Shown piece by piece: positions 1-64,000 of a stretch of 64,000 nucleotides of DNA. A program made the position numbers and the translations under genes. Origin of the DNA: an uncultured Kushneria sp. (GTDB lineage Bacteria > Pseudomonadota > Gammaproteobacteria > Pseudomonadales > Halomonadaceae); assembly GCF_947497025.1 (NCBI RefSeq), contig NZ_CANMFC010000012.1, positions 1 to 64,000 on the forward strand, read 5' to 3'. Position 1 is the first letter of the stretch. Each line of letters opens with the position of its first letter. The notes under the pieces were generated by a model. The model saw only the letters and a list, made by a program, of their open reading frames with translations, had not been told where the DNA came from and did no database searches.

Positions 1-63
1 GCGATGATCTACCTGATCGGCAGTCCGGTGGGCCGCCTGCTCGATCAGGCCAAATCCACATGA
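1..63 (+). CDS. C-terminal end of an unidentified protein (partial)
   Basis: An open frame enters from the left edge and stops at the TGA at 61-63, giving the tail AMIYLIGSPVGRLLDQAKST. The codons (CTG, ATC, GGC, CGC, GCC) match the GC-rich style of the chromosomal genes, and the DNA turns abruptly AT-rich right after the stop. Too little is visible to name a family. The same bases are also open in the antisense frame described at 1-286, so only one of the two can be the true end here. Confidence 0.4.
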   Translation, partial: AMIYLIGSPVGRLLDQAKST

Positions 64-286
64 AGTGACGAAGAACCGTAAATATTGACACCAGCTCTGA
101 CTCACTGAAATCTAGCCATTTTCTAATTTTTTGGTTAATAACTTCTAACTGTATGCAAGTCTGATGGTGGTTTTCGAAAAACTGAAGCGGCTTCCCTAGT
201 TGCAGATCCATATCCCAAAACCCTAAGGTTTCAATGATAGATTTTTTTTGACCACTACGATTGATCAAAGGAAAATGAAAAGACAT
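1..286 (-). CDS. candidate small AT-rich gene of the integrated element (runs off the left edge)
   Basis: The frame starts at an ATG at 284-286 and stays open to base 1 (95 codons, no stop in the window). GAGG lies 7 bases upstream of the ATG, a good ribosome binding site. The protein begins MSFHFPLINRSGQKKSIIET and continues with KPLQFFENHHQTCIQLEVIN; I recognise no family. Over 64-286 the codons suit AT-rich phage DNA. Over 1-63 they look like the shadow of a + strand gene, so the 3' end may be a junction with unrelated DNA. It is transcribed divergently from the repressor at 678. Confidence 0.35.
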   Translation of the reverse strand, partial: MSFHFPLINRSGQKKSIIETLGFWDMDLQLGKPLQFFENHHQTCIQLEVINQKIRKWLDFSESELVSIFTVLRHFMWIWPDRAGGPPDCRSGRSS

Positions 287-677
287 ATATCAACCTCATC
301 AAAACATCAGACATTTTAATCTTGCATCGAGCATAGACTGAAAATTTTAAAAACTTTTTTGGTTCCCTTTCTTCTTTTTTGGTTCCTTTTCGACCACCTG
401 TCATGAACCTTAGCCACGCCAACCTTCAGTGATTTAATATCTTGTAGAGTGTAGGGTCGAATTCCCTCTAGCTTGTAAAAAACCCGTATCTTAACAATAT
501 ACCAATAATTGAAAATTATAGTGCCATGAAGAGCATGGCCAACTATTCTCTGGTCGATCAGTAGATTTAAACTTTATCTCATAGCCTTTCGTTTTCATTT
601 CGAAATACATCAACTAGACAAACGAGCTTGTTTTTAATACGATTACGCATAACCCTACATACTCAGGCCAGCCATAC
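287..677. other. AT-rich intergenic region between divergent element genes
   Basis: No convincing gene is visible on either strand. The stretch is markedly AT-rich, contains the paired TTTTTTGGTTCC repeats, and must hold the promoters of the minus-strand gene at 286 and of the repressor at 678. I could not place either promoter with confidence. Confidence 0.5.
355..386 (+). repeat. two direct copies of TTTTTTGGTTCC, 20 bp apart
   Basis: The 12-mer occurs at 355-366 and again at 375-386. A 20-bp period places both copies on nearly the same DNA face. A position between divergent genes, one of them a repressor, would suit tandem operator half-sites, but no binding protein is shown by the sequence. 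Confidence 0.45.
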
Positions 678-1430
678 ATGAACAGTGAGAGCACAATAGC
701 TATGAGGCTGCGTCAGCTCATGGAAACGGCTCATATGAGCGAGAATGAGTTATCTCGGCGCTCAGGTGTTCCTCAGCCCACAATCCATCGCATTCTGATG
801 GGCACTAGTAAGTCTCCGAGAATTGGCAATCTAGAAAAATTGGCAAAATCTTTAAGTACCACTACGAGTTATCTTGCTCATGGAGTTAGCATTTCTTCTT
901 ACAGCTCTCATGGCGCTGTCGCTGCATCTGTAGGTTTCATGCCAAGTGCTTTAGGCTTTATGTCGTCAACTTTTGAGGCTATAAATTCAACGCGCCAAAA
1001 ATTGAAACACAGCACTTATCACTATCCTATTCTTGATTGGCCAGACCTTGGATGGCACTCAATAAAATCATCATCTTTTTTTAAAAACACTATAAATAAC
1101 CCAAATACAAATTATGAGCCAAGCTCTTATAAAACAATTGGCACTGGCTTTTGGCTAAGTTTGAATGGAGATGCCATGTCCTCTCCAGCTGGCGTTACTC
1201 CAAGTTTGCCTGCAGGCACTAAAATACTTTTCGATACAGGAGTAACCAGTACTCCGGGGAAGCTAGTTCTTGCTCTTTTGCTTGATGTTACGGAGCCTGT
1301 TTTCCGTAAGTTTATAAAAGATGGTGGGCAAAGCCATCTTCAAGCACTTAACCCCTCCTACCCCCTGATTCCATTAAAAGAAGACAGTCTAATCTTCGCT
1401 GTCGCTATTGAAGCAAAAACATCTCTTTAG
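678..1430 (+). CDS. phage-type repressor: XRE helix-turn-helix plus degenerate S24 (LexA/CI-like) domain
   Basis: 250 residues. An N-terminal HTH (about 8-65, with NELSRRSGVPQPTIHRIL) is followed by a linker and a C-terminal fold like the P22 C2/lambda CI peptidase S24 domain (about 115-250, with LPAGTKILFD and LNPSYPLIPL). The features needed for self-cleavage are altered: the nucleophile Ser of the GDSM motif is Ala166 (GDAM), the catalytic Lys position is Arg210 (VFRKF, although Lys211 is adjacent), and the usual Ala-Gly scissile pair appears as Leu-Gly in WPDLGW. It probably represses the element's excision/integration promoter, without direct RecA-stimulated cleavage. Codon use is AT-rich like the surrounding element and unlike the chromosome. 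The Shine-Dalgarno at ATG 678 is weak. Confidence 0.8.
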   Translation: MNSESTIAMRLRQLMETAHMSENELSRRSGVPQPTIHRILMGTSKSPRIGNLEKLAKSLSTTTSYLAHGVSISSYSSHGAVAASVGFMPSALGFMSSTFEAINSTRQKLKHSTYHYPILDWPDLGWHSIKSSSFFKNTINNPNTNYEPSSYKTIGTGFWLSLNGDAMSSPAGVTPSLPAGTKILFDTGVTSTPGKLVLALLLDVTEPVFRKFIKDGGQSHLQALNPSYPLIPLKEDSLIFAVAIEAKTSL

Positions 1431-1467
1431 GCTAACCCCCCCCTAGGTAGTCGAAGTGAGAACCATC

Positions 1468-1509
1468 TAATACGAAAACGCATTGACTTGTCAATACGTT
1501 TTCGTATTA
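1468..1509. promoter_or_regulatory. 42-bp palindromic operator with face-to-face sigma70 promoters
   Basis: The outer arms TAATACGAAAACG (1468-1480) and CGTTTTCGTATTA (1497-1509) are perfect 13-bp inverted repeats. The inner arms ATTGAC (1482-1487) and GTCAAT (1490-1495) share the same centre; only the pairs 1481/1496 and 1488/1489 fail to match. On the + strand the site holds TTGACT (1483-1488), 16 bp, then TATTAT (1505-1510), which would drive xis-int. On the minus strand symmetry gives TTGACA, 16 bp, TATTAG, pointing into the repressor gene's 3' end. The likely binder is the repressor encoded just upstream. Confidence 0.75.
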
Positions 1510-1564
1510 TTACACCATCGGCTCATAACCATGCTGCTCGGATGCGGCATGTAGAGGAAAACAG

Positions 1565-1870
1565 ATGGAAAAGCTTCTTCGCCCGGAACAAGTTGCCCAA
1601 ACGCTCGAGATGAGCTTGAGCTGGGTCTACGGGCATAAACATGAAATCGGATTTGTTCAGCTTGGCAGTGCCGTACGTTTTGATCAGTCAGAAGTTGAGG
1701 AGTACGCTCAGCGTTGCAGGCGCGGTCCTCAGGAAAAAGAGGATCAGCTATGGGATACACAGTCTCACAAAGGAAAGACCGTGGCACTTGGGTCGTCCGG
1801 TCAACAATCAACGGTCTCCGCTCTCTGCGAACTTTTCAGACAGAAGGAGAGGCAAGGCAGTACGCTTTGA
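1565..1870 (+). CDS. excisionase-family HTH protein (Xis-like)
   Basis: 101 residues. The first ~55 form an excisionase/MerR-type winged HTH: LLRPEQVAQTLEMSLSWVYG, then a turn and VRFDQSEVEEYAQ. Such proteins bend attachment-site DNA and set integrase directionality. It is the first gene after the palindromic promoter. The last 121 bp overlap the integrase in another frame, so residues after about 60 are probably constrained by the integrase sequence; phage xis and int genes commonly overlap. It could instead act as a transcriptional regulator of the element. Confidence 0.75.
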   Translation: MEKLLRPEQVAQTLEMSLSWVYGHKHEIGFVQLGSAVRFDQSEVEEYAQRCRRGPQEKEDQLWDTQSHKGKTVALGSSGQQSTVSALCELFRQKERQGSTL

Positions 1871-2748
1871 AAGCAGGCGCTCAGCAACAGGAGAACGCAT
1901 TTAATGGCGTGATGGGACGCAAGCCCAAGCGCACCTTTTCGGAAGGCCTTCAGCGGATGGTAAGCGAATACGATGCGCGCTCCCAGAAACAGCACATACT
2001 TTTAGTCGCCAAGTGGATGGATGAACAGGCCCACGGTGTTGTGATTGGCCAAGAATTGCTCGATGCAGCACGTAAAATGCAGAAAGCTTTGAAAGAGAAA
2101 GGGTTAGCGCAATCGACCATCAATAATCGAATTCAGGTGGTCAAGCGAGTGTTGTCACTCGCTTATCGTGAGTGGGATTGGCTGGACCTGCCTCTTGACG
2201 GCAAATTACGCAAGCCATCGCCTAAAAATGAGCGGCATGTCTATCTGACTGAGCCGGAGCTTGCCGAGCTATTGGAGGCAGTCCCAGAACGATACGAAGT
2301 CGAGCGTCAGGTGATTTTACTGGCGATGCTTACAGGCATGAGACGGGGGGAACTTTTGGCTCTAGAGCCTGGAAATGTTTATAGCGGTCGTATCGTGCTC
2401 AAACCCAACCAGACAAAGAATGGGAAGCCAAGAGTCATTCCGTTATCTGATGAAGCTCAACTGCTGGTTGATGCCCTGCCCTTCGCTACCACAAGTGACA
2501 AAGTCAGGGGAGCTTTTGAGAAAGCCAGAAAAACTATCGGACGACCAGATATTCGCTTTCATGACATGCGGCACTGCTACGCGTCGCTGCTGGCAAGCAA
2601 AGGGGAAACACTGACAAGTATTCGGGATCTACTGGGGCATTCATCACTGACAGTCACCAGTCGATACGCGCATGCAGATCCAGCAAGATGGGACGGTGTA
2701 ATGACAAGGTTGCCGCGCATCAGCAACCAAATCGCAACCAAACATTGA
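1750..2748 (+). CDS. int: tyrosine recombinase / phage-type integrase
   Basis: 332 residues from the ATG at 1750, chosen because AGGAAAAAGAGG precedes it and MGYTVSQRKDRGTWVV is a typical integrase N-terminus; an in-frame start at 1714 lacks this context. It has an N-terminal arm-binding segment (1-55), a core-binding SAM-like domain (about 62-150) and a catalytic domain (165-325). All active-site residues are present: Arg198 (GMRRGE), Lys223, His271-x-x-Arg274 (FHDMRH), His297 (LLGHSS) and Tyr306 (SRYAH). It ends 38 bp from the 3' end of a tRNA gene, the classic attachment-site arrangement, so the element presumably extends leftward out of the window. Confidence 0.93.
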   Translation: MGYTVSQRKDRGTWVVRSTINGLRSLRTFQTEGEARQYALKAGAQQQENAFNGVMGRKPKRTFSEGLQRMVSEYDARSQKQHILLVAKWMDEQAHGVVIGQELLDAARKMQKALKEKGLAQSTINNRIQVVKRVLSLAYREWDWLDLPLDGKLRKPSPKNERHVYLTEPELAELLEAVPERYEVERQVILLAMLTGMRRGELLALEPGNVYSGRIVLKPNQTKNGKPRVIPLSDEAQLLVDALPFATTSDKVRGAFEKARKTIGRPDIRFHDMRHCYASLLASKGETLTSIRDLLGHSSLTVTSRYAHADPARWDGVMTRLPRISNQIATKH

Positions 2749-2786
2749 ACAGACTGTCTGATAATCCCGTAACCATTTGATTTAAA

Positions 2787-2863
<77 letters not shown>

Positions 2864-2937
2864 TGATATTGCGGTTGCGTATGATACCCAACGCACCGTC
2901 GCAAGGCCAGTGTCGTTTATCAACAAGGAGTGAATGC

Positions 2938-3534
2938 ATGCGTGATCGTTTATGGAAGGTGTTGGGTGTGGCAGGCGCAACGCTTGCATTCACGGCTCAG
3001 GCTCAGGCGGCCTGGCAGTTTGTTCCGGCCGACAGTGAAATAACCGCTCATGTGTCAGGCCAGGGTCAGCGCGGCCCGATGGAGCAGACCTACCATGTGT
3101 CTGATCTGCAGGGCACCATCGATGATGAGGGTCGATTCGAGATGCCGCTGCGCCTTGAACAAACCGATCTGCTGGGCAAGCAGAGTGGTCTGGGCGACCT
3201 TTTATCAGGACTTTCATCCGACTCTGCCATGGTGACGCTCTCAACAAAGGTCAATCCGGCCTGGCTGAGCAATCTGCAGCCGGGGGATGCAACGACCCGT
3301 AACGTCACGTTGACTGCCAGTGGCAATCACTTCGAGCGCAGCGAACAGGTCCCTCTGACGCTTGAGCGACTGGATCAGCAGTACTATCACCTGACACTGG
3401 CCGAGCCAATCAGTGTGGATACCCAGCAGCTGATGCAGCTGGATAATGCGCAGACCGTTTTATCGTTGCTGGGGTACAAGCGCCTGAACGACACCATACC
3501 CATCGAGTTCAACGCTCGTCTGGTCGAGCGATGA
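2938..3534 (+). CDS. YceI-like periplasmic protein
   Basis: 198 residues from ATG 2938, preceded by AAGGAG with a 7-base spacer. Residues 1-24 form a signal peptide ending AQAQA before AWQFVPADSEI. The rest reads as a beta-rich YceI-type domain: an N-terminal W..VPADSEI strand, alternating strands, and a C-terminal IPIEFNARLVER that resembles the last strand of the family. YceI proteins are periplasmic lipocalin-like barrels thought to bind polyisoprenoids. Similarity is moderate and the family assignment is tentative; it could be another small exported beta-barrel. The gene stands alone between the tRNA and a terminator hairpin. Confidence 0.6.
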   Translation: MRDRLWKVLGVAGATLAFTAQAQAAWQFVPADSEITAHVSGQGQRGPMEQTYHVSDLQGTIDDEGRFEMPLRLEQTDLLGKQSGLGDLLSGLSSDSAMVTLSTKVNPAWLSNLQPGDATTRNVTLTASGNHFERSEQVPLTLERLDQQYYHLTLAEPISVDTQQLMQLDNAQTVLSLLGYKRLNDTIPIEFNARLVER

Positions 3535-3549
3535 GCTGGCACACACAAT

Positions 3550-3572
3550 AGCGCCCGGCATGGCCGGGCGCT
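3550..3572. terminator. hairpin terminator between convergent genes
   Basis: AGCGCCCGGC, loop ATG, then GCCGGGCGCT is a perfect 10-bp stem between the + strand YceI-like gene and the minus-strand holin-like gene. Neither side has a long T-tract, so efficiency is uncertain. Confidence 0.55.
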
Positions 3573-3591
3573 CAGGAGGGATAAAAGCTTT

Positions 3592-4215
3592 TCAATCTTC
3601 CATATCCCTCGGACGTGGCGGCGCAGTCTCCGGGCTGCGTTCCTGCATACCCATATGCGTTTCCTCCATCATGACACGGCGCTCTACGCTGTTGCCGTGA
3701 AGATTAATGCCCAATATTCCGCTGGCCGAGAAGATCAACCAGGTCATGATATCCACACAGTCCTGAATGCGGTCAGGATCCCTGATGACCGTAATGCAGA
3801 TGGCCACGGACATGAGCGCCAGCATGCCGCACAGTGTCCAGCCTACCCCGGCTCGCCAGTCATTGTTGAAAAGCCCCTTGATAGCGCTTCCGGTAGCCTG
3901 CGACATCGCAGGCTTTTCCGCCGCCAGGTCCAGCTGTAGCTTGATGCGTTCTACATCCAGCTGTTTAAGACGCTCGATGGCCTCCGGATTCCGGTCCAGC
4001 ATATCCGAGACGCCTTGTGCGGATGCATTTGCCCAGCATTCAAGGGTTGCGGCAACAATTGCTCCCAATGCTTCATGGTTGTCCGGGTTTCTAAAAAGCG
4101 CCGCCAGTTCGGGCGCCTCCTTTTCAAGGCGTCGTCCGACTTCAGACCATGCCATGACGATTTCCTCGTCGTTCTCTGGATGCTCCATCTCGGCCAGTGT
4201 CAGGTTCGATGTCAT
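3592..4215 (-). CDS. holin-like membrane protein (3TM GTA/phage holin type)
   Basis: 207 residues from ATG 4213-4215, which has AAAAGGA 5 bases upstream. The N-terminal ~115 residues are acidic and helical and soluble. They are followed by FNNDWRAGVGWTLCGMLA leading into one membrane helix (about 123-145) and a second (about 153-173), then a short polar tail. The RAGVGW segment before the helix pair recalls the 3TM holins used for phage and gene-transfer-agent release. It overlaps the end of the muramidase gene by 74 bp in another frame, so the two are co-transcribed. A holin would permit endolysin access to peptidoglycan. Family assignment is by pattern only. Confidence 0.6.
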   Translation of the reverse strand: MTSNLTLAEMEHPENDEEIVMAWSEVGRRLEKEAPELAALFRNPDNHEALGAIVAATLECWANASAQGVSDMLDRNPEAIERLKQLDVERIKLQLDLAAEKPAMSQATGSAIKGLFNNDWRAGVGWTLCGMLALMSVAICITVIRDPDRIQDCVDIMTWLIFSASGILGINLHGNSVERRVMMEETHMGMQERSPETAPPRPRDMED

Positions 4216-4777
4216 ACATATCCTTTTCAAGCCTGACGACACGGTCGATCCAGCCCTGAGCAAATGCCTGCTGCGAGACATCACGCCGTGCAAGATCAAC
4301 CAGCCACGCCAGACGCAGCGCATTAATGGTACTCGCAAGTGTATTACCAGTGTTCACACCGCGAAGTTTGAGCATGGCGTCCATTGCCCTTAGCGTCTGC
4401 GTTCCGATGCAACCGTCTATCTCGATGGCGCTCCAGCGCCGTCCATTGTTGCTTAATACATTCAATACCTCCTGTAGCTGTCGTCCAGCACGTTTGGTTC
4501 CGCTGTGTACGCCATAATCCAGCATCGTGATCGCCAGTGCGGGCGCACGCGCACTGATCTCATCGAGCTTCATCGCATGCCAGTAGGTTTTAAGATAAAT
4601 TTTCTCGGCCAGCGCCTGAGGTAGATCACGCATGCTGCCGCGATAGCCATGATCGATAGCCACACGCTGAGTGATACCATAATTGGTCGCGCCCCCCCGA
4701 TCATTGGGATGGTCGACAAATCCGCCTTCGCGCTTCATCAAGGCGACGATAATTCTGCTGCGCTGTGATTCATTCAT
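4142..4777 (-). CDS. glycoside hydrolase family 108 muramidase (phage endolysin type)
   Basis: 211 residues from ATG 4775-4777, with GGAG 7 bases upstream; the longer in-frame start lacks a site. The N-terminal motif MKREGGFVDHPNDRGGATNY carries the GH108 catalytic Glu (Glu17 in REGG) and the conserved GGATNYGIT segment. DYGVHSGTKRAGRQLQ begins the C-terminal peptidoglycan-binding-like part. It cleaves peptidoglycan glycan strands. No signal peptide is seen, so export would depend on the overlapping holin-like gene. The pair is divergent from an S24 repressor at 4972, which implies repression until DNA damage. No terminase, capsid or tail genes are adjacent. Confidence 0.87.
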   Translation of the reverse strand: MNESQRSRIIVALMKREGGFVDHPNDRGGATNYGITQRVAIDHGYRGSMRDLPQALAEKIYLKTYWHAMKLDEISARAPALAITMLDYGVHSGTKRAGRQLQEVLNVLSNNGRRWSAIEIDGCIGTQTLRAMDAMLKLRGVNTGNTLASTINALRLAWLVDLARRDVSQQAFAQGWIDRVVRLEKDMYDIEPDTGRDGASRERRGNRHGMV

Positions 4778-4882
4778 GAGAATCTCCGTATACAAGGTTC
4801 TACGTGAAGCGCCATTGCAGCCCGGAACTGACTTACTTTTCGCGTGGCAATATTCAGTCGCCGGAGGCACAATATGCACACA

Positions 4883-4972
4883 TTGGTTAACAAATTCGAG
4901 TATGCGTGGGTTTTAATTGACCATCAAGGCTAATTTTGAAAAAGTTTTAATACTCCCGATGAGAATTAACCA
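4883..4972. promoter_or_regulatory. divergent control region with GGTTAAC / ATTAACCA motifs
   Basis: Between the muramidase (minus) and the S24 repressor (plus) lie TTGGTTAAC (4883-4891), ATTGACCA (4916-4923, one mismatch to the next) and ATTAACCA (4965-4972, ending on the repressor's start codon). The same ATTAACCA octamer appears twice upstream of the beta-helix gene. These are candidate operators of the S24 repressor. I could not assign -35/-10 elements confidently. Confidence 0.5.
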
Positions 4973-5670
4973 TGCAAAGAGTGAGTGAAATAAGACGTGA
5001 AAACGCGCGCGCGCTACGCGACCAGGCAGGCAGCAACAAGGCGTTTGCCGAGTGCGTCGGAGTTGAGCCGCCGGCAGCCAGCCGGGTACTGAGCAGCAAG
5101 GCGACACGTAATATCGGTGACGATTTCGCACGCCGCATCGAAGCGGCATTTGGCAAGGAAGATGGCTGGCTGGACAGCCGTCATGAGCAGCCCTCATCTC
5201 ATGATGGCAACGTGATCGCCATGCCATCACGCAGTGACAACAGCGTTGAGCAGGCACCCATCATGAACGGGATGGCCCCCCTGCTGAGCTGGGTACAGGC
5301 AGGCGCCTGGACGGATACTTCGGCCAGTATCATCGATCACGGGGATCAGGAATCCTTCCCTCGTCCACCCAATTGTGGCCCGAGCTGTTTTGTGCTCCGC
5401 GTGCGTGGAGAATCAATGATGGAAGTCTACCCGCCGGGCACCCTGATCTTTGTAGATCCGGACGTACAGGCCATGTCGGGTGATGATGTCATCGTTCAGT
5501 GTGAAGAGCATGGCAGCGCCGAGGCCACCTTCAAGCGCTATATTGAGGAACCAGGGCAGCCGCCCATGCTCAAGGCATTGAACCGGGGCTGGGCACAGCA
5601 ATACATGACGCTGGGGCCACACTGCCGAATCATTGGCGTTGTCATGGCACAAATGATGTTGCGCCGGTAA
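4972..5670 (+). CDS. LexA/CI-type autocleavable repressor (peptidase S24)
   Basis: 232 residues. The N-terminal ~65 residues are a divergent HTH domain (NKAFAECVGVEPPAASRVLS). The C-terminal half is a complete S24 domain: scissile Ala110-Gly111 in SWVQAGAW, nucleophile Ser148 in RGESMM and general-base Lys188 in ATFKRY. It should therefore self-cleave on RecA filaments and derepress its targets after DNA damage. It is divergent from the muramidase/holin pair and upstream of the beta-helix gene in the same orientation. This contrasts with the inactive S24 domain of the repressor at 678. ATG 4972 is used although its Shine-Dalgarno is weak (GATGAGAATTAACC precedes it). Confidence 0.88.
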   Translation: MQRVSEIRRENARALRDQAGSNKAFAECVGVEPPAASRVLSSKATRNIGDDFARRIEAAFGKEDGWLDSRHEQPSSHDGNVIAMPSRSDNSVEQAPIMNGMAPLLSWVQAGAWTDTSASIIDHGDQESFPRPPNCGPSCFVLRVRGESMMEVYPPGTLIFVDPDVQAMSGDDVIVQCEEHGSAEATFKRYIEEPGQPPMLKALNRGWAQQYMTLGPHCRIIGVVMAQMMLRR

Positions 5671-5755
5671 CCCTTGAACCGATCATTAGTAAATGTTTGT
5701 TTAAAAAGGATTACTCAATTCGAGCGCCGAAAATTGCCTAATTTGTACAATTAAG

Positions 5756-5815
5756 GGTTGACCGTATTAACCAAATGATTAACCATGATTACACGTTATC
5801 CAAAAAGGATAACGT
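5756..5815 (+). promoter_or_regulatory. operator cluster upstream of the beta-helix gene
   Basis: Two ATTAACCA copies (5766-5773 and 5778-5785, 12-bp period) follow GGTTGACC (5756-5763). They are followed by the perfect inverted repeat ACGTTATCC, AAAAA, GGATAACGT (5793-5815). The ATTAACCA motif also ends on the start codon of the S24 repressor. The palindrome may be a second regulator site or an RNA hairpin ahead of the ribosome binding site at 5839. Confidence 0.5.
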
Positions 5816-5850
5816 CACGACATCAATATGGTTATCTTTGGAGAATATTC

Positions 5851-7401
5851 ATGACGACTGCTACTGCTACCGCAATGAAGACCGTTCTTGATTTTGGCGC
5901 TGATCCTACTGGTAAAAAGGACAGTTCACAGGCATTCATCGATGCAGCGTCCAGCGAACTCGCCACGGTCATCGTACCGCCTGGTGACTACGTGATCGCC
6001 AAAACGGTTGACCTGCAATACAAGAACCTCAGCGGCTCAGGGCGCCTGCGCGAAAATCAGAACAACGGCAAGGCACGGCTTCGTCCCGGCAGCGGGCTCA
6101 CCGGTGCGATGTTTATCAAGCAGGGGCCAATGGTTGAAAACCTGTTGATTCAGGGTCAAAAAGAAAGTGACGGCAAAACCGCCTTTGATGCCCAGGGCTA
6201 CAACAGCGTTTTCAGCAATATCCACTTTACAAACATCCAGTACGCCATCTACGTCAAGGAAATTCTGGTCAACTTCACGATCAAGGATTGCGTCTTTATC
6301 CAGGTGGGCTATGGGCTCTACTGTGATGATGCCAAGAACAGCTACTCAACCACGGCGCGCTTTTTGCGCAACGAGTTCAATAACTGCGGCAACGCCTTCG
6401 TTTTCCGTCGCCAGATCAATGGCTCCACCTTTCAGGACAATATTTTCGAGTTTATCAGCGGCGATGCGCTGGTGGCTTCGCACATCTACGATTGCAACTT
6501 TATCGGCAACTGGTGGGAAAAACGTCGTGATACGGGTACGGCTGCTCATGTTCCACTGATCGCCCCCCAGGACGAAACGGATGACGAAACTGGCCATCCG
6601 GCTATTCGCAGCAGCAGCTACCAGCAGATCATGAACTGCTTTGCGGCCGGTAATAAGGTGACCTGGGGCTGGCGTAACGTGTTCAGCTCCATGCTTAACG
6701 ACTCTCGCATGGGGGGCGTCTCTGCCCACGGGGGCGCCGTGGTGGTGAGAACCGCGGCCGGCCGCGCAATGCGTGTCACGCCAGACAACATTGTTCAGCA
6801 GGCTGACAAGTGGTGCTATCTGCCCACCTTTGCCATTGAAGCCGGTAGAAACAGCGCGGGCGCTCCCCAGGGAATCACTCTTCGAACCAAGGGTGGGCCA
6901 CTGTCACTTGAAGACAGCGAAAAGAATGCCTTTTCAGGTGCCATCTCCATCGCCAAGGGAAAAGGCCTCTTCGAGCAGTACAGTCTGACCCGAAACGCCG
7001 CCGGCAAACCAACGGTGGGGCTGACAGGCGTCAGCGAAATGATGATTAACGGAGAAAAGGTCAAACTGACGACCGGTATTCCTCAGCATTTCCTGTGGCG
7101 TCAGGACAAGCTCAGCCGCGGTCTGGGGTGTTTCACGACCAACCAGGTGACAACAGAGGGAACGATCAAGCTGGTGACCGAATATCTGCTGGATAATCCC
7201 CTGATTCAGGTGACTGTCGAAGACCGGGGCATCCGTTTTGATGGTCTCAAGCATCTGGGCAGTTACGTCAATTCCAGCAAGTCACGGCGCCAGTGCACAG
7301 GGTTTGAGCTGTACTTTGTCGACGCCGAGGGCAAGCCGAAAACGCCGACGGCCTTTTCGATGCAGATGCTGACGCTCAACCCCTCCCTGCTGACCTCCTG
7401 A
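5851..7401 (+). CDS. parallel beta-helix protein, phage tailspike / pectate-lyase-like
   Basis: 516 residues from ATG 5851, chosen because GGAG lies 8 bases upstream; the frame is open back to 5785. The N-terminal TVLDFGADPTGKKDSSQAFI is the signature opening of pectate-lyase-3/tailspike beta-helices. It is followed by coil repeats (IHFTNIQYAIYVKEI, FLRNEFNNCGNAFVF, FQDNIFEFISGDALV) to about residue 250, then a beta-rich C-terminal region. No signal peptide and no obvious head- or tail-binding domain are present, so release would need lysis. The substrate is probably a surface polysaccharide, but no catalytic site can be assigned. Its promoter shares motifs with the S24/lysis control region. 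Confidence 0.75.
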   Translation: MTTATATAMKTVLDFGADPTGKKDSSQAFIDAASSELATVIVPPGDYVIAKTVDLQYKNLSGSGRLRENQNNGKARLRPGSGLTGAMFIKQGPMVENLLIQGQKESDGKTAFDAQGYNSVFSNIHFTNIQYAIYVKEILVNFTIKDCVFIQVGYGLYCDDAKNSYSTTARFLRNEFNNCGNAFVFRRQINGSTFQDNIFEFISGDALVASHIYDCNFIGNWWEKRRDTGTAAHVPLIAPQDETDDETGHPAIRSSSYQQIMNCFAAGNKVTWGWRNVFSSMLNDSRMGGVSAHGGAVVVRTAAGRAMRVTPDNIVQQADKWCYLPTFAIEAGRNSAGAPQGITLRTKGGPLSLEDSEKNAFSGAISIAKGKGLFEQYSLTRNAAGKPTVGLTGVSEMMINGEKVKLTTGIPQHFLWRQDKLSRGLGCFTTNQVTTEGTIKLVTEYLLDNPLIQVTVEDRGIRFDGLKHLGSYVNSSKSRRQCTGFELYFVDAEGKPKTPTAFSMQMLTLNPSLLTS

Positions 7402-7430
7402 GGTTGCTGCAGATTCCATGCCACCAAAGA

Positions 7431-7455
7431 AAGGGGCGCCCATTGGGCGCCCCTT
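7431..7455. terminator. bidirectional hairpin terminator
   Basis: AAGGGGCGCCC, loop ATT, GGGCGCCCCTT is a perfect 11-bp stem between the converging beta-helix gene and dkgB. No long T-tract follows on either strand. Confidence 0.65.
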
Positions 7456-7508
7456 CTGCATGTGGTCAAAAAACCTTATGTCCTGACCATTGGCACCTGC
7501 TTCAAGGA

Positions 7509-8308
7509 TTATTCATCCCAGACCGGAGCAAAGGACGGATTGGCAATACGTTCGCCGCGGTCAAGGGCGTTGATACGTTTGACCTCGTCGTCGCTCAGCG
7601 ACAAATTCATGGCGTCCAGATTGGACTGCTGGTGAGCCCTTTTCGTGGACGAAGGAATCACCACGATATTGCGCGCCGCTACCCAGGCCAGCGCGACCTG
7701 TGCAGGTGTCACATCATGTTTGTCGGCAATCTGTTTGAGCGTGTCATCTTCCATGACCTTGCCTACTGCCAGCGGCATGTAACCGGTCACCCTGACGCCT
7801 CTTTCATTGCAATGATTGACCAGCGCCTTGTTGGCCAGGAAGGGATGCACCTCAATCTGGTTGGTGATGAGCTGATCGCCGCCTTCAACCTCAAGCGCCT
7901 CATCGAGCTGAGCCATGGTGAAGTTGGAGACACCGATGTTACGAGTCAGACCACGCGATTTTGCCTCGGCCAGCGCTCCGATCGACTCGGCTACCGGCAC
8001 CTCGTTATCGGGTGAAGGCCAGTGCAGAAGCACCAGATCCACGTAATCGGTGCCAAGCCTTTCAAGACTCTCTTCAAGGCTTTTGATCAGATCATCATGG
8101 TGGAAACGATCCGTCCAGATCTTGGTGGTCAGAAAAATCTCTTCACGCGCACACCACTGTCAGCGATGGCACGCCCGACTTCGGCTTCATTGCCGTACAT
8201 CTGCGCTGTATCGATATGCCGATAGCCCAGCTCAAGCGCCGTGGTCACCGAATCGATGACATCCTGCCCCTTGAGTCGATAGGTACCCAGACCAATATCG
8301 GGAGTCAT
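7509..8308 (-). pseudogene. dkgB: frameshifted aldo/keto reductase, DkgB-like
   Basis: The start is ATG 8306-8308 with AGGAGG just upstream. The N-terminal part ([18 protein letters not shown], then [13 protein letters not shown] with the AKR Asp and Tyr) stops after SGVR. The next frame continues exactly as DkgB should ([15 protein letters not shown], then LHWPSPDNEVP and VIPSSTKR). One C appears to be missing near 8145-8150, where the minus strand reads GTGCGCGTGAAG instead of the expected GTGCGCCGTGAAG. DkgB reduces 2,5-diketogluconate and methylglyoxal-type aldehydes. Everything else is intact, so this is either a very recent lesion or a sequencing error. Confidence 0.85.
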
Positions 8309-8600
8309 GTGACCTCCTGTCAGTGGTGCCCGTGGGCACCTTGTAAACGCTTGACGACCATTAGCCGTAGTCATTCGATTGCTCAGTACTGACATTAGGC
8401 ACTGTACCGATACTTTCAACCCGTTAGTCTGCAAATCATGTCGACAGATGGAACGGCCAAAGGCATGATTGGCACTGTCTGATGAGCACCCTCAGACTTC
8501 CATAATGACACCCTTGTGCGGACATGCGAGACTGCGCCGCCAGACTGCAAGCCCATACCATCGCCGAAGCTACCGGCACTCATGTCGAAAAGAGATCGCT

Positions 8601-9497
8601 ATGATCAAATGGACAATCGTGGCCCTGATCGTGGCCAGTATTCTTTATGTACATTTTCGTGGCCGCGTTCGTCACAAGCCCTTTCGTCAGCTATCGGACC
8701 ATTCGAGTTTCATGGCGCCCATCAATGCGTTCATGTATCTGTTTTCAAAAGTCCCGGACCGCCCTTACCACCGCGCCGAGGACTTCCCGGAAATTGCAGC
8801 CCTCACCTCGCGCTGGGAAGAGATCCGCGATGAAGCCCTGACCCTTGAAAATCACATCAAGGGCTCGGCCAAAAAGGACGACGCAGGGTTCAATTCTTTT
8901 TTTCGACGCGGCTGGAAGCGCTTTTATCTCAAATGGTATGGCGAAAGCCATGAATCAGCACAACAGCTCTGTCCGCGCACGACCGAGATCCTGGCCGGCA
9001 TCCCCGGCGTCAAGGCAGCGATGTTTGCCGAACTGCCCGCCGGCAGCAAGCTGATGAAGCATCGCGATCCCTACGCAGGCTCAATCCGCTACCATCTTGG
9101 CCTGCGCACACCCAACGATGACCGCTGCCGCATCAATGTCGATGGTATCGACTACAGCTGGCGCGACGGTGAAGCAGTGCTTTTTGACGAGACCTTCATC
9201 CACTACGCCCAGAACGATACCGATCAGAACCGCCTGATTCTGTTCTGCGATATCGAACGGCCCATGAAGTATCGCTGGGCAGCGGCAGTCAATCGCTGGT
9301 TCAGCCGCAACGTCATGGCCGCGGCGGCCTCTCCCAATGATGACAACGATCACACCGGCGGGCTCAACCGTGCCTTCAAGTACATCTACAAGGTTCGTGA
9401 AGCCGGCAAGCGTCTCAAAAAGAAAAACAAGACGCTGTATTACGTGATCAAGTGGCTGATCTTTGGCGGTATTATCGTCGGCCTCCTGTCACTGTAA
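8601..9497 (+). CDS. lpxO: lipid A hydroxylase LpxO (Fe/2-oxoglutarate dioxygenase)
   Basis: 298 residues from ATG 8601 (GAGA upstream). It has an N-terminal membrane helix (about 3-19) and an aspartyl/asparaginyl-hydroxylase domain, with His154-x-Asp156 in LMKHRDPYAG, His201 in ETFIHYAQN and a C-terminal helix (KWLIFGGIIVGLL). LpxO adds a 2-hydroxyl to the secondary acyl chain of lipid A at the inner membrane, which alters envelope charge and stress resistance. The length is typical. The 292 bp upstream (8309-8600) show no gene. It ends 12 bp before the phosphopantetheinyl transferase, so the two may be co-transcribed. Confidence 0.88.
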   Translation: MIKWTIVALIVASILYVHFRGRVRHKPFRQLSDHSSFMAPINAFMYLFSKVPDRPYHRAEDFPEIAALTSRWEEIRDEALTLENHIKGSAKKDDAGFNSFFRRGWKRFYLKWYGESHESAQQLCPRTTEILAGIPGVKAAMFAELPAGSKLMKHRDPYAGSIRYHLGLRTPNDDRCRINVDGIDYSWRDGEAVLFDETFIHYAQNDTDQNRLILFCDIERPMKYRWAAAVNRWFSRNVMAAAASPNDDNDHTGGLNRAFKYIYKVREAGKRLKKKNKTLYYVIKWLIFGGIIVGLLSL

Positions 9498-9509
9498 TTT
9501 TTGCGCCTC

Positions 9510-10253
9510 ATGTCTAACGCCATCGCGCCCCCGCATTCTTGCTGGCCCTTTATCTCCCCGGCCCGCGGGGCGCGATTGAGCATGACCTCCTTCGACGTTC
9601 AATGTTTTGATGACACCGCCTTCGCTGCCTGTGGCATGGCGCTGCCAGAGAGCCTCTCTCGCGCTGTCACCAAGCGTCGCGCTGAATATCTGGCCGGCAG
9701 GGTGTGCGCCCGCCATGCCCTGGCCGAGCTTGATATCCATGTCAACGCCCTGCCAAGTCTTGCCGACCGCCAGGTCGACTGGCCGACAACGGTCCGCGGC
9801 TCTATCACCCATGCTCGCAACCTGGCCGCCGCACTGGTCAGTACCATCCCGACCCACCAGGGGCTGGGAGTGGATGCCGAGCGCTGGCTGACAACCGAAC
9901 GCGCCGATTATCTGGCGACATCGATTCTCACACCGCGCGAACAACAGGTCCTCAGCGTTTTCACGCCCGAGCAGCGCTCACGCGCGATCACCCTGACCTT
10001 CTCGCTCAAGGAAAGCCTTTTCAAGGCGCTTTATCCGCTCACCGGCACCCGCTTTTATTTTCATGATGCCCGGGTCGAAGGGTTGGACCCCACCGCATCA
10101 CCGGGTCAATGCACGCTGGTACTGAGCTGTACACTCAGCGAAATATGGCTGCCCGGAACACGTCTGATCGGCGATTTTGCCGATATGGGCGATCATGCGC
10201 TGACCGCCGTTATGACCGATGCCGAACCGAATCCGGCAGCCACCCTGCTATAA
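9510..10253 (+). CDS. 4'-phosphopantetheinyl transferase, EntD/Sfp type
   Basis: 247 residues from ATG 9510; an in-frame TTG lies at 9501 and another ATG at 9582. I keep the longer form because PPHSCWPFISPARG aligns with the EntD N-terminus. Motifs in order are KRRAEYLAGRVCARHAL, the pocket SITHARN, GVDAERW (Mg-binding Asp/Glu) and FSLKESLFKALYP. It transfers phosphopantetheine from CoA to carrier-protein serines, usually of siderophore, NRPS or PKS systems. No such target is in this window, so the partner lies elsewhere. No clear Shine-Dalgarno is seen; translation may be coupled to lpxO. Confidence 0.85.
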   Translation: MSNAIAPPHSCWPFISPARGARLSMTSFDVQCFDDTAFAACGMALPESLSRAVTKRRAEYLAGRVCARHALAELDIHVNALPSLADRQVDWPTTVRGSITHARNLAAALVSTIPTHQGLGVDAERWLTTERADYLATSILTPREQQVLSVFTPEQRSRAITLTFSLKESLFKALYPLTGTRFYFHDARVEGLDPTASPGQCTLVLSCTLSEIWLPGTRLIGDFADMGDHALTAVMTDAEPNPAATLL

Positions 10254-10323
10254 GAGACATGGCTCAAACATACTGCCTACACAATGAATGCAATTCAGTT
10301 GTTGTTTATGCGCGCCCTGACTA

Positions 10324-10339
10324 CTGTATGTAAATACAG
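10324..10339. promoter_or_regulatory. LexA (SOS) box
   Basis: CTGTATGTAAATACAG matches the gammaproteobacterial LexA consensus CTGT-N8-ACAG with an AT-rich core, and the flanking A and T extend the dyad. It lies 14 bp before the radical SAM gene's start codon, which marks this DNA repair pair as SOS-induced. Confidence 0.85.
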
Positions 10340-10353
10340 TTAAAGGAGTGCTC

Positions 10354-11568
10354 ATGCAGCTTACTGACAAGCTGATCGTTCTCGCGGACGCCGCCAAATA
10401 TGACGCCTCGTGCGCCAGTAGCGGCGCGCCCAAACGCTCATCAAGGGGCCAGAAGGGCCTGGGGGCGACCAACGGCAACGGCATCTGTCACAGCTTTACG
10501 CCGGATGGCCGCTGCGTGGCATTGCTCAAGATCCTGATGACCAACTTCTGCCTGTATGACTGCCAGTACTGCATCAACCGGCGCTCCAGCAACGTGCCCA
10601 GGGCGCGCTTCAGCGTGGATGAAATTGTGCGGTTAACGCTCGATTTCTATCGTCGCAACCTGATCAGTGGGCTTTTTTTAAGCTCCGGCATTATCCGCTC
10701 CAATGATTACACCATGGAGGCGCTGGTCAGGGTGGCCAGAACGCTGCGCGTCGAGCATCAGTTTCGCGGCTATATCCATCTCAAGACCATTCCCGATGCT
10801 TCTCCGGATCTGATCCGCCAGGCCGGGCTGTACGCTGACCGTCTCAGCGTCAATGTCGAGCTGCCCACGAGTCAGAGCCTCAATCGCCTGGCTCCGGAAA
10901 AAAGCGACACCACCATTCGTCTTGCCATGTCGACCATTCGCGATGGGCTGGATGAGGCGACCGCTGAACCCCGAGCTCCCCGCTTTTCACCCGGCGGCCA
11001 GAGCACCCAAATGATTGTGGGGGCCGACGATACCGATGATCACACCATTCTGGGTAACGTTCAGTCCCTGTATGGTGATTACCGACTCAAGCGGGTTTAC
11101 TACTCGGCCTTTTCGCCCATTCCCGAAAGCCCATCGTCGGTGCCATTGATCGCCCCACCGCTGTTGCGTGAGCATCGCCTGTATCAGGCCGATTTTTTGA
11201 TCCGGGGGTATGGTTTTCGTGCCAATGAACTTTTGACCGGCCCTGGTAACCTGTCGCTGGATATTGATCCCAAGCTTGCCTGGGCGCTCAACCATCGGGA
11301 GCTCTTTCCCATCGATCTGGACCGTGCCGACATGTACATGATTGCTCGGGTGCCAGGCATCGGGATTACCAGTGCGCGACGCATCGAGACACTGCGTCGT
11401 GAACGGCGCATTCGCTATACCGATCTGACCCGGCTGGGCTGCTCCATGAAGAAGCTGGCTCCTTTTATTACCACTCAGGACTACCGTCCGCGTCAGGCCG
11501 GTCTCGAACGACAGGCACTGCTGGCGCAGATGCAGACCTCCACTCCGGCGCAGATGGCGCTGCTTTAA
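10354..11568 (+). CDS. radical SAM protein, putative DNA modification/repair family
   Basis: 404 residues from ATG 10354 with AAGGAG 5 bases upstream. CLYDCQYC near residue 60 is the iron-sulfur cluster motif of the putative DNA modification/repair radical SAM family (TIGR03916-type). The N-terminus (LIVLADAAKYDASCASSG) and GNGICHSFTPDGRCVALLK are also characteristic. A C-terminal helix-hairpin-helix-like segment, VPGIGITSARRIETLRRE, suggests DNA binding. The chemistry is not established for this family. It is controlled by a LexA box and followed 17 bp later by its usual partner gene. Confidence 0.88.
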   Translation: MQLTDKLIVLADAAKYDASCASSGAPKRSSRGQKGLGATNGNGICHSFTPDGRCVALLKILMTNFCLYDCQYCINRRSSNVPRARFSVDEIVRLTLDFYRRNLISGLFLSSGIIRSNDYTMEALVRVARTLRVEHQFRGYIHLKTIPDASPDLIRQAGLYADRLSVNVELPTSQSLNRLAPEKSDTTIRLAMSTIRDGLDEATAEPRAPRFSPGGQSTQMIVGADDTDDHTILGNVQSLYGDYRLKRVYYSAFSPIPESPSSVPLIAPPLLREHRLYQADFLIRGYGFRANELLTGPGNLSLDIDPKLAWALNHRELFPIDLDRADMYMIARVPGIGITSARRIETLRRERRIRYTDLTRLGCSMKKLAPFITTQDYRPRQAGLERQALLAQMQTSTPAQMALL

Positions 11569-11585
11569 GCATTCGGAATGTCACC

Positions 11586-12461
11586 ATGACGATGTATACC
11601 CTGTACATGGCACGGGCCGACTTCGCCGCCTGGCGCGACAACGCCCGCCGGTTGCTGGCGGCACGGGTGTCACCCGGCGAGGTGCTGTGGCAGGACAATG
11701 ACTCGGCAGGCGATCTTTTCGCCAGCGGTGATACGGATCTGCCACCACCGAGCGAGACACCGCTGGCGCTGAAGCTTTCAAGACAGCATCTGAGTCGGCT
11801 CGAATGCGCCTCTCACTACTGGCCTGCACATCATCAGGAGTGCCGCTGGGCACTGCTTTATCGGGTGGTCTGGCGACTGGCGCAGGGTGAAGGCGAAGCA
11901 CTGCTGGCAGGGGACACCGATGGTGCCGTTGTCGAGCAGCGCGTCAAGGCGGTCAATCATGAAGTGCATCACATACACGCCTTTCTGCGTTTTCATCAGC
12001 AGCCCGTTCATCCGCAAGAACAGCACGCTCCCGAATTCGTTGCCTGGTTTGAACCCCGCCATGATGTTCTTGAGGCGGCCGCACGACACTTTATCGATCG
12101 GATGGGGCAGCATCGCTGGCTGATCATGACGCCCGAGGGGACCATCTTTTGCGATGGTCGGCAGTGGCATATCGAACGCCCCGAGTCCGGTGTCTTTACC
12201 TTCCAGGACTATCAGGCGCTATCAACAATGGAAAACGACGTGGAGGATCTCTGGCTGGCCTACTACGCCAGCACGTTCAACCCGGCCCGTCTCAATGAAA
12301 AAACCATGGTGCGCAGTATGCCCTCGCGCTTTTGGCGCCACATGCCCGAGCGCGTTCTGATTACCGGCCTGATCAGCCATGCCAGGCATGGCGCCCGACG
12401 GCTGGGACAGGACAGTCGGCTGGCCGACAGGCGCGGCCACACCATTACGCTGCCCAAATAG
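11586..12461 (+). CDS. DNA metabolism protein with UDG-like/DUF4130 domain, radical SAM partner
   Basis: 291 residues. Its N-terminal region (MTMYTLYMARADFAAWR) and C-terminal DUF4130 segment (FNPARLNEKTMVRSMPSRFW) match the TIGR03915 family, which nearly always neighbours the radical SAM gene immediately upstream. The middle (ECRWALLYRVVWRLAQGEGE, then VNHEVHHIHAFLRF) carries several conserved His. DUF4130 resembles uracil-DNA glycosylase-like folds. The pair is thought to act on damaged or modified DNA, but no reaction is proven. It shares the LexA-controlled transcript. Confidence 0.85.
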   Translation: MTMYTLYMARADFAAWRDNARRLLAARVSPGEVLWQDNDSAGDLFASGDTDLPPPSETPLALKLSRQHLSRLECASHYWPAHHQECRWALLYRVVWRLAQGEGEALLAGDTDGAVVEQRVKAVNHEVHHIHAFLRFHQQPVHPQEQHAPEFVAWFEPRHDVLEAAARHFIDRMGQHRWLIMTPEGTIFCDGRQWHIERPESGVFTFQDYQALSTMENDVEDLWLAYYASTFNPARLNEKTMVRSMPSRFWRHMPERVLITGLISHARHGARRLGQDSRLADRRGHTITLPK

Positions 12462-12577
12462 AAATACTACGAAAGTAGAATATTTTCTTCGGATAGCTTG
12501 CAACTGCCCTCACAACCCCGTGAAAATAACGATCTCGCTTCGTTGCCGTCCTGACGGTCGACTCCACAGGGTTTTTC

Positions 12578-13453
12578 ATGTTTTCACAAATCATGGCTGT
12601 CATGGTGCCCATCATGGTGGGTGCTGGTATCGGCTATTTCTGGGTGCGCTTTCGACAGCCCTACCCTACAGGGTTTGTTACCAAGCTGGTTTTCAACGTT
12701 GGCACCCCCTGTCTTATCGTCAATGCCCTGTCGAGCACTCATGTCGATATTTCAGCCTTTTCAAGCATGGCGACTGCCACATTCCTGTGTCTTCTGGTAC
12801 TGCTGGCTGTCGGCCTGCTGCTCTCGCGTGTGACCGGGCTGGACTGGCGCACCATTGTGCCGTCGGTGCTGTTTCCCAATACAGGCAACATGGGACTGCC
12901 GCTGGCCATGTATGCCTTTGGTGAAGGACGCGGCTTTTCACTGGCCATTGCCGTCTTCGTGATCGTCTCGATCGCACAGTTTATCGTGGGCAGTATTACC
13001 AGCAGCTCTCGTCCGGTCAGAAATCTGCTGACCAATCCAACCATTTACGCCAGCATCATTGCGATACTGCTGATGGCTTATCAGATCACGCTGCCGGCCT
13101 GGCTTTCCAACAGCATCGAACTGCTTGCCGGCATGACCATTCCTATCATGCTGATTACGCTTGGTGTGGCGCTGGCCAGTATTCGCGCTCGCAACCTGTC
13201 GGTCGGTCTTGCCTTTGCGCTGGGTCGCGTTGTAGTTGCCGGTGCGATTGCTCAGGGCATCGGCCTTTTGCTGGGGCTGGATGAGGAAGCGCGCGGCATT
13301 CTCATGGTGATGATGTGCATGCCCATGGCCGTCTATAACTATCTTTTTGCCCAAAAGGCCGGACGCTCGCCGGAATTTGTGGCAAGCCTTGTCATGTGCT
13401 CGACCCTTGCCTCGTTTATTTATCTGCCGTTGATGCTGATGTGGGTCATCTAG
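12578..13453 (+). CDS. AEC-family (auxin efflux carrier type) transporter
   Basis: 291 residues, almost entirely hydrophobic, with about ten membrane helices. PTGFVTKLVFNVGTPCLIVN and the helix-breaking PNTGNMGLPLAMYAFG are the AEC-family crossover motifs. AEC carriers move organic acids such as malonate or malate; the substrate here is unknown. It begins about 115 bp after the DNA repair pair and probably has its own promoter. A strong terminator follows. Only a weak Shine-Dalgarno is visible. Confidence 0.85.
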   Translation: MFSQIMAVMVPIMVGAGIGYFWVRFRQPYPTGFVTKLVFNVGTPCLIVNALSSTHVDISAFSSMATATFLCLLVLLAVGLLLSRVTGLDWRTIVPSVLFPNTGNMGLPLAMYAFGEGRGFSLAIAVFVIVSIAQFIVGSITSSSRPVRNLLTNPTIYASIIAILLMAYQITLPAWLSNSIELLAGMTIPIMLITLGVALASIRARNLSVGLAFALGRVVVAGAIAQGIGLLLGLDEEARGILMVMMCMPMAVYNYLFAQKAGRSPEFVASLVMCSTLASFIYLPLMLMWVI

Positions 13454-13479
13454 TCTCTCTTTTGGCTGTTTGAACCATG

Positions 13480-13509
13480 AAAAAGGCCCCACCGAAGTGG
13501 GGCCTTTTT
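13480..13509. terminator. bidirectional Rho-independent terminator
   Basis: AAAAAGGCCCCAC, loop CGAA, GTGGGGCCTTTTT is a perfect stem with a stable tetraloop and T-tracts on both strands, between the convergent AEC transporter and sugar porter genes. Confidence 0.9.
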
Positions 13510-13520
13510 GGATAATGGCA

Positions 13521-15014
13521 TCAGGCCCGGGCCGTCTGCGCGTCACCTTCGCGATACTGCGAGAAGTTGTTGACCCGCCCCTGACGGAATTTCTCGCTCA
13601 TGAGCGTCTCCATTGATTCCAATGGCACGCCTTTCGTTTCCGGCACAAAACGCCAGACAATAAACAGGCTGACAAGCGTGATGGCCCCAAAGAGCCAGAA
13701 CGGAAAGGCACCGTTGAAAACATCATTGAGCCATTCACTGCCGCGCATCATCGGGAAGGTTTGCGCCACGATAAAGCCCGCTGTCCACTGTGCGCCCATG
13801 GCAAGTGCCATGCCGGACTCACGAATGGCGTTGGGAAAAATCTCCGAGAGCAGCGCCCAGCTGCAGCATCCCCAGGAGATGGCATAGCCCGTCACATACA
13901 CCATGATGGCGATCATGGCGGTGTAGCCCTGAACATCAAACCAGAAGACGGTCCCCAGTACGGCCATGCTCAGCACACAGGCCAGCGAACCGATGGTCAG
14001 AAGCGTCACACGCCCGACCCGGTCGATCAGGAACATGCCCGCCAGATTGCCCACAATGAAAATCAGTCCGATATAGCCAGTCTGTAAAAGCGCGCTGCCG
14101 GTGCTGTCAGTGACGCTGGAGAGCACGGTCGGGGCGTAATACATCACGACATTGATCCCGGAAAACTGCTGCGCCGCTGACAGGAAGATACCTACCAGCG
14201 CGATTCCCATCATGACCGGCTTTTTAAGCGCACTGCGTGAGCCGCGCTTTTCCTGACGAAGCTGGCGATTCATGGCACGCCGCCCGGAAGACCTGCCTTC
14301 ATCGAGAGAGTTGCGCACTTCCTCGACCATCGGCTCGATATCCTTTTGCGGCGTAAAGCGTGCCAGAATTCGTCGTGCCCGATCCTGCTGACCATGCATG
14401 ATGCACCAGCGCGGCGACTCGGGCACCAAAAGCAGCAAAGCCGCGAAAAGTACGGCAGGGATGGCCTCGGAGCCCAGCATCCAGCGCCATCCGTAATTAT
14501 CCAGCCAGGTCTGGGCCACATCGCGGGCGATGAAATAGTTCACGAAAAAAACAATGGTCTGGCCCACGACAAGAGACTGCTGAAACATGCTCAGCGTTCT
14601 GCCGCGCCAGTGCTGAGGGGCCAGCTCTCCCATATACATGGGAGACACCACGCTTGCAATCCCGACAGCGACGCCGCCGACCAGACGCAAAATAATGTAA
14701 AACCAGAAAGCAGGTGCCAGCGCCGAGCCCAGCGCCGACACCAGAAACAGGGCAGCAGCCGTCATCATGGTCATGCGTCGCCCCAGAATATTGGCCAGAT
14801 AACCGGCCCCCAATGCCCCCACGATACTGCCAATTACGACACTCGATACCGCCCACCCCTTCATGGTGGAAGAGAGATCAAAATAGGTAGTGATCGAGTC
14901 AATGGCCCCTGAAATGACCGCCGTGTCATAGCCAAACAAAATACCGCCCAGTGCGGCCACAAGGCAGATGGAAAGTATGTAGCCTATTCCGCTGGCACCC
15001 TTTTGATTCGTCAT
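13521..15014 (-). CDS. MFS sugar/proton symporter (sugar porter family, XylE/GalP-like)
   Basis: 497 residues with 12 predicted membrane helices. Sugar-porter signatures are present: GYDTAVISGA in helix 1, GRR after helix 2, PESPRW before the central loop, QQFSGINVVMYYAP in helix 7 and PETKGVPLE at the C-terminus. The QQ..G.N..MYYAP motif is the substrate-binding segment of hexose/pentose proton symporters. The sugar cannot be fixed from sequence, and no sugar catabolic genes adjoin. It is monocistronic and flanked by terminators on both sides. Confidence 0.88.
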   Translation of the reverse strand: MTNQKGASGIGYILSICLVAALGGILFGYDTAVISGAIDSITTYFDLSSTMKGWAVSSVVIGSIVGALGAGYLANILGRRMTMMTAAALFLVSALGSALAPAFWFYIILRLVGGVAVGIASVVSPMYMGELAPQHWRGRTLSMFQQSLVVGQTIVFFVNYFIARDVAQTWLDNYGWRWMLGSEAIPAVLFAALLLLVPESPRWCIMHGQQDRARRILARFTPQKDIEPMVEEVRNSLDEGRSSGRRAMNRQLRQEKRGSRSALKKPVMMGIALVGIFLSAAQQFSGINVVMYYAPTVLSSVTDSTGSALLQTGYIGLIFIVGNLAGMFLIDRVGRVTLLTIGSLACVLSMAVLGTVFWFDVQGYTAMIAIMVYVTGYAISWGCCSWALLSEIFPNAIRESGMALAMGAQWTAGFIVAQTFPMMRGSEWLNDVFNGAFPFWLFGAITLVSLFIVWRFVPETKGVPLESMETLMSEKFRQGRVNNFSQYREGDAQTARA

Positions 15015-15137
15015 ATACGTCCGTCTTCATCCCTGAATGTCACCAGCCTTTCGCTGGCCTTAAGCCATCAAGGGCAAGACTTTAGTAGAAAACTTCCGTT
15101 TGCTCGAATCGCAAGTGCAACGTTTTTTTTCAGGCAT

Positions 15138-15170
15138 AAAAAAAGGCCGCTTCCGAAGAAGCAGCCTTTT
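15138..15170 (-). terminator. Rho-independent terminator of the DUF4168 gene
   Basis: On the minus strand AAAAGGCTGCTTC, loop TTCG, GAAGCGGCCTTTT (one mismatch) is followed by a run of T, 25 bp past the DUF4168 stop codon. Confidence 0.85.
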
Positions 15171-15194
15171 GAAATAGCTGAAAGCTGAAATGGC

Positions 15195-15578
15195 TTATTG
15201 CTGCTTTTGCGCCATCTGCTGGACCTTCTGCATCATCTTAGGATCGTTCTGAACGGCCTGGCCGATCTGATTGAACTGCTCAACTTCCAGATTGTTGTCC
15301 TGTACAGCCTGAACCATTTTCTGGTTGGCTTCTTCGCGAATGCTCTGCTGAGCATCGGCATCACCAGCACCCTGAAGCTGCTTGGTGTAATCCTGAGAGA
15401 TGCCTGCAATTTCCTGGGAAGCAGAGGCAAAGTTCTGCAGCTGGTCATCGCTGAAATTCTGTGACTGCTGCTGGCTCTGGGCGCTCTGAGCCGGTTGCTC
15501 CTGAGCGGCGAGTGCCGGTGTGGCAGCGAGGCCGGTCGCGACCAGCGATGCGGAAACAACTGCGGCAAAACGTTTCAT
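15195..15578 (-). CDS. DUF4168 exported protein
   Basis: 127 residues from ATG 15576-15578, preferred over the ATG six bases upstream because AGGAGG then sits at 6 bp. A signal peptide (MKRFAAVVSASLVATGLA, ending ATPALA) is followed by a Gln-rich linker and a helical DUF4168 domain: DDQLQNFASASQEIAGIS, then QKMVQAVQDNNLEVEQFNQI. Function is unknown; these small helical proteins are exported and common in halophilic gammaproteobacteria and cyanobacteria. It forms a single-gene unit with its own terminator. Confidence 0.85.
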   Translation of the reverse strand: MKRFAAVVSASLVATGLAATPALAAQEQPAQSAQSQQQSQNFSDDQLQNFASASQEIAGISQDYTKQLQGAGDADAQQSIREEANQKMVQAVQDNNLEVEQFNQIGQAVQNDPKMMQKVQQMAQKQQ

Positions 15579-15718
15579 GAACATCCTCCTGACTACCTTT
15601 GCTTTTTAATGCGTACTGTCGTTATGACGCCGCACAGCAAACTAAGTTCAACTGAATTTGTTACTGCATGTAACTAATTTTAAAGGCTTTATTGCCTTGC
15701 TATGCAGACCCTATCCCA

Positions 15719-16441
15719 CTATAGACGCTGTAAAAAGCGTGTGCCGCCCAGCTGTCTCATTTGCTGCCGGACCCACGCAATACGCTGCGCCACACGGGCA
15801 CTGGGCGCGATCGGACTCCAGTCACGTGGATTGGGCAGTACGGCGGCAAGCCTTGCCGCCTGATCTGCCGTGACCTGGCTGGCACCGATGCCGTAATAGT
15901 GCTGTGCGGCGGCCTCCAGACCAAACACGCCCCGATCCCACTCCACAACGTTGAGATAAACCTCAAGGATGCGCTCCTTGGGCCAGATCAGTTCGATCAG
16001 CATCGTAAACCAGACTTCAAGCCCTTTTCGAAGCCAGCTGCGATCCGACCACAAAAAGACATTCTTGGCCGTCTGCTGACTAATGGTACTGGCCCCTCGC
16101 AGGCTCCTGCCCTGCTGCCAGGCCTGAATGGCCGCATGTACCTGATCGAAATCAAACCCATAGTGATAGGGAAACTTTTGATCCTCGGCGGCCATCACGG
16201 CGAGCTTGGCCTGATCCGACAGGGAGCGCCAGGGCGTCCAGTGGTACTGAATCGTCATGGGCTCGCGATCGATGATGGCCGTTGCCTTGCGCTCCAGCAT
16301 GACCATCGAGCCCGGCAATGGCACGAAACGAAACAGGGTCACCAACAGTATCGAAAACATGATCGCGCCCAATGCGATCCTGACACACCAGCGCAGCAGC
16401 TGTCCGATCAATGCCCTCATCCCCTTGTCTGTCAGCGGCAT
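15719..16441 (-). CDS. mtgA: monofunctional peptidoglycan glycosyltransferase
   Basis: 240 residues. One N-terminal membrane helix (about 20-42) is followed by a family 51 transglycosylase domain: AVMAAEDQKFPYHYGFD (catalytic Glu), RGASTISQQTAKNVFLW, then RKGLEVWFTMLIELIWPKERILE and the second Glu region EVYLNVVEWDRGVFG. It polymerises lipid II into glycan strands at the inner membrane and lacks the transpeptidase domain of bifunctional PBPs. The length agrees with E. coli MtgA. It stands alone between the DUF4168 gene and fghA. Confidence 0.93.
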   Translation of the reverse strand: MPLTDKGMRALIGQLLRWCVRIALGAIMFSILLVTLFRFVPLPGSMVMLERKATAIIDREPMTIQYHWTPWRSLSDQAKLAVMAAEDQKFPYHYGFDFDQVHAAIQAWQQGRSLRGASTISQQTAKNVFLWSDRSWLRKGLEVWFTMLIELIWPKERILEVYLNVVEWDRGVFGLEAAAQHYYGIGASQVTADQAARLAAVLPNPRDWSPIAPSARVAQRIAWVRQQMRQLGGTRFLQRL

Positions 16442-16556
16442 TTGCCTTCCGTGCTGCCCTGCATTTGAGGCAGCGCCACCGCTCGATCATTGTTAAAGAC
16501 CACAGGTTACACGCAGCGGATCATGAATGCCCTTGCAATGTCCTTGTCGCTGATAT

Positions 16557-16588
16557 GCCTCCGGGGCTCGTGTCAGAGCCCCGGAGGC
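16557..16588. terminator. long GC-rich hairpin between fghA and mtgA
   Basis: GCCTCCGGGGCTC, loop GTGTCA, GAGCCCCGGAGGC is a perfect 13-bp stem just past the fghA stop codon. It lacks a T-tract, so termination may be partial or the stem may protect the mRNA 3' end. Confidence 0.6.
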
Positions 16589-16629
16589 GTATCGCTGCGA
16601 AGTCATTGAACGTTTACTGCTGGTGAAGA

Positions 16630-17484
16630 CTACGTCTGATCGGCAAAGAGATGATGCGCGTGGTATTCGAGATGGTCGTCGATGAAGCTTGCTACAAAGA
16701 AATAGCTATGGTCATAGCCTTCATGACGTCGCAGTTTCAGCGAGACCCCCTGAATATGGCATGCCTTTTCCAGGTGATCGGGTTTGAGCTGCTCATCGAG
16801 AAACTGATCATTCTCACCCTGATCGATAAATATCGGCTGTCTGGACGCCCCGGCCAGCACCAGTTCACAGGCGTCCCAGTCCGACCATTCGGCGCGATCA
16901 TCTCCCAGATAACGGCTGAAAGCTTTCTCACCCCACGGGCAATCCATGGGATTCACAATGGGTGAAAAGGCAGACACGCTGGCATAGCGACCGGGCTGTT
17001 TCAGAGCACAGACCAGTGCGCCATGCCCACCCATGGAGTGCCCGCTGATGGCTTCCCGCTCACCGATGGGAAAATGCTCGCGCACCAGCGCCGGCAGTTC
17101 ATCCGTCACATAGTCATACATGTGATAGTGCCGACTCCATGGCTCTTTTTTGGCATTGAGATAAAAACCGGCGCCCGAGCCAAAATCGTAGCTGTCATGC
17201 TCGCCCGGCAGATCAGTGCCTCGTGGGCTGGTATCCGGACAGATAATGGCCATGCCCAGCCTGGCAGCCATTTTCTGGGCCCCTGACTTTTGCATGAAAT
17301 TCTCATCGGTACAGGTCAGCCCGGAGAGCCACCACAACACCGGTACGGGCCCGGTTTCTGCCTGAGGCGGTAAAAAGATGCCAAACGTCATGTCGCAATC
17401 AAGCACCTGTGAGCGATGGCTGAAGCGCTTGACCCATCCACCATGACTGCGGGTAGCGCTTAACTGTTCGATGGACTGCGTCAT
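16630..17484 (-). CDS. fghA: S-formylglutathione hydrolase
   Basis: 284 residues from ATG 17482-17484 (GGAG 6 bases upstream); the longer frame would use a GTG. This is an esterase-D alpha/beta hydrolase: oxyanion region LWWLSGLTCTDENF, nucleophile Ser in SGHSMGGHGAL, Asp in QGENDQF and His in GYDHSYFFVAS. It hydrolyses S-formylglutathione to formate and glutathione, the last step of glutathione-dependent formaldehyde detoxification. The usual neighbour adhC/frmA is not in this window, so the dehydrogenase must be encoded elsewhere. Confidence 0.93.
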   Translation of the reverse strand: MTQSIEQLSATRSHGGWVKRFSHRSQVLDCDMTFGIFLPPQAETGPVPVLWWLSGLTCTDENFMQKSGAQKMAARLGMAIICPDTSPRGTDLPGEHDSYDFGSGAGFYLNAKKEPWSRHYHMYDYVTDELPALVREHFPIGEREAISGHSMGGHGALVCALKQPGRYASVSAFSPIVNPMDCPWGEKAFSRYLGDDRAEWSDWDACELVLAGASRQPIFIDQGENDQFLDEQLKPDHLEKACHIQGVSLKLRRHEGYDHSYFFVASFIDDHLEYHAHHLFADQT

Positions 17485-17834
17485 GGTCGTCTCCACTGTA
17501 GGTTTATCACTGGCGCAACAGGTACTTTCAACTCTGATTAAAACAGGCCCGACATGCCTGCCAATAATGGGTGTGCGTTATCGACAGGCTTCAGGCAACA
17601 ATACGTCGCGACAGTATAGTGAGCCACGAAAAGAGGAAACGGCAACCGATGGAAGAAACAAATCGGGAAGAAACATCGGCCACGGACGGCACCCACCCTG
17701 ATCGGGGTCAGTAGTGCAGCCATTGCAGCGGTGAAAAAAATACCGGAAAGGCATTGAGGCGGGCAGGTCGTGGCCTGACCTGCCCGTGAGTTCATCAAGG
17801 GTTTAATAGATCAACGGTTTTGGCGATGAACGCG
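17485..17834. other. intergenic region with terminator hairpin
   Basis: No supported gene is seen. The hairpin CGGGCAGGTC (17760-17769), 7-base loop, GACCTGCCCG (17777-17786) lies downstream of the CRP/FNR regulator and is a plausible terminator for it. The rest should carry the fghA promoter. Confidence 0.5.
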
Positions 17835-18599
17835 TCAACGCAGTGTATTGCAGTCCTTTTCAAACAGCTTCAACAGCTCGCTGACGCTATCGTCCAGGTA
17901 AATATCCGAAAAATTGGCCACCTCGTAAAAGGCTTTCAAATCCGGAATGTCGATTCGATTGCGCTCACGATACAAAAGTCCTTCTTCCCGAAGTTCGGAA
18001 AAGGTACGACTGACGTGAACGGCTGAAAGCCCGAGAACATCAGCCAGCACCTGCTGTGAAAGTGGCAGGTTGAATCGATGCGTGATATCCGGGCAGGTCT
18101 TGCTTAAACGCAAATGCATCTCACAGATAAAATGAGCCACCTTCTCACGCGCCGTACGACGGCCCATATTGACCAATCGTTCTGCCATGATGGCCTGCTG
18201 CTGCCCTGCCAGTGAGAACAGTACGGTAGTCAGTTTGGGTGATGTCGTGAAAATATCCGTCAGGTTCCTGATTGGAAAACGACAAATAATGCCTTCTGTC
18301 AGCATGGCTACCGACGTCAGGTGACGTCGAGGTGAAAAATCGCTCAGACCGACAAGATCGCCCGGCAAAAAGATATTGAGAATCTGTCGGGTACCATCGT
18401 CCATTGACCGGTACGAGCATGCCCAACCCTCGCTGAGGACACAAAGCGTTTCAGCAGGATGATTTTCCTCCCACAACATCTGGGCATTCGACACGGTCTG
18501 AGGCGTTTTTTCCAGCGCTGCCAGAAGCTCGGCTTCCGTCTCATCAAGCGCACAATAATGTTTGAAGTTACGCACCAGGCAGCGATCCCTGTCCAACAT
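17835..18599 (-). CDS. CRP/FNR-family transcriptional regulator
   Basis: 254 residues from ATG 18597-18599; a GTG three codons earlier is also possible. The cyclic-nucleotide-binding-like beta-barrel (about 25-145, with LNIFLPGDLVGLSDF) is followed by a long dimerisation helix and a C-terminal winged helix (PLSQQVLADVLGLSAVHVSR, then TFSELREEGLL). Cysteines are present near the N-terminus (Cys7, Cys16), but the CxxC spacing of the FNR iron-sulfur cluster is absent, so it probably does not sense oxygen as FNR does. Ligand and targets are unknown. It stands alone. Confidence 0.82.
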   Translation of the reverse strand: MLDRDRCLVRNFKHYCALDETEAELLAALEKTPQTVSNAQMLWEENHPAETLCVLSEGWACSYRSMDDGTRQILNIFLPGDLVGLSDFSPRRHLTSVAMLTEGIICRFPIRNLTDIFTTSPKLTTVLFSLAGQQQAIMAERLVNMGRRTAREKVAHFICEMHLRLSKTCPDITHRFNLPLSQQVLADVLGLSAVHVSRTFSELREEGLLYRERNRIDIPDLKAFYEVANFSDIYLDDSVSELLKLFEKDCNTLR

Positions 18600-18963
18600 G
18601 GCATGCACCCACGAATGGCGTTGAAATAGCCATACGGTATTATAGTAATAATTGATGCATTACCTTCCAAAGATAGGCGCTATTGTTGGACGAATCGGCC
18701 TCAAATGCCGCTAACCTGGATTATGCAAGTAACAAAAAATCAATCATTTAGGGGGGAAATAGCATCGCACTTGAAGCAGGACATCGCCTGACCGAATCTG
18801 AAAGCGCCGCGGAAGACACCACCCAAAAGAGGCTTGCGGCGTGCAATCGAGTCAGCCTTCTCTGGAAAACATGCCCTTTTCACACCGGAGACCTGTTTGC
18901 TCAAACAGGATCGAATGTCGATCACCTCACTCTTTCCTGCCCCCCGTACCACTCAAATCGTAA
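18600..18963. other. intergenic region upstream of the CRP/FNR regulator
   Basis: No supported gene. On the minus strand a TATAAT (complement of 18639-18644) lies about 40 bp before the regulator's start codon without a good -35 element, which suggests an activator-dependent promoter. Nothing else is recognised. Confidence 0.4.
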
Positions 18964-20910
18964 TCATTTTTTACGAGAAGAATTACGCTGCCCCTGGAAC
19001 AGTGGCTGTGTTTCAAGTAAAGGAGTAATTCGGTCGGCTCGCATGGAGCGAAAGTAATAAAACCCTTGTATCAGATCGACATTGAGTTCCCGAACCAGCT
19101 CCAGTTGCTCACTGGTTTCAACCCCTTCTGCAATGACCTCAAGGCCCAGCCGATGACCGATAAAGACGATACCGGCCAGAATGGCACGATCCTTAAGGCT
19201 TTTAGGGGAATCCATGACAAAGGTACGGTCGATCTTGAGCGAGGTAACGGGGAACTGCTTTAGATAGGCAAGTGAGGAATAACCAGTGCCAAAGTCGTCA
19301 ATGGCAATTTTCATGCCGCGATGATAAAGCGTTTGCAGATAGTCCTTTACCGTCTCATCAGACTGCACCAGAACGTTTTCGGTAATCTCGATACCGACAT
19401 CGCGCATGGAAAGCTGATGGCGCTGCATGGTTTTTTCCAGCTGTTCAAGCATCGCGGTAGAGCGTAGATGCTCTCCCGATAGATTAATATCCACACGATA
19501 GCCATGAAGCCCCTGGGCTTTCCAGCAAGCCTGCTGACGGCACAATGCTTCAATGGACCAGCTTCCCAAACGGCCCATTAGTCCGAACCGCTCAGCAAGC
19601 GGAATGAACTCTGCCGGAGAAACCATGCCACCACCAGCAGGAAACCAGCGCAGCAGTGCCTCCATGCTTTCAATACGGCCACTACGCGATATCTGGGGCT
19701 GATAATGCAGCGCCAACTCCTGTTGGTCGATCGCGTTTTCCAGGCGTTTGAGTAATTCATGCTGGTAAATCAGATCACGGTGAAACTCGTGACTAAATAT
19801 CTGAAAACGGCTTTCACCGGGCATTCTGGCCCGGTTACGCGCCACGTTGGCTGCATAAATCAGGGATTGGGCATCTTCACCATTGTCGGGAAAAAGGCTG
19901 ATGCCCTGACTGACCGTAATGTAGTGTGACTTGCCATTCAACAGGAAAGGCAGTTCGAACATGCTGTTGACCCGGTCGATCAACTGCAGGGCATGGCGTC
20001 TTGAATCGAGATGCGTACAGGCCATGACGAACTCATCATTGCCAAAACGTGCCAATAGATCAGAGGTATAACAGTGCTGAGAAAGACGCTCGGCGACCTG
20101 GGTCAGCAAATGGTTCCCCTGGTCATACCCCAGCGAGTCGTTGATCTCGGAAAAGTTTTCGATATCAATAAAAAAGACCGCCAGCGGCGCCCTTTGCCGA
20201 TCTTCATCTTCGATCAGCCGGTTGAGCTCAGCAATGAAAGCCGCCCGATTGGGCAAAAGCGTCAGCGGATCGTAACGCCGGATAAAATCAAGGTCGCGAT
20301 GTGCCTGCTTTTGTACTGACAGGTCAACGTCTACACAGAACATCAGTGGATTGTCAGTATGCTGTCCAAGCATGACATGGTGAGAAAACACCGCCACGCT
20401 GCGCCCTGACTTGTGCACCAGCTCTATTTCGCTGGCAGGTATTTCCACCCCTTCATTGATCCAGCTCTGATGCGCACGTACCACCGACTCGCGCATGTCC
20501 TGCGGAATAATCAGCTCTTCAAACCGGCAGCCCATCACCTCATCGGGCATATAGCCATAGAGCTGTGTGCTGGCCGCATTCCAGTAGATGACACGCCTTT
20601 TACGATCGTAGCCCTGCACCGCCACGCGCGGCAGACTCTCAAGCAGCGCCCGAAAGCGCTGCTCGCTTCGATCGTAGCGCAAACGCTCATGACTGCTGAG
20701 GCGGTTGGCCGGATGATGAAGCTGCTGGTAGAGCTGACGATTGCGCAGTCGGGTGCGATGCCAGGCCAACAGGACCGCAAAAAGGGCTAACCCCAGAATC
20801 ATGATCGCCAGATTGCGCGCACCAATGAATGGCGTGATCACCAGCACCGCTATCAGGCCTGAAATCCATAGAGCAAGGCCATGGCGCGGGTAATTGTGCG
20901 AAATGCGCAT
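18964..20910 (-). CDS. membrane GGDEF-EAL protein, probable c-di-GMP phosphodiesterase
   Basis: 648 residues. Two N-terminal membrane helices (about 12-45) are followed by a PAS domain (about 85-205), a GGDEF domain (about 210-375) and an EAL domain (about 390-635). The cyclase signature is degenerate (RFGNDEF, Asn for the second Gly), so synthesis activity is doubtful. The EAL side is complete: MEALLRWF, EITENVLVQ, IDDFGTGYSSLAYLK and VIAEGVET. It likely degrades c-di-GMP in response to a PAS-sensed signal. The TTG-rich start region has GGAG directly abutting ATG 20910 and AGGA 10 bases upstream. Confidence 0.88.
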   Translation of the reverse strand: MRISHNYPRHGLALWISGLIAVLVITPFIGARNLAIMILGLALFAVLLAWHRTRLRNRQLYQQLHHPANRLSSHERLRYDRSEQRFRALLESLPRVAVQGYDRKRRVIYWNAASTQLYGYMPDEVMGCRFEELIIPQDMRESVVRAHQSWINEGVEIPASEIELVHKSGRSVAVFSHHVMLGQHTDNPLMFCVDVDLSVQKQAHRDLDFIRRYDPLTLLPNRAAFIAELNRLIEDEDRQRAPLAVFFIDIENFSEINDSLGYDQGNHLLTQVAERLSQHCYTSDLLARFGNDEFVMACTHLDSRRHALQLIDRVNSMFELPFLLNGKSHYITVSQGISLFPDNGEDAQSLIYAANVARNRARMPGESRFQIFSHEFHRDLIYQHELLKRLENAIDQQELALHYQPQISRSGRIESMEALLRWFPAGGGMVSPAEFIPLAERFGLMGRLGSWSIEALCRQQACWKAQGLHGYRVDINLSGEHLRSTAMLEQLEKTMQRHQLSMRDVGIEITENVLVQSDETVKDYLQTLYHRGMKIAIDDFGTGYSSLAYLKQFPVTSLKIDRTFVMDSPKSLKDRAILAGIVFIGHRLGLEVIAEGVETSEQLELVRELNVDLIQGFYYFRSMRADRITPLLETQPLFQGQRNSSRKK

Positions 20911-21165
20911 CTCCGATTAATCCTGATCCGACCCGGCAAAGGGCCCGCTGGTCAAAAGTACTGGCGTCTTTTATCAGCATAACAGCTTACGCCATGTCAC
21001 AAGGAATAATTGAGACGTTACCAATGTTCTGGTGTTGGCTCCAATTTTTGCCCGCCCTTTGCACCCGATCATCAATCCCCTTCTGAAAGCCCATAACATT
21101 TATCTGCGGGCTGTCAGCAAATGCAGACAGTCAGCGTTACTTATTATTTTTTCAGGAGAAAAAAG

Positions 21166-21921
21166 ATGACCACTACCAACGCGCAGTCCTTTTGGCAGCA
21201 CAGTGTCCCCGTGGAACTTGCTGAACACGACTGGTGCTTTACCCATGTTCGCGATCGTATTGACCTGGAAGCGTGGCAGGCCTTTACTCGTGACATTCCC
21301 CGCGACCCTTACGTTGAACGCCGTTGGAAGCGCATGTCATGGCTGGCGCTTGACGAACAGGGACACATGAAAAGCCTGGGCGAGTGCCCCATGGCACAAG
21401 GGGGGCAGTACAATGATGCCGAAAGCATGGCGGACAAGTTGCGCTGGTACCCGGCGCTGGAGCAGGATTTTCTCGACCGTCCCGACGTCCGCGCCTTTGT
21501 GGAGGCCTGGGCAGCGCTCTGGGGTCTTGATGCCAACGAGCCCATTCTGATGCAGATTACCGGCGTCAAGGGATCGGGGGAACTTGACCCCTTGCAGGGC
21601 CAGGGCATTCATGCCGATGGCTGCCGCTATCTGAGCATCATGGTACTGGACCGTGACAACGTCAGCGGTGCTGAAAGCGTGCTTTATGCCGATCGCGCAG
21701 GTCAGCAGCAGCTGGCCGATCAGGTCATGGTGCCGGGCGATGTGCTGCACCTGCGTGATGACCGCCTCTTTCACGGCGCAAAGGCATTGCGTCAGGAAGA
21801 TCCGAACCAGCCTTATGAGCGGTTTATCATCATCATCAACTCGAGCTTCGTGGATGGCTTTCAAAACCGCATGCTGCGCCGCTATTTCCCCGAAGCCGTC
21901 ATTCATGAACACATTGCCTGA
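21166..21921 (+). CDS. 2-oxoglutarate/Fe(II)-dependent oxygenase (2OG-Fe_Oxy_2 / IDO-like)
   Basis: 251 residues from ATG 21166 with AGGAG 7-8 bases upstream; the ATG at 21121 has no such site. The metal triad is His149-x-Asp151 in QGIHADGCRY and His203 in RLFHGAKAL, with Arg219 in ERFIIII as the likely 2OG anchor. The HxDG...R.NVSGAES pattern is that of the family containing L-isoleucine 4-hydroxylase and other free-amino-acid hydroxylases. The substrate is unknown. It is monocistronic with a GC-rich hairpin after it. Confidence 0.8.
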   Translation: MTTTNAQSFWQHSVPVELAEHDWCFTHVRDRIDLEAWQAFTRDIPRDPYVERRWKRMSWLALDEQGHMKSLGECPMAQGGQYNDAESMADKLRWYPALEQDFLDRPDVRAFVEAWAALWGLDANEPILMQITGVKGSGELDPLQGQGIHADGCRYLSIMVLDRDNVSGAESVLYADRAGQQQLADQVMVPGDVLHLRDDRLFHGAKALRQEDPNQPYERFIIIINSSFVDGFQNRMLRRYFPEAVIHEHIA

Positions 21922-21975
21922 TCCTTCAGGCGGAATTGTTTTGTCAATAACGCCTCATCAAACCTAAAAGGAGCC

Positions 21976-21999
21976 GCCGGCCGACGCCTGTCGGCCGGC
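21976..21999. terminator. GC-rich hairpin between convergent genes
   Basis: GCCGGCCGAC, loop GCCT, GTCGGCCGGC is a perfect 10-bp stem separating the 2OG oxygenase and tag. No T-tract follows. Confidence 0.6.
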
Positions 22000-22017
22000 A
22001 CCCGGTGGCCCGGACCA

Positions 22018-22617
22018 TCATGACCGACCCACCATGGGCCCCTGCCCCATTGCGGCCACGGCCTGACGCCGATGACAGTCAGGCGCATGATCGTTGACCA
22101 TTCCCGTCGCCTGCATCCAGGCATAGATGATGGTAGGTCCTGCAAACTTGAACCCCCTTGCCTTGAGCGCTTTCGAAAACGCGTTAGATAACGGCGTTTG
22201 CACCGGTACCGGCGGCGGGTTCTGAATCGGACGATGCCCTGTCATCGACCAGCAGAATGTAGCGAAGTCCTCTCCCTGATCCTGCATGCGCAAAAAGGCC
22301 CGGGCGTTACCGATGGTCGCCTCGATCTTGGCCCGCGAACGAATGATGCCGGCATTGCTCAGCAACCTTTCAACATCATGCTCTGTGAAACAGGCAACGC
22401 GTTCGGGATCGAACCCCTCGAAAGCCTCACGAAAGGCATCACGCTTTTTCAAAACGGTCAGCCATGACAGGCCTGCCTGAAAGCCATCGAGGATCAGCTT
22501 CTCCCAAAGGGCTCGACCATCAGGTTCCGGTACGCCCCATTCATGATCGTGATAGTGCGCCAGCACAGGGTTACCCTGAACCCACTGGCAGCGTACTGGT
22601 GAGGGCGTGTCCGTCAT
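22018..22617 (-). CDS. tag: DNA-3-methyladenine glycosylase I
   Basis: 199 residues. TAG family hallmarks: the zinc ligands Cys (RCQWV), His (HDHEWG), His and Cys (NDHAPDCHR), the recognition segment LILDGFQAGLSWLTVLKKR, and NAGIIRSRAKIEATIGNA. It excises 3-methyladenine from alkylated DNA. The length fits the family. It forms a single-gene unit in the opposite direction to its neighbours. Confidence 0.93.
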   Translation of the reverse strand: MTDTPSPVRCQWVQGNPVLAHYHDHEWGVPEPDGRALWEKLILDGFQAGLSWLTVLKKRDAFREAFEGFDPERVACFTEHDVERLLSNAGIIRSRAKIEATIGNARAFLRMQDQGEDFATFCWSMTGHRPIQNPPPVPVQTPLSNAFSKALKARGFKFAGPTIIYAWMQATGMVNDHAPDCHRRQAVAAMGQGPMVGRS

Positions 22618-22746
22618 AAGACATCTCCGGTTTTATCGCTTCAATACGACCTGTCGCGTGCGTGTTTTCCAGCGGGCATCTGACAGCGAGGCCTTCATGC
22701 ATCTACCTTGAAGACTCACTTTCCTCCCCGTTCAAAGGCGGCACCC

Positions 22747-23247
22747 ATGAACCCCATCATGCACACCATTGTGGTCGGCATTTTAAGCTATCTGATCCTG
22801 ATTATCGTTTTACGCATTTCGGGCAAGCGTACCCTGTCAAAATGGAATGCGTTTGATTTCGTCACCACCATCGCGCTGGGCTCCATTCTGGCCACGGCCC
22901 TGACTTCGACGCAGGTCTCCCTCGCCCAGAGCGTGACCGCTTTCATTGTGATCGTGATGCTGCAGTTTGTGATTACCTTTATCTCGGTGCGCTCGCTCGG
23001 TGTGCTCAAGCTGATCAAGTCTCAGCCCACTCTGCTGCTTTTCAAGGGTCAGTACTGTCGTGATGCCATGCAGCGCGAGCGTGTGGCAAAGGCAGAAATT
23101 CTGGCGGCCATTCGTGAAAAGGGCATGGCTGACGTCGAGCAGGTGCACGCTGTCGTTCTGGAAACCGATGGCACTTTCAGTGTGATCGGCAATGCCGGAG
23201 ACCATGACTCGGCACTGGAAGGCGTCGAAGGCGTTTCGAACCAATAA
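22747..23247 (+). CDS. DUF421 (YetF/YcaP-type) membrane protein
   Basis: 166 residues from ATG 22747. Three N-terminal membrane helices (about 5-75), with RISGKRTLSKWNAFDFVTTI linking the first two as in the family, are followed by a cytoplasmic DUF421 domain (RSLGVLKLIKSQPTLLLFKG, then AAIREKGMADVEQVHAVVLE). Function is unknown; Bacillus members affect envelope stress and sporulation traits. The Shine-Dalgarno is weak (AAGGCGG). Confidence 0.88.
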   Translation: MNPIMHTIVVGILSYLILIIVLRISGKRTLSKWNAFDFVTTIALGSILATALTSTQVSLAQSVTAFIVIVMLQFVITFISVRSLGVLKLIKSQPTLLLFKGQYCRDAMQRERVAKAEILAAIREKGMADVEQVHAVVLETDGTFSVIGNAGDHDSALEGVEGVSNQ

Positions 23248-23256
23248 CGACAAAAT

Positions 23257-23274
23257 GGCCCCGGTCAAGGGGCC
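23257..23274. terminator. short hairpin after the DUF421 gene
   Basis: GGCCCC, loop GGTCAA, GGGGCC lies 10 bp past the stop codon. The stem is short and has no T-tract, so this is a weak call. Confidence 0.4.
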
Positions 23275-23359
23275 TGATCATGTCATGACACACGATCAAC
23301 ACGGGCCATCATGAAGGCGCCACTCCCGGCCACGCCCATGATCCTGTCGATATCTGCCC

Positions 23360-23971
23360 ATGACGACTCATCACCCTCTTGCCGCCACCCTGCTGACCTG
23401 CTGTCTTGCCCTGCCCTTCACCACGTCGGCGCAGGCCTTCACCTGGTGGGACGACAACCGTGAGATGGCCATCACTCAATCGAGAGCCGAACTGGTTCAG
23501 CAGGTACGCCAACTCAAGGGATTGGCACAACTGCAATACATCAATCGAGTGGTCAATAACGCGGCGCGCCAGCAGGAAGAAGCCACCGATATCTGGAAAG
23601 GGTTTGATCGCCTGACCCGTGAAGGATTCGGCGACTGCGAAGACTTTGCTCTCGCCAAATACCAGATTCTGCGGGAGACCGGCATGCCAGCTGACAGGCT
23701 CGACCTTCTTGCCGTCAGGGACACACTGACTCCCACCTATCACGCCGTTCTACGTTATCGGATGGATGACGGCAGTTATTTGATTCTCGACAACCTGACC
23801 ACGCTGATACTGCCGCAGGCGCGGCGTACCGACCTCACACCCATCGTGGCCTTTGATGAAACGCACAGCATGCTGTGGAAAAAGGATCATTTCGTATCAA
23901 TTACCCCTTCGCACGTCAGGCTGGGCGGCAAACTGCTGAGTGAACGCATGGCGAGCCTGATGCATTACTGA
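23360..23971 (+). CDS. exported transglutaminase-like cysteine peptidase (BTLCP, LapG-related)
   Basis: 203 residues. A signal peptide (to about 26, ending SAQA) is followed by a bacterial transglutaminase-like cysteine proteinase domain: catalytic Cys in GFGDCEDFALAKY, His in TYHAVLRYR and Asp in LILDNLTTLI. This is the family of LapG, the periplasmic protease that releases large biofilm adhesins. No LapD or adhesin gene is adjacent, so it should be called LapG-like only. A GGDEF-EAL protein sits 2.4 kb away but is not LapD-like in domain order. Confidence 0.82.
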   Translation: MTTHHPLAATLLTCCLALPFTTSAQAFTWWDDNREMAITQSRAELVQQVRQLKGLAQLQYINRVVNNAARQQEEATDIWKGFDRLTREGFGDCEDFALAKYQILRETGMPADRLDLLAVRDTLTPTYHAVLRYRMDDGSYLILDNLTTLILPQARRTDLTPIVAFDETHSMLWKKDHFVSITPSHVRLGGKLLSERMASLMHY

Positions 23972-23984
23972 GCGCGGAGACCCT

Positions 23985-24584
23985 TCAGGCTGCCAGCGCC
24001 TCCGTCAGATAGGCACGAAGCGGCGCATTTTTGAACTGACACTTTAAATACCAGAGCTGTCTGGCGGTCATGGTTTTCGGCCGGGTCATGTAAAGTACTT
24101 CGGCCATGGTAGGCACGAAGGGTTTCAACAACAGTGCCATACCCGCCTCCTCCGGAGTTCGATTACCCTTGAGGCTGTTACAGCGCTGACAGCAGGCAAC
24201 CGCATTGAGCATCGAGAGCCGGCCACCGCGCGAACGCGGCAGGATATGATCGATCGTCAGGGCCTGACGCGTCACCGTGACCCCACAGTAGGCGCAGCAC
24301 AGCCCTTCACGGTACTTGCACAGCACCCGATTGAAGCCGGTATGCTCAAATGCCAGCATGGCATTGACGGGCGGCGACACCCCAATCACTTCGGGAATAT
24401 CGATAAAGGATTGTTGGCCGGTCAGCGAGCTGGTGCCGCCGTGCAATCGATAGGCGGCCTCGCCATCGGCCCACACCACGCCCCCTTCGCACGCACGCGA
24501 CATCAACACTGCAGCCTCTTCAAGCGTTAACCAGTCGATTGGAATGCCGGAGGCATGAAGACGTAACACCATGGGTTGGCGCAT
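23985..24584 (-). CDS. HNH endonuclease
   Basis: 199 residues. The central HNH core is intact: CAYCGVTVTRQALTIDHILP, GGRLSMLNAVACCQRCNSLK, with paired CxxC zinc sites and the IDH catalytic His. The flanking N-terminal portion (WLTLEEAAVLMSRACEGGVV) and C-terminal portion resemble stand-alone chromosomal HNH proteins rather than homing or restriction enzymes. Role unknown; no modification enzyme lies nearby. It converges on the BTLCP gene with a 13-bp gap. Confidence 0.85.
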   Translation of the reverse strand: MRQPMVLRLHASGIPIDWLTLEEAAVLMSRACEGGVVWADGEAAYRLHGGTSSLTGQQSFIDIPEVIGVSPPVNAMLAFEHTGFNRVLCKYREGLCCAYCGVTVTRQALTIDHILPRSRGGRLSMLNAVACCQRCNSLKGNRTPEEAGMALLLKPFVPTMAEVLYMTRPKTMTARQLWYLKCQFKNAPLRAYLTEALAA

Positions 24585-24736
24585 AACACGAAACTCCCCA
24601 CGAGTCGAGACGATAGCTACGATCCTACACCACTATGTCATTCCCGTGACAATCCCTGCATAAGTCTTTATTGACCCGACCGTTACCTTCTTTTTGGCAT
24701 ATGCCGGAACATGACCCGTTGACAGCAAACTGTTCC

Positions 24737-24766
24737 ATACATAAAACGTTCTATATATGAAACGTT
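24737..24766 (+). promoter_or_regulatory. tandem 14-bp repeat, candidate operator of the XRE-cupin regulator
   Basis: ATACATAAAACGTT (24737-24750) and ATATATGAAACGTT (24753-24766) are near-identical direct repeats with a 16-bp period, each ending in the palindrome AACGTT. They lie 21 bp before the regulator's start codon in the only control region of the XRE-azlC-azlD operon, which suggests autoregulation. Confidence 0.6.
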
Positions 24767-24787
24767 TCTTCTGTCAACAATGGAACA

Positions 24788-25324
24788 ATGGATCTCATGG
24801 ATGATGATGCCCTGCAACGACTGGGCCGGCGTATCACAGCGCTGCGCCAGCACAAAACGTGGTCACTGACCTTTCTGGCCGACAGGGCCGGCATTGCCAA
24901 ATCGAGCCTGTCACGCCTTGAGCAGGGCAAGGGCAATCCGACACTCGACACCCTTTGGCGCCTGGCCCTGCAACTGGAAACCCCTTTCAGCGCCCTGATT
25001 GCCACTGCTCAGAGCAGCATCATCGAGGGGGATATCTCGGTGTCCCTGCTTGATCGCCATCGCGGTGTCCTGCCCGTGGATATCTACCTGATGACGCTTG
25101 CTCCCGATGCCGTGCGCTACACTGGCGCTCACGTCGCGGGAACACGGGAAACCCTTCAGATCATCACGGGCCGACTGCAGGCCGGCCCCGACCAGGCACT
25201 CGTTATTCTGGAAACCGAAGAAATACATCAGTTTGCGGCAGGGCAGCCCCATACCTACCGCGCAGGCCCCCAGGGCGCCACAGTGCTCGTCACCATCTTT
25301 TATCCGCAGGGAGAGGTGGCATGA
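24788..25324 (+). CDS. XRE-family regulator with C-terminal cupin
   Basis: 178 residues. The N-terminal HTH (about 10-66; LTFLADRAGIAKSSLSRLEQ) and C-terminal cupin (about 105-178; VDIYLMTLAPDAVRYTG, then IHQFAAGQPHTYRAG) form the typical small-molecule-sensing architecture. The azlC start codon overlaps its stop codon (ATGA), so it heads an operon with a branched-chain amino acid exporter and probably controls it. The cupin ligand may be an amino acid; this is inferred. Confidence 0.87.
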   Translation: MDLMDDDALQRLGRRITALRQHKTWSLTFLADRAGIAKSSLSRLEQGKGNPTLDTLWRLALQLETPFSALIATAQSSIIEGDISVSLLDRHRGVLPVDIYLMTLAPDAVRYTGAHVAGTRETLQIITGRLQAGPDQALVILETEEIHQFAAGQPHTYRAGPQGATVLVTIFYPQGEVA

Positions 25325-26021
25325 ATGCGAAGGCATGGCGAATGGGTGCGCGTGAGGCCCTGCGCTGCTCAGTGGCTATCTGCCGGTGGCGCTCTCCTTT
25401 GGACTGATCGCCACTCAGGCCGGCTTCAGCCCACTGGAGGCTGCGGCGCTATCGCTTTTCATTTACGCCGGCGCCTCGCAGTTTCTGTTTGTGGGCATGA
25501 TTGCCGGGGGCGCGCCGCTATGGCTGACGGTCGTCATGACGCTTTTGATCAATGCACGCCACCTTGTCTATTCCATCACGCTGGCGCCCTGGGTATCAGA
25601 GAGTCGCCGATGGCCATGGCTGATGCATGGACTGACAGACCAGGTGTTTGCGCTGGCACACTATCGCCTGCCACTGCTGAGTGAACAGGATCGCATGAGC
25701 TGGTTTTCCAGCACCGCCATTGTGGCCTGGAGTGGCTGGGCTGGCGGCACCCTGCTGGGCAGCCTTGTGGGTCAGCAGTTGATCGGGCAGTGGCCGCTGT
25801 TGGCCAGTGCCATGACCTTCGCCCTGCCGGCGCTGTTTCTGGTGCTGCTGGCACCACGCTGCACTTCCCTGCGATGGATGATGGCCTTGCTGGTCAGCGC
25901 TTTTGCGGCCCTGATGCTGGCGCTCAATCACATGGCCAATGTCGCCATTCCGCTGGCAGCAGCGCTCGGCGCCCTGTGTTTTTATCTGTTGCCGGAAAGT
26001 ACCGCGAGGACAAGCTCATGA
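25321..26021 (+). pseudogene. azlC: frameshifted azlC, large subunit of branched-chain amino acid exporter
   Basis: ATG 25321 opens MNAKAWRMGAREAL, which then runs out of frame and stops. The adjacent frame continues as AzlC: SGYLPVALSFGLIATQAG, FIYAGASQFLFVGM, LLINARHLVYSITLAPW. Restoring one C near 25362 (CTGCCGCTGCTC for CTGCGCTGCTC) rejoins the two into a normal ~233-residue permease with five or more helices. AzlC with AzlD exports branched-chain amino acids and toxic analogues. If real, the lesion inactivates the exporter while azlD stays intact; a sequencing error is equally possible. Confidence 0.85.
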
Positions 26022-26356
26022 ACAGTGCCATCTGGTGGACCGCTGCAGCGACAGCGGTGGGCACGCTGCTGATTCGAATGCTGCCACTGTACTGGATGCA
26101 GCGACGGATGAGCTGCGCGTCCGATATTGAAAGGGAGAGGCCCCTGCCGACGTGGCCCGGGGTGCTGGCACCGCTGATGATTGCAGCGCTTCTGGGGCTA
26201 TCGCTGGTGCCTCAGCCGACCAGTGCCCTGGGCTGGAGCAGCACGGCCGCCGGGAGCCTTGCCACACTGTGCCTGTGGTACAAAACGCGCACGCTCGGAC
26301 TGCCAGTGGCGGCCGGGGTGGCCGCCTATACACTGGTGCTTTTAATCGGGTCATGA
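26018..26356 (+). CDS. azlD: AzlD-type small subunit of branched-chain amino acid exporter
   Basis: 112 residues from ATG 26018, overlapping the azlC stop (ATGA). Three to four hydrophobic helices are separated by a polar loop, with TLLIRMLPLYWMQRRM, LAPLMIAALLGLSLVP and the terminal PVAAGVAAYTLVLLIGS typical of AzlD. It would form the export channel with AzlC, which is frameshifted here. Confidence 0.85.
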   Translation: MNSAIWWTAAATAVGTLLIRMLPLYWMQRRMSCASDIERERPLPTWPGVLAPLMIAALLGLSLVPQPTSALGWSSTAAGSLATLCLWYKTRTLGLPVAAGVAAYTLVLLIGS

Positions 26357-26376
26357 GGATATTCACATGACCCGAT
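26345..26376. terminator. hairpin overlapping the azlD stop codon
   Basis: ATCGGGTCATG, 10-base loop, CATGACCCGAT is a perfect 11-bp stem lying between the convergent azlD and sdaA genes. Without a T-tract its strength is uncertain. Confidence 0.5.
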
Positions 26377-26382
26377 CAGGGC

Positions 26383-27771
26383 TCAACACTCGATGGCGTT
26401 GACAGCCAGACCGTAGTTGACGGCCAGTCCGCCCAGCGAGGTCTCCTTGTACTTGCTCTGCATGTCCCGACCGGTATCGCGCATGGTGCGAATGGCGTGA
26501 TCCAGCGAAATAAAGTGGGTGCCATCACCGTTGAGGGCAAACTGCGCCGCGTTGATCGCCTTGACCGACGCAATGGCATTACGCTCGATGCACGGCACCT
26601 GAACCAGACCACCGACCGGGTCACAGGTCAGGCCCAGATTATGCTCAAGGCCGATCTCGGCGGCATTCTCTACCTGTTCGGGCGTCCCGCCCATGACCTG
26701 GCACAGACCGGCAGCGGCCATGGCACACGCAGAGCCTACTTCCCCCTGGCACCCGACTTCGGCACCGGAGATCGAGGCGTTTTTCTTGCACAGGATACCG
26801 ATGGCACCGGCCGTCAGCAGAAAGTCGACGACACCACGCTCACAGGCGCTTTCCTCGAACTTCATCCAGTAGCCCAGTACCGCCGGAATAATACCGGCGG
26901 CACCGTTGGTCGGCGCGGTCACCATGCGTCCGCCAGCGGCATTTTCTTCATTGACCGCCAGCGCAAACAGGTTGACCCAGTCCATGGCTGAAAAGGTGGT
27001 CGCGATCAGGTTTTTCTCGGCACGTTCAAGACGCGACAGCAGCGAGGCAGCGCGACGCTTCACGTTCAACCCGCCCGGCAGTACGCCATTCTGCTCAAGC
27101 CCCTTGGCAATACAGGCCTGCATCGCCTGCCAGATACCGAAGAGCTCCTGACGCACTTCTTCTTCACTGCGCCAGACCCGCTCGTTGGCCATCATGATCT
27201 GAGCGATGCTCATGTTCTCGCGCTTGCAGATCGCCAGCAGCGCATCGGCGCTGTCAAATTCATACGGCAACGTGACGCCGGGCTCGGCATCACTGTTCTC
27301 TTCATCGGCACCATTGATGACAAAACCGCCGCCGACCGAATACCAGGTCTGGGTAATGTTGCTGCCATCCCTGAGCGTGGCGACCAGCGTCATGGCGTTG
27401 GGGTGGCGCGGCAGCGGCTCATTGGACCAGTAGAAATCCCGCTCCCACAGAAAGGGAACGCTGACTCGCCCGCCCAGGCGCAGCACCTGTGACTCCAGCA
27501 GCTCATCGATGGCAGGCGCGATAATGTCCGGGTCGATCGAAGCCGGCAGCTCGCCCATCAATCCCATGATGACAGCGCGGTCGGTGCCGTGCCCGACACC
27601 GGTGGCCGACAGCGATCCATGAAGATGAATCTCGATACCGGTCACGCGCGAGGTGGCCTGCCGCTCATCCAGCGCATCCAGAAATAATCTGGCCGCACGC
27701 ATGGGGCCGACCGTGTGCGAGCTTGATGGACCAATGCCGATATTGAACAATTCGAAGACGCTGATAGGCAT
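26383..27771 (-). CDS. sdaA: L-serine ammonia-lyase, iron-sulfur dependent
   Basis: 462 residues, single-chain SdaA type. The beta domain opens [20 protein letters not shown]; the alpha domain carries the cluster cysteines in [20 protein letters not shown] and [15 protein letters not shown]. It converts L-serine to pyruvate and ammonia in the cytoplasm. GGGGTGA lies 7 bases before ATG 27769-27771. The divergent LysR gene and a palindrome between the two indicate local regulation. Confidence 0.93.
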
Positions 27772-27883
27772 GCTGTCACCCCATAATCGGTGTAAGGAGC
27801 ACTAAACCGTTATTGAATTTGTGCGCGATAGGGCCAGAATGTATTGCCCTGGAGCGCCTTTCAAAGCATAAATAGGCGACCAG

Positions 27884-27902
27884 GGTTTAGTTTTACTAAA
27901 CC
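27884..27902. promoter_or_regulatory. LysR-type palindrome between sdaA and its regulator
   Basis: GGTTTAG, TTTTA, CTAAACC is a perfect interrupted dyad fitting the T-N11-A LysR box. A separate half-site CTAAACC occurs at 27802-27808, next to the sdaA start, where an activation site would be expected. Confidence 0.7.
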
Positions 27903-27951
27903 ATCGCACCTATTGCCCTGATACTGGGCCATTGCTGATGACGAGTCTTTC

Positions 27952-28866
27952 ATGCCTTCAGCCACGACCTCCATGCATGCCGGTCTTCATGTCTTCGCCT
28001 GCGCAGCACGCCACCTTTCCTTTACCCGGGCAGCAGGTGAACTCAATGTGACCACCGGCGCTGTCAGTCAGCAGATTCGCCTGCTCGAGGAGAGACTCGG
28101 GTTTCGGCTCTTTCACCGCCACCCCCGAAGACTGTCGCTGACGGCCGAGGGCGAGCGGCTGGCCGACGCCGTATTGAGTGCGCACGGTCGTATCGACCAG
28201 GAGCTCAAACGCCTGTCTCGCGGCCTGATGAGTGGAGAACTGGTACTGCGCTGTGTGCCGTCCTTTTTGACCCGCTGGCTGATGCCGCGCCTGCCACGGC
28301 TGCAGGCACAGCTGCCGGCGCTGGATATCTATCTGCACGCTGAAGACAGCGACCGCGCTCTGACCGAGGAGAATTTCGATCTGGCCATCGATCTTGGCAA
28401 TGACCACTATCCGGGCATGGCCTCCACACTATTAATGGAAGAGATTATTTTTCCGGTCTGCGCACCGTCTCTTTTCAGCCACCGTCCGGCGCTGAATCAC
28501 CCTGACAGACTTGCCCACTATCCACTGCTGCATGATGTCACCGCCTGGCGCGGCAGCAGCCCGCATGGCGAATGGCATCACTACCTTGAGGCCATTGGCG
28601 CCGACCCTGTCGGCATCCAGCGGGGCTACAGCTTCAATCGACATGACCTCACCATGGAGGCGGCGCGCGCCGGCATGGGCATCGCCATCGCGCGCCAGAC
28701 GCTATTGCGTGATGAACTCAGCAGCGGCGAGCTGATTGCTCCCCTGCCGCAGCGGGTCAATACGGGTCGCCACTACGCCATTGTGCATGCCTTTGGTGCG
28801 CTGGATGATCCCCGCATTCGCGCCGTTCATGACTGGATTTGCGCCGAGGCCAGACGCACCCCCTGA
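27952..28866 (+). CDS. LysR-family regulator (DsdC/GcvA-like), likely controls sdaA
   Basis: 304 residues. The N-terminal winged HTH (LHVFACAARHLSFTRAAGEL, NVTTGAVSQQIRLLEERLGF) is followed by a periplasmic-binding-like effector domain (about 100-295). The ARHLSFTRAA..L.VT..AVS pattern is that of the DsdC/GcvA branch, which responds to serine or glycine metabolism. It is divergent from sdaA across a 180-bp gap carrying a LysR box, so serine-responsive activation of sdaA is the simplest model. Confidence 0.87.
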   Translation: MPSATTSMHAGLHVFACAARHLSFTRAAGELNVTTGAVSQQIRLLEERLGFRLFHRHPRRLSLTAEGERLADAVLSAHGRIDQELKRLSRGLMSGELVLRCVPSFLTRWLMPRLPRLQAQLPALDIYLHAEDSDRALTEENFDLAIDLGNDHYPGMASTLLMEEIIFPVCAPSLFSHRPALNHPDRLAHYPLLHDVTAWRGSSPHGEWHHYLEAIGADPVGIQRGYSFNRHDLTMEAARAGMGIAIARQTLLRDELSSGELIAPLPQRVNTGRHYAIVHAFGALDDPRIRAVHDWICAEARRTP

Positions 28867-28900
28867 TGCAGGCGAGCCATACCGAACCACGCACACAAAA

Positions 28901-28930
28901 AACGCCTGCTCCCTTTCAGGAGCAGGCGTT
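28901..28930 (-). terminator. Rho-independent terminator of the rpsU-dnaG-rpoD operon
   Basis: AACGCCTGCTCC, 6-base loop, GGAGCAGGCGTT is a perfect 12-bp stem followed on the minus strand by TTTT, 36 bp beyond the rpoD stop. It also faces the end of the LysR gene. Confidence 0.85.
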
Positions 28931-28965
28931 GAGCGTCAAGGCGATCGCTTTCTTGTCGATACCGC

Positions 28966-30828
<1,863 letters not shown>

Positions 30829-31043
30829 AGAAACCTATCTCGAAGAAGAGTGAAGCGCCTGGATCATGCCGAAAGGCATACCAGGCAATCCAGTATAGAC
30901 CAGCAGGGAGCCGACAGCAGAAGGCTGACGCTTCTCACCAATCCTGTGTATTGATGCGGACGTCAAAAGCCATGCGACGCCTATCGCTATATCCCTACTA
31001 AATAAGGGGGATAAACGCTTGTTTCAACCCCATGGCAGGGCTT

Positions 31044-32891
31044 TCAGCGCTTGATCTCGCAGATCAGCTGCCAGAGTCGACCCGCCTCCTCGCGGGTAAG
31101 CTTTTCACCATTTCGTTCCCGGGCCTGCAGCGCTTCAAGCTCACGCTCCGGACTCAAGCGCTGGCGCTGCTGCTCAAAATGCGCCACGAGCACTTCCATT
31201 TCCCGCTGACGCAGCGCCGCCGGGATCAACGGCTCGCGCTGCAAAAGCGCCAGCAGTCGGCTGCCATGGCTGCTACCGTGAAAATGCGCCAGCAACACCT
31301 GTGATGAGCGATAACCTCCAGCGCGCACCAGCCTGACAACGTCCAGCAGAAGCTGACCGTCCTCATCGTCGGGGCACCACGCCTCGCCTTCCGGCAACGA
31401 CTCGACCAGGACCGGGGAATGCACAATCAGATGCAGGATTCGACCGCTCGAGCTCAGGGTGGTAGCGCCCTTTTGACGAGGTGGCGATCCTTTTCCTGCC
31501 GGCGGCTCCTGATACCCGGACGTCTGAGTGCGCGTCTGATGCTGTGATGCCTGTGACGCGCCAGACCCGGATCCGGCACTACCTTCGGACAGCTCTTCCA
31601 GCGTGCTGCGCTCAAGCCCCGTACGCTCGCTGAGCTCACGCATCAAAAGGGATCTCAACAGGCCCTGAGGCAGCTTCCCGATGCCTTCGAGCACGGCACT
31701 GGCAAAACGTTCACGATCCTCGATACGGCGCAGATCACGCCCTTCGCCGGCATGATCAAAAAGATATTCCGTCAGCGAGCCGGCCCGCACGATGCGCTGT
31801 TCAAAGGCCTCACCGCCCTCCTGGCGAATCAACGAATCGGGATCTTCTCCCTCCGGCAAAAACAGGAACCGGGCCTGACGCCCGTCAATCATCAACGGCA
31901 GCACGGTATTCAACGCGCGATGGGCCGCCTGTCGCCCGGCAGCGTCACCGTCAAAACAGAACACCACTTCGTCGACCAGGCGAAACAGACGCCGAAGGTG
32001 CTCATCGGTGGTGGCCGTGCCAAGCGTTGCTACAGCGTAGTCGACCCCGTGCTGCGCAAGGGCCACCACGTCCATGTAGCCTTCAACAATCAGCATGCGC
32101 TCGGGGCGCTTTGACTGCACTCGAGCCTCGTAGAGACCGTAAAGCTCTCGCCCCTTGTGAAATACCGGAGACTCGGGCGAGTTGAGGTACTTGGGCTTTT
32201 CATCTCCCAGCACCCGGCCGCCAAAGCCGATGGTACGCCCTTTCCAGTCACGGATAGGAAAAACGACCCGGTCACGAAAGCGGTCCCAGCTACGCCCGGC
32301 CTCTTCCTTTCTGACCAGCAGGCCATATTCGACCTGAACATTTTCATCCACGCCCTTCTCTATCAGATGGCGCTTGAGCGTATCCCAGCCGGCAGGCGCA
32401 TACCCGATGGCATAGCGACTGACGATTTCCTCACTCAGGCCGCGGCGCGACAGGTACTCATGCGCCTGATGCGCCGCAGGTGACGCCAGCTGCTGCTGAT
32501 AAAACCGCGTCCCCAGCTCCAGTAGATTGACGGCTTCTTCCTGGCGTTTTGCCTGCACCCGTGCCTGCTGGCGCTGTTCGTCGCTTTCTCCTTCCCGGGG
32601 CACTTCCATGCCCGCGCGGCCTGCCAGCGCCTCGATCGCCTCCGGGAAGTTCAGGCGATCAAACTCCATGACAAAGCGCAGCGCATTACCGCTCGCACCG
32701 CATCCGAAGCAGTGGTAAAACTGCTTGTCGGCACTGACGGTAAAGGAAGGAGACTTTTCCTGATGAAACGGACAAAGCGCCGAGTGATTGCGCCCTGTCT
32801 TTTTAAGCTGTACACGAGAACCAATGAGGTCAACGATATCCGTTCGTGCCAGTAGATCGTCGATAAATCGTTGAGGAATTCTGCCGGCCAT
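31044..32891 (-). CDS. dnaG: DNA primase
   Basis: 615 residues from ATG 32889-32891 (AGGA upstream); the in-frame GTG at 32903 is less likely. The N-terminal zinc ribbon (CPFH near 40 and CFGCGASG), the TOPRIM core (MLIVEGYMDVVALAQHGVDY; CFDGDAAGRQAA) and a C-terminal helicase-binding domain are all seen, with a Ser/Gln-rich linker around 430-470. It synthesises RNA primers at replication forks. It is the middle gene of the rpsU-dnaG-rpoD operon; 215 bp without a gene separate it from rpoD. Confidence 0.97.
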   Translation of the reverse strand: MAGRIPQRFIDDLLARTDIVDLIGSRVQLKKTGRNHSALCPFHQEKSPSFTVSADKQFYHCFGCGASGNALRFVMEFDRLNFPEAIEALAGRAGMEVPREGESDEQRQQARVQAKRQEEAVNLLELGTRFYQQQLASPAAHQAHEYLSRRGLSEEIVSRYAIGYAPAGWDTLKRHLIEKGVDENVQVEYGLLVRKEEAGRSWDRFRDRVVFPIRDWKGRTIGFGGRVLGDEKPKYLNSPESPVFHKGRELYGLYEARVQSKRPERMLIVEGYMDVVALAQHGVDYAVATLGTATTDEHLRRLFRLVDEVVFCFDGDAAGRQAAHRALNTVLPLMIDGRQARFLFLPEGEDPDSLIRQEGGEAFEQRIVRAGSLTEYLFDHAGEGRDLRRIEDRERFASAVLEGIGKLPQGLLRSLLMRELSERTGLERSTLEELSEGSAGSGSGASQASQHQTRTQTSGYQEPPAGKGSPPRQKGATTLSSSGRILHLIVHSPVLVESLPEGEAWCPDDEDGQLLLDVVRLVRAGGYRSSQVLLAHFHGSSHGSRLLALLQREPLIPAALRQREMEVLVAHFEQQRQRLSPERELEALQARERNGEKLTREEAGRLWQLICEIKR

Positions 32892-33073
32892 AATGTCCTG
32901 CACTACCTCAAGAGTCAGTGGTCACGCCTGCTCCAGCGCCGTCATCCCGATTAACCGGGATGCAGACTGCCGCAGGTGTGTCGTGTGGCATTATCCATGA
33001 CGGCATCAGCACTCGTTACCCTATCGGCGGCGTCTGACGCATCATTACCTGTTAGAATGAACATCCATAAAAA

Positions 33074-33100
33074 CGAACGGCCGCCATTGGCGGCCGTTCG
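33074..33100 (-). terminator. intra-operon terminator/attenuator between rpsU and dnaG
   Basis: CGAACGGCCGCC, loop AAT, GGCGGCCGTTCG, then TTTTT on the minus strand. It sits 40 bp past rpsU and 180 bp before dnaG. The E. coli operon has a terminator in the same place that lowers dnaG relative to rpsU. Confidence 0.85.
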
Positions 33101-33139
33101 GCATCCCGCTGAAGCGTTGGGCATACGCTCAGGTACGGA

Positions 33140-33355
33140 TCAATACAACCGCTCGAAGCGCTTGCGTTCGCGCTGCAGCTTCTTGGCATGGCGCTTGACA
33201 GCTGCTGCTGCCTTGCGCTTGCGCTCGGCCGTGGGCTTTTCGTAGTTCTCACGACGACGGACTTCGGAAAGCACGCCGGCCTTTTCACAGGAGCGCTTGA
33301 AGCGACGCAGAGCAACGTCGAACGGTTCGTTGTCACGTACTTTGACGGAAGGCAT
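33140..33355 (-). CDS. rpsU: 30S ribosomal protein S21
   Basis: 71 residues, the normal length, very basic: [20 protein letters not shown], a single Cys in [10 protein letters not shown], and an Arg/Lys tail ([16 protein letters not shown]). S21 binds the 30S platform near the anti-Shine-Dalgarno region. It heads the macromolecular synthesis operon and is divergent from tsaD. AAGGTGG lies 10 bases before the ATG. Confidence 0.97.
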
Positions 33356-33508
33356 TAAGCAATCACCACCTTAAGGAGATCAATGAGGTTTGAATGTGCT
33401 CAATGCCGTCGATGCGGCACTTAAACCGGTCATGACATGTTTATCACGATTCAGCGAAGGCGCCGCGATCAGCGGCCAGAAGCACAGCCCGGTATTACAG
33501 GGACACGC

Positions 33509-33537
33509 ATTATAAACGTCGCGCCTTCAGTTTGCAA
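33509..33537 (-). promoter_or_regulatory. sigma70 promoter of the rpsU operon
   Basis: On the minus strand TTGCAA (33537-33532), 17 bp, TATAAT (33514-33509) is a near-consensus promoter. It leaves a leader of about 150 nt before rpsU. The rest of 33356-33655 shows no gene and should also hold the tsaD promoter. Confidence 0.75.
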
Positions 33538-33655
33538 AGCGCCTGACGCGAGAAGTACAAACGGGTAAACTTGCCCACCTGCCGGCTGCAACGAACATGA
33601 CCTGCAGAACGGCACCCGCCATTGAAAGACGCCCTTACCGAAATCAGGACACATC

Positions 33656-34702
33656 ATGCGCGTACTGGGGATCGAAACCTCCTGCGATGAAACGGGGATC
33701 GCCCTGTTTGATAGTGAACACGGGCTGTTGGCCGACGCCCTGTTCAGTCAGATCGACATGCATGTCGAACACGGCGGTGTCGTACCCGAACTGGCCTCGC
33801 GCGACCACGTACGCCGCCTGCTCCCCCTTATTGATCAGGTGCTGGCCGAGGCAGGCCTTGAAGCCCGCGATGTTGATGCCATTGCCTACACGGCCGGCCC
33901 TGGCCTGGTAGGCGCCCTGATGGTGGGCGCCGCCACCGCTCACGGTCTGGCCTGGGCCTGGCAGGTACCCGTACTGGGTGTTCATCACATGGAAGGCCAC
34001 CTGCTGGCCCCCATGCTGGAAGAAGAACGCCCTGGGTTTCCCTTTGTTGCCGCGCTGGTGTCCGGCGGGCATACACAGCTGGTGGCCGTGCATGCGCTGG
34101 GAGACTACGAACTGCTGGGTGAATCCGTGGACGATGCCGCCGGAGAAGCCTTTGACAAGGCAGCACGCATGCTCTCGCTGCCCTATCCCGGCGGTCCACA
34201 TATCGCCCGACTGGCCGAGCAGGGCGACCCCACCCGTTTTCGCTTTCCAAGACCCATGACGGACCGTCCCGGCCTGAACTTCAGCTTCTCGGGCTTGAAG
34301 ACCCATACGTTGACCACTATCAAGGCGCTTGAGGCCCGGGGAGCGCTGGATGATCAGACCCGCGCCGACGTGGCCCGCGCCTTTGAGGAAGCCGTCGCCG
34401 ACACTCTGGTCATCAAGTGTCGGCGCGCGCTGGAGCAAACCGGGCTCAAGCGACTGGTCGTGGCAGGCGGCGTCAGCGCCAATCAACGTCTGCGTCTACG
34501 CCTTGATACGGCGCTTGAAAAACTGGGCGCACGCGCCTTTTATCCCAGAGGGCGTTTTTGTACCGACAATGGCGCCATGATTGCCTATGTTGGCGCTCAG
34601 CGCCTGATGGCCGGTGAGCGCGACGGGGAGGCCATGATCGCCACGCCGCGCTGGCCGCTTTCCGAACTGAGCCCGCCTGCCCCACGCCAGAATGCTACTT
34701 AA
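33656..34702 (+). CDS. tsaD: tRNA N6-threonylcarbamoyladenosine transferase, TsaD
   Basis: 348 residues. [19 protein letters not shown] is the family opening. The metal-binding [10 protein letters not shown] (His-x3-His), SGGHTQL and the C-terminal [12 protein letters not shown] and [10 protein letters not shown] follow. It transfers threonylcarbamoyl to A37 of ANN-decoding tRNAs together with TsaB and TsaE. It is divergent from rpsU, a widely conserved arrangement. It is followed by folB at 23 bp; plsY, often in between, is absent. Confidence 0.97.
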
Positions 34703-34725
34703 TAAACCATGACAGGAGTAACGCC

Positions 34726-35085
34726 ATGGACATGGTACTGATTGAAGAGCTGGCGCTGGAAGCCGTGATTGGCGTATATGCATGGGAAAAGCGCATCCAT
34801 CAGCGTCTTTTGCTGACCCTGGAGCTGGGTTGTGACATCACAAAGGCCGCACGCGATGATGATCTGAAAGCGACGCTGGATTATGCCGCCATTAGTCAGC
34901 GCCTTCAGCAGTACTGCAGTGAGCATCAGTTCGAGCTGGTAGAAACCTTTGCCGAACGCATTGCGGCCCTGCTTCGAGAGGAGTTCGGCATTGCCTGGCT
35001 GCGTCTGACGCTGAAAAAGCCCGGTGCCGTGGCAGATGCCGCCTTTGTCGGCGTGCGTATCGAGCGCGGCGGGTACGGTCGCTGA
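34726..35085 (+). CDS. folB: dihydroneopterin aldolase
   Basis: 119 residues. The FolB/FolX fold is shown by MVLIEELALEAVIGVYAWEK and DYAAISQRLQ, with the Glu of FELVETFAER and the Lys of LTLKKPGAV at the active site. It converts 7,8-dihydroneopterin to 6-hydroxymethyl-dihydropterin in folate synthesis. It is followed directly by folK, the next enzyme in the pathway, one base after its stop codon. Confidence 0.94.
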   Translation: MDMVLIEELALEAVIGVYAWEKRIHQRLLLTLELGCDITKAARDDDLKATLDYAAISQRLQQYCSEHQFELVETFAERIAALLREEFGIAWLRLTLKKPGAVADAAFVGVRIERGGYGR

Positions 35086-35086
35086 C

Positions 35087-35644
35087 ATGGCGTTCGTACT
35101 GTTCAGCCTGGGCAGCAATGCCCAGCGTCATCGACGCATTGATGCCGCCCTTTCGGCCCTGCATGACGCCTTTGGTGAACTGCTGATATCACGGGTATTT
35201 GAAAGCCACCCGGTAGGCTTTGACAGTCCGTGCAACTTCTACAACCTGGTAGTGGGGGCATCATGCCCCTGGTCGGTGGCCCGTCTCAATCGATGGTGCA
35301 AGCAGGTCGAGCGCGACAATGGCCGCGACCACAGTGCCCCGAAGTTCAGCTCGCGAGCGCTGGATATTGATATTTTATGCATGGACAATCTGACCGGCTG
35401 CATTGACGGAGTGACCCTGCCCCGCGAAGAGATCACCTATAACGCCTTTGTCCTGCGTCCGCTGGCCGAAAGCTTTGGTAACTATCGCCACCCCGCCACC
35501 AACGAACGTTATCAGGATCTTTGGCAGGCCTTTGATGCCGACGCCCAAAGGCTCTGGCCGGTGGCCTTTGAGTGGCAGGGAAAGGAGATTTCAGCGCCGG
35601 AACCCATTGAGGCCGTCACGTTTGCGCCAGCGCGCATTCGATAG
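35087..35644 (+). CDS. folK: 2-amino-4-hydroxy-6-hydroxymethyldihydropteridine pyrophosphokinase
   Basis: 185 residues from ATG 35087; no Shine-Dalgarno, so translation is probably coupled to folB. LFSLGSNAQRHRRIDAALSA, HPVGFDSPCNFYNLVVG and the Mg-binding ALDIDILCMDN are HPPK motifs. It pyrophosphorylates the FolB product for dihydropteroate synthesis. The C-terminal ~25 residues extend beyond the usual domain, and the last 29 bp overlap the convergent cca gene. Confidence 0.92.
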   Translation: MAFVLFSLGSNAQRHRRIDAALSALHDAFGELLISRVFESHPVGFDSPCNFYNLVVGASCPWSVARLNRWCKQVERDNGRDHSAPKFSSRALDIDILCMDNLTGCIDGVTLPREEITYNAFVLRPLAESFGNYRHPATNERYQDLWQAFDADAQRLWPVAFEWQGKEISAPEPIEAVTFAPARIR

Positions 35645-36728
35645 CGTTGCGTCGCGTCACATCGATCATGCGGCCCAGTTCTGCACCCTGATAGCCCTGC
35701 GCCATGAGTGACTGCGGCGAGACCTGTCTTGCCTGATCAATGGCCTGCTCAAGCGCGGCTATCGGCAATCCGAAGTCGCTGGTGGCCAGCATATCGAGTA
35801 CTTCGTCCATGCGGGATGGCCGCCGCCAGGCATCCATCGCCTGCGCCCAGGCCAGCACCTGCTCGGCATCCGGGGAAGACGGCAACATTTCCCGGCTGCG
35901 CACGACCATCAGCGCCCGATCACGCCAATCTCCCGGCACACGGTAACGTTCACACAGTGCGGTCAGCGCGTCATGAGACAGGTCCGCCGTCAACAGCGCC
36001 CAACGCGCCATGGGCGCCTCGGTTGCCCTCATGCGCGCCAGCCCTGTTGCCAGCACATCATCAAGCACCGGCATGAGGACATTGAGCGCCCCGCACTGCT
36101 GCAGCAATTCGAAAAAGGCCGCCGGATCCTGCTCCCCCAGGGTTCGCTCAATTTCCTGCCAGACCCGCTCGGCCACCAGATGGCCCACTTCACCTTCTGC
36201 TACCATGGCCTTCATCAGGGCCATGGTGTCATCGGCGACCGTGAAGCCGCGCGGGCGAAAGCGTGCCAGAAAGCGAGCGGTGCGCAGGATGCGCAGCGGA
36301 TCCTCGACAAAGGCCTGTGAGACATGCCGCAAAATGCCGGCACGACAATCCTCAAGGCCATGGAAGGGATCCACACGCTGCCCCGAACTGTCCTGCGCCA
36401 TGGCATTAATGGTCAGGTCGCGCCGTATCAGATCTTCTTCAAGCGTCACCTCGGGCGCCGCATGCACCTCAAAACCGGTATAACCATGTCCGGATTTGCG
36501 CTCGGTCCGTGCCAGCGCATACTCCTCGTGGGTATGAGGATGCAGAAAGACCGGAAAATCACGCCCGACCGGGCGAAATCCACGCTTTCGCATCTCTTCA
36601 CTGGTAGTACCCACGATCACCCAGTCGCGATCATCATGGGCAATGCCCAGCAGATCATCGCGTACGGCGCCGCCAACGCAGTAAACCTCAAGCCCCTGAA
36701 GCGCCTCGTCGAGCTCAAAACGGATCAC
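35616..36728 (-). CDS. cca: CCA-adding tRNA nucleotidyltransferase
   Basis: 370 residues starting at a GTG that overlaps the glpE stop (GTGA). The nucleotidyltransferase head has VYCVGGAVRDDLLG and the DxD of HDDRDWVIVG; RRDLTINAMAQ and ILRTARFLARF follow. It repairs or adds the tRNA 3' CCA. The C-terminal HD phosphohydrolase domain of E. coli Cca is lacking, as in several gammaproteobacteria. It lies at the end of the lptD-to-cca block. Confidence 0.92.
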   Translation of the reverse strand: MIRFELDEALQGLEVYCVGGAVRDDLLGIAHDDRDWVIVGTTSEEMRKRGFRPVGRDFPVFLHPHTHEEYALARTERKSGHGYTGFEVHAAPEVTLEEDLIRRDLTINAMAQDSSGQRVDPFHGLEDCRAGILRHVSQAFVEDPLRILRTARFLARFRPRGFTVADDTMALMKAMVAEGEVGHLVAERVWQEIERTLGEQDPAAFFELLQQCGALNVLMPVLDDVLATGLARMRATEAPMARWALLTADLSHDALTALCERYRVPGDWRDRALMVVRSREMLPSSPDAEQVLAWAQAMDAWRRPSRMDEVLDMLATSDFGLPIAALEQAIDQARQVSPQSLMAQGYQGAELGRMIDVTRRNAIECALAQT

Positions 36729-37066
36729 TGCGGCCCTGCCTCCCCGTTACGCACCACCTGCTCGGGGTGGTGATGCTGCCAATGGGTAAAGCCACCGTCC
36801 AGACTGTACACCTTTTCAAAGCCCTGCCCGGCCAGCCACAGGGCCGCCTGCTGGCTGGAATGGCCGTGATAGCAGACCACCACCACCGTGCTGTCCTGCG
36901 GCGTGCGCTCGACAAAGTCGCCGACGCTCGTATTGTCCAGATGGTAACTACCCGGGATATGGCCCTGGCTGAAGCTCATGGGGTCACGGATATCCACCAC
37001 CTCATGAGCAGCGCCGCTGTCCTGCCACTGGCTCAGGGTGTCGTGATCGAGATGACTAAAGGACAT
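36725..37066 (-). CDS. glpE: thiosulfate sulfurtransferase GlpE (single-domain rhodanese)
   Basis: 113 residues from ATG 37064-37066 with AGGAG 6 bases upstream. The rhodanese active loop is CYHGHSS, and VVDIRDPMSFSQGHIPGSYH is the substrate-side motif. It moves sulfane sulfur from thiosulfate to thiol acceptors in the cytoplasm. It lies between apaH and cca. Confidence 0.9.
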   Translation of the reverse strand: MSFSHLDHDTLSQWQDSGAAHEVVDIRDPMSFSQGHIPGSYHLDNTSVGDFVERTPQDSTVVVVCYHGHSSQQAALWLAGQGFEKVYSLDGGFTHWQHHHPEQVVRNGEAGPQ

Positions 37067-37106
37067 GAAGTCTCCTTTGAACCTGTGTGTGACGTCGCAC
37101 CCGCCG

Positions 37107-37925
37107 TTATGTGCGCGCTTTGGCTGCCACCGTGACGACCTGATCGGTTTCAAGGTTCATCGCCATCAGGACACCGCCCCAGACACAGCCTCCATCAAGG
37201 GATCGAACGTTGGCCTGCGCCCCCGGTGCCCGGCCCTCAAGGGCGGCCCAGTGCCCGAAAATCAGGCGACTGGTATCGCCTCGTTCAAAGCAGAACCAGG
37301 GGCTGAAGCCTTCGGGTGCGCTATCCAGTCCTTCCTTGGCACTGAAGTCGAGCGTGCCATGCTCATCAATAAATCGCATGCGTGTAAACACGTTAATGAT
37401 GGCACGCAGGCGATCATTGCCACGCAGCGCAGGCTCAAAGCGCGCCGGTTCATTACCGTACATGTGAGGCAGAAACTCGAGAAACTGGCGTGATGAGAGC
37501 ATTTCCTCACCTTCCCGCGCATACTGCCGGGCACGCTCCAGCGACCATTGCGGCGGCAGACCGGCATGGGTCATGACACATTGATGTATCAGGGATTCGA
37601 CCATCAGGGGCTGACGGCGCAGCCACTCCAGCAACGTCTCGCGATCGGGCGCTTCAAGGATGTCCATCAGGGTGTCCGAGGGCTTGAGGCGACCATGGCC
37701 AAAGGCCACTGCCAGAAGGTGAAGGTCATGGTTACCCAGCACGACGCTTGCATGCTCGCGCAGCTCATAAACGCGGCGAAGCGTTTCAAGCGACTGCGGC
37801 CCACGATTGACCAGATCACCGGTGATCCATAAATGGTCGCGTCCGGGCACAAAATCGATGGCTTCGAGCAACTCATCAAACTCATGGCAACAGCCATGTA
37901 AATCACCAATGACCCAGGTTGTCAT
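37107..37925 (-). CDS. apaH: symmetrical diadenosine tetraphosphatase
   Basis: 272 residues. Metallophosphoesterase motifs: GDLHGCCHEFDELL, GDLVNRGPQSLETLRRV, LGNHDLHLLA and the C-terminal FGHWAALEG. It splits Ap4A, an alarmone of stress and damaged tRNA charging, into two ADP. GGAG is 6 bases before ATG 37923-37925. It is downstream of apaG as in most gammaproteobacteria. Confidence 0.96.
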   Translation of the reverse strand: MTTWVIGDLHGCCHEFDELLEAIDFVPGRDHLWITGDLVNRGPQSLETLRRVYELREHASVVLGNHDLHLLAVAFGHGRLKPSDTLMDILEAPDRETLLEWLRRQPLMVESLIHQCVMTHAGLPPQWSLERARQYAREGEEMLSSRQFLEFLPHMYGNEPARFEPALRGNDRLRAIINVFTRMRFIDEHGTLDFSAKEGLDSAPEGFSPWFCFERGDTSRLIFGHWAALEGRAPGAQANVRSLDGGCVWGGVLMAMNLETDQVVTVAAKART

Positions 37926-38009
37926 CGTCTACTCCAGAACCATTGAATGAATAAGACACCGCCCCTTCCAGGACACTTTTTTTGATACATCAATGCGGGT
38001 TTTGAGACA

Positions 38010-38393
38010 TCAATGAAGATGCAACGGGCAGGCCAGGCGAAAGGGGGCGATCGTCACATCAAACGTTTCCCCCAGTGCCGGCGCCATGAAGGTATAGCTG
38101 CCGTCCATCACACCGACCTGACTGTCGAGAATGGCGCGACTGGAGTAATTAAAGGGCAGCCCCGGCGCAATCATGGGCTGTCTGCCCACGACCCCTTCAC
38201 CACGGACTTCACGCACCTCACCGCTGCCCAGGGAAATCCGCCAGTAGCGTGCCAGAAGCTGTATGGAATATTCCCACTGGTTGCGAATGGCGACCCGGTA
38301 GCCAAACACGAAGCGCTGCTGCGAAGGATCCGATTCCTGCGGCAGATAAAAGCTTTCAACCTCGACCACAATATCCCGGGCAGGCTCACTCAT
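38010..38393 (-). CDS. apaG: ApaG protein
   Basis: 127 residues: beta-sandwich ApaG domain with FVFGYRVAIRNQ, the glycine-rich VREVRGEGVVGRQPMIAPG and a terminal FDVTIAPFRLA. Function is uncertain; it is always linked to apaH and rsmA. The start codon overlaps the rsmA stop (ATGA), indicating translational coupling. Confidence 0.95.
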   Translation of the reverse strand: MSEPARDIVVEVESFYLPQESDPSQQRFVFGYRVAIRNQWEYSIQLLARYWRISLGSGEVREVRGEGVVGRQPMIAPGLPFNYSSRAILDSQVGVMDGSYTFMAPALGETFDVTIAPFRLACPLHLH

Positions 38394-39193
38394 GACGCGT
38401 TCTCGGACAGATGATTGGCGATCGTCACGAACTCACCAACACTCAACGTCTCCGGGCGGCGCGCAGGGGCGATCTCAAGCGATTCCAGTGTTTCGGCGCT
38501 CAGGACATCACGCAGATTGTTGCGAAGCGTCTTGCGCCGCTGGGAAAAGGCACGACGTACCAGATTGGACAGCAGCTCTTCATCGTGCGCCACATGGGGC
38601 CGCACCTGCCAGGGCACGAGCCTTACAATGCTTGAATCCACCTTTGGCTGAGGCAAAAAAGCTTCAGGCGGCACATCAAAGAGTGACTCTACCTGGCAGT
38701 AATAGCGGGTCATGACCGATAAACGCCCCCACTGCCCTGTGCCGGGCTCTGCTGCCAGACGAGCCACGACTTCCTTTTGCAGCATGAAGTGCATATCGCG
38801 CACCGCATCGCCCGCACCCAATAAATGGAAAATCAACGGTGTGGAAATATTGTAGGGCAGATTGCCGACCACTCGCAGCGGCGAGCCCTCTCCGCGAAAT
38901 TCCCTGAAATCAAATGTCAGCGCATCGCCTTCGATAATGTTGAAATCGGGATAGTTGAAAAACCGCGTGCGCAGTCCCGGAATCAGGTCCCGGTCAAGCT
39001 CGATGGCCTCAAGTGATCCATGCGCTGCCAGCAACTCCTCGGTCAGGGCACCCTGTCCGGGCCCGATTTCGACCAGTCGGTCACCCTTTTGTGGATGTAT
39101 CGAGCGCACGATACGTTCGATGACACCGTGATCCTGGAGGAAATTTTGCCCAAAGCGCTTGCGAGCGCGCATGGGGGCCGGTTGTCGTGACAT
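38390..39193 (-). CDS. rsmA: 16S rRNA (adenine1518/1519-N6) dimethyltransferase
   Basis: 267 residues from ATG 39191-39193 (AAGGA upstream); a start 5 codons earlier is in frame but less well placed. KRFGQNFLQD, the SAM-binding VEIGPGQGALTEELL, the acidic DVxxIE-type position in GSLEAIELDR and the NLPYNIS catalytic motif are all present. It dimethylates two adenines of helix 45 in 16S rRNA (also called KsgA). pdxA, which usually precedes it, is absent. Confidence 0.96.
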   Translation of the reverse strand: MSRQPAPMRARKRFGQNFLQDHGVIERIVRSIHPQKGDRLVEIGPGQGALTEELLAAHGSLEAIELDRDLIPGLRTRFFNYPDFNIIEGDALTFDFREFRGEGSPLRVVGNLPYNISTPLIFHLLGAGDAVRDMHFMLQKEVVARLAAEPGTGQWGRLSVMTRYYCQVESLFDVPPEAFLPQPKVDSSIVRLVPWQVRPHVAHDEELLSNLVRRAFSQRRKTLRNNLRDVLSAETLESLEIAPARRPETLSVGEFVTIANHLSENAS

Positions 39194-39296
39194 GAATGAT
39201 CCTTGCATAAAAGATGACGGCCTGCATCAACGAAAGGCCGCGAGGGTCGCTCGCGGCCTGTCATCAGCACTGGCATCCGAAAGGAGGCAGGGCCTG

Positions 39297-40286
39297 TTAC
39301 GGCGCAGTGTCGTCGCCCTGCTCCAGTCGATTATCAACGTAGGCCGAGGCACGAATCTCCTGCGTCCAGGCCTCCAGTTCCTCGTTGACCTTGCGTTGAA
39401 ACAGCGTACGTCGAATCTGCTCTCGCTGCTGGTCGGCATTACCACCGCCGCGCTTGTCCAGAAGGGTAATCAGGTGATAACCGCTCGGGCTGCGGATGGG
39501 CTCGCTGACGTCGCCCACACTCAGGCGAGGCACGACATCATCGAAGATGCTGGGCATTTCGGCACCGGAACGCCAGCCCAGATCACCGCCATCCAGCGCC
39601 TGAGGGCCGTCGGACTGGGCCGCTGCAACTTCCTGGAACTTCGCCTGCCCCGAGGTAATGGACTGGCGCAGCTGCTCGGCCTTTTGACGGGCTGCCTCGG
39701 CCTGCTGAGGCGTAGGCGCCTGTGGCACGGCAATCAGAATGTGCGCCAGATGATACTGCACATTGGCGTTGCTGCCGGCCTGTTTTAGATACTGATCCAC
39801 TTCGCGGTCGGAAATATTGACCTGGCTTGCCACACTGCGCTGCTGTACCTGAGTAATCAAAAGCTCGCGGCGAACCTGCTCCCTGACCTGGGCATAGCTC
39901 ATGCCCTCCTGCTCGACTCGATCAACAAACTGCTCAAGCGTCATGTTGTTGCGCTGAGCAACGCCTCGCATGGCCTGATTGAGGTCACTGTCGCTGACGC
40001 TCAAATTGGCACGTTCGGCCATCTGCAGCTCGATCTGCTCGGTGATCATGCGCGAGAGGACCTGGTCGCGCAGCTCCTCCTGATCCGGCATGCCGATATT
40101 GCGCGACTGCATCTGCTGACGCACCTGGCTGACGCGCTGATCCAGATCGCTGGACATGATGGCTTCATCGTTGACCACGGCGACGACGCGATCCAGAGGC
40201 TGCACGGCAGCAGTCGCCAGCGGCGAAACGGAAAGACTCAGCGCAAGGCTCAGAGCGGCTAGCGTGTTTGCGTTGCGTGCCTTCAT
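39297..40286 (-). CDS. surA: periplasmic chaperone SurA (single parvulin domain)
   Basis: 329 residues from ATG 40284-40286 (GAGAGA upstream). A signal peptide (to about 27) and the N-terminal chaperone core (LDRVVAVVNDEAIMSSDLDQ; EQIELQMAERANLSVSD) are followed by one parvulin PPIase domain (about 160-270; YHLAHILIAV, GDLGWRSGAEMP, SGYHLITLLDKR) and a C-terminal helix. The E. coli protein has two parvulin domains in ~428 residues, so one is missing here. It escorts outer-membrane proteins to the BAM complex. It lies downstream of lptD. Confidence 0.93.
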   Translation of the reverse strand: MKARNANTLAALSLALSLSVSPLATAAVQPLDRVVAVVNDEAIMSSDLDQRVSQVRQQMQSRNIGMPDQEELRDQVLSRMITEQIELQMAERANLSVSDSDLNQAMRGVAQRNNMTLEQFVDRVEQEGMSYAQVREQVRRELLITQVQQRSVASQVNISDREVDQYLKQAGSNANVQYHLAHILIAVPQAPTPQQAEAARQKAEQLRQSITSGQAKFQEVAAAQSDGPQALDGGDLGWRSGAEMPSIFDDVVPRLSVGDVSEPIRSPSGYHLITLLDKRGGGNADQQREQIRRTLFQRKVNEELEAWTQEIRASAYVDNRLEQGDDTAP

Positions 40287-40387
40287 GACATCTCTCTTCT
40301 CATTCATAAAACCGACGTTACGTCAGTAGTGCAGCAAGGTCGTGCCTTCGCCACAGGTTATGGTCCAGTCACAAGCGATCGTGTGGC

Positions 40388-42820
40388 CTATCTGCCCACG
40401 CCGGTATAAGCGCCGAAGTCATCTTCCCGAACGCCAGGAATGGCCTCGGAGAAATAGCCATCACTACTACCCTGCCCGACACCACCAAGCCCCTTGAAGA
40501 TGAAGGACAAAAAGAGACCGTGCTTGCGCTCGTCATCGTCAATACGGGCCGTATCGTCATCGTCGATATACTCGCGCCATGCGAGCTGAACACCGTAGCA
40601 GCAGTCGTTGAAGCGCACCCCTGCCAGCGTCTCGAGTGTCCGATTATTGGTCTGATCATACAGATAGCGACCGAGCAGTGAAATTGCCGGGGTCACACGA
40701 TACGCCGCCGAAATATCATACTCTTCGCGGTTGTAGGTCAGGCGATCATCCTGATCCCCGAAAGGATCAAAATCCTGAACGGTCCAGCGATAGCCCAGAT
40801 TGAGGATCAGATTATCCGTATCCTGATAGGTCAGATAGGAAGAGGTCTTCTCGGTGCGGTCGCGATGATCGTCGTAGAAAAAGGACTGGCGGGCCGACCA
40901 GCGATCGCTGATCTGCCAGTCAGCTTCAGCAACAATCGGGGAGCGATCACGAGTGTTGCGGTAAAAAAGATCACTTTGCTCATTGATAACGCGATCTTCA
41001 AAGCGTGCATCGACAACGCGGCGATCCTCGAAATAACGACTCTGTCCGACCGACAGGTTCAGTCGCTCACGACCGGTATCATCTTCAAGGAAGCGGGTAC
41101 TTACCCCATAGGACACCTTGTTGGTATCCCCGATACGGTCAGAGCCACTGAACCGATAGGGTGACCACAGCTGTGAATAGGACAGCGGTTGCTCACGGCT
41201 ATCAAACTGCGGCAGCTCGGACTGATCCCGATAAGGGGCGTAGGCATAGTACAGGCGTGGCTCCAGGGTCTGGCGCCAGTCACGTCCGAAAATGCTGGTA
41301 TCGCGCTCGAATATCAGCCCCGAATCCACCGAGAGTACCGGCAGCACACGATTTGGCGAGTCATCAAAACCTGAAGTCTCATCGCGATCATGCCAGTCCA
41401 GATCATACTGGGTCGCCATAAGCTCGGCACGGGGCTCGAAAAATCCCCAGGAAGGCGCACGGCGGAAGCCGACAGCAGGCGCAACGTGAACGCGCGCGCC
41501 GGTGGCGGACTCCTGTGGAATCGGGATATCACTGTAATCGACGTCGCGCCAGAAGTAGGTAGCGCTGGAGTTGAACTCCTCATAAAGACCGCCGGCCTGA
41601 TCCCAGCGCGCGCTGGCCAGCAGGGCCGGCAGCTCGTAGAACGGCTTGTCATCGTCGTCCAGTGGCTCATCAAGTTTCTGATAGCCACGGGCCCGCGCCT
41701 GCAGGTTCCAGGTGGTTCCCTGATAATTCAGTCGCGCCAGACGCTCGAGGTTATCGGTGTCCTGCTCCTCGAAGGTCTGTCCGAAATCGTCAAAATAGTC
41801 GCCATCACTGGCCGCACCATAGCGCAGATTATAGGTGGTTCGTGGCGAGAAACGCCCATCATGGGCATAGCGTACGAACCAGCGATCTTCGCCCTCAAAA
41901 TCCTTGTCCTCTCCACCATCGTCGTGTCCGAGATAGTTGCCTTCCAGCGTGCCGACATCTTCATCGAAGAGATAGCGCAGCTGCCCACCAATGGCCTCGC
42001 CACGTCGCGAAATATAGCGTGGTGTGATCGTGGCATCGTAGTTGGGGGCCAGGTTCAAATAAAACGGTTGGGCGTAGTCAAATCCTGACTCACTACCCAG
42101 ACTGACAGAGGGCCACAAAAAACCGGTCAGACGGCGATCATCGATCGGAAAGCGTACCCAGGGCCAGTAAAAGACCGGCACGTCTTCGATTTCCATACGC
42201 GCATGAGTTGCCGTACCGTACCCTCTTTGCTGATCCAGCGTGATGTCGCTGCTGACCAGTCTCCAGAGGCTGGACTGAGGCTCACAGGTGGTAAAGGAGG
42301 CGTCCTGCAGCCGGTAGCGGCCATCCTCGAGGCGCGATAGCTGGGCAGCATCACCGCGCAGGCGCTGCTGATGAGCCACATAGTGGGCCTGATCAATTTC
42401 GGCGGCATCGCTGTTGAGCGCCACCTGGCCCTTGTCGCCGCGCACCAGGAAACCGGGCTGACGATAGGATACGGGGCCCTGCAGCGACACGTTCGTGCGC
42501 GCCTCGTTGAGCGTGGCACGCTGTGCTTCCAGCTGCTGGTCCCCTCGGCGAAGGACAACCTCACCCTCCAGCAGGGTTTCACCGTTACTGCCGTATCCGG
42601 CATCGTCGGATTCGGTGCGCACCTGTGACGGGGTACTGCCGGCATCGAGACGATAGTCCGGCATGATATAGCGGCCCCGACACAGCGCATTGGCGGGGCG
42701 GTCATCCCCCCAGGCCTGCCAGTCAAGTTCGCTTGCAGGCAGTGGCTGGGGCGCCGCCTGAGCCATGGTCGAGAGAAGACCGGTCAGCGAGGCGGCGGTC
42801 CAGAAGATACGCTGGCCCAT
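40388..42820 (-). CDS. lptD: LPS-assembly protein LptD
   Basis: 810 residues from ATG 42818-42820; the frame is open upstream, but the signal peptide MGQRIFWTAASLTGLLSTMA fixes the start. An N-terminal OstA jellyroll (about 60-190; LEGEVVLRRGDQQLEAQRAT) is followed by a large beta-barrel rich in aromatic-ended strands. Cysteines near 50 (ALCRG), 155 (FTTCEP) and in CCYGVQLAW near the end match the disulfide cysteines. With LptE it inserts LPS into the outer leaflet. It is divergent from amgK and followed by surA. Confidence 0.95.
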   Translation of the reverse strand: MGQRIFWTAASLTGLLSTMAQAAPQPLPASELDWQAWGDDRPANALCRGRYIMPDYRLDAGSTPSQVRTESDDAGYGSNGETLLEGEVVLRRGDQQLEAQRATLNEARTNVSLQGPVSYRQPGFLVRGDKGQVALNSDAAEIDQAHYVAHQQRLRGDAAQLSRLEDGRYRLQDASFTTCEPQSSLWRLVSSDITLDQQRGYGTATHARMEIEDVPVFYWPWVRFPIDDRRLTGFLWPSVSLGSESGFDYAQPFYLNLAPNYDATITPRYISRRGEAIGGQLRYLFDEDVGTLEGNYLGHDDGGEDKDFEGEDRWFVRYAHDGRFSPRTTYNLRYGAASDGDYFDDFGQTFEEQDTDNLERLARLNYQGTTWNLQARARGYQKLDEPLDDDDKPFYELPALLASARWDQAGGLYEEFNSSATYFWRDVDYSDIPIPQESATGARVHVAPAVGFRRAPSWGFFEPRAELMATQYDLDWHDRDETSGFDDSPNRVLPVLSVDSGLIFERDTSIFGRDWRQTLEPRLYYAYAPYRDQSELPQFDSREQPLSYSQLWSPYRFSGSDRIGDTNKVSYGVSTRFLEDDTGRERLNLSVGQSRYFEDRRVVDARFEDRVINEQSDLFYRNTRDRSPIVAEADWQISDRWSARQSFFYDDHRDRTEKTSSYLTYQDTDNLILNLGYRWTVQDFDPFGDQDDRLTYNREEYDISAAYRVTPAISLLGRYLYDQTNNRTLETLAGVRFNDCCYGVQLAWREYIDDDDTARIDDDERKHGLFLSFIFKGLGGVGQGSSDGYFSEAIPGVREDDFGAYTGVGR

Positions 42821-42988
42821 GATCCTTGTTCTTCCTTGCAATGAAGCGATGTGATTGCTTTTAAAAATCGGTATGGTACGCGGCATTGGACACCGCAGCA
42901 GCCTGAAAACAGCGACAAAAGTGTCCTGTTGCGGCCCTTGAGCGCTCAGCATGCGGTGCCGCAACCGTACCGTCAACCAGGAGTTCCC

Positions 42989-44005
42989 ATGACAGCGCGC
43001 CTTGACGCCCTGCGCCGCTGGGCGGCATCTCATCACGGCCTTGAGGCCACGCCACCCGAACTCGAGATCGTGACAGATGATGCCAGCTTTCGACGCTATT
43101 TTCGCCTGCATCTCGACACCGGGCATTCACGCATATTGATGGATGCGCCTCCCGAGCGTGAGAACAGCAGCTCTTTCGTGAACATCGCTCGTCAGTGGCG
43201 GGCGCATGGCATTTCTGTACCCGAGCTCTATCATGTCGATCTGGATCAGGGATTTATCGAGCTGCAGGACCTGGGCGATGACATGCTACGCCAGCATCTG
43301 GCCCGGGACGATCGGCGTGAAGCGCTCATGCTGCAGGCCATCTCAACCTCGGTGGCCATTGCGGCACTGCCGGCCGACGCCCTGCCGAACTATGATACCG
43401 GCTGGCTCGGTGAGGAGCTCGACCTCTTCCCACAGTGGTGTCTGACCCGATGGCTCGACATCGCCGTTCCCGAGAGCTGGCCCGAGGTGCGCGAGCAACT
43501 GGTCGCGGCGCTGAGTGCGCAGCCTCAGGTATGCGTCCATCGCGATTTCCACGCGCAAAATCTCATGTGCCACGATGAGCAGCTGTGGGTGATCGACTTT
43601 CAGGGCGCGGTACGTGGTCCGCTATCCTACGATCTGGTCTCGTTGCTGCGCGATCGCAACAATCCCTGGCCCGAGAGCGATCAGGCCCGCTGGATCGAGA
43701 TGTGGCGCCAGAAGGCACAGGATGCCGGCATTATGGCGCCCATCACGCCGGAGGCATTTAGACGCATGGTTGACCTGACCACCGCCCAGCGCAGCCTCAA
43801 GGTGCTGGGGCTTTTCTGTCGTCTGGCGCTACGCGATGACAAGCCGCGCTATCTCACCCTGCTGCCCCTGTTTATTGAGCACGTGCGACAGGGTCTGACG
43901 GGCCAGCCCGGTTTTGAAACCTTCATGCAGTGGTTTGATACCTGCTTCGTCCCAAGGCTGGATGCACGGTTGCTTCAGCACCGCACCGCCAGTCACGGGG
44001 GCTGA
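42989..44005 (+). CDS. amgK: N-acetylmuramate/N-acetylglucosamine kinase AmgK
   Basis: 338 residues from ATG 42989 with AGGAG 6 bases upstream. This is an aminoglycoside-phosphotransferase fold: VHRDFHAQNLMCHDEQLW (catalytic Asp) and VIDFQGAVRGPLSYDLVSLL (Mg-binding Asp). AmgK phosphorylates sugars at C1 in the anabolic peptidoglycan recycling route described in Pseudomonas, which bypasses MurA and fosfomycin. The pairing with murU one base downstream and the position divergent from lptD are those of that pathway. Confidence 0.92.
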   Translation: MTARLDALRRWAASHHGLEATPPELEIVTDDASFRRYFRLHLDTGHSRILMDAPPERENSSSFVNIARQWRAHGISVPELYHVDLDQGFIELQDLGDDMLRQHLARDDRREALMLQAISTSVAIAALPADALPNYDTGWLGEELDLFPQWCLTRWLDIAVPESWPEVREQLVAALSAQPQVCVHRDFHAQNLMCHDEQLWVIDFQGAVRGPLSYDLVSLLRDRNNPWPESDQARWIEMWRQKAQDAGIMAPITPEAFRRMVDLTTAQRSLKVLGLFCRLALRDDKPRYLTLLPLFIEHVRQGLTGQPGFETFMQWFDTCFVPRLDARLLQHRTASHGG

Positions 44006-44006
44006 C

Positions 44007-44684
44007 ATGAAAGCGATGATTCTTGCCGCCGGACGCGGCTCGCGCATGCGCGAGCTGACCGATCATTGCCCCAAACCATTAATCAAGGTGGGGGGGCACG
44101 CACTGATCGAACATCATATCGAGCGGCTGCGCATGGCGGGCATCACCGATATCGTCATCAATGTCAGCTATCTGGGCGAGCAGATCATGACGGCGCTGGG
44201 CGATGGTGCGCGCTACGGGGTTCGGTTGCGTTACAGCGTCGAGACCACCGCGCTCGAAACGGGCGGCGGCATTCGCCATGCCCTTCCCCTGCTGGGGGAC
44301 GACCCGTTCTGGCTGGTCAATGCCGACGTCTGGTGTGATATTACGCCCAACAGCCTGGGCTCTCTCGATGGCGATATGGCACGGCTGGTCATGGTCGACC
44401 CACCCGAGCATCACCGTCAGGGAGATTTTCATCTGGACGATGCCGGGCGCCTGCATGAACAGGGAGTGCCACGACTGGTCTATGCCGGCGTGGCACTGAT
44501 GCATCCGTCACTGGTAGCAGACCTTGCCGACGACACCGCCTGCCCGCTGAAACCCTGCCTGGTCAATGCCATGCAGCAGCACAAACTCGGCGGTTATTAC
44601 CATAAAGGGCAATGGTCGGATATCGGCACCCCTGAACGGCTGGCCCTTCTTGAGCAGCAACTCTCATACCAGAACATGGACTGA
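44007..44684 (+). CDS. murU: N-acetylmuramate alpha-1-phosphate uridylyltransferase MurU
   Basis: 225 residues from ATG 44007 (GGGGG upstream). Nucleotidyltransferase signatures: MKAMILAAGRGSRMRELTDH, KPLIKVGG, the metal-binding LVNADVW and the C-terminal WSDIGTPERLALLEQQL. It makes UDP-MurNAc from MurNAc-1-phosphate, completing recycling begun by AmgK. Confidence 0.93.
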   Translation: MKAMILAAGRGSRMRELTDHCPKPLIKVGGHALIEHHIERLRMAGITDIVINVSYLGEQIMTALGDGARYGVRLRYSVETTALETGGGIRHALPLLGDDPFWLVNADVWCDITPNSLGSLDGDMARLVMVDPPEHHRQGDFHLDDAGRLHEQGVPRLVYAGVALMHPSLVADLADDTACPLKPCLVNAMQQHKLGGYYHKGQWSDIGTPERLALLEQQLSYQNMD

Positions 44685-44749
44685 TCCCTGTCCCTGTTTC
44701 AACCATCCCATGAGAGGGTTCACCTCTTTATTTATACGGAGCAAGACTC

Positions 44750-45169
44750 ATGGAAGCCAACATCAAATGGACCGATGGGCGACAGTTCGTGGCCGAATCC
44801 GGCAGCGGTCATGCCATCATTCTGGATGGGAATCCGGACAATGGCGGTCGCAACACCGGCCCTCGGCCAATGGAAATGGTCCTGATGGGACTCGGTGGAT
44901 GCAGCGCCTACGATGTCATCAACATTCTTGAAAAGGCGCGCGCGAAGGTGACTGACTGCGTTGCACAGCTCAAGGCTGAACGCGCCGACACCACGCCGGC
45001 CGTGTTTACCGCCATTCATCTCCACTTCGTGGTCACGGGGGTGGCGCTCAAGGAAGCCCAGGTCAAGCGGGCCGTGGAGCTTTCGGCCGAGAAATACTGC
45101 AGTGCGTCACTGATGCTGGCTCAGGGCGGCGTCGAGATCACCCATTCATGGGAAATCGTTGAAGCCTGA
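44750..45169 (+). CDS. OsmC/Ohr-family protein
   Basis: 139 residues. OsmC fold with the redox cysteines in LMGLGGCSAYDVINIL and EKYCSASLMLAQ; the PRPMEMVLMGLGGCS pattern is that of the YhfA-like branch. Members reduce peroxides, but this branch is poorly characterised. ACGGAG precedes the start, and a clear terminator follows. In Pseudomonas the same family member lies near coq7 and a HIT gene, matching the gene order here. Confidence 0.87.
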   Translation: MEANIKWTDGRQFVAESGSGHAIILDGNPDNGGRNTGPRPMEMVLMGLGGCSAYDVINILEKARAKVTDCVAQLKAERADTTPAVFTAIHLHFVVTGVALKEAQVKRAVELSAEKYCSASLMLAQGGVEITHSWEIVEA

Positions 45170-45243
45170 AGGCCACGACGGCGAGCTGGCTTGTAACGAA
45201 CCGATCTCATTCGGCGCAGTCAGGCTACACTGATGGTCACATG

Positions 45244-45266
45244 CCCGGCGTTATGCCGGGTTTTTT
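45244..45266 (+). terminator. Rho-independent terminator after the OsmC-like gene
   Basis: CCCGGC, loop GTTAT, GCCGGG followed by six T. It is 75 bp past the stop codon. Confidence 0.85.
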
Positions 45267-45326
45267 GCGACGGTTACAGGCTCTGCCGATCAGCGCTGCT
45301 GACGTCACGGCCAGGCGGGAGAAGAT

Positions 45327-46472
45327 ATGGAAAAACCGATTGAAAAAAGGGCATTTGAGCTGCTGCTGGTAGGTGTCTCGGTCGCCTTTGTCTGGATACT
45401 GCTGCCCTTTTTCAGCGCCATTTTCTGGGGGGTCATTCTGGCGCTGGTGTTCATGCCCCTGCAACGACGCCTTTTGAGCCTCTTTGGCGGACGGCGCAAT
45501 CTGGCCGCCATCACCAATGTCCTGATCTGTATCTTTATTGTCATTATTCCGGTGACGCTGATTGCCGGCTCGCTGGTGCAGGAAGGCACCAGCGTTTATC
45601 AACGTATTCGCTCGGGAGATCTGGATATTGGGGCCTATGTAGAACAGGCACGCCAGGCACTGCCGCCCACAGTGGACAGCTGGCTTGAAAGTACCGGCAT
45701 GGGAGATCTTTCACAGCTGCGTGACCGAATATCCGAAGGCGCTGCTCAGGGCAGTCAGATGCTGGCCTCAAGAGCGCTGAGCATCGGCCAGAATACCCTG
45801 CAGTTTTTCATCAGTCTGGGCATCATGCTCTATCTGCTTTTTTTCCTGTTTCGCGATGGCGTTCCACTGGGTCGACGCATTCGTCAGGCCATCCCGTTGA
45901 GCGCGCGCTACAAGTATCAGCTCCTCAACAAGTTCATTACGGTGACCCGTGCCACGGTCAAGGGCAACATCATTGTCGCCGCCACTCAGGGTGCCATCGG
46001 TGGGCTGGCCTTCTGGGGCCTGGGCATCGAAGCGCCGCTGTTGTGGGGCGTCATCATGGCCTTTTTGTCCCTGCTGCCAGCCATTGGCGCCGCCCTCGTC
46101 TGGGCGCCGGTCGCCATCTACTATCTGCTGACCGGCAATATCCTTGACGGCGTCATCCTGACATTTGTAGGCGTAGTGGTCATCGGCCTTGCCGACAACT
46201 TTCTGCGCCCGCTTCTGGTCGGCAAGGATACCAAGCTGCCTGATTACGTGGTGCTGATCTCAACCCTGGGGGGTATGGCACTCTTTGGCATCAATGGCTT
46301 TGTGATTGGCCCGCTGATTGCGGCACTGTTCATTGCCGCCTGGGATCTTTTTTCCCACGAAAAGGAGGAGGACGAAGCCGGTGCCATTACCGAGCTGTCG
46401 CCGATCTCGACAGAGCCTGGCAAAACACAGCCCTTGAAAACCCGGCCCCCCGAGCCACGCAACGGCCAATAA
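45327..46472 (+). CDS. AI-2E family transporter (PerM/YdiK-like)
   Basis: 381 residues from ATG 45327 with GGAG 5 bases upstream. Two pairs of N-terminal helices, an amphipathic extracytoplasmic stretch (SVYQRIRSGDLDIGAYVEQA), then further helices containing PAIGAALVWAPVAIYYLLTG and FLRPLLVGKDTKLPDYVVLI, the family signature. Members export varied small molecules or act as Na+/H+ antiporters; the TqsA role in AI-2 release applies only to some. The stop codon directly abuts that of the convergent coq7-like gene. Confidence 0.87.
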   Translation: MEKPIEKRAFELLLVGVSVAFVWILLPFFSAIFWGVILALVFMPLQRRLLSLFGGRRNLAAITNVLICIFIVIIPVTLIAGSLVQEGTSVYQRIRSGDLDIGAYVEQARQALPPTVDSWLESTGMGDLSQLRDRISEGAAQGSQMLASRALSIGQNTLQFFISLGIMLYLLFFLFRDGVPLGRRIRQAIPLSARYKYQLLNKFITVTRATVKGNIIVAATQGAIGGLAFWGLGIEAPLLWGVIMAFLSLLPAIGAALVWAPVAIYYLLTGNILDGVILTFVGVVVIGLADNFLRPLLVGKDTKLPDYVVLISTLGGMALFGINGFVIGPLIAALFIAAWDLFSHEKEEDEAGAITELSPISTEPGKTQPLKTRPPEPRNGQ

Positions 46473-47138
46473 TCAGTCGATCAGCCCTGCAGATGAGTGG
46501 CGACGCAGACGTCGCCACTCGCAGACCCGGGCACCCACCGAGGTCATCCAGCGCCAGCCGCCGGGCCAGCGCTGACCACCGGCTTCAAGCGCAACACGAG
46601 CATGACGCGTGCAGTCATCCAGCATCTGACGGATGACGGCACGCGATTTGTTATCCCCGGCCGGTAGCGCCGCCAGCTGGCGCTCCAGCGACTCGCCCTG
46701 CAGCGTTTCTGCCAGATTGACCAGACCGAGCCCGCGCCCGTGATGGCGGCGACTCAACAGCATCCCGGCGCCCAGCGATGTCGTGTAATAAAAGGGTGTC
46801 AGGCGCGAGGGCCGCCCTCCCAGCTCTCGCAGTCGCGCGTTGCACCAGTCCAGATGATCGATGCCTCGAACCGACAGATCATCCACCGGCTGGTAGCGAC
46901 TGCTGATGCCGGTGGCGAAACGCTGCCCCTGATACATGCCCTGACCTATCACGCGACCGCGATGATGATGGCGCAGGACATCGATGGAATGTAGGGTGTC
47001 ATCCGCCGTCATGGTTTGATCCCGCACTGCCATGCCGGGTCGGGCTCGGCTGGCACGTGTAGCACCCGGCACCAGGGTGCGCAGCATGGTATCAAGTTGA
47101 TCAACAAAACGATCACTGTGCGTGAATCGACGGGACAT
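46473..47138 (-). CDS. Coq7 homologue lacking most di-iron ligands (putative pseudoenzyme)
   Basis: 221 residues from ATG 47136-47138 with AGGAG 7 bases upstream. It aligns end to end and without gaps, from memory, to the Coq7 (2-octaprenyl-3-methyl-6-methoxybenzoquinol hydroxylase) core: YQGQRFATG, IDHLDWCNARLRELGGRPS, LPAGDNKSRAVIRQM, ALEAGGQRWP. Yet three of the four Glu ligands are changed: Arg62 (NHTGE became HHRGR), Gly92 (EEIDH became RGIDH) and Cys176 (ExxH became CTRH). His95, His179 and Glu144 remain. The reading frame is intact and the start well formed, so the gene is probably expressed; oxygen-activating chemistry should be impaired. Its place between OsmC-like and HIT genes resembles the genuine coq7 locus. 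Confidence 0.75.
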   Translation of the reverse strand: MSRRFTHSDRFVDQLDTMLRTLVPGATRASRARPGMAVRDQTMTADDTLHSIDVLRHHHRGRVIGQGMYQGQRFATGISSRYQPVDDLSVRGIDHLDWCNARLRELGGRPSRLTPFYYTTSLGAGMLLSRRHHGRGLGLVNLAETLQGESLERQLAALPAGDNKSRAVIRQMLDDCTRHARVALEAGGQRWPGGWRWMTSVGARVCEWRRLRRHSSAGLID

Positions 47139-47311
47139 GGCAGGACTCCTGAAGGTCGCTCACGATGAAAAACAATGGCGGCTGCCCTGACTATAGTGGC
47201 CATCATCAGGGCTGGCGACGTTTGTTGTAAAAGATGCGATACAGCATGACTCTATATCGCGCCTCCATTATGAGGCCGTCTGAAAAATGAGTTCAGTTCT
47301 GCCGACAACCG

Positions 47312-48657
47312 TCAGCTCATCTGCTCACCGGTACGGTATCTGCCGGCCGGCGTTCGTGGGCGGTCATGTACCGGCCGGTCAGCGTCATCTGCCTCGCTGG
47401 TCGTGCCTTGCGGAAACCGTACGCTCAACGCAGCAAAGGCAATCAGCGTCACCGCGATCCCCAAAAAGAAAAGCCCCTGCTGGTAGCTCAGCGATTCCGA
47501 TCGAAAAAGAAAACCGGCCGCCACCGCGCCCACGTTGCCGCCGGCGCCGACGATCCCGGCCACGGCCCCCAGAGCTCGACGGTTGATAAAGGGCACTACA
47601 CCATAGGTCGCGCCTTCGGCCATCTGTACACAAAGGCTGAACAGCACCATGGTCATGATGGCGATGCCCAGCACCTGCATCTGGGAGAACAGGATCAAAG
47701 CCACTCCCTCACACAGCAGCGTCAAAAACAGCCAGCGCACGCGCCCCTTGAGACCACCCAGGCGTGCAAAGCGGTCAGAGAAGAAACCGCCCAGCGCTCG
47801 GGCAAAAAGGTTCATCAACCCGAAAAGACCCGCGATCAGGCCCGCAGCTCCCAGCGACAGCTCAGAGTTATCGAAATAGTACAGCGCAGCGATATTGTTG
47901 ATGGTCAGCTCAACGCCGAAACAGGCGCCATAGACCAGAAACAGGGCCCAGACGCGGACATCCCTGATGGCCGTGCCAAAGCTGGCCCGAGCGCCATATT
48001 CGTTTTTGGCCTCGACGAGCTCTCCGCGGCGGCGCAGGTCGGCAAAATTGCCATCCGGTGCGTCCTGGGTGAAATGCCAATAGGCAATACTGGTCAGAAA
48101 CAACACCACGCCCGGCACGATCATCGCAAGCCGCCAGCCCAGCGTTTCACTCACCCCCAGCATCAAAAACCCTGACAGTACCAGAGGCATGAGAATCTGA
48201 GTCGTTCCTCCCCCCAGATTGCCCCAGCCGGCCGTGGCCGCATTGGCCGTGCCCACCACGTTGGGACCGAACATGATCGAAGTGAGGCACCGATCGCGCC
48301 GATGGCCAGTCGCGCCAGCAGAAAGCTTTCAAAACTGTCGGCCAGACCGATCGACATGACCGGCAACGCGCCCAGGCACAAAAGCCAGGTATAGGTGCGC
48401 CGCGGACCAATACGATCACATAAAAGCCCGATGAACAGACGTACCACCACGGTCACGGCGACCGAAGCGATCATCGTATTGCCGATCTGGGTCTTGGTCA
48501 GGTTCAGGTCATCCCGTACGACAGCCATCATCGGCGCAATGCCGAACCAGCCAAAAAAGCACACATGAAAGGCAAACCAGGACAGGTGAAACGCGCGCAT
48601 CTGCGGCGTTTTGAAATCGAAAAGCCGAATGCGGGTGGCCTTGTTTCTGATCTCCAT
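47312..48657 (-). pseudogene. narK: nitrate/nitrite porter NarK with internal deletion
   Basis: The N-terminal part (FDFKTPQMRAFHLSWFAFHV; RLFIGLLCDRIGPRRTYTWL) is NarK-like and runs to GAIGAS. The conserved nitrate signature following it should read about FVITQYHTSxMF, but the sequence passes directly into the next frame at IMFGPNVVGTANAATAGWGN. Some 22 bp seem lost at about 48281-48288, leaving a frameshift. The remainder (GWRLAMIVPGV; AGIVGAGGNVGAVAAGFLF) is intact. NarK imports nitrate or exchanges it for nitrite. No nar, nas or nir genes adjoin. Confidence 0.85.
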
Positions 48658-49039
48658 GAGGCTGCCTCGGTAAAGGGTTCGATGACACCTGTACGCTCAT
48701 TAATGAGTGCACAGAACAATGGCTTCATCGCACTCGCACCGGGGCATGGTCTGACGCATCAACAAGCCCGGTCGCGTTGTGACGCGATTACTCGAGCAAG
48801 ACATATGCCAGATATAACCAACATGGAATAACACAGCGGGATAAACTCTTTCCTCCTGTCCGGTTTATCACCCATCCGCTTTGGCCATGATCTCTTGCAG
48901 GACCCTTTGTCAGTGTCGTGCACCACGATAGCGCAGCGACATGACTTTTCTCTCGACAAGGCCCCTGTCCTGAAGCATCAGCCATAAAAAAAGCGCCGGC
49001 AGTCAGACTGCAGGCGCTTTTGATGGTTTCTGTGAGGGC
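48658..49039. other. intergenic region with terminator, upstream of narK
   Basis: No supported gene. A strong compound hairpin (48989-48997 AAAAGCGCC, inner GCAGT/ACTGC, 49013-49021 GGCGCTTTT) terminates the HIT gene on the minus strand. I found no FNR box (TTGAT-N4-ATCAA). GATAAAC and GTTTATC are inverted 16 bp apart near 48839-48868; significance unknown. Confidence 0.6.
48986..49021 (-). terminator. Rho-independent terminator of the HIT gene
   Basis: AAAAGCGCC pairs with GGCGCTTTT and an inner GCAGT/ACTGC extends the stem. T-runs occur on the minus-strand exit side. Confidence 0.85.
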
Positions 49040-49381
49040 TTAGCCGGCAGGCCAGCTCATTTGGCGTCCGCCCATCAGATGCAGGTGAATGTGATAGACG
49101 CTCTGACCACCCTGCTCGTTGCAGTTCATCACCACACGATAACCGTCTTCGGCGATCCCCTTTTCACGCGCAATTTTGGCTGCCACCAGATGCAACTTGC
49201 CTACCACTTCGGCATCGGCATCGGTGAGATCGTTGAGTGTGGCGATCTCCCTTTTGGGAATGATCAGCACATGCACCGGCGCCTGCGGATTGACGTCGTT
49301 GAACGCCAGCACATTATCGTCTTCATAAACGATATCTGCCTTGATCTCGCGATTGATGATTTTGGTAAAGATCGTGGACAT
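49040..49381 (-). CDS. hinT: HIT-family nucleotide hydrolase, HinT-like
   Basis: 113 residues. FNDVNPQAPVHVLIIPKREI and the histidine triad GGQSVYHIHLHLMGGRQM mark HinT, a purine nucleoside phosphoramidase. GGGAG is 5 bases before ATG 49379-49381. It precedes a strong terminator and lies downstream of prkB in the same orientation. Confidence 0.93.
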   Translation of the reverse strand: MSTIFTKIINREIKADIVYEDDNVLAFNDVNPQAPVHVLIIPKREIATLNDLTDADAEVVGKLHLVAAKIAREKGIAEDGYRVVMNCNEQGGQSVYHIHLHLMGGRQMSWPAG

Positions 49382-49423
49382 GAAAACTCCCTGGTCAGAA
49401 ATGGATCATTATCGTCGGCGCAT

Positions 49424-50296
49424 CTATCGAAAACGCCGCTGGGCCAGCAGGGCTTCTATCTGTGGTTCAAGAATCAGCTCGATGGCCAGTGGCATTTGCG
49501 CCCCCGGCACCACCAGCGTATTGGGCCGCGTCATGAACGCCCCCGACAGCATGGTCAGCAGATAGGGGAAATCCGCGCTGTCGCGGTCGCGAAAGCGAAT
49601 CACCACGAAGGATTCGGCATCAGAAGGAATTGCCTGCGGCTCGAAGGGATTGGAGGTATCCACCGTGGGTACGCGCTGAAAATTGATATGCGTACGGGAA
49701 AACTGCGGCACGATATAGCGCACGTAGTCCTGCATGCGTCCAAGAATCGTCTCTACCACCGCTTCGTGGGAATGACCGCGCATGTTGATATCGCGATCGA
49801 TCTTTTGAATCCACTCAAGGTTGACGGTGGGCGTCACTCCGATCAGCAGGTCAACGTGCTGCGCCAGGTCCTGGCTGGAAGATACCAGACCGCCATGCAG
49901 CCCCTCATAGAATAAAAGATCCGTACCGGTGGGCAGGGGCTGCCATTCGGTAAAGGTCCCGACACGATAACCGGCCTCCAGCATCCGCTTGTCTTCGGAA
50001 TGGATGTAATGACGGTAGGTGCCGGTACCATGTTCACCATATTCGGCAAACAGGCGCTCGAGGCGGTCCAGCAGGTTGGCCTCGACCGCGAAGTGTGAAA
50101 GCTCGTTCTTGCGTTCGGGCTCGTCACGAAAAATACGTGCCAGATCTTCCCGGCTATAGCGGTGAAAGGCGTCGCCATCCACAAAGGCGGCTCTGATACC
50201 CTTGCGCGAAAACATGCGCTCGAAGGCGCGCCGCACGGTAGTGGTTCCTGCGCCGGACGAGCCGGTAATGGCAATCACGGGGTACTCGCGTGACAT
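49424..50296 (-). CDS. prkB: phosphoribulokinase-family protein PrkB
   Basis: 290 residues. P-loop VIAITGSSGAGTTTVRRAFE, the substrate region FVDGDAFHRYSREDLARIF and FYEGLHGGLVSSSQDLAQHV follow the PrkB pattern of non-photosynthetic gammaproteobacteria. PRK phosphorylates ribulose 5-phosphate, but in organisms without RuBisCO the true role of PrkB is undefined. No Calvin-cycle gene is nearby. AGGAGGCGCC precedes the start. Confidence 0.9.
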   Translation of the reverse strand: MSREYPVIAITGSSGAGTTTVRRAFERMFSRKGIRAAFVDGDAFHRYSREDLARIFRDEPERKNELSHFAVEANLLDRLERLFAEYGEHGTGTYRHYIHSEDKRMLEAGYRVGTFTEWQPLPTGTDLLFYEGLHGGLVSSSQDLAQHVDLLIGVTPTVNLEWIQKIDRDINMRGHSHEAVVETILGRMQDYVRYIVPQFSRTHINFQRVPTVDTSNPFEPQAIPSDAESFVVIRFRDRDSADFPYLLTMLSGAFMTRPNTLVVPGAQMPLAIELILEPQIEALLAQRRFR

Positions 50297-50338
50297 GGCG
50301 CCTCCTGAGCTGCAGACCCGAGACGGGTATTGTTAATG

Positions 50339-50369
50339 ACGCCGGCCAGCCCTGAAGGCCGGCCGGCGT
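50339..50369. terminator. GC-rich hairpin between purD and prkB
   Basis: ACGCCGGCC, 13-base loop, GGCCGGCGT lies 6 bp past the purD stop. No T-tract, so it may be a partial terminator. Confidence 0.5.
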
Positions 50370-50375
50370 GCAGCG

Positions 50376-51656
50376 CTATCGGTTGATGGCGCGAGCAGCA
50401 ATGTCGCTGCGATAAAACCCGCCTTCAAACTGCATGGCGGCCACGCCTTCATAAGCAAGATCGCGCGCCGCTTTCACGTCATCTCCCAGCGCCGTAACGC
50501 AGAGTACACGCCCGCCCGCTGTCTCAATGGCGCCGTTTTCACTCTCGCGGGTGCCGGCATGAAATACGTGGCAGCCAAGACGCTGCGCATCATCAAAGCC
50601 CGTGATGACATCGCCCTTTCGATAGCTGCCCGGATAACCTTCTGCCGCCATCACGACACCCACTGCCGGGCGCGGGTCCCACTGACAGTGGTACTGACCA
50701 AGCTGGCCATCAATGGCCGCTTCACACAGCGTGACCAGATCAGACTGCAGGCGCAGCATGATCGGCTGGGTTTCGGGATCGCCAAAACGGCAATTGTATT
50801 CAATCACGCGCGGGGCGCCCTGAGCATCGATCATGAGTCCTGCATACAAAAAGCCCGTATACGCATGACCGTCGGCCTTCATGCCCTGAATGGTCGGCAT
50901 GATAATCTCGCGCATGACGCGCTTGCGTACACTTTCGGTGACCACGGGTGCCGGCGAATAAGCGCCCATGCCGCCGGTATTGGCACCGCTGTCATTGTCG
51001 CCTACCCGCTTGTGGTCCTGACTGGTCGCCATCTCCACAACGTGATTGCCATCGGCCATAACGATAAAGCTGGCCTCTTCGCCGTCAAGATACTCCTCGA
51101 TGACCACGCGCGCGCCGGCATCGCCGAAAGCGTTGTCTTCCAGCATGTCCTGAACGGCCGCTCGCGCCTGCGCCATGTCCATGGCCACAATCACACCCTT
51201 GCCGGCGGCCAGACCGTCGGCCTTGATCACGATCGGCGCCCCCTGTGACTCAAGATAGGCCAGCGCCGGCGCGACTTCCGTAAAGCTTTGATAGCGGGCG
51301 GTCGGAATGCCGTGGCGCGCCAGGAAATCCTTGCTGAAAGACTTGGAACCCTCAAGCCTTGCGGCCGCCGCACTCGGGCCAAAAATCCTGAGCCCTTCGG
51401 CCTGAAAACGGTCAACGACACCCGCCACCAGCGGCGCTTCAGGGCCGACCACGGTAAGATCAACCCTTTCATTGAGCGCGATTGCAAGCAACCCTTCAAT
51501 ATCACCGCCGGCGACATCCACGTTACGAAGGCCGGGCTCGCGTGCGGTACCGGCATTGCCGGGGGCCAACAGCACCTCATCCACCCGCGGTGACTGTGCC
51601 AGCTTCCACGCCAGCGCGTGTTCGCGGCCACCGCCGCCAATTATCAGTACCTTCAT
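50376..51656 (-). CDS. purD: phosphoribosylamine-glycine ligase
   Basis: 426 residues from ATG 51654-51656 (AGGAAAGC upstream); a start seven codons earlier is unlikely. [20 protein letters not shown] opens the N domain. The ATP-grasp core ([39 protein letters not shown]), the [20 protein letters not shown] signature and [12 protein letters not shown] follow. It makes GAR, the second step of purine synthesis. Divergent from rsmE. Confidence 0.97.
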
Positions 51657-51815
51657 GCCGAAGCTTTCCTGCGTCATGGTTCAAGCCATTACCCGTGTGC
51701 CCGGGCGCGTGTCCGGCGCATTATGTCAGAAAGCGAACGGGTCGTCCGCCCGTGACAGCTGCGCTATCATCGTCGCCCCTATCGACACGCCCGCGCCCCT
51801 GGAAATACCGCCCAC

Positions 51816-52535
51816 ATGAATCTTTTGTTGCTCACTCCTGACGACCTCGTGACGCCCGCTCGGGCGTGTATCCACGATAGCCGACGCCTGTACCATCTTC
51901 ACGAGATACACAAGGCGTCACCCGGCGAAGAGCTGACAGTCGGCATGACCAGTGAAGGCATCGGCCGGGCGCGCCTGCTCGAACTTGAAAGAGAGCGGGC
52001 ACTGTTCGAGATCCTGCATCTCGACCATCCCCCGCCACCGGCTCTGCCGGTGCATCTGTTGCTGGCCCTGCCGCGCCCACGCATGCTGGCCCGCTCGCTC
52101 GAGAACATCGCCACCATGGGCGTCAAACGGCTGACGCTTTTGCATACCGCCAGAGTCGAGAAAAGCTACTGGCAATCGCCCGAGCTTCAACCCGAGCGCA
52201 TTGAGGCGCATCTGCGTCTTGGCCTTGAGCAGGCCCGTGATACGGTATTGCCGATAGTGGATCTGCAGCCTCGTTTCAAACCCTTTATCGAGGATCAGCT
52301 GCCTGGCGCACTCATGGGCCATCGGGCGCTACTGGCCCATCCCGGCATCGGGGAAAGCTGCCCGCGCGGGCTGGCCATGGATCAGCCCGTGACCCTGGCG
52401 ATTGGTCCCGAAGGGGGCTTTATTCCTTATGAAGTCGAAAGGCTGCAAACGATGGGTTTTGAAGGCATCCACCTGGGCCCGCGAATTCTGCGCGTGGAGA
52501 CAGCGGTGGTATCGCTGCTGTCACGGCTTTTTTAA
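51816..52535 (+). CDS. rsmE: 16S rRNA (uracil1498-N3)-methyltransferase
   Basis: 239 residues. N-terminal PUA-like part, then a SPOUT (knotted) methyltransferase: LPRPRMLARSLENIATMGVK, LAIGPEGGFIPYEVERLQTM and LGPRILRVETAVVSLLS. It methylates U1498 of 16S rRNA. It is a single gene, convergent with the acyl-CoA cluster. Confidence 0.94.
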   Translation: MNLLLLTPDDLVTPARACIHDSRRLYHLHEIHKASPGEELTVGMTSEGIGRARLLELERERALFEILHLDHPPPPALPVHLLLALPRPRMLARSLENIATMGVKRLTLLHTARVEKSYWQSPELQPERIEAHLRLGLEQARDTVLPIVDLQPRFKPFIEDQLPGALMGHRALLAHPGIGESCPRGLAMDQPVTLAIGPEGGFIPYEVERLQTMGFEGIHLGPRILRVETAVVSLLSRLF

Positions 52536-52576
52536 ACACCCTGGCCGCGTCAGCACAGGCCACCACCTGCCGCCCC

Positions 52577-54034
52577 CTACTGCTGCGCGGCGCGCGGCTG
52601 GCTGATGCGCGCGCGCGCCAGTGCGTCTTCCCTGAGCAGATAGCGCAGCGCTTCAAACCGCTCAGGGGCATCGCGCTTACCACACTGGATGTCTTCCACC
52701 AGCGCTCGTGCACCGGCATGCGAATCCTCGGCATCCATCGGCAGGGAGAACTGCTGCGCCAGCATTTCCCTGACCTCATCCCAGATGGAGACACCCCGAT
52801 ACTGCTGGCGGGCAATGATCGACAGCGCATTGGCGACCATCAGGGCCGAATGCCGTGCCTCTCCGTCCAGCGCCGGGATGATCTCTGACTTGAGAGTCTG
52901 ACGCGTGATCTCCATCAGATCGCGCGCATCATCATTGAGCGCCGAAAGCGCCTCCCAGGCGACGGGAAGGGAAGTCTCGGTCGTATGGGTGTCCGCCTGA
53001 TCGGATGACGACGGCAGACTGGCCGGATCGATGCCGGCTGCGACCGGGATCAGGCGCAGCAGGTCAAGCTCAAGGCCCGGCAGCAGATGCGACGTCAACG
53101 CCAGCTCCAGATCCGGCTGGACACCGCTGTCGTGACGCGCGCCCTGCTCCAGGGCAATCACGGCCCAGCGAAGCGTCGCCAGGATAATCCACTTGTCAAG
53201 CTGCTCACGATCAATGCGTTCCCCGCCGGCATTTTCATAGCCACGTAAAAAGGCCTCGATCGAACCCAGACCACCGGCCTCTCCCGGACCGCCGAAACGC
53301 CAGCAGGGCGCACAGAACCAGCCAATGTCGGCAAGCGCGGCATTGGGTCCGGCAAACTCCCAATCCAGCACCGCCTCGAGCCGGCCGGCGTTGATCATGA
53401 GATTGCCGGTGCGGAAGTCGTTATGCGCCAGCACGGTGTTTGACGGCGCCGGCGGATGGCGTTCCAGCCAGCGCAGCGCCCATGCCAGCACCGGCTGAGG
53501 CTGATCCAGCTGCGCCAGGCGGGCATGAAAATCGGCCAGCTGTGTGGAGACCACATCATCGCTTTTGTGACCATCATCATCGGACAGCGGCAGGGCATGA
53601 ATGCGCGCCAGCTCCGCGCCCAGATCTTCCACCAGCGGTTCAAGGGCCCTATCTCCGGCCAGAGCCACCAGCGACCGGGGAGAGGCCTCCCCGTCGACAT
53701 GGCGCATGATCATGAAAGGACGACCCAGAACGCTGTCTTCCTCACACATCCACAGGGGTTCGGGCACACGGATGCCGTGATGCCAGGCACGCTCGAGCAG
53801 GCCAAATTCTTCCTTTCGGCTGGCGCTGATGGCCAGTGGCGCCCGGGCATCGCTGCGCAACACCCAGCGCTGCTCTCCAGCCATGGGACCGCCGGTCACG
53901 ACCACCTCCAGAAGGCGATTGTCCTGCACAGCGCCGCCGCCCAGACGCCGCTGAGACTGGATCACCACATGCTCGGCGCCACACTGTTGTGCCAGCCATG
54001 CACTCAGGGCCGAATCCGCAGCGCTGTCACTCAT
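52577..54034 (-). CDS. APH-fold kinase fused to a C-terminal DUF6285-like domain (LvaA-like)
   Basis: 485 residues. Residues 1-345 are an aminoglycoside-phosphotransferase-type kinase: P-loop-like RRLGGGAVQDN, catalytic Asp206 in LAHNDFRTGNLM and Mg-binding Asp224 in VLDWEFAGPN. After an acidic linker, residues about 360-470 (ITRQTLKSEIIPALDGEARH; NALSIIARQQ) resemble DUF6285. The start codon overlaps the stop of the upstream acyl-CoA dehydrogenase (ATGA). Kinase and dehydrogenase pairs of this sort phosphorylate and eliminate the hydroxyl of 4-hydroxyacyl-CoA in levulinate catabolism (LvaA/LvaC) and in mammalian ACAD10/11. The exact substrate is unknown. Confidence 0.75.
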   Translation of the reverse strand: MSDSAADSALSAWLAQQCGAEHVVIQSQRRLGGGAVQDNRLLEVVVTGGPMAGEQRWVLRSDARAPLAISASRKEEFGLLERAWHHGIRVPEPLWMCEEDSVLGRPFMIMRHVDGEASPRSLVALAGDRALEPLVEDLGAELARIHALPLSDDDGHKSDDVVSTQLADFHARLAQLDQPQPVLAWALRWLERHPPAPSNTVLAHNDFRTGNLMINAGRLEAVLDWEFAGPNAALADIGWFCAPCWRFGGPGEAGGLGSIEAFLRGYENAGGERIDREQLDKWIILATLRWAVIALEQGARHDSGVQPDLELALTSHLLPGLELDLLRLIPVAAGIDPASLPSSSDQADTHTTETSLPVAWEALSALNDDARDLMEITRQTLKSEIIPALDGEARHSALMVANALSIIARQQYRGVSIWDEVREMLAQQFSLPMDAEDSHAGARALVEDIQCGKRDAPERFEALRYLLREDALARARISQPRAAQQ

Positions 54035-55242
54035 TGATCAGCCACCTCCCAGTGCCAGAAGTCGTTGCCTTCACTGCGCAGCATGCGCGCCAACAGCATC
54101 TGATGGACTTCGGTGGCACCATCCACAATGCGCGCCTGACGCGCATAGCGGTAGATCCATTCCAGTACCGTGTCTTGGGAGTAGCCCTTGGCGCCATGCA
54201 CCTGGATGGCGACATCCACCGCCTTGTTGAGCACATTGGAGACGGCCACCTTGGCCATGCTGACTTCCTTGCGGGCAAAGCTGCCCTGATCGAGTGCCCA
54301 GGCCGCCTTCATGACCAGCGTCCGGCCTACTTCGATCTCCATGGCCACTTCTCCCAGCATCGTCTGAATGCTCTGGTTATCTGCCAGCGCGGCACCAAAG
54401 GCCTGACGCATCTCGACATGACCCAGCGCTTCCTCCATGGACCGCTGCGCCAGGCCCAGCCAGCGCATGCAGTGTGTCAACCGCGCCGGTGCCAGCCGAA
54501 TCTGGGCGACCTTCATGCCCTCGCCTACCCCGAGCACTACCTGATCGTCGGGAATTTCCAGTCCGTCAAAGATCAGCTCGCAGTGGCCACCGTGCTCTTC
54601 GGGCCCCATGATCGGAATACGACGCTTGATCTCCCAGCCGGGCTGATCACGATGAAACAAAAAGACGGTCAGCCCCTTGCGCGCATCGTCACTGGTCCGG
54701 GCCACCAGCATGAAATGCTCGGCAAGACCGGCACCGGTAATGAACCACTTGTGACCGTTGATCACCCAGCGATCACCGCGGCGCTCGGCACGCGTTTGCA
54801 TCATGCCGGCCATGTCGGAGCCGGAGCCGGGGTGCGGCTCGGTCAGGGCAAAGGCACTGCGCACCTGGCCATCAACGATCGGCTGAAGCCAGCGCGCCTT
54901 CTGCTCTTCGGTACCGACCTTTTCAAGCACCATCATGTTGCCGTCATCGGGTGCCACGGCGTTAAAGCAGACCGGTCCGAAAATGGAGCGGTTCATGGCT
55001 TCATAGCAGGCGGCCATGCCCACCATGGAAAGCCCCATGCCACCGCGAGCGCGAGGCATCTGCGGAGACCAGAGCCCGGCCTCCTTCACCTCGCCACGCA
55101 GACGCTGGAGGTGATGATCCACGATGTTTTCGTGCTCGTCGTAATTGGCCCGATCCTTCTCCAGCGGCATGATGCGCTCATCCACAAAGGTACTGATGCG
55201 CTGACGATACTGTTCAATGTCCCGGGGGAGTGAGAAATCCAT
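54031..55242 (-). CDS. acyl-CoA dehydrogenase, ACAD10/11- or LvaC-like
   Basis: 403 residues. Standard ACAD domains: N-terminal helices with ARGGMGLSMVGMAACYEAMN, middle beta domain with SAFALTEPHPGSGSDMAG and WFITGAGLAEHFMLVAR, and C-terminal helices (QAFGAALADNQSIQTMLGEV; IQVHGAKGYSQDT). The usual catalytic Glu of the YEGT motif is Asp374 (IVDGATEVHQ), as in the DG..EVH signature of ACAD11-type enzymes. FAD-dependent chemistry on a 4-phosphoacyl-CoA, made by the overlapping kinase gene, is the likely role. It could also be a plain long-chain dehydrogenase. Confidence 0.85.
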   Translation of the reverse strand: MDFSLPRDIEQYRQRISTFVDERIMPLEKDRANYDEHENIVDHHLQRLRGEVKEAGLWSPQMPRARGGMGLSMVGMAACYEAMNRSIFGPVCFNAVAPDDGNMMVLEKVGTEEQKARWLQPIVDGQVRSAFALTEPHPGSGSDMAGMMQTRAERRGDRWVINGHKWFITGAGLAEHFMLVARTSDDARKGLTVFLFHRDQPGWEIKRRIPIMGPEEHGGHCELIFDGLEIPDDQVVLGVGEGMKVAQIRLAPARLTHCMRWLGLAQRSMEEALGHVEMRQAFGAALADNQSIQTMLGEVAMEIEVGRTLVMKAAWALDQGSFARKEVSMAKVAVSNVLNKAVDVAIQVHGAKGYSQDTVLEWIYRYARQARIVDGATEVHQMLLARMLRSEGNDFWHWEVADQ

Positions 55243-55272
55243 GTGATGTCCAGAGAGATAGGAAAATAAGCG

Positions 55273-56055
55273 TCAGAGCGAGCTGACCATGTGGCCGCCA
55301 TCAACCGTGAGCACACTGCCGGTCATGTAGTTGCCGGCCTCGCTGCACAGCAGTAGCAAGGGGCCATCGAGAGACTCGGGCGCTCCCAGACGTCTCTGGG
55401 GGATACGTCGAATCAGGTGTTGCCCCTGCTCGCTCTGGAAAAAGTCGTGGTTAAGAGGCGTATCGATATAGCCCGGTGCCAGTGCGTTCACTCGAATGCC
55501 GTAGCGTGCCCACTCCAGCGCCAGGCTTTTGGTGAGCTGGATCAATCCCGCCTTGCTGGCACTGTAGGCTGCCACATGACCGGCCACCCGCAGCCCGAGA
55601 ATCGAGGCCACGTTGACGATCGCACCGCCGGCACCCTGCGCCTGCATGGCCTGCGCCGCGGCTTTTGATACCCGCATGGCGCCGTTGAGATTGGTATCGA
55701 TGATGTCGTTCCATGCGTCCATGTCGCGTGACATCGCCGGGGTCGTATCGGTAATGCCGGCATTGTTGACCACGATGTCGGGAGCCTGCCCAGCCTCAAG
55801 TGTCAGCGTCTCGAGAGCACGACGCACATCGTCTTCATCACGGATGTCCATGGCACACACCCACACCCTGATGCCCTGGCCGCGCAGTTCGACGGCCTGC
55901 GCTTCAAGAGGCTCCCGGCGGCGGCCGGCCAGCATCAATGACGCTCCGGCGCTTCCAAGCACCTGACTGAAATGCGCGCCCAGGCCACTGGCGGCTCCTG
56001 TAATCAGCGCTACCTGTCCTTTTAGGTGTAGACGTCCTTCAATATCCGCTGTCAT
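55273..56055 (-). CDS. short-chain dehydrogenase/reductase (FabG-like)
   Basis: 260 residues from ATG 56053-56055 with GGAG 6 bases upstream. Rossmann motif ALITGAASGLGAHFSQVLG, NNAG, catalytic Ser in VNVASILG, and Tyr/Lys in AYSASKAGLIQL. NAD(P)-dependent oxidoreductase, here probably handling a hydroxyacyl or ketoacyl intermediate of the same cluster (LvaD position). First gene of the three-gene minus-strand operon. Confidence 0.87.
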   Translation of the reverse strand: MTADIEGRLHLKGQVALITGAASGLGAHFSQVLGSAGASLMLAGRRREPLEAQAVELRGQGIRVWVCAMDIRDEDDVRRALETLTLEAGQAPDIVVNNAGITDTTPAMSRDMDAWNDIIDTNLNGAMRVSKAAAQAMQAQGAGGAIVNVASILGLRVAGHVAAYSASKAGLIQLTKSLALEWARYGIRVNALAPGYIDTPLNHDFFQSEQGQHLIRRIPQRRLGAPESLDGPLLLLCSEAGNYMTGSVLTVDGGHMVSSL

Positions 56056-56433
56056 GACGACTCCAGCGTTGAATGCAATCAATGGTCCGCACACGACAAC
56101 GCATTTTTATATTCAATATTAAACATAAGCGATTCATGTGGTCGGTGAGCTTAAAATAGATAATAACTTTCAAACTACGACGTATGGTTTCATCAGAATG
56201 TGCCGTATCGATTATGTTGTTTTTACAAAACAAAAAGGCGGCAAGACATGTTTATATTGTATGAGCAAAACCGTGAACCTGTTAATTCAAACTTAATTTG
56301 CTCAACTTGCCCTTCTTGTTAACAAATTATTAGACCGTAGACCGAGTTTGCGAGAATGACATACCCAACATTATTTGTCGGGTTTAAAACTCATTAAAAA
56401 AATAAAAAAGCATACTTATGGTCTCGTGGAGAT
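56056..56433. other. AT-rich divergent promoter region of the acyl-CoA cluster
   Basis: No gene supported. Much more AT-rich than its neighbours; it separates the SDR operon from the divergent ligase gene and must hold both promoters. I found no clear operator palindrome. Confidence 0.5.
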
Positions 56434-58090
56434 ATGGCATTGAATAATTACCGTGCAACATCGTCGTCATGCCCGCCACCGGGCAAAAGCAACCATGTGC
56501 CCCTGTCACCCCTCAGTTTTCTGGAGCGTGCCGTTCGGGTTCATCCAAATCGAACTGCCGTCATTGAAGAGGATGTCACTCTCTCCTATCGAGTGTTTTA
56601 TCAGCGCTGCCGGCAGCTTGGCGGTGCCCTGCAGGCGCTTGGCGTTGCACCGGGCGAAGTGGTATCGACCCTTGGCATGAACTCGAAAGCCATGCTGGAG
56701 GCACACTATGGCGTGCCGATGGCAGGCGGCATTCTCAATGCCATCAATGCAAGGCTCGATGGTGCCTCCGTTGCCTTCATCATGGCGCACGCCGAAACGC
56801 GTGTACTGATTTTTGACCAAAGCCTGCGCAGCATAGTGGCCACGGCACTGTCATTTTTGACAACACCGGCGCCCGTGCTGATGGAGATCAGGGATGGCAG
56901 CAGCGATGAATCATCATGGAAGCTGCCGGCACCTCATGACTACGAATCGCTGGTGGAAAGTGCCACTCCGTGCATTCCCGGGTTACCCGAGGACGAAAAC
57001 GACCGTATCGCGCTCAACTACACCTCAGGCACCACGGGCAACCCCAAGGGCGTCATCTATAGCCATCGGGGCGCCTATCTCAACGCCCTGTCCAATACGC
57101 TGACGCTCAGGATGGACGACCGCACGGTTTATCTCTGGACGCTGCCCATGTTCCACTGCAACGGCTGGACCCATACATGGGCCGTCACGGCGGCGGGTGG
57201 CACGCATGTCTGCATGCGGCGGGTCGAGCCGGCCCGCGTGCTGGACATGATCCATGCCAGAGGCATTACGCACATGGCAGCGGCGCCCATTATCATGACC
57301 ATGCTGCTGGATCGTCCCGAAGCTGCGACGCCACTTCCCCATCCGGTCATGCTGGCCACGGGCGGCGCGCCACCCAATTCGGCCACCATTGCGCGCATGA
57401 GCGCGCTGGGATTTGACGTGCTGCACCTCTATGGCATGACGGAAACCTATGGCCCCTCGCTGGTCTGTCAGTTCCAGCCGGAATGGTCTGCACTGACTCA
57501 TGAAGCGCGCGCGCCTCCAGATCCGCCAGGGCGTGGGCACCCTGGCTATCGAACGCGTTGCCTTGAAGGACCCGGTCACTCACGAAGACGTCCCTGCCGA
57601 TGGCCACTCTCTGGGACATCTCATGCTGCGTGGCAACACCATCATGCAGGGCTACATCAAAAACCCTGACGCCACACGGGAAGCCATGGGCCGGGGCTGG
57701 CTCGATACCGGAGATATCGCCGTGATGCACGAAGACGGCTATATCGAGATCCGCGATCGTGCCAAGGACATCATTATTTCAGGCGGCGAGTCGATTTCCT
57801 CCATCGAGATCGAGGAAATCATGATGAGCCACCCAGCCATCCGCGAAGTCGCCGTGATCGCAAGGCCCCATGATTTCTGGGGCGAGACACCGCATGCCTT
57901 TGTGGTACCCATGTCGGATACCGACAGACCCGGTGAAGCCGAACTATTGAGCTGGTGTCGTGAACATATGGCGCATTTCAAGGTGCCAGGGCATGTCACG
58001 TTTCAAACGTCACTGCCAAGAACCTCGACCGGCAAGCTTCAAAAATATGCGCTGCGCGAGCATCAGAGGACGCAGATGATCACTGCTTGA
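56434..58090 (+). pseudogene. medium/long-chain acyl-CoA ligase, frameshifted at a GC repeat
   Basis: The AMP-binding enzyme starts at ATG 56434 (GGAG close upstream). Motifs: LNYTSGTTGNPKGVIYSH (P-loop), TMLATGGAPPNSA region, LYGMTETYGPS; then after EWSALTHEARA the frame changes, and the neighbouring frame continues ARLQIRQGVGTLAIERV, GWLDTGDIAV, RAKDIIISGGESISS and the catalytic Lys end TSTGKLQKYALRE. One GC unit seems lost in the GC run at 57505-57514. Unbroken it would be a ~550-residue ligase activating the acid for the divergent kinase/ACAD/SDR operon (LvaE role). Confidence 0.88.
57505..57514 (+). repeat. (GC)5 dinucleotide tract at the ligase frameshift
   Basis: Five GC units followed by CTCC. 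Six units would restore the open reading frame (E-A-R-A-R-L-Q). Slipped-strand change of one unit toggles the enzyme on or off. Confidence 0.7.
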
Positions 58091-58167
58091 ACACACCCTG
58101 GCAGGGTCTCGAGTTCAAAATCGCTCGGAACACTGTCTGCCCTGCCAATTTACCAGGCACGATCCTG

Positions 58168-59235
58168 TCAGGCACAGTCAGTGGGACGACGGCGGCGCTG
58201 ATACCAATGGCGCAGCGCAATCACTCTGCTCGCCAGGCGAGGGGTTCGACGCAACAGAAACAGCAGCCGCTGCGGCGTAGAGATGGTCTGATGATGCATG
58301 CTTGCCGTGATCGCATCACGAAAGCCGTGATAACGGCCTGCCTGAAGATATTCTACCGAGGCGTAATACCAGCGCCGCGCCATGGCCAGCGTAATGGCCG
58401 GTGTATGGGAAGCATCCAGCTGGCCTGCCAGATGAGCCATGCACTCGGCATGTCGTGCCATGAATGCCTGATGACGGGCATAGCGCTGATCGTCTTCCAG
58501 CAGGCGCTGTTGCTGTGACCACGAGCCCTGGGCATGGGTACGGTAAACGGCCATGACGTCGGGCAGATAAAGCGCCCCGGCCGGACAGGCCGCCAGAACC
58601 TGAAGATAAAAGTCGCCGACCGGTGCAGTGGTATAAAACCACTCGGGAAGATGTTCTACCACGCTTCGATGCAGCATCAGCGATGGCGACGGACAGTAGT
58701 CGCCGGTATGTACCAGCAACTCGTCAGGATGCACGACGCGCTCATGATTGCGCCTGTCCTGAACCTCAATGTGCAGGGCATCCTTCTCGGGGCCGCGCCG
58801 GATCACGTTGTGATAGCTGATCAAGAGTTCCGGCCGGGCCTGCATGGCGCGGTATTGGCGGGCAAGCTTTTGCTCGTCACACCAGAAATCATCGCCCTCA
58901 CACAGCGCCAGATACGGTGCCCGAGCAAAGCCTGCCGCCAGCGGCATGATCCTGTGACCCTTCTGATACTGGTTTTCATCACGCAGTACGGCCCGGATGA
59001 TGCGCGGATAACGCCTGGCATATTCGGCGACGATCTCTGCCGTACCATCGGTTGAGGCATCATCATGCACAATGATTTCAAAGCAGAAATCCGTTTGCTG
59101 GCATAAAAAGCTTTCGATAGCCTCCCGGATATAGCCGGCCTGATTGAAGGTCGTGCAGATGACACTGACCTCCGGCGTCTCCGCCCCGGCCGGCCAGTGC
59201 CGAACAAGCCTCTCCTCAGTGGGTAGCGCGGGCAT
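58168..59235 (-). CDS. family 2 glycosyltransferase
   Basis: 355 residues. GT-A fold: SVICTTFNQAGYIREAIESF, EIIVHDDASTDGTAEIV and the acidic metal site CEGDDFWCDEQ. Inverting sugar transfer to a lipid-linked glycan at the inner membrane is likely; the sugar cannot be read from sequence. Its start overlaps the end of the flippase gene by 20 bp. It ends the minus-strand polysaccharide operon in this window. Confidence 0.87.
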   Translation of the reverse strand: MPALPTEERLVRHWPAGAETPEVSVICTTFNQAGYIREAIESFLCQQTDFCFEIIVHDDASTDGTAEIVAEYARRYPRIIRAVLRDENQYQKGHRIMPLAAGFARAPYLALCEGDDFWCDEQKLARQYRAMQARPELLISYHNVIRRGPEKDALHIEVQDRRNHERVVHPDELLVHTGDYCPSPSLMLHRSVVEHLPEWFYTTAPVGDFYLQVLAACPAGALYLPDVMAVYRTHAQGSWSQQQRLLEDDQRYARHQAFMARHAECMAHLAGQLDASHTPAITLAMARRWYYASVEYLQAGRYHGFRDAITASMHHQTISTPQRLLFLLRRTPRLASRVIALRHWYQRRRRPTDCA

Positions 59236-60739
59236 GCTTTCTCTCCTGCAAACGGCGAATGATCATGTCGCGCCCCACCGAGGAAACCACGGCGTTGACC
59301 AGCAAAATGGCGATGCCCATGCCCATCAGACTGACAAATATCCAGGGTCTGGGCAGCGTCCAGAGCGACAGCCCCAGCCCCTGATAAAGCAGCAGCATTA
59401 GCGCCGTCGCGACCGCACAGGGCAGAATATCGCGGGTCATCCATTCCCGGTGAATGCCCGGGGCAAACCTTGCATGCACAAAAGGCGTCCAGAGCAGAAA
59501 CGAGAGCAGGCGAAAGGCGCACCAGGCCACCGCCACGCCGATCGCCTGCCACTGCCAGGCGGCTACGACCACCACCGGCACCACGATCAAAACGGAGACC
59601 GTATTGTAGATGACATGCAGCCGCAGCCGACCGTGGGCGTACTGGAGATAATACTGAAAGGCGCCGATCGCGAGCAGGCCGTTGCCCAGCGCATACCAGA
59701 GCAGGATGGGCGCGCCCCACCGGGCAGCTTCCATGTTACCGGTCCAGGCATACAGCAGCTGCCCACCGTACAGGGCCACCATACCCGCCACCGGCAGCAG
59801 TGTGGCGGCGATAAACTGGGAGGCACGCCGATAAAGACGCAGCATCTGCGCCTCCTCCTGACTGGCCAGCAGCCCGGTCATGCGAGGCATCAGGGCGCGA
59901 CTGATCGGCATGGTCAGGGTCATGATCGCATTGGCCACCACCACCACCAGGGTGAAATAGCCATATTCCGACAGCGGCAGAAACGACGACAGCAGCAGCT
60001 TGTCGAGCTGCGTCATCAATATCCAGATGCCGGCCGTGTAGGCCACCCCACCGGCAAAGGGCAGCACCGGACGCAGTACGGCCCATGAAAATCCCTGCCA
60101 CTGCTCGCGACCACCCAACAGGCGATAGAACATGACGCCCATGACCATGAGCTCGAGCAGTGCAATGGCGATCTGATATTCGAAATAGGCGCTGGGCTGA
60201 GTACTGACAAACTGCAAAATCAGCAGGACGCCCACAAACTTGAACGTAGCGATCACGACATTGGCCACATTCAGCGAGACCTGTCGCTCCAGCCCCTGAA
60301 TACCGCTTCGATACAATGAGGCCAGCCAGCGCATGCCGATCATGAAGCCCATGAGCACGATGCACCAGGCCACCTCGTCGCGTGAGAGCGTGTTGATCTC
60401 AAGCCAGTGCGTGGCAATCCAGTCGCTGCCCAGCACGATCGACACCACCATGACGACCGCCAGCCCCAGAAAGACGATTTCAAGGCTTCGCACCAGTCCG
60501 CGCAGTTGTTGCCACTGATTACCCTGATGCGTGGCGGCCCTGGCCGTTTCGCGGGCCAGGGTGGGCGACATGCCCATGTCCAGAAGATTGAGCCAGGCCT
60601 GCAGGACGATGAAAAACCCGACGAGACCGTAGGCTTCCTCGCCCATCCAGGCCAGATAGAAGGGATAAACGACAATACCGATCAGCGTGGTGTAAAGCTG
60701 ACCGGCATAGTTGGCAAGCGCATTGGCCTTGACCGACAC
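59216..60739 (-). CDS. polysaccharide flippase (Wzx/PST-like)
   Basis: 507 residues with about 12-14 membrane helices. N-terminal SVKANALANYAGQLYTTLIG and DMGMSPTLARETAR are typical of oligosaccharide flippases in the MOP superfamily. It would flip lipid-linked repeat units across the inner membrane for O-antigen or exopolysaccharide. Neighbours: GT2 below, ATP-grasp above. Confidence 0.87.
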   Translation of the reverse strand: MSVKANALANYAGQLYTTLIGIVVYPFYLAWMGEEAYGLVGFFIVLQAWLNLLDMGMSPTLARETARAATHQGNQWQQLRGLVRSLEIVFLGLAVVMVVSIVLGSDWIATHWLEINTLSRDEVAWCIVLMGFMIGMRWLASLYRSGIQGLERQVSLNVANVVIATFKFVGVLLILQFVSTQPSAYFEYQIAIALLELMVMGVMFYRLLGGREQWQGFSWAVLRPVLPFAGGVAYTAGIWILMTQLDKLLLSSFLPLSEYGYFTLVVVVANAIMTLTMPISRALMPRMTGLLASQEEAQMLRLYRRASQFIAATLLPVAGMVALYGGQLLYAWTGNMEAARWGAPILLWYALGNGLLAIGAFQYYLQYAHGRLRLHVIYNTVSVLIVVPVVVVAAWQWQAIGVAVAWCAFRLLSFLLWTPFVHARFAPGIHREWMTRDILPCAVATALMLLLYQGLGLSLWTLPRPWIFVSLMGMGIAILLVNAVVSSVGRDMIIRRLQERKHARATH

Positions 60740-60777
60740 GACGTACTCCTGTCAAACGAAACCGCGGGGTCTGTGGT

Positions 60778-61812
60778 TCAGGTATTCCTGTCCGATTCAG
60801 GGGCCAGCATGGGCACCAGCGCCTTGAGCCCGAAGGTTCCGACACGAGCCACACAAGGTGACGGTGACTGTCCCTGTGCCAGGCGCACCAGCATTTCAGG
60901 ATAGTTGGCACCGGCCAGGTGCGAGAATGGATACCCGCCGCCAAATCGGGCATTGAACTCGATCACGGCCAGACGGTCACCACTGACCATGACATCGACA
61001 TCCAGGTTACCCACATGTCCCAGTTGACGCCCCAGTCGCTCGCCCAGTCGTATCAATTCCGGCATGTCCACGACCTCGGCTACATCGGTCTCTCCCGAGC
61101 GCATGCGTACCTTGCGCTTGACGGTGGTCACCACATGATGGCGCTTGAAATCGTTAAACACGTCAAGTCCGTACTCCTGACCTGAAATGCCTTCCTGAAT
61201 CAGTACATCACCTCGGCCATCCTTTTCGATGATGCGCGCTTCCATCAGCGAGAGGTAACTGCGGGCAATGCCACGGCGGGTATGCTCATGAAAAAAGCGC
61301 AGCTCATCGGCATCACGTGCCATCTGTACACCGATGGAGCCCATGCCCCATCGAGGCTTTACAAACAGCGGCCAGCGTACTTCACCGGCATTGACGGCTT
61401 CCAGTGCCGACGACAGTGACGCCCATGTGCGCGGACCGTCAAAACCGTGCTCCTGCAGAAATATCTGGGTGCGCCATTTGTCGTTGGCAATATCCACGAC
61501 TGCTTCATCGGAAACGGCCACCTGAATGCCACGCTCGGCAAATCGCTCACGGGCGGCACTGAGAAAAGGCAGATCGATATCAAACAGTGACACCACCAGC
61601 CCGACATCTTCCCTTTCAGCAATATCGAGCAGCGCATCGATATAGCCGGGGTCATTGACCCCCGGCACCTCATGGGCACGATCGGCGCGCCACATGCCAT
61701 CGGTCAGAGGGTCACTATTGGCCGCGATAACACGGCCCTGGCCGGCGAGCGCCTCACGAAAATAGTCCACCAGATAGCCACGCCGGCCCACACAGGACAG
61801 CAGTACGTTCAT
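60778..61812 (-). CDS. ATP-grasp protein of the polysaccharide cluster
   Basis: 344 residues. N-terminal pre-ATP-grasp MNVLLSCVGRRGYLVDYF, then an ATP-grasp fold with WPLFVKPRWGMGSIGVQMA, QEGISGQEYGLDVF and VIEFNARFGGGYPFSHLAGA, like the carbamoyl-phosphate-synthase large-subunit type. In surface-polysaccharide clusters such proteins ligate an amino acid or other carboxylate to a (sugar) amine. Here the amine could come from the DegT enzyme's product. Substrate unproven. Confidence 0.82.
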   Translation of the reverse strand: MNVLLSCVGRRGYLVDYFREALAGQGRVIAANSDPLTDGMWRADRAHEVPGVNDPGYIDALLDIAEREDVGLVVSLFDIDLPFLSAARERFAERGIQVAVSDEAVVDIANDKWRTQIFLQEHGFDGPRTWASLSSALEAVNAGEVRWPLFVKPRWGMGSIGVQMARDADELRFFHEHTRRGIARSYLSLMEARIIEKDGRGDVLIQEGISGQEYGLDVFNDFKRHHVVTTVKRKVRMRSGETDVAEVVDMPELIRLGERLGRQLGHVGNLDVDVMVSGDRLAVIEFNARFGGGYPFSHLAGANYPEMLVRLAQGQSPSPCVARVGTFGLKALVPMLAPESDRNT

Positions 61813-61854
61813 GAATTCACTCCGGAGTCGCCGCCATGGGCCCGTTGCGTTGCA

Positions 61855-62355
61855 TTAACGGGCATTATCAGACTGATCATTGAGCGTCATGTTCAGCTGC
61901 AGTGACTCGACGCCCCATTCGTTGGTCTCAACACGCTCGACCACAAAGCCCATCTCTTCGTAGAAGGCCAGGATCCTGCCGCGATGCCACGTTCTTGCCC
62001 GCAGATTATGCATGCCGGCTGCCCGACAGGAATCGATGCCCCGGGACAGCAGGGGTCTGGCAATGCCACTGCCTCGATAGCTCGGCAGTACCCCGATGAA
62101 GGTGGCATAGGCCTGATAATGCTCATGGTCATTGGCATAGCAGGCGATGGCCGCCACCACGTCATCACCATCCAGCACATAGTTGACCTCGGCCAGACGC
62201 AGCAGCTTGTCCACGTAGTCAGGCAGGTGATGCTGCGCTGACAGGGGCGGTTCGAACTCTTTCTCGACCTGTTCGATAAAACGCAGGAACGCTTCTGGCG
62301 AGACGGCGCGATCGCGATGATGGTAAAAGGCCAGCTCTTGAGCATCGTTAGTCAT
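61855..62355 (-). CDS. GNAT acetyltransferase
   Basis: 166 residues. The GNAT core holds TFIGVLPSYRGSGIARPLLS (acetyl-CoA-binding R/Q-x-x-G-x-G/A) and the C-terminal WHRGRILAFYEEMGFVVERV. ATG overlaps the stop of the DegT gene upstream (ATGA). Probably acylates an amino sugar made by the aminotransferase. Confidence 0.82.
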   Translation of the reverse strand: MTNDAQELAFYHHRDRAVSPEAFLRFIEQVEKEFEPPLSAQHHLPDYVDKLLRLAEVNYVLDGDDVVAAIACYANDHEHYQAYATFIGVLPSYRGSGIARPLLSRGIDSCRAAGMHNLRARTWHRGRILAFYEEMGFVVERVETNEWGVESLQLNMTLNDQSDNAR

Positions 62356-63437
62356 GCGGTCTCCAGTTGCAGCGCGTCTTCGAGATGGCGCATGACCTGC
62401 TCGGCATCCTCACCGGTCATGGCCACAAAGTTGGGCAGGCAAAGCACGCGCGAGGCGATATCTTCCGCCACCGGCATATCGGCGGCGGTGCCCTCTGGCA
62501 TCCCGACAAGGTTGAGCGCCGGATGAAAATAGCGACGCGGATGAATATCCTGCTCGGTCAGATGGTGCAACACCCTTTCCAGCTGCGCTTCATTACGCAA
62601 CAAAATGGGATAGTAGGCATGATTGATGTCAGCCCCTGAAACCATTCCTGGACGCGATATCGGCAGGCCATGGTGATCGATCCATCGATCATAAATCCCG
62701 GCAATACTGGCCCGGCTGGCAAGAATATGATCAAGCCAGGGCCAGAGCGCCAGCCCCATGGCCGCGTGCGCTTCCGACCCCTTGGCATTGATGCCGGCGC
62801 CGCCCACCTGACCAAAGGCACGCAGTGACGTAATGCGCTCACTCAACTCGGCGCTGTGGGTAAACAGTGCCCCACCCTCAATGGTGTGAAAAAGCTTCGT
62901 GGCGTGGAAACTGGTGATGCTGATGTCGCCGTAATCCAGCAGGCTGCGGCCTAGATGATGCGATCCGAAAGCATGCGCGCCGTCGTAAATCACCTTCAAA
63001 TCGTGGCGCCGGGCGATGGCCTCAATGGCCATCACATCGCAGGGATGACCATAAATATGCGTAGCCAGAATGGCGCAGGTCTCGGGCGTGATGGCCGCCT
63101 CGATACGCGCAGGATCAAGCGTCAGCATCTGTGGATCGATATCGACAAATATCGGCGTCAGCCCCTCCCACAGCAGGGCATTGAGGGTGGCCACGAAGGA
63201 AAACGGCGTCGTAATAACCTCGCCTTCCAGCGCCAGCGCCTTGAAGGCCAGCTGCAGTGCCAGCGTGCCGTTGGCCACGAAGTGACAGTAATCGATCTCA
63301 AGAAAACCCTTGAGATGTTCTTCAAAAGACTGCACCAGCGGCCCATGATTGGTGAGCCACTGCCGGGAGAACATGTCGTTGATATAGCGCTGGTAGTCCG
63401 CCTCGGGAGGCAGGAAGGGGCGTGTAAAGGGGATCAT
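62352..63437 (-). CDS. DegT/DnrJ/EryC1 family sugar aminotransferase
   Basis: 361 residues. PLP fold type [35 protein letters not shown] (PLP-binding Asp), catalytic Lys in [16 protein letters not shown]. Transfers an amino group to a nucleotide-keto-sugar, probably dTDP-linked since rmlA overlaps upstream (ATGA). The 3-amino (FdtB-like) or 4-amino (WecE-like) product cannot be told apart here. Confidence 0.9.
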
Positions 63438-64000
63438 GGCGACTCCAGTAACGAGATCAGGTACTGCCCATAACCGTTTTTCTCCAGTGCCCGCCCTTCT
63501 GCCATCAAGGCGTCACTGTCGATCCAGCCGTTACGCCAGGCGATCTCCTCGAGACAGGCCACCTTGTAGCCCTGTCGCTTTTCGATGGTTTCGACAAACT
63601 GTGCCGCTTCCAGCAGGCTTTCGTGGGTACCGGTATCCAGCCAGGCAAAGCCGCGACCCAACAGCTCGACATTGAGCCTGCCCCGCTCCAGATAGGCCTG
63701 ATTGACGCTGGTAATCTCAAGCTCCCCTCGATGAGAGGGGCGAACATCGCGAGCAATGTCCACCACATCATTGTCGTAGAAATAAAGCCCGGTCACGGCA
63801 TAGCGTGATTTGGGCTCAGTGGGTTTTTCTTCCAGCGACAGCACACGTTGCTCACTATCGAACTCCACGACACCGAAACGCTCGGGATCACGCACCTGAT
63901 AGCCAAAGATCGTGGCACCGGTGCCGCGCTCGACCGCATGCTTGAGCCGCGGAACAAAGCCGTGACCGTAGAAAATGTTGTCACCCAGAATCAGGCAGAC
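63434..64000 (-). CDS. rmlA: glucose-1-phosphate thymidylyltransferase (partial, N-terminus outside window)
   Basis: The frame enters at base 64000 and gives [52 protein letters not shown] and [19 protein letters not shown], all RmlA signatures including the metal-binding GDN. About 100 N-terminal residues are missing. It makes dTDP-glucose, precursor of deoxy- and amino-sugars, and overlaps the aminotransferase start by 4 bases. Confidence 0.93.

What the first reader, a model, noticed from the sequence alone, without database searches (positions are those of the whole stretch)
3592..7401. Compact SOS-type island: GH108 muramidase + holin-like protein + autocleavable repressor + lone beta-helix tailspike, with no virion genes
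Seen: an intact S24 repressor (Ala110-Gly111, Ser148, Lys188) divergent from an overlapping muramidase/holin pair and upstream of a 516-aa beta-helix protein that has no signal peptide or tail-attachment domain; no capsid, tail or replication genes. Known: S24 repressors of this type are cleaved via RecA; GH108 enzymes are phage endolysins. Inferred: DNA damage could trigger lysis of a few cells and release a free polysaccharide-active or adhesive protein, as colicin lysis cassettes do. A decayed prophage is the null hypothesis, but every gene looks intact.
Basis: partly seen in the sequence, partly recalled or inferred. Interest (0 to 1): 0.75.

Follow-up and report, generated by a model that had tools for sequence, protein, structure and literature searches.

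The report
Damage-triggered lysis system releasing sugar-cutting enzyme
In a group of salt-loving Kushneria bacteria, former phage genes appear to have become a permanent chromosomal system that, after DNA damage, would burst a cell to release an enzyme that cuts surface or biofilm sugars; the parts and their shared control site are conserved, but nobody has tested it in the laboratory.

Summary
The four genes are real, intact and at the stated place. They are not a prophage end: the same block sits at one chromosomal site in 7 of 10 Kushneria genomes, with clean empty sites in the other 3, and every gene is under purifying selection. The island is only part of the system. An operator-like palindrome, TTAWCC-N5-GGWTAA, lies in both island promoter regions. 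Searched slightly relaxed through all 10 genomes, it occurs at one further locus only, in 7 of 7 carriers: upstream of a nested Rz/Rz1 spanin pair beside a LexA-type box. Holin, endolysin, spanins, cargo and autocleavable repressor thus look like one two-locus regulon. The cargo is related to the phiAB6 exopolysaccharide-cleaving tailspike and keeps both catalytic glutamates. Best reading: a domesticated lysis-release system, like a type 10 secretion system but under an SOS-type repressor, releasing a glycosidase. Expression, lysis, release and activity are inferred. The Yersinia T10SS is described as SOS-insensitive. The paper searches made (listings) showed no description of this system.

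The parts
3592..4215 (-). holin-like protein, 207 aa, two predicted TM segments (residues 126-144 and 154-172)
   Evidence: Hydropathy; no Pfam hit, PHROG only phrog_1544, unknown function; hhalign to 3TM-type prophage holins prob 96.6, E 6e-10; its Salinivibrio phage SMHB1 relative (26%, E 2e-7) directly follows the endolysin gene; intact 7 of 7, dN/dS 0.18
4142..4777 (-). GH108 muramidase (endolysin type), 211 aa, N-terminal EGGF, no hydrophobic TM-like segment
   Evidence: PF05838 E 4e-23; phrog_315 endolysin E 4e-42; 45% to Halomonas phage phiHAP-1 endolysin; hydropathy; intact 7 of 7, dN/dS 0.126
4917..4933 (.). operator-like palindrome A between GH108 and repressor genes (10 of 12 consensus positions here, 10 to 12 in the 7 genomes)
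4972..5670 (+). S24 (LexA/CI-type) autocleavable repressor, cleavage site A110-G111, S148/K188
   Evidence: PF00717 E 5e-18, no Pfam HTH hit; CI of phages SfV and yong2, 43-45% over full length; dN/dS 0.039 (20 of 21 pairs, one saturated)
5796..5812 (.). operator-like palindrome B (TTATCC-AAAAA-GGATAA), 38 bp before the beta-helix start codon
   Evidence: 7 of 7 carriers in the relaxed pattern, with paired changes in both arms in one genome (G005)
5851..7401 (+). tailspike-like right-handed beta-helix protein, predicted endoglycosidase, 516 aa; predicted dyad E200/E223
   Evidence: PF12708; AF2 model pLDDT 70.3, pTM 0.52; Foldseek phiAB6 tailspike E 3e-19, TM-score 0.48, rmsd 13.1; profile to 5js4 E 2e-26; E200 and E223 invariant in 14 of 14
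3551..3571 (.). GC-rich inverted repeat between the upstream host gene and the holin gene (possible terminator, read by eye); left edge of the island
   Evidence: aligned in 7 of 7, one arm base changed in G001 (block C)
7431..7455 (.). GC-rich inverted repeat after the beta-helix gene (possible terminator, read by eye); right edge of the island
   Evidence: aligned in 7 of 7 (block D)

Best explanation
A domesticated phage lysis regulon for releasing one cargo protein. In undamaged cells the S24 repressor binds TTAWCC-N5-GGWTAA operators at three promoter regions and keeps silent (1) the GH108-holin operon, (2) the tailspike-like glycosidase gene and (3) an unlinked Rz/Rz1 spanin operon near argF. 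DNA damage activates RecA, the repressor cleaves itself at A110-G111, and the genes come on together; a LexA box beside the spanin promoter may add a second SOS input. Holin opens the inner membrane, GH108 cuts peptidoglycan, the spanins disrupt the outer membrane, and the cytoplasmic glycosidase, which has no recognisable export signal, is released to cut surface or biofilm polysaccharide. Shown here by sequence: gene content, conservation, operators, co-occurrence, catalytic residues. Inferred: repressor-operator binding, induction, lysis, release, substrate, and that only some cells lyse.
For: Same site in 7 of 10 genus genomes with empty sites in 3. Purifying selection on all four genes and on the i-spanin and o-spanin. 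Operator footprints in both island promoter regions. All 17 genome-wide places of the relaxed pattern in 10 genomes lie in just three promoter regions: 7 of 7 beta-helix, 7 of 7 spanin, 3 of 7 GH108/S24; the other four A sites score 10 or 11 of 12. Nested spanin pair intact in 7 of 7, with PHROG Rz-like spanin hits E 7e-14 and 9e-10. The i-spanin (N-terminal 58 residues searched) is not found in the 3 island-less genomes, and in G006 argF runs straight into the next small gene. LexA-type box CTG-N10-CAG 35-36 bp from the operator in 7 of 7, 4 of 7 as full CTGT-N8-ACAG; CTGTATATATATACAG lies upstream of the own umuD-like gene. The closest full-length phage repressors have operator-region palindromes with the same CC-N5-GG spacing. 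phiAB6 catalytic Glu425/Glu447 align with E200/E223, invariant in 14 of 14.
Against: No expression, binding or lysis data. Site A in this genome departs from consensus at 2 positions, and at 2 mismatches chance gives about 2.8 matches per 64 kb. The reversed control pattern occurs about as often per genome as the real one, so position, not number, carries the argument. The spanin locus was found with the motif, so it is not an independent motif sample. In the free half-site test another spacing (11) beats 5 in G005 and others tie in several genomes. No sigma-70 match in the island promoters. The spanin palindrome overlaps a predicted -10 box and could in part be a divergent-promoter feature. 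No CTGT-N8-ACAG box in the island of any of the 7, and none at the own lexA gene. Carriers are closely related, probably one gain, so co-occurrence counts about once. The beta-helix model is of middling confidence and superposes poorly on phiAB6 as a whole (TM-score 0.48).
Confidence: 0.66

Rival explanations
1. Decaying prophage remnant: repressor, lysis genes and a tail-spike gene are what is left of an integrated phage, kept by chance.
For: Each island part has phage relatives; tRNA-Met and an integrase lie 0.7-1.9 kb to the left; GH108 and S24 relatives outside the genus lie in what look, from their open frames, like ordinary prophages.
Against: No virion gene between the flanking host genes in any of 7 carriers, clean empty sites in 3; all ORFs intact with median dN/dS 0.04-0.18 at median dS 0.65-1.5; the integrase is on the other side of the tRNA and a close ortholog lies at this place in only 1 of the 6 other carriers; operator arms conserved; spanins at a second site with the same operator type.
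Confidence: 0.08
2. The lysis regulon serves another product encoded elsewhere, such as an F-type tailocin, a gene-transfer agent or a prophage, and the beta-helix protein is a bystander or part of that particle.
For: Tailocins and GTAs use holin/endolysin release, often SOS-linked (established knowledge, recalled); the holin is distantly related to prophage holins that match GTA_holin_3TM.
Against: Contractile sheath (PF04984) is missing from 4 of 7 carriers and present in 2 of 3 non-carriers, so no conserved R-type particle; no further copy of the operator pattern in 10 genomes; the beta-helix gene itself has the operator. F-type tailocin and GTA genes were not searched.
Confidence: 0.12
3. 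Altruistic cell death or abortive infection: SOS-triggered suicide is the selected function (phage defence, or eDNA release as in the Pseudomonas alp and pyocin lysis systems), and the glycosidase only helps disperse debris or strip receptors.
For: AlpR is likewise an autocleaving repressor upstream of a lysis cassette in the bacterial chromosome (PMC7969949, passages).
Against: No PADLOC defence-family match apart from one weak chance-level hit; a dedicated, selected glycosidase under the same operator type suggests a cargo function; no AlpA-like second regulator among the four island genes.
Confidence: 0.17
4. Non-lytic export: low-level holin/GH108 action secretes the glycosidase without killing the cell, as proposed for Salmonella T10SSs.
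For: Spanin-less Salmonella T10SSs are reported as non-lytic (PMC13284979, passages); the cargo has no hydrophobic N-terminal segment.
Against: Here a conserved spanin pair carries the same operator type, which favours lysis; the same paper notes a Serratia system with spanins in which no lysis was detected, so this is not decisive.
Confidence: 0.1

Closest known systems
Type 10 secretion systems (Serratia ChiWXYZ, Yersinia entomophaga YenLC, Salmonella holin/TtsA systems)
   Same: Phage-derived holin + peptidoglycan hydrolase (+ spanins in some) on the chromosome outside a prophage, coupled to a cargo. The hydrolase is a muramidase, as TtsA is (PMC13284979 and PMC10847048, passages).
   Different: Autocleavable phage-type repressor and, at the spanin locus, a LexA-type box, instead of ChiR/RoeA/PhoP regulators. 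The Yersinia paper calls its system SOS-response insensitive. The spanins are unlinked; the cargo is a tailspike-like glycosidase.
Pseudomonas aeruginosa Alp programmed cell death system (AlpR/AlpA/AlpBCDE)
   Same: Autocleaving repressor controls a holin-type lysis cassette encoded in the chromosome and triggered by DNA damage (PMC7969949, passages).
   Different: No AlpA-like antiterminator among the island genes, a GH108 endolysin is present, and there is a glycosidase cargo and a remote spanin operon with the same operator type.
phiAB6-type tailspike depolymerases (PDB 5js4)
   Same: Best Foldseek match (E 3e-19, 558 columns on a 547-residue chain, but TM-score only 0.48), sequence profile match E 2e-26 over residues 9-296, and both catalytic Glu.
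   Different: No counterpart of the first 240 or so residues of the phage protein, and no phage genes around it; closest relatives are bacterial (Kushneria, Salinicola, Phytohalomonas, Larsenimonas).
Pantoea stewartii WceF
   Same: Bacterial protein with a tailspike-like fold acting on exopolysaccharide (PMC7949094, abstract; Foldseek hit E 2e-5).
   Different: WceF lies in an EPS synthesis cluster; this one lies with lysis genes and a phage-type repressor.
Lysis modules of Halomonas prophages (Phm3 endolysin/o-spanin/i-spanin/holin; phiHAP-1)
   Same: EGGY-type endolysin, spanins and two-TM holin in the related genus Halomonas (PMC11131426, passages).
   Different: Those belong to complete phages or prophages that make particles.

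Membership tests
Type 10 secretion system | holin plus peptidoglycan hydrolase pair encoded outside a prophage | tested here: met
   the holin assignment rests on remote homology, TM pattern and gene position
Type 10 secretion system | cargo without export signal, transcriptionally coupled to the lysis pair | tested here: inconclusive
   no hydrophobic segment in the first 80 residues of the beta-helix protein and shared operator type; no signal-peptide predictor run; co-expression not measured
Type 10 secretion system | spanins (present in some systems) | tested here: met
   unlinked nested spanin pair with the same operator type, 7 of 7 carriers
Type 10 secretion system | demonstrated holin/hydrolase-dependent release of the cargo | not testable with these tools
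   needs deletion strains
Type 10 secretion system | control by a host-type regulator, SOS-insensitive (as described for the Yersinia system; not a strict requirement) | tested here: inconclusive
   sequence points the other way: S24 repressor in the island and LexA-type box at the spanin locus; SOS response itself not measured
Alp system | autocleavable repressor next to a lysis cassette on the chromosome | tested here: met
   cleavage itself not tested
Alp system | AlpA antiterminator gene with the repressor and lysis genes | tested here: not met
   only four genes in the island, none AlpA-like by family scans; genome not searched for AlpA
Prophage or prophage remnant | virion, packaging or replication genes, or an integrase, linked to the block in relatives | tested here: not met
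   7 of 7 carriers have the same host genes on both sides; the integrase at 1714-2748 lies beyond tRNA-Met and a close ortholog is at this place in 1 of the 6 other carriers
S24 LexA/CI-type autocleavable repressor | Ala-Gly cleavage site, Ser/Lys dyad and DNA-binding domain | tested here: met
   A110, G111, S148, K188 invariant in 11 of 11; full-length relative of SfV-type CI and phrog_12107 repressor on the N-terminal part, though no Pfam HTH hit; cleavage itself not tested
phiAB6-type tailspike glycosidase | beta-helix fold with catalytic Glu pair | tested here: met
   fold model of middling confidence; activity not tested
phiAB6-type tailspike glycosidase | N-terminal virion-attachment region | tested here: not met
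   profile match starts at residue 9 of this family against residue 243 of the phage chain
Two-component spanin (Rz/Rz1) | i-spanin with N-terminal TM; nested +1-frame Pro-rich lipoprotein o-spanin | tested here: met
   lipobox and Pro-rich stretch read by eye
R-type tailocin lysis genes | conserved contractile sheath gene in the same genomes | tested here: not met
   PF04984 in 3 of 7 carriers and 2 of 3 non-carriers

The most novel reading that the evidence does not exclude
A bacterial lineage has assembled a two-locus, SOS-gated lysis-release system: a phage CI-type repressor governs holin/endolysin, a remote spanin operon and a tailspike-derived glycosidase, so that DNA-damaged cells convert their own death into release of a matrix- or capsule-cutting public good. 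LexA may add a second lock at the spanin step. This would be an SOS-controlled class of type 10 secretion.
Probability: 0.45. Interest if true: 0.85.

Novelty: new variant of a known kind. Interest (0 to 1): 0.72.

Why it matters
It would join two ideas that are usually kept apart: SOS-triggered phage-type lysis (prophages, pyocins, Alp) and lysis-based protein release by repurposed phage cassettes (T10SS), which in Yersinia is described as SOS-insensitive. It gives a small, genetically simple system in environmental halophiles in which to ask whether bacteria turn DNA-damage death into release of a beneficial enzyme. It also suggests that a lysis cassette can be split over two chromosomal loci and still keep one operator. 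A single palindrome search of whole genomes found the missing spanins, which is a transferable way to find such hidden regulons.

Tried and rejected
Decayed prophage or prophage end: rejected on synteny, empty sites and selection. R-type tailocin as the served product: rejected because the sheath is missing in 4 of 7 carriers. Neighbouring integrase element (678-2748) as part of the system: rejected, since it lies beyond tRNA-Met and a close ortholog is at this place in only 1 of the 6 other carriers. Longer beta-helix start at 5785: rejected, not conserved and it would put operator B inside the gene.

Beta-helix relatives in phages: 65 of 50,697 phage records, all under 60% identity and none covering 80% of the query. 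Of the 16 loci scanned, the 11 with beta-helix relatives (Salinicola, Phytohalomonas, Larsenimonas, island-less Kushneria) showed no S24, GH108, holin, spanin or operator-pattern match; the other 5 were prophage loci. No plasmid match to the island DNA. No phage match to the i-spanin by tblastn. PADLOC: one hit of E 0.006 to the o-spanin, judged chance. The CBS-domain gene beside the spanin locus was not a usable locus marker: it is missing from 3 carriers, and in the three non-carriers it lies away from the argF/uvrC genes; argF was used instead.

Papers: none holding Kushneria, Halomonadaceae and prophage. Spanin/holin/domesticated/SOS response/lysis cassette, at least 4 of 5: 10 listed, among them the Yersinia T10SS paper. 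Kushneria with cell lysis: 7 listed. T10SS/LexA/repressor/spanin, at least 3 of 4: 15 listed, with zero occurrences of T10SS in each. Two further searches for a lysis-plus-depolymerase system gave 0 and 1 papers; the one is not on this subject by title and start of abstract. Beyond listings I saw passages of five papers and the abstract and outline of one. The library is open-licence PubMed Central only.

Full report
Observation. The window 3592-7401 holds four intact genes as described: a two-TM holin-like protein (3592-4215, -), a GH108 muramidase (4142-4777, -) that overlaps it by 74 bp, an S24 repressor (4972-5670, +) and a 516-residue beta-helix protein (5851-7401, +). The longer beta-helix start is not conserved.

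Not a prophage end. The upstream host gene (2938-3534) is present in 10 of 10 genomes of the genus. In 7 of 10 the four-gene block follows it and the same aldo/keto reductase and downstream host genes come next; in the other 3 (G002, G006, G008) the upstream gene lies directly beside the reductase with no block between. The integrase, excisionase and second S24 repressor at 678-2748 lie beyond tRNA-Met (2787-2863); a close integrase ortholog (94%) was found at this place in only 1 of the 6 other carriers. Pairwise median dN/dS over 7 genomes (21 pairs; 20 for the repressor, one pair saturated) is 0.039 for the repressor, 0.067 for the beta-helix protein, 0.126 for GH108 and 0.183 for the holin, at median dS 0.65 to 1.53; two flanking host genes gave 0.058 and 0.183. 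Trees of argF and of the upstream gene separate G002/G008 from the 7 carriers plus G006; within that group the order is unresolved. One gain (perhaps with one loss) is enough, and presence/absence counts as about one event.

Operators. Aligning the two intergenic regions of the island from 7 genomes showed strongly conserved blocks. In the repressor/beta-helix region lies GTTATCC-AAAAA-GGATAAC, which in G005 reads GTTAACC-AAAAA-GGTTAAC, both arms changed together. In the GH108/repressor region G003 and G005 have ATTATCC-ATCAA-GGATAAT and G004 has ATTAACC-TTCAA-GGTTAAT. Scored against TTAWCC-N5-GGWTAA (12 positions), site A scores 10 to 12, site B 11 to 12 and the spanin site 12 in all 7 genomes. 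The full-length phage relatives of the repressor (SfV and yong2 CI, 43-45%) have, in the stretch between cro and cI that is annotated in SfV as the putative operator region, palindromes of the form GTACC-N5-GGTAC (found by script in SfV, read by eye in yong2): the same CC-N5-GG spacing with a different outer half-site. That fits a related protein with diverged specificity.

The spanin locus. A whole-genome search of 10 genomes with TTAWCC-N5-GGNTAA found 17 places, all in the 7 carriers and all in three promoter regions: beta-helix 7 of 7, GH108/repressor 3 of 7, and a further locus 7 of 7 (the stricter pattern). The further locus is the same in all 7, next to argF. The gene downstream encodes a protein with an N-terminal TM segment and PHROG Rz-like spanin hits (best E 7e-14); nested in its +1 frame is a lipoprotein-like protein with a proline-rich stretch and a PHROG Rz-like spanin hit (E 9e-10). 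Both frames are open in 7 of 7 (i-spanin 157-182 aa, o-spanin 105-121 aa) and constrained: dN/dS 0.125 for the non-overlapping part of the i-spanin, 0.243 for the whole o-spanin. A search of 58 genomes with the first 58 residues of the i-spanin found it in the 7 carriers and not in the other three Kushneria; four further hits outside the genus are weak. In G006 argF is followed directly by the small gene that in carriers lies beyond the spanin pair. In carriers a CTG-N10-CAG box lies 35-36 bp from the operator in 7 of 7, in 4 of 7 as full CTGT-N8-ACAG. In this genome it reads CTGTATACGTATACAG, close to the CTGTATATATATACAG found upstream of the genome's umuD-like gene, which a UmuC-like frame (label by eye) follows. 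The own lexA gene has no full CTGT-N8-ACAG box, and neither does the island in any of the 7 genomes.

Limits of the operator argument. The reversed control pattern occurs about as often per genome as the real one, so the weight lies in the positions. The spanin locus was found by the motif, so the free half-site test is only partly independent: allowing any 6-base half-site at spacing 5, the best shared palindrome includes TTAACC or TTATCC in 7 of 7 genomes (score 10, or 12 in G003), reached in 0 to 5 of 300 dinucleotide shuffles per genome, and spacing 5 gives the highest joint score (70, against at most 66 for 12 other spacings); but in G005 spacing 11 scores higher (11), and in several genomes other spacings tie. 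Site A in this genome has 2 mismatches, a level at which chance gives 2.8 matches per 64 kb. The sigma-70 scan found nothing in the island promoters and 2 matches at the spanin promoter, against 0.2 expected, one with its -10 box largely inside the operator. The palindrome there may therefore be partly a promoter feature.

Lysis proteins. GH108 is an endolysin by PF05838 and phrog_315, with phiHAP-1 of Halomonas the top-listed phage relative (45%). The holin call is weaker: no Pfam hit, but profile similarity to two holins of Halomonas-family prophages, one of which matches the 3TM holin family (probability 96.6, E 6e-10), and a Salinivibrio phage relative placed directly after an endolysin gene.

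Cargo. The beta-helix model (pLDDT 70.3, pTM 0.52) best matches the phiAB6 tailspike (E 3e-19, 558 alignment columns on a 547-residue chain, though TM-score is 0.48 and rmsd 13.1) and also resembles WceF and RbmB. The family profile matches the phiAB6 chain with E 2e-26 over residues 9-296. The phiAB6 paper reports Glu425 and Glu447 as the catalytic pair (PMC5314372, passages). With a 20-residue numbering offset of the PDB chain (inferred from both residues fitting) these align with E200 and E223, both invariant in 14 of 14 family members. The first 240 or so residues of the phage chain have no counterpart. A paralogue about 40% identical is found in 9 of 10 Kushneria genomes. In the four Kushneria copies whose N-terminus and surroundings I read, and in one copy each of Phytohalomonas and Larsenimonas, it has a twin-arginine-type N-terminus (by eye) and sits by a fatty-acid/polyene-like cluster (label recalled). 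So the genus seems to have an exported version of the same kind of protein, while the island version has no such signal and sits with lysis genes.

Mechanism and comparison. The simplest account is a lysis-release system: repressor cleavage after DNA damage, joint expression, holin-GH108-spanin lysis, release of the glycosidase. This works like a type 10 secretion system, which is a repurposed phage lysis cassette with a coupled cargo (PMC10847048 and PMC13284979, passages), but the Yersinia paper calls its system SOS-response insensitive. It also resembles the Alp system, in which an autocleaved repressor controls lysis genes (PMC7969949, passages), but adds a cargo and has no AlpA-like gene in the island. 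I therefore call it a new variant of a known kind. Expression, binding, lysis, release, substrate and benefit all remain to be tested.

Noticed in passing
window 678-2748: Second S24 repressor, excisionase-like gene and tyrosine integrase ending at the 3' end of tRNA-Met (2787-2863): edge of another mobile element, which runs off the contig start. A close integrase ortholog (94%) is at this place in only 1 of the 6 other carriers.
   Followed up: partly
window 7509-8434: The aldo/keto reductase beside the island lies in two frames here, while K. phyllosphaerae (L021) has one intact 308-aa frame: pseudogene or assembly error.
   Followed up: partly
L103 7952-8496 (own genome, contig C7): Two small conserved genes of unknown function (65-67 and 75-76 aa), divergent from the spanin pair, with the LexA-type box about 42-56 bp before the conserved start of the first; no Pfam or significant PHROG match. 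They may be SOS genes too.
   Followed up: partly
L027 8902-10554 and equivalents: Beta-helix paralogue about 40% identical in 9 of 10 Kushneria genomes; in the 4 Kushneria copies read (L027, L028, L029, L031) and in Phytohalomonas (L033) and Larsenimonas (L034) it has a twin-arginine-type N-terminus by eye and lies by an acyl-carrier/acyltransferase-like cluster.
   Followed up: partly
L030 9170-10699, L032 9151-10677: Two island-less genomes (G002, G008) carry a lone signal-less beta-helix relative next to what looks like glnA, without lysis genes or operator pattern in the 19-kb loci.
   Followed up: partly
L091-L093, L218, L219: Salinicola species carry the closest non-Kushneria relative (about 50%) as a lone gene without repressor or lysis genes nearby.
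   Followed up: partly
window 5851-7401 and orthologs: The beta-helix gene tree does not group G001 with G003 as argF does, and two sequence types occur around residues 55-115 across species (by eye), suggesting allele exchange in a possible substrate-binding part.
   Followed up: partly
window 10348-12461: Radical SAM protein followed by a DUF4130 protein, a pair recalled as a putative DNA modification or repair unit.
   Followed up: no
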